Translations under genes and position numbers: made by a program
In this document: piece after piece, positions 1 through 64,000 of the stretch
How positions within the stretch are numbered: position 1 is the stretch's first letter
Layout of the letters: every line of letters begins with the position of its first letter
The notes under the pieces: generated by a model
Told to the model about the DNA's origin: nothing
Database searches by the model: none
The model's input: the letters and a program-made list of their open reading frames with translations, nothing else
Assembly (NCBI GenBank): GCA_036874045.1
Contig: CM072344.1
Coordinates: forward strand, 13,860,501-13,924,500
Direction of reading: 5' to 3'
Source: Cymodocea nodosa
Taxonomy: Eukaryota > Streptophyta > Magnoliopsida > Alismatales > Cymodoceaceae
Length of the DNA stretch: 64,000 bases

Positions 1-859
1 CAGTTATTTATTCAATCACAGCCGACAATGAGCCCATCGCACCCGAATGCTGTCTGCCTGAGCCCAGATCGAAGCCTATGTTCGGCCCAATCGTAGCCTG
101 TTCCATGCCCCAACCTCGCCCAGCCATTTCGACCGCGTCCAACCCGCAGCACCGTAGTTTGCCATCGCCGGAACCTCACGGCGACCTACCTCTTCCGTCT
201 ACCCATCTTCCTCGACGCAGGTGAGGAAATCCCACGCCATTTCCGACCTGTCGACGGAGGCGTGGTTCCATTTTCACGCGATTCGCCAGATGGTCCTATG
301 CGTGATTCAAAACAAACCCTCCTCGCCCCCAGATCTTGGGTTCTCTTCAGACCCCTGCACGCCATACACCCATCTTCCACCTCGTTTACGCCCAGTCAAC
401 CATGCATGCATCTATATGGTTAAACATCATTTCGCAATATTCCATAATAAACCATGCATCCATGTAGTTTTAATTCGTGCATATTTAAATAATGATTATT
501 ATTAATCAAACAACCCATATATCTTAATTTTTGCATATTTTAATCAAGCATCATTTCATACATTACTAATCAATCTACCCATTATATTTTATTTTTTGCA
601 TGTTTAAATCGTGCATCATTATATAGATCATTAATCAATTAATCCATATCTAGTAATTTCTGCATACAATCCTGTAGCTATGCAACATCACACTTTACAT
701 AATTAAGTTTCTCAAAACCTACTTACGCGTGCCTCATATATCTCTAAAGGAACCAATACTTACATCTAGAGACAATGTGATACTTCATATTTAAGATGGT
801 GTAGGCTTGCACCGTGATATTTTTCATATTTGAGATGGTTTAAGTTCATATCTAATAAT
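1..859. other. Unassigned upstream DNA, GC-rich then AT-rich
   Basis: The first ~400 bases are distinctly richer in C and G than what follows, and the composition changes sharply near position 410. I find no convincing coding frame, RNA gene or transposon end. The short open frames on both strands lack recognisable protein motifs. It could be the edge of a repeat or gene lying left of the window. Confidence 0.4.
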
Positions 860-1215
860 GCATAACACTTCAATGCATTTTTGTAATTTAGCCATGCATA
901 GGGATATTTTTGTAATTTGGCCATGCATAAGAATATTTCGGTAATTAGACCATGTGAAGGGGAATTTTGGTAATTTGAATATGCTTAGAGGCATTTTGAT
1001 GACATAGGCATGTGTAGGGACATTTTCATAATATAGGCATGTGTAAGGGTACTTTTGGTAATATGGACACGTGTAGAGATGTACTTTTGTAATTTGGTCA
1101 TGCATAGAGACATTTTGGTAATTTAGACATGACAAGAGTATTACAACAATTTGGTCATGGTAGGGTATTTTGGTAATTTAACCGTGTGTAAAGATATTTG
1201 GGTAATTGGACATTG
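860..1215. repeat. Degenerate ~30 bp minisatellite
   Basis: Roughly a dozen imperfect tandem units of about 28-31 bases run through this stretch. Each is built on a phrase such as ATTTTGGTAATTTGGCCATG followed by a short variable spacer. The units differ from one another at many positions, so the array is old. The 103-codon open frame on the minus strand here (824-1135) is a by-product of the repeat and not a gene. Confidence 0.7.
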
Positions 1216-2589
1216 GCACATTCCCCCTCCAATATTTTGTTATTTATACATATATTTTTATGGTAAACGCATAGTTCAAATAATTTAGGTTCCAACTTGA
1301 GTGCCAATTCTGATGTGATAGTACTCAACGTCATTTAATGAGAGATATCTATTGGTACATTCACTTTCAAGCTCTTCCTGCTACCTAATTCCATCCTGTT
1401 TCGAAGTAATGAGTGTTTCCATTTGTAAGCTCATATACCTTTTCTATTGAACCTCGCGGCTTGTTTTACCTTTCATTTAGGTCCAAAAACTTCTTATTTT
1501 CTTTTTCTTCTAAGCCTATAAATGTCTATTCTCCTTCGATTGGGTCCTCAAAAGCCTAATTGCTCCCAAGTACGGGCCCTTGTAGCCCACCAACCTCATT
1601 GTGGGCTACGTGATCCATGATTATCTTTGTGTGTCTTATGATATGTAATGTTCTCCTTTCAAACTTTAAAGACTATTTTCATCTTTTTTAGACCCAAGTG
1701 GTCCATTATGTTCTTCATTTCTGCTAAAAATGACCTTACCTTTGTTGAGCAAAAAACTCGTGAAAAGAAACCCATTTTCTTGGACTCACTTTGTAAAATA
1801 AAAATTATCCAAGATCAATGCATATAGTTTACATCAAAATAAGTTGTAAGAAACTCACACTTATATCATAGAATGAAGATATTCTTAGATAATTTAAGTT
1901 TATATCCAGAAGTTATATATATTTTTTGTCATTTTAGATATTTATATTTCATGTTTAAATATCTTTCCTTGATATTATGTTCAAAGAGTACATACATCTA
2001 CTTTGTGTCCTTCTGAAAGTACTCAAAGATCTGAAAACTTTCTAACTGGTGGTGTTGGTAGCCTTGGAAGTGTAATTTGGCATCACTCTTTCCTTTTCCA
2101 AAAAGTCTTTGGCAGCATTTGTTGTTGTTGTTGATTATTATTTCACACATATATGTATTGGTCGACATATAAGTACTTGTCCAATTGATTTTCTACATAT
2201 ATGTGTTTATAAAATATTATTATAAGTGTCTTTTAACTTTAACCCTATATTATATTATTACAGGTACCCAAGCGCCCACACTTGCAACAAATGCAGTCGT
2301 ACCTCACAGGCGGAGAGATCGGTGCGGTGTGCTTTTGATTTTAGAAGTTATTACGAAATGTTTGGAACTAACTTTAAGTGCTGAGTTGTAAAAAATATAT
2401 GCATCTGAAGATACGCTTCAGTGTAGTTCTTCTTTGAAGTATCTGCATTGGTTCTTTGCAACTTTAAAGAAGAGCACAATTCTATAAGAACAAACATATC
2501 TTATTGATGTTTGAGATTTTTTTTAATCTACGAAAAGACAATAGTTTCGTGTTTGAGATTTCTCTTATCAATGTTTTTCATTTTTTTAT
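1216..2589. other. AT-rich intergenic DNA with one dispersed repeat
   Basis: No gene is visible. The section at about 1600-1790 resembles 33690-33830 elsewhere in the window: both run through a TTATGA..TGTAAT..TTC phrase, then AAGAC(T/C)ATTTTCA(T/C)CTTTT, then a GACC(C)AA phrase. This points to a dispersed repeat family, possibly an LTR remnant. The rest is low-complexity AT-rich sequence. Confidence 0.4.
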
Positions 2590-3110
2590 AAGGAAGTGTT
2601 TGTATATTTTAAAAATGGTGGAAAGAAAATGATAGAATATTAGGAAAATTGATAGAAAGAAAAATAACAAAAAAGTAATAGAAAATCAGTAAAAAGTCAA
2701 AATGTTTGTACATAAAATAGAAAATGATAAAATATAAAATATGTATATTTATTCATAGAAAATGTTGAAATTGATAAATTAAATATTTTTTGTATTTATT
2801 TGTAATACGGAGAATAAAAAAATTTACCATAGATAATACAAGATAGAGTTATTTGTGATAATAGTTACAATATAAAATATATTTCACATATCTCTCGTAA
2901 TATCAATTTCCATCTAGTAAGAATATAAATAATTTTCATATCAAAATTATATATTATTAATATATTTTATGATAATTTATTTTTTCATTTTTCATTAGTT
3001 TCGAATATCAAGAAATTGAAAAATGAAAGAAAATTTTTCTTATATATAGAAAAAAAAAATATTAAAATTTTTCAAAAATCTATTTGATACAGAAACACTT
3101 AAAAAATAAT
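2590..3110. mobile_element. Possible AT-rich MITE-like element
   Basis: A very AT-rich, non-coding block of about 500 bases begins with AAGTGTTTGTAT and ends with the inverted, imperfect match (reverse complement AAGTGTTTCTGTATC). The ends suggest short terminal inverted repeats. I could not define a clean target-site duplication, so this is a weak call. It lies about 300 bases upstream of the peptidase gene start. Confidence 0.3.
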
Positions 3111-3273
3111 AAAATTTTTATTTGATGCACAACACCTCCCTTAGAAGAAGACAAAAATTGGATATATATTTCTTTTGACGGTGAGTTGCTCAGCAAAATT
3201 TGGATATTGGAAGGGTGAAATCCGAAAAGGGAAAAAGAACGGCTGACGCAAACTTTGCATGGTACAAGTCTGC

Positions 3274-3289
3274 CACGTGTACAAGATAA
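3274..3289 (+). promoter_or_regulatory. G-box and I-box upstream of the CtpA-type gene
   Basis: A palindromic G-box core CACGTG lies at 3274-3279, and a GATAA I-box at 3285-3289, about 120 bases before the predicted start codon. G-box/I-box pairs are classical light-responsive motifs of nuclear genes for plastid proteins, which fits the downstream gene. Their use here is inferred. Depending on the true transcription start they could lie in the 5' leader. Confidence 0.4.
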
Positions 3290-3374
3290 AAGGGCAGGGT
3301 GTTCATTCCTTTGCCCTCGGTCCACCTCCAACCGCGAGGGACGAGAAGACACGACCAGACGAGGTTGGACGAGT

Positions 3375-3395
3375 GCTGCTGCTGCTGCTGCTGCT
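3375..3395 (+). repeat. (GCT)7 microsatellite just before the CtpA start codon
   Basis: Seven perfect GCT units end nine bases before the ATG at 3405. In the frame of the gene they would read as alanines, but there is no in-frame ATG upstream, so they most likely belong to the 5' leader. Confidence 0.8.
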
Positions 3396-3404
3396 TCCAC
3401 CTCC

Positions 3405-6400
3405 ATGGACTCCGTCATCTCGTCTTCCTTCCCTCCTCCTCTCCTACTCTCCACCTCCAACCGCAGGTACTCCAGATCCCTCGCGCCTGCTGGACGCCAA
3501 TGTGTAATCTCCCCTCCTCGATGTCGACACCGGTTTTCTCCCTTTCATTTGCAATTTTTTTTACTTTCAATAGAGAAGGAATTGAAATCGTGCACTTGGA
3601 CGAAGGTTTCGACTCCAAGAATCCTTTCGTTTTTCGTTACTTCGAAGCATGGCTTTTTGTTGTTGCCGTAGTTCGAGTCCGGAATAGTAACGCCGTTGTT
3701 TTTTGATAATTAACCAACTATATTTGGATATTTTATGGAAAAAGAAGTTTCCTGCGAACTTTATAGATATTTAGTTTATCAATTTGAATATTGAAACTAT
3801 GCAGTTTGGGAATTAGATCACACGTTTCTCGTGGGTGATGGGTTTTGCTTCTAGACTGATTAAATGCCTTCTTGTTCTTGACTCTAGTTTAAGAATGTCG
3901 AATTGTATCACGCAAAATCCTAGCTTGATAGAAGATTTTTCTCACATAATTACTGCCTTTATATTCGCATAGATTATTTGTAATTCCTAACGAATGCAGA
4001 CATACTAGCCCCATGTAGTTTTATTTTATCATAGTTCTGTTTTCAAGACAGTTTAAACTTGTTTGTAGGTCCTGGAGTATAAAGGGCAGACAACCGCTGC
4101 ACTCCAACCAAGTTACTTTGGCATTTCTTTGCAATTTACAGAACGTAAATCCATTAGAAGGAGAGAAATTTGCAAACGAGTCACATTTTCTGGAAGAGCC
4201 ATGCAGCACATTTACAAATTTCAGAAGCAATTTCACAATATTTTTAGCTTTCCGGCTCGAAATTGGTTACTACTGCTCAATTTCAGTAACATAGATTTCA
4301 GGCGATCTATTATCAATCTTAAGAAGATATTAAATTTTCAAGTCAATTGGGGGACCGATATCCCTTTTTCCCTAATCCGGCCTACCTTGGTTTTCTTGCT
4401 TATGGTGTCGCTACCAGTGACGGTTAATAAGTCTCCATCCTGTGAGTATTTTTTTCTGGAACTTACCTGTTAGTATGTTTCTTATTACATGTTTCACTCG
4501 GTCTTTTTTTATTGAAATTTAGTATTGCAATTATACTACAAACATTGCATGATTCAAATGCAGGGTCACTCACAGAGGAAAATATTCTTTTTCTAGAGGC
4601 ATGGAAGACTGTTGATCGAGCTTATGTTGACAAAACTTTCAATGGACAAAGTTGGTTTCGCTACAGAGAACAAGCACTTCGCAATGAACCAATGAACACA
4701 CGAGAAGAAACATGTACATTTATGTTTGTCAAATTCATTCAAAAGTAAACTTACGAAAATGCACACAACCTTTCTCTTAGACTTGATTAAGCCTTGGTTG
4801 TGTGTGTTTTTACATTGTTTTTGCTTCTGGAATGGGGCAATGTGTTTGAACTGTACATTATCTTGATGGCTTGATTATTTGACACATAACTCAAAGGTAA
4901 AAAAATTTTGTAACAACATGGTTGAGTACAAAATTGATACAAATAGATATACACTTAATGTATTATAATCTGAAAAATCGATTGAGTTTCTATATATATG
5001 ACCATTGGTATTTATGACCTTATTTTAGCATTTCTGATCCTTTACCATGAGACAAACCGATTCCCATTGATTGACTTTGGTACATAATTGTTGCCTTTTT
5101 GGTAGATTGAGAAAAATACATGTATTTTGCTATTCCCTCACTATCAATTTAGCATATAGCCTCATCAATTATTCTGCAAATTTTCAACACATAATGACAA
5201 ATTCAATGCACATTCTAACATAATTTTTATTGAAACACATTTATAGACACAGTCTCTTTGTTTTTATTTGAAAAACAAGTTACTTGTTAATATCCTAAAA
5301 TAAATCAGTTTTTGTAGTTGTGCCTCAAATTTCGAAGCCCACACATCAATACCCTAAGCTAGGCACATTGGAACTTGCAAAGTTACAGTTTTTAACCAAA
5401 ATGGTTTTTTTTCCTTCCATGTGTTTTCCCCTAAAAGTTCTTCCCCACACTAAAATTCAAATCCCAAATTGGTAGATGGATGTTGGTAAATCATCAAGAT
5501 CCAACAAGAAAAAATGGAAAATGATCCCAAATACAACTAAAAATTTTAATTAATTACATCTAAATCACAATATTATTTACTAATTTCTTTACCCACATAA
5601 CAAACTAATCACACCTTGCTTATTTTCAACTTATGGGCCACTAAACTCTTTAGATGGTTAAAGTTTCTTTCAGGATAACATAGGCTAAATATTGCTTGTC
5701 TTGCATAACATGTTGCTATTGACACATGCCATACCTTGGTTTAATAGGGTACACATCTAAATATTATCAATGTGCTTTAACTTACTTTTTTCTGAAAGAC
5801 AGCTTGTAAGCCATTTATTTTTATAGTGTCTTGCTGCTTCTTTTGAATAGTTGAATTTTTGACCATATGTTCTAAAGATGCAATGTACATGTATTACATG
5901 TACCCCACTTCTTAAAGTGTTTGGAGTCTGAAGTACCATGTGAGGGTCTAAATTGCTCTCTTTGCTTCCATTTCTCTTTGTAAAACTATCACTTTTCTTT
6001 GTTCACCATGTTGGGCAAGTAGTCAATCTTGTCGTCATTGTCATCAATAGGAATAGATTTTGAGAATCTCTGACTCTGTTCTAGACTGTCATGAAATGTA
6101 ATTCCCTGAGCATTCTGCTTTAAGATGTTTTTGAACTGCTCATCTCTCTTGTACTTCTCAATCTTTTCCATATTTATATCCCTTAACAATTTCCTTAGTT
6201 GATGTTTGACACTGGTAGGACATGAATGACACTTTATAACATTGCTTTAGTCACCAACTAGATGCTGTTTCAATCTAGATACACCACTTCCTCTTATTTT
6301 CTTCCCACAGTATCGACATTGAATCTTTTTCCTATTGTTATCAATAGGAAACCCTTGGAGTTAATCAAGATCTTCATTTCTAGCAAGATTCTACTCATAA

Positions 6401-6844
6401 TGATGCTTTGGTTAGATCTGCTTGTCATCTTCACTAGTACAATAACATAAGTTAAAACTTTATCATTTTTATAATTGATCAAATGAAATCAATGCAATTC
6501 ATGTATTGCACAAAGATTTACTATAAAACAGTGAAAAAGTTAAAATATAGAAAAATCAGAAATTAAAATCATGAAAAATACTTGAAAACAGTCTTTTTTT
6601 TTTCCAAAAATATCATGAACAAACTGAAAATACATTTTTTAAATATATCTTCATTTCATTCAATAAATAAAGAAAAACAGAAATTTCAGGAAAATATAGT
6701 TATATTACCAATAATTTCCGACTATGGGGAAAAAAATTAATGTAAATCATTAAAAACCTGAAATTTATCATTACTCTACAAATCTATCTAAGATTTGCTG
6801 ATTTCATTCTTAAAATCTATGAAGCCTTGAAGGGCGACATATAT

Positions 6845-6925
<81 letters not shown>

Positions 6926-9900
6926 TAGATAAATGGATATCCAGTTGTCCTATAGTACATAACAACAACCAAATATAGAAAGATTCTAATAACTTTAGCA
7001 ATTCATATTCTCTTACATTTATACACTATTTACCATTTTCTTTTCTTTCCTTTATTGTTTGTTTTTCTATGTAAAGTATACAGGCATTTTAAAAATATTA
7101 TACTAGCATGCCATACCTGTGTTCTTGTTAATAATCACAATGATAGGTTTTTAAGGCATATAAACAAGTTGTAATTTCTTTTAGGTTATTTGTTTTGGTT
7201 TCATCTAATTTGAATGGTAATCTGCTTTAGATGCAGCAATTAAAAAGATGCTTTCAACATTAAATGATCCTTTCACTCGCTTTCTGGAACCGGAAAAGCT
7301 GAAGAGTTTGCGGGTAAATTCTAATTCTTTTGTATCTTAAGTACTGGTTCATGATGCAATTGGGTATTCCAGAAGAGAAGCCATGGGGTGTAGTGTTGCA
7401 TTGCTACTACAATGCCATGTAAATAAACTATTTTTTATTACAGCAATATTGTAACATCTTATAGCTAAACTAACACCTTTGAATTACATAGACATTGTGA
7501 GGAATATATAATTGTGCATAATCTATTGTTGAGTCTGACTGCATTCTTTAAAAGTTAACATGTACAAATTAAGGTTGAAAGTTAGTTTTAGGGTACTTTA
7601 GGAAGTCCAATTCTAAGCTTCCTTTGTGACTTAAATGCAATAAACAAATTCAGTATTCTCCACTGTAAATCAGAACAAAATCAAGAGAATTTACTTTTCA
7701 TGACAATAAGTAGATGTCTAGAAATAGACGTTTATGATGATGAAAACTCCTCACTGGAACTTTACCTTTTCAGTTCCTTATCAGATCCTTGACAAAAATC
7801 TCTTTCTATTGAAATTGACTGAAAGTAAAAGATTATTGTCATTGACCCTGAAGTTGGATTACGGCATTGCTGTTGACATTGTTTTTTGCAATTATTGTTG
7901 TCATTGTTGGAAACAAGTAATTTATAACAAGTTTAATTGAAAGAAAATTAAAGAAATGCATGTATACAATTGAAGAAAACACTTTACCCACATTTGTCAG
8001 AATTTAAAAGCACATTTGTCTGTGTTGCTTTTTTAACATCCAATGTTTCTAAATATTGTTAAGCATATGCAATTAGAGCAGATTGGAAATATAGGCATAA
8101 CTCTTCATGTGGTTCTGCATGCAATAAAATGCCTTTGGTACAGATACTGCTGTTTCTTGCAGTTGTTTTTTTAGAATGACTGTATAGATTACCTTTTATT
8201 CTACATTCATCCCATGTGGCAAGTACTTACCAAATGAATCCCACTGTCAGCCATGCTAGTTAATTCATCAAACTCTTCTTGCTTATATAACTATGAAATA
8301 AGGTGCTTATTGCATTATTTACGAGTCCTTGTACTCATTTTGTGGTTTACACATGTCATCTTTCTTTTGTTTGAAGGCAGTCTGGCACTCAAGGTGCTCT
8401 TACTGGTGTAGGATTGTCGATTGCTTATCCCACTGGAATAGACATGTCTTCTTCAGGGCTTGTTGTGATCTCATCAACTCCAGGAGGCCCTGCATATAGG
8501 GCTGGAATTTTGCCTGGAGACATAATTTTGGCCATTGGTGATGCAAGTACAGAAGGGATGGACATATATGATGCAGCAGAGCGCTTGCAGTAAGTTCATC
8601 TAAAAAAATTAAACATTTTCCTCGTGCCTTCTCTTTATATACCAAGTTGGAAAGTTCCATTTTGCAGGCCATGTGTATTTCAAGATACAATTTTATTTTC
8701 AGCTGGATGCCTGACAGTTTCTTTTTGTTTGTCTGAGAGCCACTTGTCCTGCAACATAGGCCTTTGTTGTGCCTGTCCTTGTCCTTCATATGTGTGAGCC
8801 ATTAGTCTTATACTTGTGTTGTTCCAGGAGCTGGCAATAGCCATTTGGTGGGGTCACTCCACCAGATTTTATGATAGTTGTTTATATCTTGTCTTGAGCT
8901 CAAGCAAGGCCCACTACCATGGAGAGCATGATAGGTCTAAACATTTGTACTTCCCACTTGATCTCATCTTTCAACCATTATTAAATCAAATAACGAGGAA
9001 GCCTGCACTCATCCAATGCATTTGGTTGGATAGCTGATTACCCGTTCAAATTGGCTCCGGTACTCCTTTAGTGAGCCATCTTGCTTCAATATATTGAGTG
9101 CCCCAACTAGTTCCTTGTATTGTATTGCTTGAAAGTGAACTTCCAGTGCCACCTTATAATCCTCCTAGGTAGCTTGGGGTTGACTCTTCAATTATGACCT
9201 ATGCCATTGGAGGGTGTCCCCCTTGACTTAGGGAGAGAAGTCAAGAACACCTTTTGATTTAATAGAGTTTGTTGGTATCCAAAAAGTTGCTCTTGGTAAA
9301 TCCCATACGTTGGGATCTTCTACCACTTCATAGCAGGGAATGTTGAGCATCAGCAATCTCATGCAGATGGCATCTTTGTTCCTATCTTCCGGTAGGGTAG
9401 TGGCTTTCATCGTTGCACCAAGCTCAAAGACAACTCTTCATTCTAAGCATTTAATCTCTCAACCTTGTCCATGAAGACATCACTCATCACATTGACATTT
9501 GACATTTCATTGACATATATGAACAATGTTTAATCATGTCAATCATTTAGCTGCAAGTAGACTTGAACGTTGGTCAACCATATTGATAATTAAAAAGCGC
9601 TAATAGTAGTTATTAATGTATACACCATCATCAAGCACAGCAATAGTCAATCACATCAACTTTCATCCAACAAGCAGACAAAGAATAACTAATAATGTTG
9701 GCAAGTAAGGTAGGAGAGGCTTGTATCATGATTCGTGACAATAAGAGAAATTGATGCACACGCTAGGGTGTTCCTTTGCCAATGCCTCTCTCCTTCTTTA
9801 TAAAGCTTAGACTTTGGTACTATGACAAGTGGAACAAGGCTTTCACTAGGTTCATCCATGGACGTTGAGTCAAGGCCTAAGATCAGGCTGTAAGGTGTAG

Positions 9901-12900
9901 TCGATGGACAATAGGTGAATATTCCTATACTGCCCCTTGTTGGTCCTTGAGAGATAGAGGAGGCTAGGTTATCCTAGTGTCATTAATGATTAGGATTATC
10001 CCATATTTGTAGGAATACAAGAGACCAAATCGATATGCCCCACCAAACCTTTGACTCTCTCATGGCATGTGGGCCCCACCATGTACGTATCTATGGCACT
10101 AATCTATAACACTTATCTATAACATTAATATAACAATAATATTATAGATAATCATAATTTCACCAAACTTTGCACTGATGTGGTTGAAAAATAATAGAGA
10201 CAATAGCACAACTAATTAACTAGCATGATAAGTACACAACATGACCCATTTATACATAGGCAGTGAATGTACTGATACTAAATAGATTGTATTTTTCTTG
10301 TTCATGCCACTTCCTCGATAATTGAAAGCATCTACATCAACAGAATAAGTAAACTGAAATATATAAGCAAGTTTATTTCCTTTCACTTATTTTTCTGGGA
10401 TGTGTACTACAGTTGCTTATGTGACCTTCAAATGATTGGTTGCCAGCGGGAAGAAAATGTTAAACATGTTCTTCTATTTTCTTCTTATAACTTGATAATT
10501 TTAATTTGCCAGAAGGATGCAGCCATTTTTTTGCCTTTAATTAGTGGATTGCAGTTTATTCTTTGACTCGGTCTAATAGTGATGTTTTCCAGGGGACCAG
10601 AGGGCAGCTCAGTGGAGTTAGTAATAAGAAGTGGAGCTGAAGGAAAACATCTAATTTTGATGTAAGAGTCAATTATTCATACTTTGTCATCCATGATGAT
10701 CAAAAATTAGGTTGACAACTCTTGTGGTTGATAATTCCAAGTGGGGTAAAACAGAATTGCTTGTCTTTACAGACCCATGAAAAATATATATGCTCCAAAA
10801 AATTTATTCTAATATTGTTTCTGAAAATGGTCATTTAGTGACTTTTTTTTCATGTTACATGTTATTATAAATTTGACAGGCGGGAGAAAGTAACAATCAA
10901 TCCAGTGAAATCTAGGGTTTGCGAGATTTCAGTTCCAGGAAAGGAGATATCCAGAATTGGCTATATTAAACTGACTACTTTTAACCAAAATTCTTCAGGT
11001 GTGTGAATCTCTAGGTACATTTTCTTGGGATGAAATCTCTTCCAGTCATGCAGTATACTACACTTTACATGGGGGCCAAATCTTTTCCTGTTACACATCT
11101 CCTTGTCATAAATTCCAACCAAGATTGGACAATGAAATAAGGAAGATGAAACTTGAAAGGATATAAGCAACAGAAAGAAGATTTTTACAAGTAAATTTCA
11201 GCCAAAAATTGCAAACATCCTGATGCACGAAGAAAACTACATATTCTGCTTTACCTTATGTATAAAATTGACAGTTTTTTCATATTGATTGACAAAACTA
11301 CTCTTAGGGCTCATTTGGCTAACTGTAATCAACATGTAATGTAAGGTAATCTAATTGAATTATGTTTCGCAATTATATTACAATATTTGAGTTTTTGTTA
11401 TTATAAGTTTTAATATTAGATTATGAGAAATTATGTCCTTTGGAATATCACTCAAATAGCTAAATATGAGCTTAAATGATAAAATTTATTCTTTATATAA
11501 TCTTATAATTAGATTACATTTGGATGCCAAACATTGTAATTAGACTACGTAATATAATTTTATATTACATGTAAATTATGGTCAACAAATGGAATCTTAA
11601 TGTGATCCTTTCATATTCTTTTGTCCCCTAATGAAAATACCATTAGTGTGGTTCTTTTAGTACACTTATGTCCCTTCACAAAAATATGGTTGGTGCAATT
11701 CTTTTGTTAGTCTTATGTCATCTTTGACCTTATACATGAAAGGGCATACATTTTGATCAAAGATTATCGTTCTGTTGTTTATGAAAATAGTTGTCTCCCT
11801 GAAGTCCATCCATTCAAGAAAAGATTTGTTGCTAGTTTTCCCATTCAAATTATTGGAATAGGATGTGTAGCCTTTCAATGGTGCTTCGCAGCCTTTTTGC
11901 TTAAAATAGTGCAATACCTTTATTACTTTTATGTCCTCTTTGAAAAGTAATTTTTGTAGTTTGATTGACAAAATACACTGTAATTTCTTATTACCCTTAT
12001 GTCCTCTTTTAAAATTAATTTTGGTGAAAAAAGAAACAAAATGATGTATTGGCTAATTGCAAAAATAATTTCTAATATATAAGATCAGTCTATCTTGAAT
12101 TTTTTGTGATTATTTGTTATATGACTTTTTTTCAAATGATTTCTGAGATAACCATATAAAATTTTTGACTCTCCTTAAGAATGATTCCGAGAAAGTAAAT
12201 ACCACAGGAACATGTGTAGCTGTCAGTGTCTCTCAGGTTGGTAAGTGCACTCAAAATATGCCACCAGTAGGATTAATTGATTAAAGTAAGCTAAAAATTA
12301 GTTCTAAATTAAAATTATTGAGAAATACTTTAAGAGTACAAAGGATTTAAATTGAGTAAACCTAAAGTTAAATATATAGAATCTAGGTTTAATTAAATTT
12401 AGAATAATGATGAAAGTTATACTTAGATGGTCATGAGATCTATAAAAGCAAGACTTTTAAATACTTACGATATGTAATAAGTAGTAATGTTGAAATTATA
12501 GAAAATATTATTCATACAATTAATGTAGGATGGATGAAGTAGAAAAATGTTTTTAGAGTGTTATTTGATAACAGGATACCATTCAAATTAAAATGAAAAT
12601 TCTATAAAATTGCCATTTGCCTAGCCATACTTTATGACTTAGAATGTTGGACTATAAAACATGTTCTATGCAAAAAGTTAATGTTACTAGTATGCACGTG
12701 CTTAGATGGATGAGTGGTATTATTATAAAGAATCTGAAAAATGATTTCATTAGGAATAAAGGAAGAGTTGCACTTATTGAAGATAAAATTAGAGAAAATT
12801 GGAGAAAATTGGGCTTCTGATCATATCTTAAGGAAACTTAAGAATGCATCATTTAGGAGAGAAAAATTTATTAGTGTTGAAGAAATTAAAAAGTTAGAGG

Positions 12901-15900
12901 TAGACTTAAAACTACTTGGTTAGAAATTGTAAGAAAAGATTTATAATTTATGAAATTATAGAAGATGCTATTCATAGAATTAAAGTAGGATAGATGAAGT
13001 GGAGAGATGCTTTTGGAGTGTTATGTGATCAAAGAATACCTTTAAAATTAAAAAGAAAATTTTATAAAATTTTCATTCACTTAGCTGAACCTTATGACTC
13101 AGAATATTGGACTATAAAACATAATTATATACAAAAATTTAGAATTACTAAGATGTCTATGCTTAGATGAGTGATAATATTATAAGGGATATAAAAACTG
13201 ATTTTATTAAAAATAGAGTAGGAGTTTCACTTATTGAAGATAAAATAAGAGAAAATTGACTTTTTGGTCATGTCTTTGGGACATTTAGGAATGCATTAGT
13301 TAGGAGAGGAGAGTAATTAGTGTAGAATAAATTAAAAGAAGCAGAGGTTAGAAATTGTAAGAAAATATTTAAATTTATGTAATTTAACTTAAGATTTGAT
13401 AATAGACCTATGTATCGAGATTATAATTTAGATTGTCATTGTTGTTGTTGTTGTTGTAATATTTGTGTATATTCATATCTTATTTTGTAGGTACATCAGT
13501 ACATTACAATTTCTAGTGGCCATGTTATATAAGAATTCAAATATTTGACTTGCCTGGCATAGAATAAAACGTTCTGGATTTAATGGCATGCTTGCACATT
13601 GTGTGCACATGTAATTTAGTTATCCTTCATGAAGCCAAGTTTGATGTGGATTATGAAATGCTGCACTGTGATTCAAATATGGTGTTATTTGCAGAAGCTG
13701 TCAAGGAAGCCATTGAAACTTTAAGGAAGAATAATGTAAAATCATTTGTCTTAGACCTTCGAAATAATAGGTACTTAACTTTTCTATGTTTAAACTTTGA
13801 AATCTGCTTTGGATTTCACTTGTAATTATCCTCTGACTGTCAAAATGAGTGTAGTGGTGGCCTTTTTCCAGAAGGGATAGAAACTGCAAAGATCTGGTGA
13901 GATTCCATAGATTTGTATCTTATTGACTGCTACTTATCTCAAGTTATCTTTAATGAAATGATGCAGTTTGTTTGTCTCATAAATAACTTATAAACTGGTG
14001 GCACTTAGGAAAACGATGCAGAAGTCTTTGTTCTTTCACTTGTTGCATATTTGAGATTTACAACTTACAACAATTTTTTTTCGAGCAGCATCAAAAGTAA
14101 AGCTTTAAAATTATAGGAAAATCAAGGGGCCTACACAAGCTGTAGGCAGACCAGAGGAAAATCAGAAAACCAATCAAACTGATGAAGGAACAAAATAAAA
14201 GATAATAAATATGTGCTTCAAGAGAGAAGTCATGCTGAAATTGCTTCATCTGATTAACCCCTCATGTCTCTCTGTTTTTTTTAGTATTCCATACAAGCCA
14301 TCACCTTAGACTTGAAGTATGCTTTATCGTGGGCAGAATTGTGGAAGATCCTGCTGTTTCTTCCTGACCACCCATACCATCAAATAGCATGGGGATGCAT
14401 TGCCACAACCTTGCCCTCGATCTGTCAGCTTTAACATTATCAATGTCTGCCTAAATGTTCTAGAAGGTCAAGATATCTATATCTTCAAGGGAGCCTGTAG
14501 CCCTACCAGCAAAGACTTCCAGCACCTGAAGACGCATAAATCAGTCATTGCTACCCAAATGAACAGGTGAACAGGCTCATGGTCACACATCATAATGCTA
14601 AGAGAGGATCAAGCGGAGCTGAAATTGCTTTGCCTGATGAAACCCTCTTGTTCCTCCAGCTTTTAGACTACATTACACAACCCATCACTTGAGACTTGAA
14701 GTATGCCTCATCATGGGCAAAATTGTGCAAAACCCTGACGTTTATTCCCATATGCCACCAGATAGCATAGGAGATGCATGGCCACAGCTTCAACCTTGAT
14801 CTATCAGATTTAGTCATTAGAGTCTGCCCAATGTCCCAAAAGCTTGAGATATACATCTCCCTGAGAGGTTGTAGCCCTACTAGCAAAGACTTTCACTACT
14901 TAGAAAAGATGCCAAACACTCTCATGTTAGGAAAACCTACAAATTCCTATTAATTGAAAGCTCCACCTTTGAAGTACAAAGTTGAAATGCTACCAAGCCA
15001 AATCTGTCGTGCAAAAAGTACACATTAGTAGGGATCCAACTGATTTAACTGAATTAAGCCACCTGAAACTTCACTCTCCCATAACTCAAGATCTGGTAGA
15101 GTGACTTGACTGAAAAAGTTCCATCCTTGGTCTATCACCATACCTGTGTGGAAGATTCTGTAGAAACAAGAAGTAAATTGTGTCAAAAGCACAAATAGAA
15201 GTTTAATAAAGGTCAGAAGTTTTCATTTCACTAAAGTTCCTTTTGAAATGGACATACCAAAGTATCCTTACCACAAAATGCTCCAAATACTTCAAAACAC
15301 TTGGATAGAAGATGCAACAGAGAATAATACTAGGAACATGTAACAAAAGGTATGATCAGAATGGCCATTGGAGGATGTTTCGGCTATATGCAGGGTATTT
15401 ATGTAATATGTATGTTAAGATAGAAGTGTAGTAAGTCAGTGGTGAAAAGTGTATGTTGGTAACTATGTAAAAAAATATAAATGTTTATATAGATAACTAG
15501 AAGGGTGGTTAGGAAAAATATATATATGTAAAGGTTGGTTGTAAAAGTTATCTTTTTTTAATGAATTAACACCACCGTGTTCTTGTGGAGAGGCTACATC
15601 TCGAAGAGTAGCATCTGATTGAGTGCCTGATTTGCATCAAAATTGAGCACTTGATTGTTTACTGTTACCAGTGCTGGAAGCCTCTGCATCCAGTTGGCCG
15701 CAGAACAACTTGGATATGTGGAGGTCACAAACCTACACATCATCCTAAAACCTAACACCAACGTTATTCCCAACCATAAGCTTTGAACCACACTCCATCA
15801 CCTCCTAATTATATATAACCAAAGGCACATGGATTGGTTCTGACCACTATGCAGGTGCCATAATGATTTACCCAATAAAGCCAAATTTTTTGAGCAAAAG

Positions 15901-18900
15901 TTTCTAAGGCCTACATCACCGTTTTAGATGACATGCTTTACTCCATGCAACCATATGTGGTCAAACTGGATTCCCTTTGCAACTTCCTTTCTAAAGAGAC
16001 TAACACTGGATACTTTCAGGATTTTTATTCACGTAAATAAGAATTCTAAAAATAAGCAAATGATGTATAGGCACATTTGATAGAATAGAAGTCAGCTTTC
16101 CACCAAATGATAATCTGCCAGCCTACATGACAACCATTGCTCAAAACAATTAATCATTGGTTATCAATCTCTTCATAGCAAGAGAGAGGCTTAGATCATT
16201 GGAAACTTCTCAGACCTCAACTGAAAAAATTAGTAGCTATCTGAACTTCCAGTGTTATTAAAGTACCCACCCAGGCACCTGTGCACACCTATGGGTCCAG
16301 ACATTGGTACACCTTGACCTGGATGATGTGTGGACGTGTGGGTCACCTGTGCACATGCTTGGGTGTCACTTATGTGCCTCTAGGCAGACAGCCACCTGCA
16401 CCTTTTTTTCAGGCCATCTATATAGTCTTTTATTCACTTCCATGATAATATTTTATTTTTATTATGGTTTCAGTTGTTTATTGCTTTTCATGTGGTTTTT
16501 CCTTGTAAATTCCATCTGAGTTCATCATATTTTTTCCAACATGCAATGCATGTTATTTTATATATTTATTCAGGCATACTCAGTAAATTTATTTTTTTAA
16601 AATAATTATTTGTTTATAACTCTGAAACCGTTTTATTTAGGTTGGAAAAAGGTGTGATTGTATATATTTGTGATAGTCGAGGTGTCCGGGATATATATGA
16701 AGCCGATGGAAATGTTGATTTAGCAGTATCAGAACCTCTTACTGTACTGGTATGCCTCACAATCTCTAGATACTGAGACATCATAACTTATAGTATAATG
16801 TTGTTTCAATATTGGATTGTTCCAATTTATTTTTGTTCATTTTTTTCAGCAGATCAGTACTTCTTTCACCCAGTTTTCTGATATCCATGTGTGGCTCACT
16901 ATTACTATTCATTTACTTCAAATCATCATGTTCTTTGGTGTAAAGATACCTGTTTTATGTTTATAGATTGTAGCAATATACCGAATGATATGTCTTCAAT
17001 TTGGTAAACATTTGTCTTTGCTATATATGATTAATTATCCTCTCTGTTATGATTACTCTTAGTAGACACTAACCTCATCCTAAAAGGATCAGGTCAATTA
17101 TTTTATAATCTCAAAGCAGTTTTTCCAATGTTTTGAAGAATGAAAATGGACGTTAACAGATTGAAAACCTAATAATTGTCTTGGAAAAAGAGAATTAAAT
17201 GAGTTTTTTTTTTAAAAAGCACAAAATAAAAATAAATAAATATGAATATATTTACATGTATACAATTAAATTACATAATTCGTTAAATAAAATAAATTAT
17301 AATTCAATATGTGTAATATAATTCTATAATCATAAATCTAATATGTACTGATGCTTCATTCCACTCAACTGTTAAGAGTCTAGCATGTAATAGGGGTGTT
17401 TAATCCTACATGTGTTTGAGTTTTCTGTTATCTAATCTCTATAAATAGAGATGTAATTAGTGGTTATCCATCTAGTTCTTTCATTTACTCTTTTCTTCAC
17501 GTGGTACTAGATTATCAGGGAAAGACCTAGCACCAAAACCCAACTTTAGTTGGCAACAACCCCAAATCCCTTTCCCTACCACCTTCAAACCCTCCACAGT
17601 CAAAATGCCACTGCACCAACATAGGTCTCTGCCACTGTCTCCAGTGCCTTCCATCCCTAGAAGAAGTCCTAGTCTCCCAAACCCTGAACCCTGATTCACT
17701 GGGATTCTCTGCTACATGAAGCCCTAGAGGCTTCCAAACCACTGCCAATGCTGCTTAATCTCCCATCAGCAATGCCTGACCTTTTTTCTGCCCATGGCCA
17801 GCTATCCCCTTTTCAATTCTTTGCAGGGCTTCGTTCTAGCATCCAAATTGTAGGAAACTTGATCCTCACACCTCCATCCCCCATCTATGATTGTACTGTA
17901 ACATTGGTGGTCATGTTGCTGTTCAAATCCATGTCCAAGACTGCCATTGACCCTTTCTCTCATCATAGGTATGTGACAGTCCCATCACACACATTCATGA
18001 GGCAATCCAATTGTACAATGAGCTTCAAACAGCTATTTTTGTGGCCAGTTCAGATTGCTTCATTGTATCTCATGACTATTCACAAGTCACTAGTCAAGAA
18101 ACTCAGTGAGACCACAAAGAATCTACATGGCAACGACTGTTTTCTTTGATCCCAAAGCTTTCAGACATTTATCACAACACATTGGACTAAAGCATCTCAC
18201 AAGTGGGCCCTTGATGTGAAGGGTAATGAGTATGATGATTGGTATGTAAATAACTCAGTCATTGTCTATTGGCTAGTCCATAGCATGGAACTAATGGTAG
18301 CCCTAGTGGTGTTACAACCAACAAAAAGGATTTAAGAGACACTTTGACTTACTTATGAACATAAGAACAGCTCAAGAATCTTCCAGGTTACAAGTAGATT
18401 TTCAGCCTTTGATAGGGAGATCATTTAGTTTAAGAGACCTTCACCACTCTTCAAGGCCTTATGGATGAGCTTAATGTATACCAACCCCCTTTGATTGAGA
18501 TATCCATACAAAGAGAGTACTGAAAGGAGCTTGATTGCAACTAAACCTTTCCTCTCAAATCTAAGGAAGTAACAGTTCTAGATATATAGACCATGTTCTC
18601 TAGAGTTTCTTCAGATTTCCACTACTACACCTACATCCATAGAAGAAAAATTGGCCTTTGCAGCTATACGTGGTTAAGGGAATGGTTCTTCTTGGGAGAG
18701 CAGTCATGGCAGTTGTACAGAGAAATGCAACTGATATCAACACTAGCTCTATAGACATTTGTGGCGCATGCTTAACAAGCGCTAGGAAAAGGTTATTTGA
18801 CTATAGATGGCACACATGTTCACTGAGTCTGCTTTATTTCTAACTCTTAATTGATAATATAATATCTCAACCAGATTTTGAGCAACTCTTACAGAATCTG

Positions 18901-21900
18901 ATTATTGACACCATTGCCATAGCATCTCTTGCTATGTCCTAAGGTAAAAATGCATTCTTTACCTCTAAGGACAATCCCTAAATTAGTGGCTTAAGGGGCC
19001 TCTTCCTATATGTTAGGTACAAAAGAGCTTTTTACTCGATTATCCCAGCTTTCAAATACTAGTTTTGTTTTTATAGTTGGTCATACTTGTTCTATCTATG
19101 GTGAAGAAGTTGTACAAGTGTCCCAACATAAGCTAGGCAAAGTCCTATATGTACTTGATTTTCTTGTTAACCTTCTTTCTATTAGTATCGTTGCAAAATA
19201 ATTGCTTTGTTATATGACCTTTTCCATTTTGCCATACCTTTTGTGGTTGCAAATAGGGAAGAGAATTGATTTGAATCATTAGTAAGGACAAGGTGTCTAG
19301 TTGCTAGTTCATAATGATATATCATAAGAATTAGCATCTATGGCATCCATATCTGACCATCTTTCATCACCATGTCTCTTGTGAAGTGACAATTAACCTC
19401 CATTTACTTTGTCATTTGTTGAAATGCTAGATTATTTGCAATAAAATTGTTTCTTGATTGTCACATTGTATACCCCAAGGAACTTGACAACAAATTCAAG
19501 TTCTTGTATGAGGGATTTTAGTCATAATATCTTGTGTGTTGTTTGAGTCATAGGGTGATACTCAACTTTTACACTTGATATTGATACCACATTTTTTTTC
19601 TTACTAAGTTAGGTTATCAAATTTCCCCCTTATATAAATACAAAAACCAAAAGTGGATACCTCTGACCATCTATTCCTCCTTCTGAGTGTGAGTTTTGTT
19701 AGCTTGGTAAGCACAACTATGCTACCTTTAGGTGTCATCATTTAGTGTTGTGTCAAAAATTATTGGATTTAGTTTATTGTGATATTTGAGGTTCTACTAA
19801 AGTCTAATTTATTTCAATCTATCATTATTATATTATCTTTTTGGACGATTTTTCATGTGCATCTTGGGCTTATTTGCTTAAGAATAGGAGTCATGTTTTG
19901 GATATACTCAAGTTTCATTTTCATTAATGAAATAAAAAATCAATTTGATGTTACTCTGAATTGTTCACACACTACAATGCCCTTGAATTTATTCAATCTA
20001 ATGTTTAGTCTCATTATGCTTCCTTGAGGATCATACATCAGACTAAATTTCCATCCACATCACAACAAAATTGGGCTGCTAAGGGTAAACACAAACACAT
20101 TTTAGATGTTACACGTATCATTTGGCTACAGATGTGCATCTCAAAATGTTTGTGGCCTAATGTTCTCACCACATAATACTTGACAAAGGGGATTCCTTCT
20201 GCATCCTAATATTGACCTTATCACTTATAAGGAAGTACATTGTGTCAGATGATGTAAACTTTTTTGAGTCTCATTTGTATTTTGATGTGAATTGTCTTTT
20301 TCCTTTACCAACCTTTATTATAGGTAGAGATGATACTTTGACTATGGACACTAAGGGACACGCCCTCTATAGGTATATCATTGTTTCCATTGAATATAGC
20401 CACTTCCTTCAACAAAGTTTCCCTTTTCCATGGATGTAAATCAAGCTACCATTGGCTTAGACCTTTATATTGCATTATGAAAGGGTAAACACTCTTGTAT
20501 CACTCATCTCATATCCTATCATGTTTCATATGATCATCTTCATCCCTCCTTTTGTATCTTTACCTTATTCATTTTCTTTGAGTCTGTTTCTCGGAACTAC
20601 CAAAAGGTTCTATTGATTGCAGTTCAAATAGTAGTCAAGGATGAGGAGATTGTAGTTTTGATCATTTCTCATGACACTTAGAAGTTAGTTTCTCAGCCTG
20701 TAGGAGCAAGTGGAGTCACCTAAAATGGGTTTACATTGTAAAGCACAAGCTGAATGGGACAGTTCACTAGGATGAAGTGAAACTAGTGGCTCAATGCTTC
20801 ACTCAGATGTATGGCATCAACCATGCCAAATCATTCTCATTAATTGCAAGATTGAACTCCATCAGAGTAATTTTATCAATTACAGTGGACCAGTCATGGG
20901 AGATGTATCAGACATGAGGAGGAGATTTAATTGTTCCTATTCTCATGAAACGACTTTCAAGGTATATTGCTCAAAGGGAAGATAGTTTGCAGAATGAAGA
21001 AGACCATATATAACCTAAATTAAAGTCCAAGAGCTCAATTTGAGAAAAATTCAGACAAGAGATTTCTAGATTGGTGCTATAGAGCACTCGACTTTCTACA
21101 AGAACAGCAACTCTAGATGCTCATATTAGCAATTTATTTGTTGAAATTTTGTTGATTGATGTGACAATATAGTCATTGAAGAGAAAGTGTAACTTATGAT
21201 GCACATAGTCATTAAAGATATAGGAAAGCTTTGACATTTTCTGGACATTGAGTTTGCATATGTCAAAGCATGATCCTATGTCAGAGGAATTATTAAGTTT
21301 TTGACCTCCTTTGGGAGACATGTATGTTGAGCTGCAAGCCGAAGAGTACATCTATTGTGTAGACAGTCTTTTTAGGATACCAATTCAGAGCTTCTTTAGG
21401 ATCCTGGTTTTCACAGAAAACTGGGTTAGAAACTCATCCAACAGACACCCACCAAATATATCTTATGCAATCATCTAATGAACCAATTTATGCATGAGTC
21501 TAAAAAAGTACAATGGGCAGGTGCCTTACATGTATTAGCTATGTCAAAAATGCACTAGTAAAGAGCCATGTCTATAGGAGAAATGCTCACTTAAGAGTCA
21601 GAGCTTACCCAGATTCAAATTGCTTTCAAAATAATGTGGATTAGGTTATTGTTATTAGATCTAGGTTTTCTGGTGGAGAGACCTATACCAATGTAGTGTG
21701 ACAATCAGACAAATATCTTTATTGTAAATAATTTCATTTTTCATGAGCACACTAAGAACTTAGAAGTTGTTTGCCATTTTATACATAAGTTGTGACAAGG
21801 GGTTTTATCTTCACCTCTTACGCTTAATCTTCAAAGTAATAACCTTTTGAGACTTTTTATACTAAATTGGACATAATAGATGTATACTCCAACTTAAAGA

Positions 21901-24900
21901 GTGTTAAAGTCTAGCATATTATAAAGGAGTTTAGTCCCAGATTACTTGTGTTTTTAATTTTCCCTTATGTAACCTTTATTTATGGAGGTATGTGATTAGT
22001 GATTGACTACATCTGTCTAATTCCATTTTTCAACCACTTATTTTCTTCACTCCAACAAAATTATCACGCAATAGCCAGTCATTTCATTGACAAACATAAC
22101 TAAATAGATAAGCATAACTAAAGTGCTAAATCATAAGCTATCAAAATAATAAAAGCATGCTCATGACAACTCAACAAGCATGTAAATCAACCAAGAAAAT
22201 ATTTAAATGATAACATCTAAAATTCAAAATACACATTATTTTTTGAAGTTTAGACATCAAAAGTTTGTCTAAACAGTAAAAGAAAAAAATTATCTTTTTA
22301 AATCTTTTCTCTCTATTTTTAAAAAGTTAGTGGTATGTGGTAAAAAAACATTTAGACAATGTTTTAATGGTCTTTTTTCATTTTTAGAACATTGAATCTT
22401 ATATGTAGTTGAATTAGCCATGGTTATATGGTGTTCATAGTCCCTCAAGATTCAAATATTGTTCTCTAAAACTTAACAAAGTAATTTACCTGCTGCAGTC
22501 TTTGTATTCATTGTCATTAAGAAAAAAAATAGCCTTTATCAATGCTAGACTGGATGCTGTACTCGACCTTTGAAATGCTTACCTAGGTTACAATCCTCTT
22601 TCACTGCTTATAGAAATATCCTTAAAAACATATGAAGATAATATCAGAAATTTTGTTCCATCTTTAAGATATTCTCAGACCCAGTAAAATTTGGAAGTTT
22701 TATTATTGTCAGTATCTGTCAACCAACCATGGATTTATTTCTGGTGCATCTTTGCATTAAATTGTGCAAATGTCACCACCCTAAAATGCCATTAAGAAAG
22801 TTGCTGATCAATGAGATAATCAAATTTTGGAATTTAATGAAGGACTTTTTTTAGGTTGCCAGTACCTCCTTTTTTCAAGCTGTCGGCCATGAGAATTATT
22901 GTTGGGTTGGAAAATGGTTTTATTGTTGATTGTATTGATAGGTAAATAAAGGAACTGCTAGTGCTAGTGAGATTCTAGCAGGAGCACTGAAGGACAATGA
23001 TCGAGCAGTATTATATGGGGAGCCCACGTTTGGTAAAGGGTAAGATACAGTTTCGTTCTGTCCATACACCTTCAAATTTCTGATTTAGCCATGCAATACT
23101 TCCTTTTGCAGGAAAATCCAATCAGTGTTTGAGCTATCAGATGGTTCAGGGCTAGCTGTCACAGTAGCTCGTTATGAGACACCTGCACACACTGATATTG
23201 ACAAGGTATAAGGATCTTCTTATCACATCCTTTATCAATGCAATGTATCGCTCAATGGCATTTTGATTACCATGCCCTATTATGAGATGATCTGCTACTT
23301 TATCTAAAATATTAGCTTTGTAGACATCCATATCAAACCAAGTAGGTCTTTTAAGTAATTTTTGAGGCTTCACTGTAAAGCTGACATTGTAACGTCACAT
23401 CAATAAACAATCATTTTGTGAGGTAAGGGCTTTCGATTTTGTCCATTTTATTTTCTGTTTTTTCAATTCAAGCCTTTGTTGGTGTCTATGTTTAGCTAGA
23501 TTTGTTTGGCTAGTTTCTTACATCTTTTGAGTATTTTCTCAATTAATTAGGGTAATAATCAAGATTAAGGTTTTCCATTGGAGTAAGATAAGTACAAGAT
23601 GTACATGGATCCTCCTAACCAAAGGATTTGAATACCTGATTGCACCCTTATACATATATATACAACTTTAACACTCCCTCAAGTTGGAGAGTACAAATTG
23701 AATAATCCCCAACTTGTTACAAAGATCCTTAAAGGCACTAACATTATGACCTTTGGTAAACCAAGGCAGGGCCTGACAACTAACTTGACCAATAGAAAAC
23801 CAAGGCAAAGCCTCACATAGCTTACAAAGTGAGGTATGCTTGAGACGATGATGCCAAAGAGAAGAGGAGTCATTAGAAGTCACCACCAATGCAAGTCTGC
23901 AAGATGTATCATCTTTAGGAAAGACATAGACACCCTAACCATGTTCATGACCCAAACTAATCTTCTTTCCTATTTGCAGATTCTGAAAAGTACAATGAAA
24001 ATGATAGAAAGTGACAAAACAATAAAGTTATTTAGTAATAGTGCTAATAGATAAAAGATTTATAGGAAAATTAGGAATATAAAGGACTTTGTCAAGAAAA
24101 ATACTAGAAATAATAAGAGTACTATCTTCACCAGAAGCAAAGTAATTATGTCTATCAGCAAGAGCAACAGAATTTATATTGGAAAATTCTGTCAAACAAT
24201 TAAAAAGTGACAAGTTGTTAGAAATATGATTAGGTGCACCAAAATCTATTATCCAAGTATTATTAGAGACGTGAAAAGTAGATATACTAGATGAGAGAAT
24301 GTGTGCGGTAGAAGCTTCACTATTTTATTGGGCCTACAACATCAATAGTTCATCATAGTTGGCCTGTGAGATCTAAACTCTGTGAATAAACATTGAGCTA
24401 GCTGCATCAATCTCTTTATCGGCAAAAACAATGTTAGCAAATGGAGGAGCCTACAAATGCTCTAATTTTTCCCAATAGTGATTGGAAGGATGATTTTTCC
24501 CACTGTAGTTGGATGCCAGGTGTTCACTATTTGCCACCCAAGTGGCCTTGACCGTGCTGAGAAGAAGAGCCATGAACTCCACTTGTAGCAGCTAGGGAAA
24601 CACTTTAGTGTAAATCAGAGGAGTAGTAGTGGGGATTCGCAGTACACAGTTGAAGGTAGTTTGCATCGAGGGTACAATATCAGTGCCCAAAATCTGCCCT
24701 TGAATTTGAGTGGAGAGTTCTGGTCATAGCCTTGTTAGGAAGATAGTAATCGTGAGTTCCTTGTGGTAGTGTTTCATGACTGGTGACATCAGCAACAAAG
24801 GGTTGGTACACTTCCAATTCATCTAGGAGAGATTTGGAGACAACTGTACCATGCCTAAACAGTGTTGTCACCTTACTGACGGGTGAATAGGAGTTCATAC

Positions 24901-27649
24901 ACCTTAGAGGCCCACAAGATGTTTTGGTTGTTTCCAACGTTGTACGAAGAGTGTCCTACACTCATTTGGCCAGGTGGAAATGGGAAATACCATGAGCTAT
25001 ATGGTCTTCTATACTTTTAAGAATCCACAAAATCACCACATAGTCAGTGACGTACCAGTTAGTATGGTCAGACACTTTTTCATCTGATGGGTCACCAGTG
25101 ATATGCTGTTCACGCATGTGGAGATAGTTGAAAAATGAAAAAGTCTCAAATGTGCTTGCAAAATGGAGATAATTGGAGTCATTGAATTTCATACCTGTGG
25201 TAGTGAGCTTCACCGTCCACGAGTCTTTGGGTGTCTCCATTGTGTTGTTGAAAGCATTTAGACAGAGAGACAGAGTGCAAGAGACTGACACAAGAAAGCA
25301 AGGGAGGATTGTTTGCCTAAAAAATCTCATTGAAATAGGCATCAAGTTGCAGTAGACCGACATAAAGGCAGGAGAGCCTCTAATGTAAGAGCAGAAGAGA
25401 GGGTGATGGTTGAACTAGGATGCAGAGAAGGCTGGTGTTTGATATCAAGTTAATTAGGGTAATAATTGAGATTAGGGTTTTCCATTAGTGAAGAAGAGTA
25501 TAAATACAAGATGTATATGGATCCTCCTAACCAAAGGATCTGAATACCCGATTACACCCTTATACATATATATATACCACTCTAACATTCTCTATTTCAT
25601 AAAAAGTTGGAACTTAGAAGGCAATATTAACATCTCCAATTTGATAAAGTACTTCGCAGTGTTGAGACCTGAATGGTAGCAATATTAACATATCTAATTT
25701 GAGCAAGTACTTTGCAGTGTTGAGACCTGAACAGTAAGAATTGGCTATTTATTATAATTTCCATAATCAAATCTACTAGATGTAGTTGTTGACTTTGCAA
25801 TTCACAGGAATTATAGTATCATGTCATGTATGACTTACATGTCTATTTTATGACATTTGAATGTATTATTTTAAATCTTTATATTTAACCATATTATTTG
25901 TTTAATACTGCATCTAAGCCAAGTTGTATCCTAAATTTTAGAAAATTATTGAATTTCAGAATCAAAATCATGTAATGTCTGAATCCCAAATCGCATTGTT
26001 GCTTCTTAGATAGTGATTCAAATATACTTGAAGCTGCAAAAAATTACTTGCAAGCTTCAACACTTGATACTATTGGAGCATCAAGATCTTGTGTGTGAGT
26101 TTAGTTCCTTATTGTTTAAATTGTATTTATCTTCTCTATGTAACCTTGATATATAGAAGTCCTTAATGTTTCCCAATGAAATCAATATACTTTCACTCAT
26201 TTCTTGTCTTCTCACATGATATCAAAATTAACTTTTGAAAGTTCCAAAAAGTGTGAGAAATCCAAGGCAGAGGGAAACCATTGCTACCACCCTCCCAACC
26301 ACCTACAACCCAACTTCTAGGCCACTGAGGCACCTCCTGCATCCAAGTCCCTCTTCCTACCTTAAAATTCTAGGATAGCTGCCACCCACCACCAACCAAA
26401 ACCATAGTTGTCTGCCATTGCCATCGACTCTTCTCCATCATAGCACACACCATTGCCGCCTCTTGTACATCTAGCATCCACCATTGTCGCTAAGGCTTTG
26501 TGGCCATTCTCCCACCATTGTTGCAGATCCTCAACCCTTCCTTTCTCCCCAACTACTACTCCCTAAGGGAGAAGAATTGATTGAGAAATCAATAGAAGAA
26601 AAACTCAGATCCAACCTTGTTCCCACCATTGCCATCTACTAGATTGCCACTTCCTATACTATTGCCCTCTATGCTGTCTTTCCTCCACTCATTTCTAGCT
26701 AGGGTTTCAGACACTAAGGTCCAATCAAAATATGGGAGCTGATGAAGAATGTTACACTATTGATTCACCCAAATCTTCTTTTCTTCTACTACTATTGTGA
26801 TGGGATGCATTGTCTGGAAACAAAGGAGGAAAATGGGGGCTAGCCTTCAAGTTTGCTACTGGAGGATTCAAAGAAGTGGAAAGAGAGGAGCCTTTCAATG
26901 TCCAGAATGAAGCATAAGGTCTTGCCTATGATGGTCGAGAATGGGGTTAGTGTTACAAATGCGAATTGGGTGGTTGTAGTGGAAGGGAGAGAAAGAGGGA
27001 GAGGAAAAAATCTATTGTAAGCTGAATACTTCAACTTGAGAGGAACTGTTGTATCAAGACATTATGTGTGAGTCTAGTTAGAGTATCAATACACTATATA
27101 TGAGTCTAGTCTTAGATTATTGAAGTTGTATTTATCTTTTCTAGGTAACCACTATATATTGATGTTTTATATTTATTAATGAAATCAATTTACTTTCTCA
27201 TTTCTTGTATTTTCATAGGTACCATGCCTATTCATACATGACTACCATGATTCTGTAACTTTAAAAATTGCATTTAATGATTATGCAATAACATAGGTGC
27301 CATTTGTTCTAATTTCTTAAAAAAACCAAAATCATCGAACTTTATTTTCACACCTTTATTCCATTAGTTTTATTATTCTCATATATATTCCATAAAAGAA
27401 AACATATTACTTTAAGCACAACAGCTGCCTACCCATGTTTGATTTTGAATAGATCAAATTATAAAGACATTAATCACTAAGCTTAGATTTTTATAGACAT
27501 TAATTACTCCTAGCTCTGCTTTTATCAAGGTGGGTGTGATCCCCAACCATTCTCTACCAAGAACAGTCCCATTGGATGAAGATGGGTTTTGCAGTTGCCT
27601 CAGAGATCCTTCCTCTCCTTGCAACCTGAACAGTGTGAAATTGTTTTAG
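3405..27649 (+). CDS. CTPA: Carboxyl-terminal processing peptidase (CtpA, D1 protein processing), 13 exons
   Basis: Peptidase family S41A serine protease of the thylakoid lumen. The family removes the C-terminal tail of photosystem II D1 so that the Mn cluster can assemble. Exons: 3405-3503, 4069-4441, 4564-4713, 7231-7313, 8381-8589, 10593-10661, 10880-10998, 13695-13770, 13855-13896, 16641-16749, 22942-23039, 23112-23205, 27530-27649. All junctions are GT/AG and phase-consistent, giving 546 residues, the family's usual size. Residues 1-~157 look like a bipartite transit peptide, with a hydrophobic thylakoid-transfer stretch at ~135-152. The mature part starts near [13 protein letters not shown] (159). 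A PDZ domain covers ~236-330 and the protease core ~340-510. The Ser/Lys dyad is Ser450 (GTASASE) and Lys475 (FGKGKIQ), 25 apart as in characterised members, with Gln479 four beyond. ATG 3405 is the first in-frame Met. The exon 1 donor (TGT|GTAATC) is the least certain junction. The introns are swollen by transposons, listed separately. Confidence 0.94.
5989..6400 (-). mobile_element. hAT transposon fragment: BED-type zinc finger region
   Basis: Read on the minus strand, about 6350-6140 encodes a BED-finger-like stretch: [15 protein letters not shown], then [10 protein letters not shown], a stop codon, and [16 protein letters not shown]. It continues into the 66-codon open frame 5989-6189 ([19 protein letters not shown]). 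Plant hAT transposases begin with this pattern (QC.YC.K...G...RLKQHL). Only the N-terminal part is present and no catalytic domain or element ends were found, so it is a dead fragment inside intron 3. Confidence 0.6.
6844..6921. repeat. Compound (GATA)n/(GA)n microsatellite
   Basis: About ten GATA units pass directly into about twenty GA units, lying within CtpA intron 3. Confidence 0.95.
8810..10140 (-). mobile_element. Probable LTR-retrotransposon fossil (LTR and start of gag-like region)
   Basis: Within CtpA intron 5 (8590-10592), about 10130-9600 read on the minus strand resembles an LTR and leader. It is followed around 9470-9230 by a short gag-like frame ([20 protein letters not shown]). 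The composition differs from neighbouring intron DNA. No second LTR or polymerase domain is evident, so only a 5' fragment survives. The family is uncertain, perhaps Ty3-type. It looks old and broken. The 8810-9045 part is less certain still. Confidence 0.35.
11307..11596. mobile_element. Tourist-like MITE in CtpA intron 7
   Basis: A 290-base, AT-rich, non-coding element flanked by TTA on both sides (11304-11306 and 11597-11599). The ends are imperfect terminal inverted repeats: the left starts GGGCTCATTTGGCTAAC and the right reads, inverted, GATTCCATTTGTTGACC. Size, TTA duplication and a start with G fit the Tourist group, which PIF/Harbinger transposases mobilise. The ends are not those of the two full PIF elements further right. 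Confidence 0.6.
12480..13460 (+). mobile_element. L1-type LINE 3' end, internally duplicated
   Basis: The plus strand encodes the far C-terminal part of a plant L1 reverse-transcriptase ORF. Recognisable fragments are [24 protein letters not shown] and [13 protein letters not shown], matching the family's R-IPLKLKGKFYRTAIRPA-LYG-ECW-K and PIEDK-REN-LRWFGHV pattern. The segment is present twice in tandem with a period of about 460 bases (GAAATTATAGAA at 12492 and 12952), and the two copies have diverged clearly. The element ends in a (TTG)n tail at about 13436-13457, typical of plant L1. Both copies carry stops and the 5' part of the element is missing. It lies in CtpA intron 7. Confidence 0.75.
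14230..14905. repeat. Diverged tandem duplication in CtpA intron 9
   Basis: Two related stretches, about 14230-14540 and 14620-14905, share a long imperfect match. Shared phrases include ACTTGAAGTATGC, ATGGGCA/GTGGGCA, AGATAGCAT and TGTAGCCCTAC. On the minus strand the second copy reads [17 protein letters not shown], reminiscent of the zinc-binding tail found after plant LINE reverse transcriptases. A LINE origin is therefore possible but unproven. Confidence 0.45.
17370..22062 (+). mobile_element. Copia LTR-retrotransposon fossil with both LTRs in CtpA intron 10
   Basis: Matching terminal repeats of about 140-160 bases start with TGTTAA(G)AGTCTAGCAT at 17370 and 21902. Between them the plus strand carries widely scattered remnants of Ty1/Copia gag, integrase and reverse-transcriptase coding sequence in the expected order. 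A tRNA-Met-type primer site is suggested just after the left LTR. The two LTRs differ substantially and the coding region is heavily broken, so the insertion is old. It accounts for most of the 6.2 kb intron between exons 10 and 11. Confidence 0.75.
23548..25590 (-). mobile_element. Short Copia-type LTR element fossil in CtpA intron 12
   Basis: Direct repeats of about 140 bases at 23548-23690 and 25450-25590 (shared phrases TTAGGGTAATAAT, ATGGATCCTCCTAACCAAAGG, CCCTTATACATATATATA) are LTRs of an element on the minus strand. A primer-site-like TTGATATCAAAC follows the right-hand LTR. Gag-like coding sequence lies at about 25360-24960 and a GAG-pre-integrase-like piece ([14 protein letters not shown]) near 23880. 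The reverse-transcriptase region is absent, so the element is internally shortened as well as broken. Confidence 0.7.
26065..27222 (+). mobile_element. TRIM-like miniature LTR element in CtpA intron 12
   Basis: Two diverged direct repeats of about 160-180 bases (26065-26225 and 27043-27222) share TGTGTGAGT(T/C)TAGTT, TTGTATTTATCTT and AATGAAATCAAT phrases. The left one is followed by TGATATCAAAATTAAC, which resembles a tRNA-Met primer site. The ~800 bases between them are C-rich and have no polymerase domains. This fits a terminal-repeat retrotransposon in miniature or a strongly deleted Copia element. It looks old. Confidence 0.6.
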
Positions 27650-27849
27650 ATAACATATTCTTCAAGGTACTATGTTTCTTCAGCACTATGTTGTTAGTAT
27701 TATTCACTGCAACATCGTTCCATGTAGTTGTTGGATACCTTGCTGAGGTTATTATATATGTTAAGTACGAGAAAGGTAATATTCTTCGTAAGACTATCGC
27801 TTGCTTTTTGTATACATAAAAAGTTGTATTGAATATCCGCTGTATTTTT

Positions 27850-29130
27850 GAAGTCAGATCATTGTCTACAAAGATTGAACTGAAACTATACTACCATTGG
27901 GTAGCCTCACCAGATGAATTTTCTGACTTCCTCTGATATTTTGTAATAGATCCAGATCATAGCTCATATGATCTGTAGCACTGGTATTAATTATCCAGAT
28001 TTTTTCACCAAAAGCAACAAACATGGCATAAATACTAGTGGCCTCTCTAGCACATTTTTCAGAGGTTAAGCATGAGGGAATTGAGGTTACCAAATTTGCC
28101 ATGTTAAATTGTGGACCATCACTAGTAGTTGAAACATTTGAAGATAGCAAATTAATTAACTGTTCATATTGTTCAGGTGTGATGGATGGAACCACTCCTT
28201 GAAATTCAGAACCGATAGCATTATGGATTCCTTATTTTGTTCTTTCTGGGAATTACTTTATGCAATTTATGACCTTCAGGGAAGCCAAAAGCCAATAACA
28301 TCTATTAATTGTGTGTCCAGTACCCTCACAATGTTTGTAATATAATTTCTTGGTATTTTTTGACTTTCCCTGAAAATTTCCTTTAAATTTTTTATTCTAA
28401 TTACCCTTTCCAACAATCATGGCTAAGTTGTCATTATTAGTGAAAACATGAGCAACACTACATTGGACTTCCTCTTGCAACACTAGACCATATGCCTTAT
28501 CAACATTAGGTAGAGGACTACTTAAAAGAATTTGTCCTCTAATGGCAAAATAAGTGTCATTAAGACCTAATAAAAACCGTATTAATCTTTCTTCTTCTCT
28601 GCCCTCCTTAAGATTGTTGATAGCATTACAAGTTCAACTAAATTTAGGCTTAAAAATTCCAAGTTCATCCCATAATGTCTTCATTTTGGTAAAATAAGTA
28701 GTAACAGAATCTTGTCCTTGAGACAAATTAATCAATGACTTTTACACTACTCAAAAAATCATGAAATTTAGCAGAAATGAAGATACACAAGTTCCTAATT
28801 CTCTTGACAAAATTTTGGCTCAAATAGACTTCGTTTTACCCTTCAAACATTCTACCAAAAGTGCATGCTGTAAAACTACAATGATGATTTCTCTCTAAAA
28901 CCTCCTTCGAATCTAAATCTTTACTGTAATCATCAATCCAACTGTCTAACCTAAAGAATATCAAGTCATGACCTCATTTTTAAAATTTCAGCTCAATCTA
29001 ACTACAAACGACATTTCGATCAACCTTGTGATCAAGGTGATGCAACAGTAAAAGAGAAGAAGAAAAACCTAACCACCACTTCTCTCTTGAGAATAATGTA
29101 TTCTTCTTCTTCTTCTTCCTTTGTTTCCAA
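27850..29130 (-). mobile_element. Copia gag/protease fragment downstream of CtpA
   Basis: The minus strand shows a Copia gag region from about 28900, then a knuckle-like Cys/His stretch near 28330, then a protease-type region near 27990 (WIINTSATDHM). An open part covers 27866-28195. No LTRs or polymerase are visible, so it is a broken internal fragment. It starts about 200 bases after the CtpA stop codon and may abut that gene's 3' untranslated region (27650-~27840). Confidence 0.7.
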
Positions 29131-29530
29131 AAACCCTCATAGGATTTAATGGAAAAATTATATCAAAATCCCTCCAAAATAAATATGTAACGAAACAATC
29201 ATCTATTGGTTTTCCTTGATTGACCAAATTGCTTGTACAGTGTAATCTAAATCAGATGTTCGATGGAATCAGACCGGTGGATTAGACTTGACGTCTAATG
29301 GATTAGATTAGATGTCTAATGGGATTAGACTGAATGTCTGATGGTTTGGGACTAGACATCCGGTGAATCTTTATCTATGGAAATTGGAGGTTTGAATGAC
29401 ATAATTAATTAAGGGCGCTGCAAGGGACGGAATGCTTGAGTCTTGTCGCCTTGGTAGAAAGCAATACCGAGGTGTAGAAAAAGTTGACGAGGGTCGTTTA
29501 CAACATGTAATATTTGACAATCTGTGGTAT
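29131..29530. promoter_or_regulatory. Upstream region of the prenyltransferase gene with quasi-palindromic repeats
   Basis: About 29265-29360 holds four imperfect tandem units of roughly 22-24 bases built on ATTAGACT.GACGTCTAATGG. Each unit is itself nearly palindromic around a (G)ACGTC or ATGTC core. A further 55 bases at 29379-29433 are closely similar to 39572-39626. A regulatory role is inference only. Confidence 0.45.
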
Positions 29531-29538
29531 TATAAATA
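29531..29538 (+). promoter_or_regulatory. TATA box of the prenyltransferase gene
   Basis: TATAAATA lies 75-82 bases upstream of the start codon at 29613. Plant transcription usually starts about 30 bases beyond the box, which would give a leader of roughly 45-50 bases. Confidence 0.6.
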
Positions 29539-29612
29539 CAAGTGGTGCTTGAGCTTTAGACATCAGCTTAACCAAAAAAATTAAGGATTCGAGAGAAGAT
29601 CGATCCATAACC

Positions 29613-32474
29613 ATGTTCGCCAAGCAATACTGCGGTAACTTGTCTGCCTTGCTTTTGCCCAAAGGTATCATGCCTTCTTCTTCTTCTTCTTCTTCTTCTT
29701 CTTCTTCTCCTTCTTCTTCTTCTTCTTCTTCTTCTTCTTCTTCTTCTTCTTCTTCTTCTTCTTCTTCTTCCACTGGGCCATAATGAATACGTTTGCAGGT
29801 GCTGCACCAACAACAACATGCTCGGTCCCAGCTCTTCCAAGCAAAAGGTACTTACATGTGTTGTGAACGACTTGCCCGATGAGGAAAAACATCAGAATTA
29901 GTTGTATATAGTTGGCTTTTTTCCTTCCGATTCAACTGTAACATCCATTAATTACTTGTGATCAGACATTAGACAAACTAAAAAGCAATTAAATGTACGT
30001 GGAATTAATTTGGTTCAGATTGCGCGGTAAGCTAAGTGTTAGCATTCACCCGCAAGCGCGGAGTGGTACATATTACTGCTCGCTTCCTGATCAGCCCGGC
30101 CACACCACCCCCATCCGATCCACGCCCAAGAACCCAACGCAGACGCATCGGTTGCTTTCCAGCACAAACGAGGAATGGGCCCAACCGCTTCCCCCGCAGG
30201 GTGGCGGCCTAGAGAACCTCAAAAGTTCCAATACTATTTTAAAGTGGTGGGACGTCTTCGCTCGATTAAGTCGCCTCTACGCATGTATTGGCAACGTTAG
30301 TCCTTCCTTCCCGTAGTTTAATCCTCTCCCGGTTAACTTTCATCTGAGAAAATAAACTTGTTGATCACCAAGCTTGGGTCGATTGATCACAGGCGGTGGC
30401 GATCTCCTCCGTTTCGTTCCTTCCGGTCGCGAGCGTTGCAGAACTTACTCCGGCATTCTTCCAGGGATTCGCTCAGGTAATTCACGAGTGTGAACCTTCT
30501 TAATTCATTAATTATTCACTGATCATGCATGGAAGATAATCATATTACTAATTAATCTCATGCATGGGCAGGCTTTCACCGTTGCCATGCTTATGGTCCT
30601 TTACGTTAATGTCGTGAACCAAGTGTACGACGTGGACATCGACAGGGTTCGTATAAATATAAGTCCATTGCCTAATTAATTAAGCAGTAAATTTCCATAA
30701 AATTTTCCTTTCCTTTTGCTAATGCATGTCCATATGATTTCAGATCAATAAGCCATACCTTCCACTTGTTACCGGGGAGATTTCTATGATGGCAGCAACG
30801 ATACTCATGGCCGCCTTTGTTTCTGTGGTACGGAACATATACATATCACGAATTTCTTGCACGAGCTTTCAAATTAGGCACGCATATATAAATTAACAAT
30901 TTGACTTTTATTTATTACATATATATTAATTAACGTTGTGTTTGCATTGAAATCTTCCAGAGTCTTGCGGTGGCCTTGATGTCTGGCTCACCTGCACTTA
31001 TGGCTTTCGTTGTCATCGCATTTTTCATGGGAACAGCGTATTCTGCCAAGGTGAGTATTGTTTTTTTTCGGATGAAATTAAGATCGAGATATTATAATCA
31101 TACGAAGAAGGGAGTATAAGATTACACGTTCAACAATTCAATAAAAATAAAATCACAATTACTGGCACTTGTTCAAAGTGCGTACAATCATTCCTTGACC
31201 ACTGCCCATGGCACATATCTAAAGTAGAACTTTATTGTTTATGAAAAAATGATAAAGAGCCCAGTAGCTGACAAGGTAGGGAAATAATAATGTTGGAAAA
31301 TAGGTTAATTTGTAACTCCCGTCCATTCTCTTCAGCTGCCCCTTCTCAGGTGGAAGAGCAATCCATTCCTTGCTTTGTTTTTCATTGTTGGCTGGGGAGG
31401 CCTACTCTTCCAACTTGCGTTCTTCTTGCATATGCAGGTGATTCATGCAAAACTCTTTAAAGATCGTAGATTGCCCTCCCATCCCATCTCTAACGAATAT
31501 TATATATAATTAATTACGTCCGTAAATAAACATGCAGGTATATGTCCTGAATAAACAAATGATATTCACGAAGCCAGTTATATTTTCTACGGCAATTGTG
31601 TCCTTGTTGTATTGCATTGTGACACTAGCCAAGGTACGTGCGTAACACAAGCAGGAGCACATATACGTATATATATTTCGCATCGAGGAAACAACACATG
31701 CGTATATGATTTTATGATCGATTAAGTCAATCTACATATGTAACTTATTTCAAACTTTCGATCAGGATATACCCGACGTTGAGGGAGACAAGGCTGACGG
31801 TATCCAGACCTTTGCCATATGGTTTGGTCAAGAAAGAGTGAGTGTTCTTTGATTGCTTTATATATACGATCCACAGGACCGCAACTAATTAGAGTTGGTT
31901 CTCAGGATCATATATTCCCTAAAAAAGCTTTGGTTGATCGATTGACTTTTAGACGTTGGGTGCCAACTCTTATAAATAAATAATGAAATAATCTTGTGGG
32001 CAGGTGTTTAAAGTTTGTGTTGGGTCTATAATGGTTGCCTATGCCATATGCATGGGGGTGGGTGTTACTTCTACCAACGTTGTCTGCAGGACAGTGTCGG
32101 TAAGTTTTTCATCGATAATTGAACTCTTCAACTCTACCATTCCATTCTTTCTTTCTTTTTTTGAATCATATTTGAGTTCGAGAGACTCCGTTTAATTAAT
32201 TAAATAAATCTTATTGTTCTGCAGGTATTGGGCCATGGAATACTCGCAGCCGTCTACTGGATTTTCTCTCGGAATGTTGATCTTAAGAGCAGCAATTCTG
32301 TGGCAAAATTTTATATGCTTATTTGGAAGGTAATTACATTTTTAAAATCCTCTGAAATGGTCATCCGCAATTATATGTTGTCTACGTATAATTTGTTGTC
32401 TGCTAATTACTTAAATATCGCATCTTTTGCAGCTATTGTATGCTGAGTACTTCCTGATCCACTTCGTTCGATGA
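29613..32474 (+). CDS. Homogentisate-type aromatic prenyltransferase (UbiA family), 13 exons
   Basis: Integral plastid-membrane prenyltransferase that joins a prenyl diphosphate to an aromatic ring. The family includes homogentisate phytyltransferases (vitamin E) and the flavonoid, coumarin and xanthone enzymes that evolved from them. Exons: 29613-29664, 29799-29847, 30019-30295, 30393-30476, 30572-30646, 30744-30827, 30961-31050, 31336-31437, 31538-31633, 31766-31837, 32004-32099, 32225-32329, 32433-32474. All are GT/AG and in phase, totalling 407 residues, typical for the family. Residues 1-~100 resemble a transit peptide rich in Ser, Thr and Arg. Motif 1 is NQVYDVDID (170-178) and motif 2 is KDIPDVEGD (303-311); both bind diphosphate through Mg2+. 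Several hydrophobic helices follow, and the C-terminus LLYAEYFLIHFVR matches the family's usual end. No frame breaks were seen. The substrate cannot be read from sequence. The sequence looks divergent from vitamin E enzymes, which favours specialised metabolism (inference). Confidence 0.93.
29673..29770 (+). repeat. (TTC)n microsatellite inside prenyltransferase intron 1
   Basis: About 32 TTC/CTT units with a single interruption near 29709 occupy most of the 134-base intron 1 (29665-29798). The pyrimidine-rich run lies just ahead of a branch-point-like TAATGAA and the TTTGCAG acceptor. If the intron is retained the tract reads as poly-Ser and ends at a stop. The open frames of Glu, Arg or Lys on the other strand here are artefacts. 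Confidence 0.9.
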
Positions 32475-33079
32475 GTTCCATATGACAAAATTCGCTAGCA
32501 ACAGAAAGGGCACCAGTACTGCTACTCTTGTGCTAAGAATGATTTTTAAGTGTGCCAACGTCCACGCCATTTGTTTTCTCTGTCCCAACTGATTCATGGA
32601 AATACACAACAACTAGTGTTGGAATATTAGCAAAAAAAGTAAGAGATTATAAGACATGAGTGTTTTGCATTTGTTTTTAAATTTGAATTACAACTTTATT
32701 CCCTTAAAATGCTATTAAAATTTGAGTTTTAAGTTGTAAACATGTAGAAAAGGATGAATGACTAACAATTAATATTAATCAATTACTTCTTGGTCTTAAT
32801 CCTCTTGAAATTTAGCTTTTAGATTCCTTCTTCTAAGATTAAGGACAAGGAATTCCCATAGCAAGTCATCTGTCCCCTTAAGTATTGCCGTTAAATGATA
32901 ATTAATGCCTAAAGGAGGAGGAAGTTTTAAGATGAGGAAAATACACTGATGAACTTCTTTACTAGAAAGAAGGCATTAGGAGTGATTAAGTGCCAGCCTC
33001 ACCAAACATTAGAAGAAGAATATGAAAGTGTGAAGCTTTTGTTGATAGAACAAGCAAACTCAACATGTAATCTCACACC
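32475..33079. other. 3' flank of the prenyltransferase gene
   Basis: Contains the 3' untranslated region, whose end is not determined, and AT-rich spacer. I see no gene or clear repeat. Confidence 0.5.
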
Positions 33080-33860
33080 CTCTTCTAAGTCTAATTGAGT
33101 TAGAAAAGGTGGATGGAAAAGAATTTAGAGTCATCACCTAATTTATTAAGGAGAAACAAGGAAAACCTAAGAAACACGTAAAAACAACGCTATGTCCTCG
33201 AAATAAAATTCATTGAGCCTAATCAAAGAGTCTTGATAAATTCTCTAAATATGTGTAGGAAAGGTATTAAGCATTCTATACGCCCGACTTAAGTGGGCCT
33301 CTCAAGTGAACTAATAGATGCTAAGTAATGTATATATCCATCTAAGTGTGAAAATAGGAGTAGATGAGTGGTTCAAACTTCAGGCCCAACATGAAATGGA
33401 CCTTCAGGCCCAAGAAGAAATAAAACCTAGGGATCTATTAGAAAGTTGTATAGCATTCTTGACTTTGTACAATAAAGTGGGAACAAGCCATAAATGAGCT
33501 TAAACTAAAGATCACTATCTTAGTCCAATTATGAAACAAGCAAACATAAAGTACTTATGCGAAATGATGCATGACTTTTGTAAAAATAAAAGCTTTTGCC
33601 AATTATGATACATGAACTTACTAGGTGTTCACACTTCCCCTTTTGAGCTCTCCCCACGACCTATCAACTCCTTCGCAGGCCTTACAATCTGCAATCACCT
33701 TCACACATCTTATGACTTGTAATCTTCTTCTTTCAAGTCTTGAAGACCATTTTCACCTTTTGTTGGAGACCAAATGACTCGTTGCTTTCTCTATCTTGGG
33801 CCAAAAATGACATCACCTTCGTCGTGTAGAAATTGAAAAAAAAAAAATCAATTTCACGAT
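33080..33860. mobile_element. LTR-type repeat remnant
   Basis: The phrase run around 33130-33290 (AGTCATCACCTAATTTATTA, then GGTATTAAGCATTC) matches a pattern I know from LTRs and leaders of plant Ty3-type retrotransposons. About 33690-33830 also resembles 1600-1790. No coding domain is left, so this is a fossil fragment without defined ends. Confidence 0.4.
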
Positions 33861-34109
33861 CTGACTAAATTTTCATTTTAGTCCAGTCGAATGAAGTTCA
33901 ATTTGATCAAACAAAAATTTGGTTTGATCGAATTTATGCCTAAGTCTGTTCAAAAAGATTTTGGTATTTTCATCGAGGTTAAATTTTTGTTCGTGGTAAA
34001 TTTTAATATTTGATGAAATCACTTCTCTCTCTTCCATTTTTTCTCATCTTCCACCTAATTTTTGCCACGTGACACGTTCCACATTAACATCACATTAATT
34101 TTTGATTGA

Positions 34110-34845
34110 CAATATGAATGAAAACTTTAATGTTGAAGATATACATAATTTGAAATACATACAAATAAAAGAAAATATCAATAAAATAGAATTTAAAAAA
34201 TGTAATTTAAAAATAAAAACAATAGAAGATTAAAATCAAGAAAATGAAATACAAGAACATCATGAAAGTAACGAAAATCTGAAAAATATATATATAACAT
34301 TAAAATTTGTAACTAATATACCACCAAGAATTCAAAATGAAAGTAACATGAAGGTAGGTAAGAAATCAAATAAGTTCTATGAACAGGCAAGTCCTGATTT
34401 AACTTTTCACAACCAAACAGGGTGCTAATAATTGTAATTTACAAGATTCTTTTTCTTTCATTTCATTCTTTTGATCATTTTTAGTCTCATTTTCAAATTT
34501 AGATTGTTCTTCATTGATTTCTAAGTTTTTAGATATTACAAGTTCTGTTTCATTTTGAATTTCTTTCTTACTTACCTTCACTTTGCTTTCTTTTTGAGTT
34601 CTTAGTGGTACATCAATTCCAAATCTTAATGTTATATATACATCTTCTAGATTTTCATTACTTTCATGATATTTTTGTATTTCATTTTTATGATTTTGAT
34701 TTTCTATTGTTTCCTCTTTTAAATTACATTTCTTAACTCCTATTTCATTAATATTTTCTTTTATCAGTATGTTTGGCAAATTATGTAGCTCTTCAACATT
34801 AAAATTTTTATTTATATTGTCATTTTGCATAACTTGTAAATTCAT
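34110..34845. repeat. Inverted repeat of a retroelement-derived coding segment
   Basis: 34110-34372 on the plus strand and 34822-34560 on the minus strand are two diverged copies of the same AT-rich coding-type sequence, arranged head to head about 190 bases apart. The minus-strand copy belongs to the open stretch 34399-34845, an Asn/Glu/Lys-rich unknown protein downstream of the LTR at 35.1-38.4 kb. The product is unknown. The pair is treated as part of a fossil LTR element. Confidence 0.65.
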
Positions 34846-37800
34846 CTAGTGATTTTAGCTTTCTTTCTATATCATCTTATCTCATTGCATTCAATTTTTG
34901 ATCAATTTTCATTATGATTTTCTTAGTTTCATAGATAATATCAATTTTAGGTTCTAAATAATTGTTTGGGTTTTCCCAACACTACACTAGAAAAACTTGG
35001 ATTTGTTACTTCTGTTTTACTTAGTTAATTTATCTTTATGCCTATTCTTTCTTTTAGAAGTAAACAAACAACTTTTAATACAATTTAGATATTAATTCCA
35101 ATTTATACTTTAACTGCAAGTGCACAGTGTCTATTGTATTAGTGTGCAAGTACAGGTCGATCCCATAGGGAAATGCTGACGAACTTAAGAACTGTTTGCT
35201 TGTTAAAAATCAAATTTATATATTCAATAAGCTCTCTGTTGAATTACAGCTAACTCAACGGACTAAGTTCATTGAGTTATGGATAACTAAACGGACTAAC
35301 CTCGTGGACTTAAGTTACCTCCACGAGCCTGTCTTTTCTTTTTAATATTGCTATTTACAAAGGAATTCGGACAACCATTGGGCGATTTCACAGATTGTAA
35401 ATAACATCAATTAAGCACTTTAATGTTAGTTAACATTGGATTTATCATTGAGCAATACTAACATTCAGATAATTCAAACAGTAACCATTAAAATCTTTAA
35501 GTCTTTTGAACGAACCAATTTCAGTAAACTGTAATACTAAAATAAACATAAAACAATCACAACATTGACAAAGATAACATTAATCACGATACAACACAAA
35601 CAATACAACACTCAAATACAACATACAAACATAGATAAATTATTTTTGGTATTTTTGTTTTAATATGAACATGGAAATGGGCGAAAGGTGAAATGTAAAG
35701 TAATCTCACTTGACAATAAATACTTCCGACACTACTTGCAACGCGATTACACCACTGAAAATTAAACCACTTACAATTCTATCTCCTCTCCCTATAGAAT
35801 CGCGAGTCCAGAATTGCAAGATGATCTCCTCTTCAACATACAGGCATCAATCTGAAGCCAAGGCTAAAAACTTTACGATCTCCAGAAATATGAGTCGGCG
35901 CTTGGTAAAAATGGCTTCCCTTCCCACGACGCGATCACTCCTCTCAGTGGTTGTCAGGTACTATGTTTGGCTCAGAATCGACCCGACATCAGGCAAGTAT
36001 CCTCACAGACCTCCGATGATTGGTGATTATGGTGTGATGATGGTGATGATGATGGTTGGTGTGGTACTTCAGAGAATTGCGACGCCGATCCTCCTCTGCA
36101 CACACTATCCGCCCATCGATCACACACTTCTTCTTCTTTTCTTCTTTTCTTTTATATTTCTTCAGTAGTAACTGCTTCTGCTTGAATGGTCGATTGGATT
36201 TCCTTCATTCATATCAACGACGATGTTTTCTTCTCCCTGTGCGATTGAATTTCTACGTGATACGTGCAAATGTGGTTTTTCTCTTCCAACTGTCTATTTC
36301 TACAACCGCTACAATGGCATATTAGAAAATATAAAGAAATAAACTGCTAACATAACGCGTTACCTTAGTGTAATATTCATGTAACTCAACGCGTACAGTT
36401 ATGCTAACTTAATGAGTTAAATATGTGCATCTCACGTGATATTCTAAAGCATTTAAATTCAACACGTGCATAAATTTAACTATCTGATGCTCAAGTGCAT
36501 TTCGGATACTTATAAACTTAACTATCTGATGCTTAGATGCATTTCGGATAGTTACAAACAACTCACCGATATATAACTTAAGTAAATCTACCAGATCTCG
36601 ACACGTGTCAATAGTAGTTTAATCATAAAAATAACATTTCAGAAAGTTACAGGTCTAACTATCCGATACTCAGATGCATTTCGAATAGTTACAGCTAACT
36701 CACCGAAAATTCACTTAAGTCACTTTCCCAGAACATGACACGTGTCCTCAGCTATTTTCTAAATAAAAAGAGATTTCGGAGAGTTACAGGGATAACTATC
36801 CGATGCTCAGCTGCAATTTCGGATAATTATAGATAACTCACCGAAAGTTCACTTAAGTCATTCATTATGGTTTCGACACGTGTACTTCAGGAAATAATAA
36901 AATATTCTCTCAAAACATAATTGTTCGGCAATTTAAACATAACTATCTGATACATATTTGGTCTGTTAAACATAACTGTCTGAATATGTTCGGTATGTTA
37001 AACATAACTGTCTGAAATATCAGAAAATTCGGATACTTAAGAATTTCACAGACTGCAACTTACCGATAGTTCATAAATGTACTAAATTAACATTAATTGC
37101 CCCAAATTAAGCAAATTCTTTAATTAAAGCATATAACAGTGCAATTATAACATAATGGCTTAATTCTTATATGATAAGCTAAATATTATGCAATTAACCA
37201 TCATTTAACCGTTAATAATATGCACTTTTTCATTCTAAACACTTCCCTCATACCTAAATTTTGCTAGTCCCTTAGCAAACTAAGATCTAATTATTTGGTC
37301 TTTAAAAGTGCTAGAATTAATTCTTTCCCTTTTATTTTTCTTTTGTTTAGCATAAAAATATATTCTGTATGTTTCAATAATCAACCTGCAAATAAACTTA
37401 GAATATATGTAAATTACATACCAAGTATATCATCATCATATAGGTGTTAATTATATTATTATTTGTTCTTCTTTTCATCATCTTTCATCCTGAATTTTTC
37501 AATAAGATTTCTAGAAGAAATTTCAACAACAGAGTACAATCCAATTCAATCTGATTAAGACAAGTAGAATAAAGAATTGTATCTCCATTAAAACAACTTC
37601 AAAAGTCAATTCTAGATTTATATTATAGCAATTCTAGATAACAGAAAATATACTCGATTCATAAGATATCTGCATTTCACAAAACACTTGTATCTTTTCA
37701 AAACAGTATATGTATATATATTTTTTTTTCTCTTTTTTTTTTCGTACTTTAAAAGTTAATTTGACAAGCTTAAATCATACAAGAGCTTTCTAATGTACCC

Positions 37801-38430
37801 ATGTAACGAGCTTTCAGTCAACAATCTCAAATTTGATTAGGATCTTAGGTTGCCAAATTTCAAGAGTCATTTTTCATGTCAACAATCCTTACATACTTAT
37901 CTGCTCAAGTACAAAAGGCTTGTGATCAAACAAGTCAATAAACTCTCAAAATTTTCCCTTTTTAAAAAAAAAAAAAAAAAAAAAAACTACAACCACAAAA
38001 CAAAACATTAATCACATACTATATATGTATGTATTTCATTAATACAGATGTAGTAAAATGCCAATCTCATATAGTCTTGTTTCTATCAGTTACTGAAAAT
38101 ATGAATCTATAACAATAAGCTCATACTTTTTCTGTAGTTTAATAAGATCTACACATAAATCATTCTACAAGTTCAATCAGTCAAATTAAATGTATCTTTA
38201 ATCATATGTGTTTCATTTAATTTAGAATTCACATCTCAGCTCTTTCAAGACTTAAGATAATTTATTGATTTTTTTTATTAAGCATTCTGATTTCATTTTA
38301 AAATCGTGAAACTATTAAATTCATGAAATTCAGAAAAACATAAGATACTATATCTAGATTTGCATAAATAGTAAATTCAATAGCATCTTATATAGCCTTC
38401 TAAATATAACATTAAAGTAGTTTACAAAAA
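34399..38430 (-). mobile_element. Ty3-type LTR element fossil, copy R1 (LTR plus start of internal region)
   Basis: On the minus strand the LTR runs from about 38430 to 35105. It is followed by leader sequence and an internal region that fades out at about 34400. The LTR end carries the GATCGACCTGTACTTGCACA..GTGCACTTGCAGTTAAAG pattern seen in plant Athila/Tat-like LTRs. Long stretches are nearly identical by eye to 50845-57290 and 60465-62335. No polymerase domain remains here. The small differences between copies suggest fairly recent activity of the family. It is broken. Confidence 0.7.
36475..36900. repeat. ~137 bp tandem repeats with G-boxes inside the LTR
   Basis: Three imperfect units repeat with a period of 137-138 bases. 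Each runs from TAACTATC(C/T)GATGCT through ACTCACCGA and ACTTAAGT to a palindromic CACGTG, at 36602-36607, 36739-36744 and 36877-36882. In the minus orientation they lie in the first part (U3) of the LTR. The same units recur at 50850-51028 plus 55575-55750. Confidence 0.7.
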
Positions 38431-39056
38431 AAAATTTCATTATTTTTTAGGTACATGAACACTCCTTTATGAGCGTGTAGAAGTGTACTTGGGCTTTCAC
38501 ACGGCTTTCACGTATTGGTGCCGTCTCTTTGCTTGCCATGCATGTGGGGAACCGGCAACATTTACATCTGAAGTTTAATTATTAATTATATATTCTTTGT
38601 CTTCCGCCTTTTTTTTACTTTCCTCTTACATTTTGTCTCTATCGTACGGCAGTGGTTTTGCCGCTCCTCCTTACTTTCAAATTCCCTTCTTCTTTTATAT
38701 TCGTCTTCTCATTTTTGCCTTTTTCATCGTCTTTTTTTTTTTTCTTCTCTTTTTGTTTGTTTACCTTTTTGTCTTTTATTTTTTTCTTTTCTTTTGTCTA
38801 AAGAAAAATCAATAAATATATGCTTCGTGACATAAGAAGAGGTCAAGACAAGCAAATCAAAGTAAATCCTAATAGCCAGAGGATGTTCTAAGGCATATAA
38901 TATAATAGGCCTCTTTGTATTGAACATATTTTGTTAGTAAATGATTTAGAATATAATCTAATTAATATAAATTAGTTATGTGATAAAAGATATAGATGAA
39001 TATAATAAATAACTTCTTCTCGATAAATATTCTAATGAAACAAAATTTTTTTGCTC
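38431..39056. other. Gene-free segment with a diverged copy of the 41.1/44.7 kb repeat
   Basis: 38480-38665 is a diverged relative of 41120-41325 and 44667-44870 (shared CGGCTTTCACGTATTGGTGC, TATATATTC.TTGTCTTCCGCC and GTCGTACG phrases). 38690-38810 is a T/C-rich run. No gene is visible. Confidence 0.55.
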
Positions 39057-39450
39057 TAGGAGAAATAATGTGTATGTTATCCATTTTCCAAATCAATGCA
39101 TGCCTAATGATACTTGTTTTAAAATTTCTAGCGAGGACTCTTGGCTATGGCTAAGGTTAGTGCATGTGAACAGGAAAAAATCAGTAAAATTGACAAAGAA
39201 TGATCTGATTATTTGTCTACTTAAGATTGAATATATGAAAGAGAAAGTACATGGAGCTTGTGACATGAGAAAGCAAAGAAAAGGTCTTCCAAACTCATCC
39301 TTGGAAAGTCATTGCACTATTAATTAATAATGATCCACAAAAGACCAGCCATGAACGTTTTGTACGTAAGAAATTCAGATAAGTCACGAGAAAACGTCTT
39401 CAAGGTTTGGTTAGGCTGACTTTGAAATTTCAACAATTTGAAAATGATCA
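39057..39450 (+). mobile_element. Copia GAG-pre-integrase fragment, copy 1
   Basis: The plus strand reads NVYVIHFPNQCMPNDTCFK, then DSWLWLRLVHVN, then KLTKNDLIICL, and further on CDMRKQRKG. This is the Cys/His pre-integrase region of Ty1/Copia polyproteins. Only this piece is present. 39160-39450 is repeated at 50220-50490. Broken fossil. Confidence 0.7.
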
Positions 39451-40222
39451 ATCATGAAGAGATAAATTTTGAGATTTGCAAGAACTATTCAAAATTTTTG
39501 TTTATTTGAGATTATGATCAGACATACGTCCACATATTCTTCACTATTGATTAATGTGGTGGTTCACAAAAGGAAATTGGAGGTTTGGATGGCGTAATCA
39601 ATTAAGGGTGTGTAAGACATGGAATTTAAGTGCTAATTTGACCTATTCTTGCTTTGAACGATTGTGTATCTTGGAAATTAGTGAATTTTCCAGTACAATA
39701 GGTTAACTTTACCACGCCACTGATTTTCTGATTTTTTATTGAGAGTTCAAGAAGTTACGGATTTTTGAATCCAATGGCTCAATCTGTGAATTTCTAGACT
39801 GCTTTTGCACACTGAATTTGAGTTCGAATTTTCTCCTGATTCAAGCATAATAACTGAGACTTTCCTTGTAGAAGAATGACTCTGCAAACCAGATGTGTCT
39901 ACCCTATTTTTTGCTACTGAAACCCAATTCAAAATCACTAAATAACTCAGCAAAAAATCACAATAAAATCTATACCAATCCTGCAACTAATCCTACAAAT
40001 AAAACGTAAAATATGAACACCAAAAGTCAAGCAAAATACTGATCAACAGACGCTATTTCGTGCAGCACACTAAAAAATAGAACAGAACTAACGAACTGAT
40101 GAACCCACTAGGTTACTACAACGACGAACTTAATAAACTATGTATGTATCATATATACACCATTATCAGTGGCATAGATGGTTGGAAAATGTTGAGAATA
40201 GGTAATTGCAATGATGATATGA
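39451..40222. other. AT-rich spacer without a gene
   Basis: 39572-39626 is closely similar to 29379-29433 upstream of the prenyltransferase gene. Otherwise I see no gene, RNA or element end. Confidence 0.45.
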
Positions 40223-41325
40223 GTATTTTTTATGTTTGAATGATAAAAGCTAGATATAAACTGAATGATCTCTCGTTACAGTGGATAAAATGGTAGGAGC
40301 TCATTCTCTCTCAACTCAGGAACGACTTTGGAATGCCGGTTTTGATGCAACCACACCTTAGCAAATTCACTCCAACATGAGAAACCACTTGGAAAGCAGC
40401 TCATGTACCCCATTATTCCGTGCATTCATTGGCTGAAATGAATCTGCTTATCGTCGACTCACTTGAGAGCTCTTGTGGTGATCCTTCACCCCTTAGCTGA
40501 AGAGACGGGAGGTGGATGTCGACTGTCGAAGGTGAATGTGTGCGACAAATGGGTGTAATACATGCGGTGATGAAATCATCTTAAAATATGTGTGCGTGGG
40601 GGTTGGTTTCGGTGAAATGTGTGTGGGTTTGGGTCATGAGTATTTTTGGTTATCAAAAAATTATTATAGTAATGCCTTTAAAGTATAAGTTAATTATATA
40701 ATACACATAAGGTAGATAATAATAATTATGATCAATCATAATCTCGTAACATCCAATATTTACTTATGTAACTTATATAATATTTTAATATAGATTATAT
40801 ATTATAATATTTATGTATTTATTATATACAATAGATTAATTATTGGCACTAATTATTTATTATAAATACTAATAATAAAATCAAATCAATTATTTTAATT
40901 AATAATCAATAGTCTTCGGCACCCACGGCCTGCGGTGTTTGACGTCAACGTTCGATAATATGAACATCATGTACGGTCACATCGAATATATAATTTGATT
41001 CCATTGGATTTTATTTTATTTTTAATTTCTTTTAATATATAAAGATTATTTTTGACATTTACGTGTGTGTGTATATATATATATTATCTTTAAAAATACT
41101 TTAAATAATTTTAACGCCTTTAGAAGTGTACTTTGACTTTCAAACGGCTTTCACGTATTGGTGCATGAAAGGTCGTCTCTTTTCTTGCCCGTGTGGGTAA
41201 CATTTTTGACTGCAGTTTATATTATTAATTATATATTCCTTGTCTTCCGCCTCTTCTTACTTTCCTCCCTCTTTCACATTTTCCCTGACATTTTCCCTGT
41301 CGTACGCTAGTGATTTTGCTGTTGG
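40223..41325. repeat. 1.1 kb duplicated segment, copy D1
   Basis: Nearly identical to 43728-44870 (D2) in the same orientation, with few base differences and a couple of small insertions or deletions. It is non-coding as far as I can see. It contains a palindromic TGACGTCA at 40940-40947. The last 200 bases have a diverged third relative at 38480-38665. Confidence 0.9.
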
Positions 41326-41844
41326 CACGAGTGAATAGTGAGTTCCGTGAGTGAGTGAACAGTGACTTCCGTGAGCAGTGAACAATGACTTGCGATGTTT
41401 GTGATGATAGTGTGTTCGCAACTTGTGGTGATGATCTTCCGTGTTCACGACTTGTGGTGGTGGTGATGACGAGTGGGTGAATAGTGACTTATGGTGGTGA
41501 TCTTCCATGTTCGTGGTTGTAGGATGAGGAACGGTTGTGGAAATGTCTTGATGCCCTTGGATTTTGATCCAATGGATGAGAATTGATCCACTTGATCTTC
41601 TACATTTAATCTTCGTTTATCTTGAAATTCCTACGAGATACTTTGTTTCTAATAAAATAAAATAATATCACATTTTATAAAATGAACTAGAATACATCGT
41701 AATGAGATTAATTTTCATATAAAATGTATGAATTAAGAATAAGTTATTAATTTGACTTAATATTAGAATTTATGCATAACAAAGCTTTAATAACTTGTCA
41801 AATTATCTACCTCATAAAAACTCATAAACATGTGCAACATTTAT
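41326..41844. other. G/T-rich degenerate repeats and AT-rich spacer
   Basis: 41330-41520 is built of short imperfect repeats such as GTGAACAGTGACTT and CTTGTGGTGGTGATG. The open frame on the minus strand there is low-complexity and not convincing. The remainder is AT-rich with no features. Confidence 0.5.
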
Positions 41845-42881
41845 GCCCAAACAATGCACATTCTTTAATTAAGGCATATAATTATGTAATTATAGCATAA
41901 TGACTTAATTATATAATTAACCATTATTTAATTATTAATATTATGTACTTTTTCATTCTAAATACTTTCCTCATACTTAACTTTTACTAGTCTCTTAGCA
42001 AACTAATTTGATCTAGTTAATTGGTATGTCTTAAGTGTTAGAATTATTTCTTTTCTTCATAAATCTGTATTCCTTATAAAAAATATTTCTTCATTTTACA
42101 TCTTCAGAATACTAAGATTAGATTAATATAAAGATCTATCTATAATTTAGTAATATAATTTAACATTATTTTTCCTTCTCCACTTACAAATATATTTTAA
42201 AAATACATAAATTACATACAAAATATACTACATAAAATAGGTGGTAGTTATACTATCAAATTTTTTTTTTTACATCTGTTATCTTGAATTTTATAATATG
42301 ATTTTTAGAATAAATTTCAACTGCATACAAATCAAAGCACAATTCAACTTAATATGATTAAAACAAGAAGAATCATGAAGTGTATTTCAAATAAACAACT
42401 TCAAAAGTTTAATCTAGATTTATACATCAGTAATCATAAATAACAAAGAATATACTCGATTAAAAGATATTTGTACTTTTAATAAAATACTTTCATCTTT
42501 TCAAAATAATATATGCATATTTTTACTTTAAAAGTTAATTTAAAAAACTTGAATCATATAAGAGTTTTCTAATGTACCCATGTATCGAACTTTCAATCAA
42601 CAATCCCAGATCTGATCAAGATCTTAGGTTGCCAGATTTAAAATGTCATTTTTAAAGTTAACAATCCTTACATACCTATATGTTCAATTACAAAAGACTT
42701 GTGATCAAAAAATTCAATAAACTCTCAAAGTTTTTTTTTTTTTTTTTTCTAACACAGTATATATATATATTTCATTAATAAATATGTAATAAAACATAAA
42801 TCTCATATAATTCTACTTCTACGATCCACTAAAAAATATGAATTCATATCAATAAGCTTATATACTTTTTCTATATTTTTT
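41845..42881 (-). mobile_element. Older LTR fragment of the same Ty3-type family, copy R4
   Basis: Aligns in order and orientation with about 37095-38155 of copy R1 (for example TTTTTCATTCTAAA.ACTT, CTAATGTACCCATGTA, GATCTTAGGTTGCCA), but is clearly more diverged than R1 is from the 55.6-57.3 kb copy. It stops abruptly where the plastid insert begins. Broken fossil. Confidence 0.75.
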
Positions 42882-43681
42882 CTCATCACCAATACATTGT
42901 CGAGTTCATCATGACAGGAGCCTTTGCTCATGGGGCTATATTTTTCATTAGAGATTACAATCCGGAACAGAATGAAGATAATGTATTGGCAAGAATGTTA
43001 GACCATAAAGAAGCTATTATATCTCATTTAAGCTAGGCCAGCTTGTTTTTGGGGTTCTATACCTTAGGACTTTATGTTCATAACGATGTCATGCTCGCAT
43101 TTGGTACTCCTGAGAAACAAATCTTGATTGAACCCATCTTTACACAATGGATACAATCCGCACACGGTAAGACTTCATATGGATTCGATGTACTCTTATC
43201 TTCGATGAATGGTCCAGCATTCAATGTGGGCCGAAACATATGATTACTGGGTTGGTTGAATGCTATGAATGAGAATAGTAATTCACTGTTCTTAACAATA
43301 GGTCCTGGGGATTTCTTGGTCCATCATGCCATTGCTCTAGGGTTACATACAACTACATTGATTTTAGTAAAAGGTGCTTTAGATGTGCGTGGTTCCAAGC
43401 TAATGTTAGATAAAAAAGATTTTGGTTATAGTTTTTCTTGTGACGTTTCAGGATGGGAGGCACATGTGATATTTCCGCTTGGGATGCCTTTTATTTGATA
43501 GTTTTTTGGATGTTAAATACTATTGTATGGGTTACTTTTTATTGGCATTGGAAGTACATCACATTATGGCAATGTAACGTTTCACAATTTAACAAATCAT
43601 CCACTTATTTGATGGGATGGTTAAGAGATTATCTATGGTTAAACTATTCACAACTTATCAAAGGATATAATTCTTTTGGTA
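42882..43681 (+). pseudogene. psaB: Plastid psaB fragment (nuclear plastid DNA)
   Basis: The plus strand encodes photosystem I apoprotein A2 from [18 protein letters not shown] through [29 protein letters not shown] and [16 protein letters not shown] to GWLRDYLWL. This is roughly the third quarter of the ~734-residue protein. Both psaB ends are missing. It carries stops where tryptophan codons should be, one frame change near 43450, and many changes that look like C-to-T or G-to-A. That is the usual decay of methylated organelle DNA in a nucleus. No function is expected. Confidence 0.95.
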
Positions 43682-43683
43682 CG

Positions 43684-43729
43684 AGGAGCTGACCATGCAC
43701 GAAGTCGTTACCTTAACCGCAAGGAGTAT
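43684..43729 (+). pseudogene. rrn16: Plastid 16S rRNA scrap joined to psaB
   Basis: GGAGCTGACCATGCACGAAG followed by TCGTTACCTTAACCGCAAGG matches, with two differences, the region near the 3' end of plastid 16S rRNA as I remember it (GGAGCTGGCCATGCCCGAAG, then TCGTTACCTTAACCGCAAGG). Only about 45 bases are present. psaB and rrn16 are far apart in plastid genomes, so two separate plastid pieces were joined here. It shares AGGAG/GAG with the start of the following repeat D2, consistent with end-joining. Confidence 0.85.
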
Positions 43730-44870
43730 TTTTTATGTTTGAATGATAAAAGCTAGATATAAACTGAATGATCTCCCGTTACAGTGGATAAAATGGTAGG
43801 AACTCATTCTCTCTCAACTCAGGAACGACTTTGGAATGCCGGTTTTGATGCAACCACACCTTAGCAAATTCACTCCAACATGAGAAACCACTTGGACAGC
43901 AGCTCATGTACCCCATTATTCCGTGCATTCATCGGCTGAAATGAATCTGCTTATCGTCGACTCACTTGAGAGCTCTTGTGGTGATCCTTCACCCCTTAGC
44001 TGAAGAGACGGGAGGTGGATGTCGACTGTCGAAGGTGAATGTGTGCGACAAATGGGTGTAATGCATGCGGTGATGAAATCATCTTAAAATATGTGCGTGG
44101 GGGTTGGTTTCGGTGAAATGTGTGGGTTTGGGCCATGACGATTTTTGGTTATCAAAAAATTATGATATTAAGTTAATTATATAATACACATAAGGTAGAT
44201 AAAAATAATTATGATCAATCATAATCTCGTAACATCCAATATTTACTTATGTAACTTATATAATATTTTAATATAGATTATATATTATAATATTTACGTT
44301 AGGAAGGACCGAACATAAATATTAATATATCTATTGACATTCCGAACATAATGATTTATTATGTATTTATTATATACAATAGATTAATTATTGGCACTAA
44401 TTATTTATTATAAATACTAATAATAAAATCAAATCAATTATTTTAATTAATAATCAATAGTCTTCGGCACCCACGGCCTGCGGTGTTTGACGTCAACGTT
44501 CGATAATATGAACATCATGTACGGTCACATCGAATATATAATTTGATTCCATTGGATTTTATTTTATTTTTAATTTCCTTTAATATATAAAGAATATTTT
44601 TGACATTTACGTGTATATATATATATATTATCTTTAAAAATACTTTAAATAATTTTAACGCGTTTAGAAGTGTACTGTGACTTTCACACGCTTTCACGTT
44701 TTGGTGCATGAAAGGTCGTCTCTTTTCTTACCCGTGTGGGTAACATTTTTGACTGCAGTTTATATTATTAATTATATATTCCTTGTCTTCCGCCTCTTCT
44801 TACTTTCCTCCCTCTTTCACATTTTCCCTGACATTTTCCCTGTCGTACGGTAGTGATTTTGCTGTTGGAA
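43728..44870. repeat. 1.1 kb duplicated segment, copy D2
   Basis: Second copy of 40223-41325, starting directly at the rrn16 scrap. Compared with D1 it lacks about 20 bases near 44165 and has about 62 extra bases at 44296-44358. It contains the same TGACGTCA palindrome at 44488-44495. No coding potential was seen. Confidence 0.9.
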
Positions 44871-45352
44871 CGTAGAGAAAGTCAGAAAAATTTAAAAATA
44901 AAAAGTTGAAAATTAAAATTTGAAAGTATAAGAAAATTATATAATTTTTGAAATTTTAATATTATATATTAAATAATATTATAATAGGTATATAATATAA
45001 ATATTATTATTAATTAAATAAAAATAATTTTTTATTTTAGTATTATAAATTAAAATTAAATAATATGTAAAAAAATTAATATTTTATTATTAATGAAAAA
45101 AATATTTAATTATAATTAATTTTAAATAATAAAATAATTAATAAAGTATAGATAATTCCTATGCTACTTTTAGACGAGAAGAAGTCTAAAAATTTAGAAT
45201 ATCTGATTTTTTATATATAAGAAAGTTGAGAATTTATTGTTAATTTTCTTGTATAACATAAATCTTAAAAATTAAGAAAATTTTTTTAATTTTTCAATTT
45301 CTATCTTGTATACTATTAATGTACATAAGAAATAGTAAAAAGAAATTGACAC
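44871..45352. other. Very AT-rich spacer
   Basis: Low-complexity A/T sequence with many AATTA runs and no gene or recognisable element. It ends at the target site of the PIF-1 insertion. Confidence 0.5.
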
Positions 45353-45839
45353 TTAGGGGGGGTTTGTGCACCTGGAATTTGAATTCCGTAGAATTTGAAT
45401 TCTAACGGAATTTGAATTCTACAGAATTTGACGAAAAGAATTCAAAATCTGAGTGTTTGTGCACGTTCAGGAATTTGACGGAAATTGAATTTCAGGTGTT
45501 TGTGCACGTGACAGAATTGGAGGGAATTGAATAAAATTGATTTTTAATAAAATTAAGTATTGACTTAAAATAATTAGTGAAAATGTAATTAATTTATTAA
45601 TGAATTGTTGACATTAATAAATGAATATATTATTAAAATAAATGTTTATATATCATTTATCAATTAATTAAATATATCATTATATAAAATAAATCAGAAC
45701 ATAATATAAATTGATAACCTTCCCGTTATATTACATATTTAAAACAACAAAAGGATAATTATAAACTTTATATTCCTCGTAATGATGAAAAAAAAGGCAT
45801 ATTACAAAAAATTTACTCATTATGATGTTTGTAATATTT

Positions 45840-47251
45840 TCATTCACAACCATCCCACATTGCATACATAATATTTTCACGAAATTTATCTGCAATTTCT
45901 TTTCTTTGCTCTTGTGTGTTGTTCCCAATAGTGTTAAGTATTTCATATTGTCTTTCTACATTTGTAGAGTCTTCAACTTGTATATCACGTTCATCTTCTT
46001 GTACTTCATCTTCAAGATCTTGACATAAGTCTGTTTTATCTGCTTTACGAATGAAGTTGTGAAGTAAAAAACATGCCAACACTATTTTTGCTTGAGTTGT
46101 GAAAGGAAATGGCATATATCCTCGTAATATTGCAAAACGATGTTTGACTACTCCAAATGTACGTTCAATTACTGTCCTCAACTGTGAATGTCTGTAGTTG
46201 AAGTTTTCCACTGCATTTGTTGGTTGTCGATTTCCTTCATATTCTGATAAGTGATATCGAACACCTCGAAATGGACATATAAACTCAGGACTATTTGGAA
46301 ATCCAGCATCAACTAAGTAAAATTTACCTGCATGTATTTGAACATCATTTGAAATAAATTCAATTTTGAAAATAAGGTAACATAAAGGTAGATCATAAGT
46401 TGTATACCTCGTGGTATTTGCAAACCATTGCATTGAGTTGTTGCATCTTGAAGGAGTCGAGCATCTGCAGCTGAACATTTCCACCCACTGAGAACATAAG
46501 TAAATTCCATATCAAAATTGCATGCAGCCAATACGTTTTGTGACAATTCACCTTTTCTATTCCTAAATCGGGCATTCTCTTTTCCATAAATTGTGGCTTT
46601 AATGTGTGTACCATCAATAGCACCTATACAATCCTACTCATACCAAAAATAAATTTAATTAATATATAAATGAATAACATGAAATATTAAAATAGAAATA
46701 AAGATTGAAGTGTGTACCTTGAAATATGGATAAACATTAACATCATTCTGAATTCGATTGTGTGTAGCAACTTCATGTTTAGCTAGAAGTATATCACCTA
46801 TTTTTAATATAGCATTTATCATTTCATTGAAATATGTACTAACAGTCCATGTTGAGCGATGAAAACGCTCTCTGGTTACTCCATACCTTTGATTTTGTCC
46901 AACTGTTACTAAAAAAATAGCAAGTTTCTCCTCTACGCTCATATTTCTACTATCTGATATTACTTTCATATTTCTTAATAATCCACAAAATTGTAAAAAA
47001 ACATGTTGACTCATTCGATAAATTTTCCTGCAATTGTATGCTTGATATGGTGACGATGGATCTAACAATCTTTGTACATATTGTGCTCCTTCCTTACTGT
47101 ATATACGAGTGGTGGATGTTTGAATCCCATTTATAGTAATTCCGCATAGGAATTTCCATGTTCCCAATATAACTTTTCTTTTTTTCTTCCTTCGTTCTTC
47201 GTCTTCATTAATAATGGACATAGACATCTTCATAAATTCCAATCCTTGCAT
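45840..47251 (-). CDS. PIF/Harbinger transposase (DDE_Tnp_4 type) of PIF-1
   Basis: Endonuclease that cuts and rejoins transposon ends at TTA/TAA targets. Three exons on the minus strand: 47251-46718, 46633-46408 and 46327-45840. Introns are GT/AG and phases fit, giving 415 residues without a stop. The N-terminal half has the family's YSKEGAQYVQRLLDP and RKIYRMSQHVFLQFC. The catalytic residues are Asp185 (GAIDGTH), Asp260 (KFYLVDAGFP) and Glu308 (RTVIERTFG), with 47 residues between the last two as usual for PIF. The exon layout is the same as in the PIF-2 transposase. ATG 47251 is supported by the similar length of PIF-2, although a start at a later Met is possible. Confidence 0.9.
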
Positions 47252-47429
47252 CTGTACCTATCATATCAATTATGATTTAATAAAGAAAACATAATAATAG
47301 CATACAATGCAAAACAATGCATACATCAACAAAATGTTTAGACCATGTTACGTAACATTAAGGATAACACAAGTTCAATAAATTCAAACATGTTCAACAA
47401 AATTTAAATTTTTAAATGAAAAAAGCACA

Positions 47430-48529
47430 TCATTTCAAATTGAACTTCAACCATGAAGTTCTCATGTTCGGTGGTAGACGCCTAAATTGATTCTTCTTTG
47501 ATTCTATCTCCAATAATTGCATTGCCTTGTATTTTTCTTCTTCTGTAAGATCTGTAAGTGAAAGTAAAATAGTGAGAACATCATCTTCTTCACGATCTTT
47601 TTTCTCTAACAATTCCATCTTCCTCTCCATGTATGCTAATTTCCTTTCTTCAATACGTTGTGTAAATGTCATCTTCTCCTTTTGGATCGATATCATGTTC
47701 TCTAGTAGTTGTATGGCACGCTCTGAGTATGCCATTTTCCTCGAATTTTCTTCCAAATCCTCACTAAAATAATTCATAAGTGATACACCAACATTGTTCA
47801 TTGTAGATGCCATAAGTTGTTGTGATTCAGCATGTGGATGTGGACGTTTTCCTTTCCTACATGAGTCTACATCATTCAAACTAGGAGAAGGAGTTTGAGT
47901 AGGAAAAGGATCTTGAGTTTCAGCCTCAAATTCCATAGTATTTTGTGTAAGAGGTACATTATCAAGGTTATTTGTATCTTCATTCAACTTCACAGCTGCT
48001 CTCAGATTTGTTGTACTCATTTTAGTTGAGCCTGTTGCAAGATTTCCTTCAAATATTATTTGAAGCTGGTCATATATAGGACATGCTTTACCCTTGTACT
48101 GTGCACACTCTAGATGAACCTATTAGGAAAAAAAATATTAGTACAAATTATAAGCTAATCAAATGTTAAATTTAAATTTGAAAAAATTCAACTAACCATA
48201 ACAAAATCATCCCAAACTTCTTTTGCGATATCAGTATGTCCATCAATGTAGTTCCATCCCCAACCACTTTGTGCACCAATCTTTGTATAAATCTTGTACA
48301 TTTGTCGCCATGTTTTCATTCGACTATCAATATTTTTCTTTTAGATGTTACCTCCTGTTTCTTTATTGTAATCATCAATTACCTTCAGCCAAGTATCAAC
48401 TCGTATCTTTCCATCAGTAGTTTTACCATTACCCTCCTTAATAGCATCACACACCTTTCTTAATATCATCTCATCTGCTTGAACACTCCAACTAAAATAA
48501 GATCTTCCACATCCTTTCTTGTTTTCCAT
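47430..48529 (-). pseudogene. PIF-1 ORF1, Myb/SANT-like DNA-binding protein, interrupted
   Basis: PIF/Harbinger ORF1 proteins bind DNA through a trihelix-like Myb/SANT domain and help the transposase. Two exons: 48529-48197 and 48119-47430, GT/AG, phase 0. Exon 1 encodes the SANT-like domain (YFSWSVQADEMILRKV, TWLKVIDDYNKETG, MKTWRQMYKIYTKIG, GWGWNYIDG). A TAA follows codon 62, where PIF-2 has a Thr codon (ITKKN), so the reading frame is cut early in the domain. The rest stays open for 230 codons and contains a Glu/Lys-rich probable coiled coil. The single stop suggests recent decay. Confidence 0.8.
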
Positions 48530-48611
48530 TTCCTAAGAATACATATATGAACAAAATATAAAATGCACCTTTCTCGTTAATCATTATAAAATGAAAAATA
48601 ATATATAAATG

Positions 48612-48672
48612 ACTACTGACATACATACACACACACACACACATCTATATATATATATATATATATATCTAT
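48612..48672. repeat. (AC)n/(AT)n microsatellite in PIF-1
   Basis: ACATAC units pass into (AC)n and then (AT)n with small interruptions. It lies just upstream of ORF1 on the minus strand. Confidence 0.9.
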
Positions 48673-49774
48673 ATATTTCATATCTAAATATGTGATCAGA
48701 ATATATTTTTGAGACTTGAGTTTGATTGAGGCCTCTCCTTCCCACTAAAGAAACTGTCAACCACCAATATACAAGTGGTAGAAATGCTTCCTTGTTATGA
48801 AACCACAAGATCAAATAGAAAGTCTGATTTCAAGTAAATGGTTATTTTTTGATATCTGGTTGTCAGCCTTTCAGTTGGCATCTTGCAAAAACTTGGTACG
48901 CTATTTGGTTGAGGCTCTTGAAGAGTTCTGGACTGTGGGATTTTCAAATCAACCAGATATACCTTATGACACACCATGAATGGTAAGCTCTAATATTTTA
49001 TAGTCTGAAGAATCTGGTAATCAAACATGACGTGTGATAAAGTGAAACACAAAAGGTCTATGGGTGGTTGCCACCTTTGGGTTCCAACCGTATTGTCCTC
49101 CAAAGAATTACCAGCAGAAGGCAGTGGGCACCACACTTCCTTGTAGGCACATGAACATGAGCATTGGCGGTGGTATCATCAACCACTCCATTTCCAACAA
49201 ATTGTTTTCTGCATTAGAATTGTAAGACCAGGACGGCTTACATTTCCCCCCCAATCAAGATCACTGCTGCCAACACCGATATGTGATGAATAATACACAC
49301 AGGACAGGTGTTCTGATAGAAATTAAGTTGCCATTGCCAAGACCAGAAAGGCAGTTTCAAAGTCTATAGATTGATGCACGAAAATAAAATCAAAAAATAA
49401 AATCATACCAGAATGTACCTATTCAACGAAATGTACCTGTTCAAGCTTCAGACGCAGGACGGCTACAACGATCCAATCACGAACGACTCGCGAACGGTAG
49501 GACGACACGATCGGCAGGACGACTTGTTTGGGTGTTCGACGAGACAAGTGTTTGCGGAAGACGGTAAGGGCAAAAATCAATACCTTAGACCAGGGAAAAC
49601 ATCCAATGGGGCGACAGTGAGCGCCAGTAGTCGGAGAGCATGAGATTCAGGCGGTGACAGAAGCAAGTGCAAGTCGGGGCGAGGGCTTCTGCGTTCGTTC
49701 AGGAGAAATAGAGACTTTCGATACTCGAAAGTGTTGGTGGCGACGAGCGCGAGGGGGAATCGACGAGCGTGCAG

Positions 49775-49990
49775 GCGAGGGCGACGAGTGAGACGACGAG
49801 CACGCAGGCGAGGGCGACAAGCAAGACGACAAGCACATAGGCGAGGGCGACAAGCGACACAACGAGCACGCAGGCGAGGGCGACGAGCGAGATGACAAGC
49901 ACGCAGGCGAGGGTGACAAGCGAGACGACGAGCACGCGGGTGAGGGCGAAGAGCGAGACGACGACGACGTGGGTGAGGGCGACGAGCGGG
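49775..49990. repeat. 33 bp CpG-rich tandem repeat in PIF-1
   Basis: Six full units and a partial seventh start at 49775, 49808, 49841, 49874, 49907, 49940 and 49973. Each is a variant of GCGAGGGCGACGAGCGAGAC followed by GACGAGCACGCAG. The run is strongly GC-rich against AT-rich surroundings. The minus-strand frame reading Ser/Pro/Ala/Cys repeats is judged a by-product. Confidence 0.9.
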
Positions 49991-50219
49991 ATGCGAGGGC
50001 TGAATGTCGAAAAATGAATTCCGACCTTTTAGGTTGGGAATTCATTTTCCCAACTTTTGCACATATTTGGAATTCAAATTCCCAATGAATTTGAATTCCA
50101 AAATGCACAAACACCACATAACTCAGAATCTCACGAAAAAAATTTTCAATTCCGTTAGATTCCGAGTGCACAAACCCCCCCTTAACTATAGCTAAGATTG
50201 GAATATTTGAATATAAAAA

Positions 50220-50490
50220 AATCAATAAAATTGACAAAGAATGATCTAATTATTGGTCTACTTAAGATTAAATATACGAAAGATAAAGTATGTGAAGCCT
50301 ATGACATAGAAAACAAAGAAAAGGTCTTTTAAACTTATCCTTTCAAAGTCATTTCACTATTAAGTAATAATGATCCACAAAAAACCAAATAACGCTCACC
50401 CATGAATGAAAGTTCAGATAAGTCACGAGAAAACGTCTTCAAGGTTTTGGTAGGTTGAGTTTGAAATTTCAACGTTTTGATAATTTCAAA
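50220..50490 (+). mobile_element. Copia GAG-pre-integrase fragment, copy 2
   Basis: Diverged duplicate of 39160-39450 (shared AAAATTGACAAAGAATGATC, GTCTACTTAAGATT, GTCACGAGAAAACGTCTTCA). It begins about 35 bases right of the PIF-1 target site, so PIF-1 inserted beside it. Broken fossil. Confidence 0.65.
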
Positions 50491-50844
50491 TGTAATCTTA
50501 AAATCATATTTTATTTTGTAATGGTTTCAACCACTCGACCTGACTTCTTCTTTCCTTTATAGAATGCACCTCAACCTTATCTAAAGGGTTAAAGGATTGC
50601 AACCTTTTTTCTAGCCCCATTGAAATGAAGAGGTTTTTCTTTAGTTTTTATTTTAATTTCTATTTAGTTTATGTGAGTATATTCTAATACGTACACTTCT
50701 TTACTTGTCATTATTTAGCATGCATGATTTTTTGATATTGTTAGTGTTTTATCTAAATTTCAATGTAAAACCTTTTTAAAGATATTATAAGGTAAGGAAA
50801 AGACCAATTATAAATAACTTTATGATCGATTGAAGCTTACCGAT
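50491..50844. other. Spacer without recognisable features
   Basis: AT-rich sequence between the Copia fragment and the LTR copy. I see no gene or repeat end. Confidence 0.45.
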
Positions 50845-51248
50845 AGATACATTTCGGATAGTTACAAACAACTCACCGATATATAACTTAAGTAAATCTA
50901 CCAGATCTCGACACGTGTCAACAGTAGTTTAATCATAAAAATAACATTTTGGAAAGTTACAGGTCTAACTATCCGATACTTAGATGCATTTCGAATAGTT
51001 ACAGCTAACTCACCAAAAATTCACTTAAGGGCGTGTTAGTGCATGACGGAAAATTCTGACGGAAAGGAAAAGGAAAATTCTGACGGAAATGAAATGGAAA
51101 ATTTGTAACGGAAAGGAAAAGGAAAATTCTGAGAGGGGTTTAGTGCAGGACGGAAAATTCTGATGGAAATTCTAACAAAAGTTTATTACAACTAATATTC
51201 GAAAAATACAAATACATCTTAATTGAAATATTACAATACGAAATAATA

Positions 51249-52667
51249 TCATCTAGTTCTTCCATCCCACATTGCCATCATCATATCTTCTCGCATCTTA
51301 TCTGCCATTTCTTTTCTTTGTTCTTGAGTCATTCGAACCTGGGCATTGCTTTCTATATGTATCTCTCCCATTGGTTGTATGTCATCAATAATATTTAACT
51401 CTTCCAACTCATCTAGCAAGTCCTCAAGTAAATCTTCCTTATCAGTCTTACGAATAAAATTATGAAGCAAAAAACATGCGATGACAATCTTTACTTGTGT
51501 TTCATATGGATATGGCATTTGACCACGTAATATTGAAAATCGATGTTTCACAACTCCAAATGTACGTTCAATGACTGTTCTCAATTGTGAATGTCTGTAG
51601 TTGAAATTTTCTACAGCATTACGAGGAACTCTATCATTAACATAATCAGATAGATGGTATCTTACACCTCGAAATGGACAAATATATTCTGGTCGATTTG
51701 GATATCCAGCATCAACTAAGTAAAACTTACCTGTATAAAAAAAATATTAGTATGGTGATGTCTTCATAACTTGTAGAAGTGGAAAACACATTTACCTGGT
51801 GGAACTTGAAAACCATTAGGTCTAGTAACTGCATCTTGGAGAATACGAGCATCAGCAGCTGATCCTTCCCAACCAGCTAAAATATATGTAAATTCCATAT
51901 CAAAATTACATGCTGCCATTACATTTTGAGATAATTCACCTTTCCTGTTCCTAAATCTTGCTGTTTCTTGTCCATAAATAGTTGCTTTTATATGTGTACC
52001 ATCAATAGCTCCAATACAATCCTATAAACATGCACTTTTATTTTGATATTGACTAAAATAACATATAAGATAAGGAAACACCAAAGGTGTGAAAATGTAC
52101 CTTAAAATATGGGTACACATTTGAGTCTTGACGAATTCGACTTGGTGTTTCAGATGAAGGTCTTGCTAGAAGAACATGATTTAGTCGTAATACAGCATTC
52201 AACACTTCATTAAAGTATTTACTAACTGTCCAACTTGATCGACTAAATCGTTCTGTAGTTACTCCATACCTTTGATTTTGCCCAATTGTCACAAGGAACA
52301 TGGCAAACTTCTCTTCTACACTGATATTGTTGGTATCTTTCAGCACTTCTTCCCTCCTCATTAATTCACAAAAACCCTTGAAAACACTTTGACTCATTCT
52401 ATAAATCTTTCGACAATTGTAAACTTGATGTGGTAAAGAAGGATCTAATAATCTTCTTATATAATCTGCACCTTCTTTACTATAAATACGACTTGTATTT
52501 GAAAACAAAGTTGAGGTACTTGCAATCCCTGCTAAAATATTCCAAAAAGCAAGTAAACGTCTTCGCCTTCTTCTAGCATGTTCTTCCTCTTCTTCAAATA
52601 ACATCAATGTGTTATTTACTAGTTCGTCAAAATCCTCTTCAAAATCCTCTTCAAAATTCATCGTCAC
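51249..52667 (-). CDS. PIF/Harbinger transposase of PIF-2
   Basis: Same role and domain as the PIF-1 enzyme. Minus-strand exons 52667-52101, 52021-51796 and 51730-51249 (GT/AG, phases match) give 424 residues without a stop. An acidic then Arg-rich N-terminus (EEEEEHARRRRRR) is followed by YSKEGADYIRRLLDP and RKIYRMSQSVFKGFC. The catalytic triad is Asp196 (GAIDGTH), Asp271 (KFYLVDAGYP) and Glu319 (RTVIERTFG). Exon 2 has exactly the same length (226 bases) as in PIF-1, which supports the splice model. With intact ORF1, ends and target duplications, this is the best candidate for a functional transposase in the window. Confidence 0.93.
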
Positions 52668-52866
52668 CTACAAAATTTCATGTCCAAACATATTACAAGG
52701 TTGTAATACAAATAAACATATTACATGAAATCATTCCACAATTAATAGAACATAATAAAATATGATAAACAAACATCAATAATAATATCATTCCACATTT
52801 CCTTGTCCAAACAATAAGTAGTTACATCATACATCTAATACAAAAAAAAAAACATGTAAATCATCT

Positions 52867-53941
52867 TTAGTCTTCCATCTTTTCTAAGTGAAACTTCAAC
52901 CATCCTTGTCGCATTTCTTTTGGAATTGATAGAAATATTTTACTGATTTCTTGCTTTTGGAATAATTGAGTAGCTTTATATCGATCAGTCATAGATAGAT
53001 CTTCAATCTCAAATATTGAAGCAATAGCTTCATCTAAAAAAGACTCAGACTTCTTTTGCCATGCAAACATTTCCTTCTTCCATCCAAACATTTCCTTCTT
53101 ACATACAAACATCTCCTTTTGTATGTGAATCATCTCTCTCATTTGTTCATTACGTACCTCACCATTAACAGTATCTTGTTCACACAAAGTAAGAAAAGCT
53201 CGTGACGTATCTTTCAAACTTTCTGCTATCATTTGTTGAGATTCTGCATGAGGGCGTGCTCGCTTCCCCTTTTTCCTCTGCTCCAATGGAACATGTGCAC
53301 TTCCTCCTGAACTAGGAGGTATGTCAGAATCGAGGTCCATTCCATCTTGTGTAATGTCTGGAGTAAATATATTTGGAACTTGAGTGTTTGGTACAATGTC
53401 TACTTCTTCTGCCTGTCTAGACATATTTCCACTAGCCATAGTACCTTCAAAAATGAGTTGTAATTGTTCATAAATCAAACATGGTTTTCCCTTGCAGCTT
53501 TCACACTCTGGATGTGCCTACATAAAATTAGAATATATATTAAGAAAAATTCAATACAATTGGGATAATCTTAAAGTATGTAAATAAAAATCTTACCTTA
53601 ATAAACTCCTTCCATATCTCTTCATCTATATCAGTATACCCTTGTATGAAATTCCATCCCCATCCACTCTGATTTGCAATTTTTGAGTAGTTACGATAAA
53701 TTTGTCTCCATGTCTTTAAGCGACTTTCCACATTCTTCTTTGTAATACATGCATTTCTTCTAATATTGTATTTTTCAACTACTTCATCCCAAGTGCTCCC
53801 TTTTATCTTTCCATCTTGGGTTTTTTTGTTTCCCTCATTTAATACTTCTGATAAAATATCTAAAAAGAATGCATCTGCATCAGCATTCCAAGTCATATAA
53901 GTTCGTCCTCCATTACCCCGTCCTCTATCAGAAGTACTCAT
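52867..53941 (-). CDS. PIF-2 ORF1, Myb/SANT-like DNA-binding protein
   Basis: Accessory DNA-binding protein of PIF/Harbinger elements. Exons 53941-53597 and 53517-52867 on the minus strand join in phase (AAG|GTAAGA donor, GTAG acceptor) to 331 residues. The Myb/SANT-like (trihelix) domain spans about residues 13-110, with TYMTWNADADAFFLDIL, STWDEVVEKYN, VESRLKTWRQIYRNY and GWGWNFIQGYTD. A spacer contains a basic KKGKRARPHAE stretch, possibly a nuclear signal. A region of repeated KKEMF..KKEMF follows. Unlike its PIF-1 counterpart it is uninterrupted. Confidence 0.9.
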
Positions 53942-54544
53942 TTACTACATAAGATCAAATATTAATTAACTGCTACGACAGAAGATTATAAGATTTACTA
54001 CTACATAATATATTTTGTCAATCTACTCAATAATTGAAAATGAAAGCAAACCAATAAATATATATTAATATTAAATGGTTAATGAATTAAATAACTTATG
54101 CCAAACAATAAATGCAAAATAATATCCTATGCCAAACAGAATTATCTTACGAATCACATCAATAAATGGTACATGAGGGGGTAATATCCTAATTTTCCTT
54201 GCATCTATATTTCTATTTCATCTACATGAGAGGGTAATATCCATACAAAGATTTCTTGATTGTGTGCCAACCATCTACTTTTGTATGCTAACCATCTCTC
54301 TTTTCATATTTGAACTGTTATATGTCATACAAGCAATGATAGATGATATGCCATATAAGCTTCTTTACTAGGCACTGTTTGGAGTAATACACAGAAATAC
54401 ATTAACATGAAGATTATAAGAAGTGTTAAACATCACGAATATTAATCCAAACATCACGAAGAGTAATACACAGAAATTCATTAATATGAAGTGTTGGGGA
54501 ATTGTACCTAAGCAAGACGTGAAATGGCAGAGGTGGAGTAGGAA

Positions 54545-55410
54545 GGGCTACCACAGTGACGGACGCGACGAGGAAGATGCGGCGAGAGGGCTACGGCAGC
54601 GACGGGCGAGCAGGAGGGCTGCAGTAGCGACGAGCGACGGGCAAGCAAGAGGGCTACAGTAGCGACGGGCAGGAGGGCTGCGGCAGCGACAGATGCGACG
54701 AGGAAGAGTCGGTTTCAGGCGACGCGACGAATGTTCTTCGACTTCACAGGTCGAGATGGGGGCGTCAGGCTCGAGGGGAGGTCGGGAGAGGGAGTCCAGA
54801 GCAGAGGCGAACGTCGTGAGAGGGAGACGGTCGAGGGTTTCGCGTCCAGCGGAGGCGAACGTCGCGAGGTTTCTCCTCAACTCTTCCTCTCAACCAGAGG
54901 TCACGGCAAGCAAGAGGGCTACAGTAGCGACGGGCAGGAGGGCTGCGGCAGCGACAGATGCGACGAGGAAGAGTCGGTTTCAGGCGACGCGACGAATGTC
55001 CTTCGACTTCACAGGTCGAGATGGGGGCGTCAGGCTCAAGGGGAGGTCGGGAGAGGGAGTCCAGAGCAGAGGCGAACCTCGCGAGAGGGAGATGGTCGAG
55101 GGTTTCGCGTCCAGCGGAGGCGAACGTCGCGAGGTTTCTCCTCAACTCTTCCTCTCAACCAGAGGTCACGGCAAGCAAGAGGGCTACAGTAGCGACGGGC
55201 AGGAGGGCTGCGGCAGCGACAGATGCGACGAGGAAGAGTCGGTTTCAGGCGACGCGACGAATGTTCTTCGACTTCACAGGTCGAGATGGGGGCGTCAGGC
55301 TCAAGGGGAGGTCGGGAGAGGGAGTCCAGAGCAGAGGCGAACGTCGCGAGAGGGAGACGGTCGAGGGTTTCGCGTCCAGCGGAGGCGAACGTCGCGAGGT
55401 TTCTCCAAGG
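54545..55410. repeat. 265 bp GC-rich tandem repeat in PIF-2
   Basis: Three copies begin at 54661, 54926 and 55191 (AGCGACGGGCAGGAGGGCTG) with a period of exactly 265 bases and very few differences. The third is incomplete. 54545-54660 adds shorter degenerate units. The block is CpG-rich in an AT-rich setting and lies at the end upstream of ORF1. Long Arg/Ser/Gly-rich open frames on both strands arise from the lack of stops in GC-rich repeats, and I do not regard them as genes. Confidence 0.92.
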
Positions 55411-57290
55411 TCGAGAGGAGAAAATTTCTGACGGTAATGGAAATTTTTGGATTTTATACAACGGTAAAATCCGAATTTCCTTTCCGTCAAGTATAATGCA
55501 CACTAACACCATTCTGACGGAATTCAATAATTTTCCTTTCCGTCAGCTCAATTCCGTCAGACACTAACCCCCCCTAAGTCACTTTCCCAGAACATGACAT
55601 GTGTCCTCAGCTATTTTCTAAATAAAAAGAGATTTCGGAGAGTTACAGGGATAACTATCCGATGCTCAGCTGTAATTTCGGATAATTATAGATAACTCAC
55701 CGAAAGTTTACTTAAGTCATTCATTATAGTTTCGACACGTGTACTTCAGGAAATAATAAAATATTCTCTCAGAACATAACTGTTCGGCAATTTAGACATA
55801 ACTATCTGATACATATTTGGTCTGTTAAACATAACTGTCTGAATATGTTCAGTATGTTAAACATAACTGTCTGAAATATCAGAAAATTCGGATACTTAAG
55901 AATTTCACAGCCTGCAACTTACCGATAGTTCATAAATGAACTAAATTAACATTAATTCCCCCAAATTAAGCAAATTCTTCAATTAAAGCATATAACAGTG
56001 TAATTATAACATAATGGCTTAATTCTTATATGATAAGCTAAATATTATGCAATTAACCATCATTTAACCGTTAATAATATGCACTTTTTCATTCTAAACA
56101 CTTCCCCCATACCTAAATTTTGCTAGTCCCTTAGCAAACTAAGATCTAATTAATTGGTCTTTAAAAGTGCTAGAATTAATTCTTTCCCTTTTGTTTTTCT
56201 TTTGTTTAGCATAAAAATATATTCTGTATGTTTCAGTAATCAACCTGCAAATATACTTAGAATATATGTAAATTACATACCAAGTATATCATCATCATAT
56301 AGGTGTTAATTATATTATCATTTGTTCTTCTTTTCATCATCTGTCATCCTGAATTTTCCAATAAGATTTCTAGAAGAAATTTCAACAACATACGAATCAG
56401 AATACAATCCAATTCAATCTGATTAAGACAAGTAGAATAAAGAATTGTATCTCCATTAAAACAACTTCAAAAGTCAATTCTAGATTTATATTATAGCAAT
56501 TCTAGATAACAGAAAATATACTCGATTCATAAGATATCTGCATTTCACAAAACACTTGTATCTTTTTAGAACAGTATATGTATATATATTTTTTTTTTCT
56601 CTTTTTTTTTCGTACTTTAAAAGTAAATTTGACAAGCTTAAATCATACAAGAGCTTTCTAATGTACCCATGTAACGAGCTTTCAGTCAACAATCTCAGAT
56701 TTGATCAGGATCTTAGGTTGCCAGATTTCAAGAGTCTTTTTTCATGTCAACAATCCTTACATACTTATCTGCTCAAGTACAAAAGGCTTGTGATCAAACA
56801 AGTCAATAAACTCTCAAAATTTTCCTTTTTTAAAAAAAAAAAAAAAAAAACTACAACCACAAAACAAAACATTAATCACATACTATATATGTATGTATTT
56901 CATTAATACAGATGTAGTAAAACGCCAATCTCATATAGTCCTGTTTCTATCAGTTACTAAAAATATAAATCCATAACAATAAGCTCATACTTTTTCTGTA
57001 GTTTAATAAGATCTACACATAAATCAATCTACAAGTTCAATCAGTCAAATTATATGTATCTTTAATCATATGTGTTTCATTTAATCTAGAATTCACATCT
57101 CAGCTCTTTCAGGACTTCAGATAATTTATTGATTTTTTTTATTAAGCATTTTGATTTCATTTTAAAATCATGAAACTGTTAAACTCATGAAATTCAGAAA
57201 AACATAAGATACTATATCTAGATTTGCATAAATAGTAAATTCAATAGCATCTTATATAGCCTTCTAAATATAACATTCAAGCAGTTTATA

Positions 57291-57856
57291 AAAATTTTAT
57301 AGTCTCATTTATCAGATAGTTACAACAAGTTCATAAAAATTTTCAATTTCCTCAAAACTTTGCAGTACCATTTCAATTTCTTTAATTAACAAATTTACAT
57401 AGCTGTTACTTCAATTACCTCCCCCCCCATACCAACATTTTGCATTGTCCTCAATGTAAAAACATTTCACAATAAGTATAGTAATTGTAGCAGGCATGAA
57501 TATAGTTTTGCTTGATTTAAAATTGAGGATGAGTAATTAGTTACATACATTGTTTCATTTGTATCTCCTTCTACATATTCCGATTTTTGATTCTGAAAAA
57601 CTTTTCATTCACAGATAAAAGCAAAATATAAAACAAAATAACATTTAACAGATATTAATAAATCAGTGTCTTGTGTGGAACTCAAGCTCCTATGCCTTTG
57701 GTGACTCACAAGCAAGCCAGTTGGTTTCCCAGAACAGATACCAACAAACTGGATTGATATATTATTTTTTTTATAAATTAAAAATGAAAACTATAATTTT
57801 TTTTTTTTAACAATAAATGCAAAATACACACAACATTAAACACACAAAATCACAGC
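57291..57856. other. Internal 3' segment of the F-box-bearing LTR element
   Basis: Lies between the F-box stop codon and the LTR copy. A run of eight C (G on the minus strand) at about 57420 resembles a polypurine tract in the minus orientation, though it is about 130 bases from where the LTR match starts. There is no coding sequence. Confidence 0.4.
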
Positions 57857-58996
57857 TTAAGAACATGATTGAAAAGTAGAAACAAATGGAATAAATGTAT
57901 TAGTCCAAGTAAACTTTTTAGTCATAGTTCTTCTTGCTATTAATTTTGTTGTAATGCAGTTCTTGTTCCTTCTTAATTTGTAAACATGTAATATATTATA
58001 AATTCCAAATACGAGTGTATTACCATTAATGATATGTAATGCAGAAAGGGATCCTTTTTGGTTCCAGGGTAATGTAACAGTTTCTATTTCTACATCTATT
58101 TCAATATACTCCTCTTCCCACTTCCATTCATTTATGTCTTCCATAATCCATATTTGAAATTTCATCAGTTCATCCCACCATCTTATCAGACATAAAGTAG
58201 GATCATCTTCTTCATTATACCACATTCCTATTTGAATTTCATTAAATTCTGTAGATGGTGGTTTAGCTATTTCACTCGGTACAGGTAAAATTTCTATATA
58301 TTCATCATAACTGTCTATGCTCACTATGTATAAATCAAATCCATATGCTAATGATATCTCCGTGACTAGATATATATATCCATCAAGTATGACATGTGTT
58401 TGGTTAATTAATGATTTCTGTTCAAGATATATCATAATATTTTCATTCCAAGATCTACTTAGAAAATTATACACACTTAAGCGTAAATCTTCACCCCAAT
58501 TTCCTGTAGGTCTCCAATAATATAATTTTTCAGGAATTACAGAATTTTTATCAGAAAATATCAAAGTTGTCCCATAATTTACAGTTGGTGCTTCAAATCT
58601 ATTAGGTCTTCCTATATTCCATTCTTCTCCTGTTATAGGATTTCTTATCAAAATATCAGGTAATAATAAACTTGCATACATTGGTCTCGTCTTGTATATG
58701 ATTAATCCTTCATCTATCCCCATAATATGATTTATTCCTTCTAATGCATTAGGTGGAATTCCAGTAGTTTCTTCCATAGCTAGATATTCATGGGTATTTG
58801 AACTACGATTAAATGACCTACAAATGAATCCATCTCTAATCTTAGTCATTTTTGCAGCTTGTAGTCCTTGAAAATATTTTTCTTCAATACAGTCTTTAAT
58901 TTCCTTTGATACACAACACAACCTATACAGATCTTTAGCTGACAAGTTACTTAGTACTTCTCTTAGTGCATCCAACGGTAATTGCATTAATTCCAT
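57857..58996 (-). CDS. F-box protein gene lying inside an LTR element
   Basis: F-box proteins are the substrate-receptor subunits of SCF ubiquitin ligases. The minus-strand frame from ATG 58996 is open for 379 residues. An F-box lies at about residues 1-45 (LPLDALREVLSNLSAKDLYR, CCVSKEI). A C-terminal F-box-associated-type region follows with RNPITGEEWNIGRPN and beta-propeller-like spacing (YDEYIEILPVP, EIQIGMWYNEED, LKNR..). The frame runs on upstream to 59059, but a TTTTACAG acceptor-like sequence just before AATCGACAAATGG suggests a spliced leader. It sits between the gag fossil (60477-59180) and the LTR at 57290, all on one strand, so it was probably captured and moved with the element. 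No stops or shifts were seen. The substrate is unknown. Confidence 0.8.
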   Translation of the reverse strand: MELMQLPLDALREVLSNLSAKDLYRLCCVSKEIKDCIEEKYFQGLQAAKMTKIRDGFICRSFNRSSNTHEYLAMEETTGIPPNALEGINHIMGIDEGLIIYKTRPMYASLLLPDILIRNPITGEEWNIGRPNRFEAPTVNYGTTLIFSDKNSVIPEKLYYWRPTGNWGEDLRLSVYNFLSRSWNENIMIYLEQKSLINQTHVILDGYIYLVTEISLAYGFDLYIVSIDSYDEYIEILPVPSEIAKPPSTEFNEIQIGMWYNEEDDPTLCLIRWWDELMKFQIWIMEDINEWKWEEEYIEIDVEIETVTLPWNQKGSLSALHIINGNTLVFGIYNILHVYKLRRNKNCITTKLIARRTMTKKFTWTNTFIPFVSTFQSCS

Positions 58997-59179
58997 TTGT
59001 CGATTCTGTAAAACACACAAAAATTTAGCAGAGACAAAAATAAACATGATACTGCACACCCTCGTGGAGTTAAGGCATAACTCAACGGACTAAGTTCGTT
59101 AAGTTAAAAATTAACTCTACGTTACTATTAACTAATAAAAAAATAAAAAACATATATACATACAAATAGTTGCTTCAGA

Positions 59180-60477
59180 TATGCTGCTTCATTCAACTGC
59201 CCTCCCAAAAGAGGTATCAATTTCATTAACCATTCTATTGACAGGATTAGGTATAGCTTGTATTGGCAATCCTCTAGTAGGTCTAACTTCCATTCATTCC
59301 TTCTATCTAAGTGATATATTTCTATTCTGATTTTGAATTGCAGCATTTCCAAATATAAATTCTAGACGATTGTTTACTTGTTGGATTATCTTTTCTAATT
59401 TCTCTATTCTAGCTCCTTGTTCAATTAATACTTCATAACTTATGTTCTTCTCATTTATATTTTCTCCTCCCTGGAAATTGTTGTTTCTCCAAGATAAATT
59501 CGGGTGATTTCTCCAATTAGGATGATAACAATTTCCCAAGTTATCTCTCTAGTTTATAGCATAAATAATATCTAAGTCATTTATGTTTGCATTCTTTTCT
59601 ACTAGCTTTTGATTTAATGATAACTCTTCTATTTTCTTTGATAATTCATTTAATTTCACCTCAAGCATAGTATTGAAATCTATTTCATGCATTCCTCTTG
59701 GTAATTTTCTTTTATCTGCAATAGCTTCAACCGAATTTTCCCATTGTGTAGTTCTTTTTGCAAAATTCTCTAAATATGCCCATGCTTCTTCACTACATAA
59801 TTTTAAAAATCCATTTTGACAAGTAGATTCTAATAATCACTACATAATTTTAAAAATCCATTTTGACAAGTAGATTCTAATAAAGATTTCCTTGAAACAT
59901 ATATGCCTTCATAAATTATACCTATTAGTTGTGCTTTACTCATTGCATGATGTGGACATTGAGTTAGTAAATCTTTAAATCTTTCAAAATATTTCTAGAA
60001 TGATTCACCCTGTTTTTGGCTACACATTAATATTTCTTTCTTCTTTTTAATCGTTTGATGTGTTGGATAATATTTTTCCAGAAAAATAGAGCAAAATTCA
60101 GTCCATGTAGAAATTGAATAAGGCGACAAAGTATATAACCATCTCTTAGCTTTGTCTTTTAAAGAAAAAGGGATATATCTAAGTTTGATAGCATCTATAC
60201 TCATGTTCGGCATTTTCATCATTTGACAAACTTCGTTAAATTCTCTAAAGAAATAATAGGCATCCTCTCTTTCTAATCCATGAAAATGTGGCAATTGACT
60301 AATATAATTAGATTTCAGTTCAAACCTATCTCCCTCAAAGTTTGGCAATCGAATACATGAAGGTTCATCAATTAATTTAGGATACAGAATTTCTCCTAAT
60401 GGTTTTTCTACTAGAGCAGTCATCTCTACGTTCTCTTTTAAAGAAAGGTTAGCTACATGTTTGGGTTTTCCCAGCAC
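59180..60477 (-). mobile_element. Ty3-type gag region of an LTR element fossil
   Basis: On the minus strand, downstream of the LTR, comes a leader and then a retrotransposon gag domain (LPHFHGLEREDAYYFFREFN, LKDKAKRWLYTLSP, EKYYPTHQTIKKKKE). Further Asn-rich gag-type sequence runs towards 59300. No protease, reverse transcriptase or integrase follows. The F-box gene comes next instead, so the element is non-autonomous. The region is broken in a few places. Confidence 0.8.
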
Positions 60478-62335
60478 TACACTAGAAAAACTTGGATTTG
60501 TTACTTCTATTTTTACTTAGTTAATTTATCTTTATGCCTATTCTTTCTTTTAGAAGTAAAAAAACAACCTTTCATACAATTTAGATATTAATTTCAATTT
60601 GTACTTTAACTGCAAGTGCACAGTGTCTATTGTATTAGTGTGCAAGTACAGGTCGATCTCACAGGGAATTGCTAACGAATTTAAGAAATGTTTGATTGTG
60701 AACAATTCAAATTTATATTCAATAAGCACTCCGTTGAGTTACAGTTAACTCAACGGACTAAGTTCGTTGAGTTATAGATAACTCAACGGACTATCCTCAT
60801 GGACTTAAGTTAACTCCACGAGCCTGTCTCTTCTTTATAATACTACTATTTACAGAGGAATTCGGCCAACCATTGGGCGATTCCACAGATTGTAAATAAC
60901 ATCAATTAAGCTTTTTAATGCTAGTTAACATTAGATTTATCATTAAGCAATACTAACATTCAGATGATTCAAACAATAACCATTAAAATCTTTAAGTTTT
61001 TTGTATGAACCAATTTCAGTAAACTGTAAAATTAATCACAAAACTGATACAGATAACATTAATCACGATACAACACTCAAATACAACATACAAACAAAGA
61101 TAAATTGTTTTTGGTATTTTTGTTTTGATGTGAACATGGAAATGGGCAAAATGTGAAATGTAAAGTAATCTCACTTGACAGTAAATACTTCTGACACTAC
61201 TTGCAACGCGATTACACCACTGAAAATTAAACCACTTACAATTCTATCTCCTCTCCCTATAGAATCGTGAGTCCAGAATTGCAAGATGATCTCCTCTTCA
61301 GCATACAAGCATCAACCCGAAGCCAAGGCTAAAAGCTTTACGATCTCCTGAAATATGAGTCGACGCTTGGTGAAAATGTCTTCCCTTCCCGCGACGCGAT
61401 CACTCCTTACAGTGGTTGTCAGGCACTGTGTTTGGCTCGAAATCGACCCGACATCAGGCAAGTATCCTCACAAACCTCTGATGATTGGTGATTATGGTGG
61501 TGATAACGATGGTTGGTGTGATACTTCGGAGAATCGCTGATACTGTATGCAGAAAGCTCAGTGCTCCTTTGTATACGCTGGCCGTCCATCGATCACACTT
61601 TCTTCTTTTTTTCTTCTTTTCTTTTATATTTCTTCAGTAGTAACTGCTTCTGCTTGAATGATCGGTTGGATTTCCTTCCTTCAGATCAACGGCGATGATT
61701 CTTTCTCCATGCGCGATTGAATTCCTGCATGATACGTGCAAACGTGGTTTTTCCTTCCAACTGTCTGTTCCTACAACCGCTACAGTGGCATTTTAGAAAA
61801 TATATAATCCGTGGAGTTACAAATAACTCAACGGACTTTCTTTGTTGATTTAACTATAAAACACGTGCAAAAATAACAACTTAAGTTTATAATGCTAACC
61901 TAACGCGTTGTCTTAGTGTTCAATATAGCAACTCAACACATACAGTTATGCTAACTTAACGAGTTATAACTTAAGTAAAACTACCAGATCTCGACACATG
62001 TACATCTGGAAATAAAATATTCTCTCTAAACATAATTGTTCGACAATTTTTAAACAAAACTATCTGATACATATTCGGTCTGTTAAACATAACTGTCCGA
62101 AATATCAGAAAATTTGGATACTTAAGAATTTCACAGCCTGTAACTTACCGACAGTTCATAAATGTACTAAATTAACATTAATTCCCCAAAATTAAGCAGA
62201 TTCTTCAATTAAAGCATATAATAGTGCAATTATAACATAATGGCTTAATTCTCATATGATAAGCTAAATATTATGCAATTAACCATCATTTAACCATTAA
62301 TAATATGCACTTTTTCATTCTAAACACTACACCCC
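60478..62335 (-). mobile_element. Ty3-type LTR copy R2 upstream of gag
   Basis: Aligns with R1 from about 34990 through 36330 and parts of 36350-37245, in the same orientation. It stands directly before gag on the minus strand, where a 5' LTR is expected. The LTR 3' end is near 60605. The part equivalent to R1 37245-38430 is missing: the match stops at CATTCTAAACACT (62330). The primer site after the LTR is not clear. Fossil. Confidence 0.7.
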
Positions 62336-63206
62336 AAAGAATTTCGTTAAAGTTCAGTTCAGAAAATTTTTCAGTACTCCTCTGCAATAAAAATTCCTGG
62401 GTAGGTGTTCTTACTAATCGCTTAGTGCTTAGAGAACGAGTCCATGTGCTCATAAATAAATAGCAAAAGATTAATTACATACCAGTTTGAAGCTTTCCAT
62501 TCTATAAATATTTGTTGTCGAATGAAGTTGAATCAGCTGCTTCTCCTTCCAATTCCTCCAAAGCATTCTCCTTTCTTTTAAAAGTGCTGGTAACTCGTAA
62601 ATAACATTCTGTTTTATATATATACTGTGCATCCATAAAGTAAATAAATCTCGTTGCAAGAACGTGGCTTGCAACATGCATCGTGGTTCCTATTTATATG
62701 GGTGCGTGTACCACTACTAATTTCAAATTTTGGTAACCGCTAGACCGACGAAGTTTCGTTCGTGGTTAAAAGAATAACTGTTCTGCTTAATCCACGAACT
62801 AACCTCGTTGAGTCACAGAAAACTCAACAGAATACAGTCGGTTACTATTGCTAACTCCACGGACTAACTTCGTTGAGTTACAGATAACTCAACGGAGTGA
62901 CTTTATATTATATTACTGACCTCGTGGAGTTACAGTTAACTCAACGGACTTACTTCGTTGAGTTAACACTTAGCAACATCTAAGTTTTACTCTCGTAAGT
63001 TCCTCTCTATTCTTTTTTTATTTATTCTGCTAACTGTAATAAAGTTAAATCTATGTCATTAATGCATCATTCTACTTAAAATACGTTTAAATCTGAGCAT
63101 GATATAAAGATTTAACTTGCAAGTCATTTTATGTTATGCAAAATTTACATTTTACCTTATAACATGTAGAAATTGATTAATCCTCTCTACTGCTCCTGTA
63201 ATTCCT
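62336..63206. repeat. Spacer with repeated AACTCAACGGA / TTCGTTGAGTT phrases
   Basis: Between 62755 and 62965 short phrases AACTCAACGGACT and TTCGTTGAGTTA recur many times, on their own and as imperfect hairpins. The same phrases occur at 35240-35320, 59050-59110, 60730-60815 and 61810-61845. This marks the stretch as part of the same retroelement family. No gene is visible. Confidence 0.5.
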
Positions 63207-63990
63207 TCAGAAGGTACAGCTAGTTCTGCAGCTACAAAATTTCTGTATTCTTTCACTGAAAATGGTTCTTGATCTGATCTTTTTTGATGTCCATTTAATG
63301 AAATCGATACAGTCCACCATCACCAGTGGAATCAAATCTCCATAAAATAATTTCTTCTTCACTGTTTTCAACTTGGAGATAAAAACTACAGACCAATTTA
63401 TTTGGATCTTATTTACAACTGCATATGTGGCCCATTTGACAAATTGACTTAATTCTATGTCATGGCCCTGTCGTTGATAAACATTCTTAATCAGAATGTT
63501 AGCTACCATGTGTGCTTTACTATTTAAATGCTTCAATCTGTTTAATAATGGCACACTAGGATTGATAGCTAAACAATCCTTAATTTGTTGTTCAGTCCAT
63601 TCAACTGCAGTTATATCTTCCAAAATTTTTGTTCCTTCATTCTTTAAACCAAAAATGTTGTGGAGAAGCTTTGGTGTTATCTGTACATCAGCTTCCTCAA
63701 TATTTGAAATTAATCCTCCTTCTCTCAAATTTGCATAGAAATAGGGCACTAAATTCTCATATACTACATGCCCTCTTTCTTGAGATATAAATTGCAGTAG
63801 ACCTTGGAATTCAAATAATTCTTTTATTTCTTACATTCTATCCCAATTTACTAGTCTACTGTAAATAATGTCGTAACCCCTTATTTCTTGATATTTGGTA
63901 TAAGCTTCCTGACTACAAAAATGTACTTCATTCAAAATTGTTGTTTCAGTCGGGTCAGGAAAGTGACTTTGTTGCTCTAGAGGGTTTGCT
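63207..63990 (-). mobile_element. Retroelement-associated ORF (plant 'Transposase_32'-like) fossil
   Basis: The minus strand has a coding region with VPYFYANLREGGLI, ADVQITPKLLHNIFGL and LKHLNSKAHMVANILIKN. This is the YANL..E / I..I.GL pattern of the 'putative plant transposon protein' domain, common as an extra ORF in large Ty3-type plant elements. 63207-63749 is open. More of the same type of sequence runs towards the window edge. The biochemical role of the domain is not known to me. It is treated as part of a fossil LTR element continuing beyond the window. Confidence 0.6.
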
Positions 63991-64000
63991 CTTGCTCTTC

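Follow-up and report, generated by a model that had tools for sequence, protein, structure and literature searches.

How does a host-type F-box gene come to lie beside gag within an LTR retrotransposon, and is it a passenger there or a gene of the element? The question is raised by a 64,000-nucleotide stretch of the Cymodocea nodosa genome (contig CM072344.1, positions 13,860,501 to 13,924,500; the window), in which a sequence-only reading had proposed capture of an F-box gene by a decayed element. We consider it very probable, taking the claim together with the architecture and splicing described below, that the F-box is a standing gene of a high-copy LTR retrotransposon, with over a thousand copies, and not a one-off capture.

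The element around the F-box ORF

The F-box ORF sits inside an LTR retrotransposon. It spans 379 amino acids and a stop (57857..58996, minus strand) with no internal stop, as the sequence-only reading held, and that reading was also right to place it within an LTR element on the minus strand: LTR sequence flanks it on both sides, and gag lies upstream. The boundaries lie elsewhere than had been proposed. Position 57290, taken as the low end, marks no boundary; a polypurine tract (56101..56114, minus strand) adjoins the true 3' LTR, whose first part (55575..56100, minus strand) ends at a PIF/Harbinger-type insertion and which continues past it at 50851..51028 (minus strand). What was presumed to be the 5' LTR is a solo LTR spanning 1,869 bp (60458..62326, minus strand) with TG...CA ends and TGTAG on both sides (62327-62331 and 60453-60457), i.e., a later insertion that splits gag; copies L069 and L070 are uninterrupted across its site. 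The LTR pair within the window (solo LTR and true 3' LTR) does come from two unrelated insertions, a finding that the sequence-only reading had itself named as one that would count against it, but a 5' LTR that fits is located some 9 kb outside the window on the same strand (start at C16:13933449, 13,953 bp upstream of the ATG; 95% identity over 524 bases), and the element extends past the window end. Once the solo LTR, its target duplication, and a 47-bp duplication are subtracted, the distance from this 5' LTR to the ATG is ~12.03 kb, which is the spacing in other copies.

Does this arrangement recur in the genome with the same boundaries, as the capture proposal would have it? Near-constant boundaries were found. 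Pattern searches for the F-box start gave 1,525 unspliced and 202 spliced places (1,727 in total, with 0 control matches), all 40 scored matches in a DNA search span the whole ORF at 96-100%, and all 108 scored matches in a protein search cover nearly the full ORF at 90-100%. The distance from the ATG to the 3' LTR is 2,862-2,945 bp in 16 of 17 joins, gag precedes the F-box by 1,400-1,415 bp in 12/12 joined copies besides the window, and the 5' LTR lies 11,978-12,265 bp from the ATG in five of six other copies (10,684 and 10,687 bp in two spliced copies). Five copies, the window element among them, have paired LTRs that start 13.6-16.8 kb apart. The F-box element has the paired direct LTRs at near-constant spacing and the polypurine tract at the 3' LTR that mark an LTR retrotransposon; TG...CA ends and a target duplication were seen on the solo LTR. 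That a host F-box family was instead invaded many times at the same place by LTR elements is exceedingly improbable, given the near-constant gag/F-box/LTR spacing across dispersed contigs, and we found no point in its support.

The protein itself is probably an SCF-type ubiquitin-ligase adaptor, judging by its domain content. A profile scan of the 410-amino-acid open frame of the window copy found the F-box domain (PF00646; E 7.1e-9), which is above cut-off in all eight F-box copies scanned. Likeness to an F-box-associated C terminus is fainter, with TIGR01640 at E 9.4e-7, below its cut-off, and FBA_1 at E 0.043 in the window copy, also below cut-off; across the eight scanned copies, FBA_1 appears in six at E 0.02-0.06, again below cut-off, and is absent in two. 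A PDB sequence search gave no matches, and no relative of the F-box was found in the viral contigs searched. A single-sequence AlphaFold2 model (pLDDT 31) was set aside. The donor gene was not found because the best matches listed hold only copies at >=90%.

Gag, the leader exon, and intron-free copies

In the window copy, a leader exon with a coding part of 28 codons (62483..62566, minus strand) shares one frame with both gag and the F-box, at phase 0 in each case. A putative TATA-like box, from reading of the sequence alone, lies upstream of it (62609..62625, minus strand), as does an ORF with weak Transposase_32 likeness (63207..63830, minus strand; PF20167, E 2.5e-5, below cut-off). Farther along, an intron (59006..62482, minus strand; GT at 62482, AG ending at 59006) contains gag. 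Use of the far acceptor fuses the leader in frame with the F-box, whose exon starts directly after the acceptor TTTTACAG (58997..59005, minus strand; NRQ-MELMQ across the join to the ORF). This intron is 1,542 nt in L069, 1,552 nt in L070, and 3,477 nt in the window copy owing to the solo LTR. The gag exon opens with a part that includes one copy of the target duplication and is cut by the solo LTR (62327..62381, minus strand); the remainder (PF03732; 59192..60457, minus strand) is broken in the window copy by a 47-bp tandem duplication (59790-59883) and by stops. In L070, PF03732 (Retrotrans_gag) is matched at E 4e-18, as in Ty3-type elements. Stops in gag are common to up to 17 of 40 copies. 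We had considered a conserved read-through stop in gag and dropped it, as 10 of 40 copies have TAG at this position, 26 have CAG or CAA, and 4 lack it.

The splicing pattern is recorded in the genome itself. At the 202 spliced places, with 0 in the control, gag is absent exactly from the GT donor to the AG before the F-box, and the same exact leader/F-box junction is present in 8 of 46 fetched copies. A second junction, in which the same donor joins the leader to gag across a near acceptor (intron of 101 nt, 62382..62482, minus strand), was predicted beforehand and then found at one place with 0 mismatches and 0 control matches, alongside 1,174 unspliced gag acceptors; it was not found in the fetched loci. 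Both LTRs are present in at least one F-box copy that lacks the intron, so a long RNA had been spliced before it was reverse transcribed and inserted. On a tree of the 46 copies, the spliced state needs six changes, five of them forced by well-supported branches, and we infer that reverse transcription and integration of spliced RNA happened several times. The spliced label is somewhat clustered (30 of 500 shuffles were as low as observed; the bootstrap is not settled), and recombination between copies could move it on the tree. Could the gag-less copies instead be independent genomic deletions, or one deleted lineage? Gag deletions do occur at other points in L042 and L048, but the same GT and AG ends recur in all eight such fetched copies and at the 202 places, the tree calls for at least five changes, and the second, predicted junction exists; we regard deletion as highly improbable.

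Pol-derived sequence and the order of the element

Is the F-box located where polymerase should be, in an element that cannot move on its own? At 17 of 40 places, a frame of 164 amino acids occurs 4.1-5.8 kb upstream of a listed F-box; from its motif, we read this frame as the C-terminal end of a Ty3-type integrase. With this frame upstream, neither replacement of pol by the F-box nor a non-autonomous element is supported. The frame gave no match in the profile library, in a PDB sequence search, or in plasmids. By gag and, as read, by its integrase end, the element appears to be of Ty3 type; among matches for the pieces scanned, PF03078 (Athila ORF-1) was not found, and only the weak PF20167 match appeared. 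A non-autonomous, helper-dependent gag/F-box element in which the integrase-like end is a relic and pol is missing is nonetheless a serious possibility, if one that we lean against. Only the integrase-like end was read from pol, the shared gag stops fit this reading, and Athila families with gag or gag plus env and without pol are described in the cited part of PMC2410132, but the 5' LTR and the integrase-like end are separated, by subtraction, by about 4.0-4.3 kb, enough for pol. Among the 150 matches listed in a search with the reverse transcriptase family, none was seen at a listed F-box copy when the lists were compared by eye.

The position of gag in this order would be unusual. When the best 150 matches of a gag family search were compared by position with 116 F-box starts, 40 LTR starts, and 40 integrase-like places, 7 of the gag matches listed were situated 1.13 kb ahead of an F-box. 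One comes after an integrase-like place and none comes before one within 7 kb; none follows an LTR start within 6 kb, and 1 precedes one. These counts are suggestive only, since they rest on the best matches listed. A literature search for gag downstream of pol found nothing. We posit, in the sense direction, a 5' LTR, a stretch of ~4 kb, the integrase-like end, the Transposase_32-like ORF, the leader exon, gag, the F-box, the polypurine tract, and the 3' LTR. In this model, two acceptors would be served by the single donor that closes the leader exon, the far one giving the F-box without gag and the near one giving gag, and reverse transcription and integration of the spliced long RNA would yield the intron-free copies.

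Selection and a possible role for the F-box

The sequence-only reading had raised possible selection on the cargo; the signal that we see is one for the family, not for the window locus. The open frame of the window copy is by itself weak evidence, as the ORF is intact in only 11 of 46 distinct copies, which were chosen for likeness to it. Singletons look neutral (nonsynonymous plus stop to synonymous, 191:60; expected 2.82), and shared variants are poor in amino-acid changes (5:8 for variants in at least 10 of 43 copies; Fisher p 0.0056 versus singletons), a signal of selection that comes from few shared variants in copies chosen for likeness to the window, without a non-coding control. Twelve overlapping combinations of threshold and copy set give p values from 0.0007 to 0.034, uncorrected. 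Plain counts at codon positions 1/2/3 across the 46 copies do not show the signal (singletons, 83/85/97; variants in 2-4 copies, 52/48/26; in at least 5 copies, 21/16/25), and a comparable fall is seen in the first part of gag but not in the last. Of the variants found in at least two copies, those in the F-box motif split 13:9 into nonsynonymous (with stops) and synonymous changes, and those in the remaining sequence 119:41.

Taken together, do these data leave the F-box as passive cargo, captured once and carried along in a burst with no role in transposition? The 35 of 46 copies that are not intact, the neutral singletons, and the lack of a third-position excess in the low-frequency classes would all fit. 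However, shared variants are poor in amino-acid changes, the acceptor keeps leader exon and F-box in a single frame, and spacing is near constant wherever boundaries can be joined, and we find passive carriage rather unlikely. In our reading, the F-box is more probably an env-like accessory gene to which splicing gives access, as it does for retroviral env, and its product is probably an SCF adaptor. The spliced copies suggest that a host-type adaptor for protein degradation serves the element as one of its own genes.

Parts of this arrangement have precedents in the cited portions of the literature. Athila/OTA-type Ty3 elements (PMC2410132, PMC6317226) share the PF03732 gag and extra sense coding between pol and the 3' LTR, but their third ORF is env-like, whereas here the extra gene is an F-box adjoining gag downstream of the integrase-like end. 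Bagy-2 env splicing (cited in PMC7264820) and retroviral env likewise place a downstream gene under RNA splicing; here the product is an F-box protein and intron-free copies are reinserted at ~200 places. BARE (PMC3735527) is likewise an LTR element of plants whose Gag is made with the help of splicing, but it splices within one ORF, whereas in the present element gag and the F-box appear to share a donor that serves them alternatively. In orchid Ty3 elements, a host-type domain has likewise become a fixed additional ORF, but the domain differs, being an AlkB-type m6A demethylase (PMC9289625); the term "F-box" is absent from the main text of that 121-angiosperm-genome screen and from those of PMC11963269, PMC7264820, PMC13317346, PMC3726574, and PMC6317226. 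Among the papers listed by literature searches on F-box or splicing, none has a title or abstract opening on an F-box gene carried by an LTR retrotransposon. A sunflower repeat database holds 10 F-box sequences, which its authors, in the part cited, attribute to redundant genes or domains (PMC3852528). A further parallel is polerovirus P0, a parasite-coded silencing suppressor with an F-box-like motif, which binds plant SKP1; function is shown there, whereas here it is the domain that is shown, and SKP1 binding is described in the cited part as stabilizing P0 and as not directly required for suppression (PMC6593998).

We speculate that the F-box protein targets some host factor by which the element is restrained. 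If viral F-box suppressors are a guide, an RNA-silencing component would be the likeliest class of target, a suggestion that we make tentatively. We are similarly doubtful of the fullest form of the model, in which gag has moved behind pol, Gag and the F-box are alternatively spliced from one leader exon, the SCF adaptor eliminates a silencing factor of the host, and packaging followed by reintegration of spliced genomes is a regular event.

If the F-box does work for the element, it would be a retrotransposon-coded handle on the host ubiquitin system, comparable with viral F-box suppressors. The intron-free copies are a record, in DNA, that retrotransposon RNA was reverse transcribed and integrated after splicing. 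Some 1,700 F-box starts within a single genome would also distort F-box gene counts, and such distorted counts bear on the rapid turnover reported for this family in plants.

An F-box gene at a near-constant place in the element

The frame at window positions 57857-58996 (minus strand) is open throughout and carries an N-terminal F-box above the Pfam cut-off, as do 7 of 7 further copies scanned, which bears out the uninterrupted 379-residue F-box protein of the sequence-only reading; towards the C-terminus it is similar to the F-box-associated domain of plants (TIGR01640, E 9.4e-7, under the model cut-off). The F-box frame is intact in 11 of 46 copies, so the open frame in the window is weak evidence taken alone. 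When the genome (374.6 Mb, 28 contigs) was searched with the ORF as DNA query, all 40 scored places covered the whole ORF at 96% (100% for the ORF itself; 3,976 first-look candidates), and all 108 scored protein matches stood at 90-100%, full length save at most two end residues (7,026 first-look candidates). Patterns allowing up to three mismatches, with counts complete for the genome, found F-box starts in the unspliced form 1,525 times and in the spliced form 202 times (controls, 0).

The LTR pair as first bounded did not hold up: 60458-62326 is a solo LTR (1,869 bp, TG...CA ends, TGTAG at either side) that splits the gag of the window copy in two, and two loci with other copies (L069 and L070) are uninterrupted across its site. 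The true 3' LTR begins at 56100, behind the polypurine tract, is broken at 55575 by a DNA transposon and picks up again at 51028. Used as a query, it finds a same-strand LTR start at C16:13933449 (95% identity over 524 of 526 bases), past the window end and 13,953 bp upstream of the F-box ATG. Subtracting a 47-bp duplication and the solo LTR together with its target duplication leaves about 12.03 kb from LTR to ATG, in agreement with other copies, and the two LTRs are presumed to be the pair of one element.

The PIF/Harbinger-type element in the 3' LTR (51029-55574, minus strand) has, by reading, TTA on both sides and matching inverted ends; it contains DDE_Tnp_4 and Myb_DNA-bind_3 ORFs, and three units of 265 bp form a GC-rich array at 54640-55434. 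A second similar transposase-type ORF set lies at 45840-48119 (minus strand); over about 1 kb the two sets share 73% identity. Another 3' end and LTR of the F-box element's family (34963-38430, minus strand) may be a local duplication; its LTR matches the window element's 3' LTR at 98% identity, the 38 other best matches at 95-96%. LTR, spacer and the neighbourhood of the F-box acceptor share a short recurrent motif whose halves are inverted, centred roughly on AACTCAACGGACT (59053-59113, 60721-60814, 61799-61859 and 62827-62972).

When 76 distinct LTR starts were paired with 277 F-box starts, among the matches listed, the 3' LTR lay 2,862-2,945 bp from the F-box ATG in 16 of 17 joins (1,842 bp in the other) and the 5' LTR lay ahead of the ATG in nine (10,310, 10,684 and 10,687 bp, five at 11,978-12,265 bp, and 13,953 bp in the window). 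Recurrence with the same boundaries, proposed earlier as a check, is thus seen in the near-constant spacing of the joined copies, at least five of which have both LTRs among the matches listed; since joins come from the best matches listed, their number is no measure of how many copies have LTRs.

Gag lies 1,400-1,415 bp ahead of the F-box in 12 of 12 joined copies (window excluded). Further upstream is a 164-aa frame, read in the C11 copy (L071), which we take from its closing motif to be the C-terminus of a Ty3-type integrase; library searches with this piece gave no match confirming integrase. It stands 4.1-5.8 kb ahead of a listed F-box at 17 of 40 places (16 in one join, plus C12:7566661 from another), and gag is downstream of it in 8 joined places and upstream in none (40 gag and 40 integrase-like places listed). 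Because the LTR is about 2.2 kb long (read from L070 and L072), subtraction leaves 4.0-4.3 kb between the 5' LTR and this piece, an interval that we infer to be filled by pol, without a second gag. In the C11 copy the integrase-like frame has as its neighbour, by reading, an inverted LTR-like stretch of another family (about 690-2820 of L071). By eye, many of the strongest reverse-transcriptase matches lie within tens of kb of contig ends, some consecutively (e.g., C7:10449, C10:21223, C21:5965, C12:21911892 and C16:16073926); these are possible telomere-associated non-LTR retrotransposons.

A splicing record in the genomic copies

In eight of 46 distinct copies about 1.5 kb is missing, gag included, and the ends are identical. 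These spliced copies run from ...CTTCAGACTG straight into AATCGACAAATGG, some of them differing by single bases. In the unspliced copies GTATGT follows CTTCAGACTG, and TTTTACAG or a slightly different form of it precedes AATCGACAAATGG. The leader exon of the window copy encodes 28 residues and closes in phase 0; its frame carries on into the F-box exon and likewise into gag, through a nearer acceptor 101 nt past the donor. The leader-to-gag junction, its sequence predicted in writing before the genome search, is absent from the fetched loci examined and has one match genome-wide, an exact one (control, 0), versus 1,174 unspliced gag acceptors.

On a tree of the 46 copies (F-box plus 3' flank), the eight spliced copies need six changes, five of them forced by well-supported branches, and form a single group in 0 of 200 bootstrap trees (bootstrap not settled). 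The spliced state shows some clustering on the tree (30 of 500 shuffles gave a value as low as observed), and recombination between copies could shift it.

Selection and age

Is the F-box under selection? Minor variants among 43 gapless copies, counted as nonsynonymous plus stop to synonymous (neutral expectation, 2.82), come to 191:60 for singletons, 82:22 for variants in 2-3 copies, 45:20 in 4-9 and 5:8 in at least 10. The last class differs from singletons at a Fisher p of 0.0056, with p ranging from 0.0007 to 0.034, uncorrected, when four cut-offs of variant frequency were applied to three copy sets that overlap. Plain codon-position counts speak against such a signal: positions 1/2/3 in 46 copies give 83/85/97 for singletons, 52/48/26 for 2-4 copies and 21/16/25 for at least 5, a third-position excess that is not clear in the first class, absent in the second and little in the third. 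Nor is the contrast between shared and singleton variants peculiar to the F-box, because gag counted in the same classes gives 189:47, 46:16, 31:20 and 8:4 over 35 copies of the first part, and 68:16, 25:9, 14:4 and 4:1 over 37 copies of the last part. A gag stop at codon 244 is common to 17 of 40 copies, and such widely held stops may be inherited or recurrent. From a mean pairwise F-box difference of 3.7% and a difference of about 5% over 524 bases in the window element's presumed LTR pair, a substitution rate of 1.3e-8 per site and year gives a rough age of about 2 million years.

A probable accessory gene at the env position

The F-box is best read as an accessory gene, reached by splicing, that stands where env would. 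An F-box domain implies SKP1 binding, and the element's protein is predicted to bind SKP1. The F-box is unnamed among the extra domains of LTR elements in the main text of a screen of 121 angiosperm genomes (PMC9289625), and the word does not occur in the main text of two reviews (PMC7264820 and PMC13317346); from this absence, we therefore file the element as a new variant among plant LTR retrotransposons with additional ORFs. For P0, the F-box-like silencing suppressor of poleroviruses, one study describes SKP1 binding as a stabilising influence that suppression does not directly require (PMC6593998). P0 and the protein of the C. nodosa element are alike in being parasite-coded with an F-box or F-box-like motif; for P0 the function has been shown, for the C. 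nodosa element the domain. By this analogy, we propose that the element's F-box protein would act on a host silencing target.
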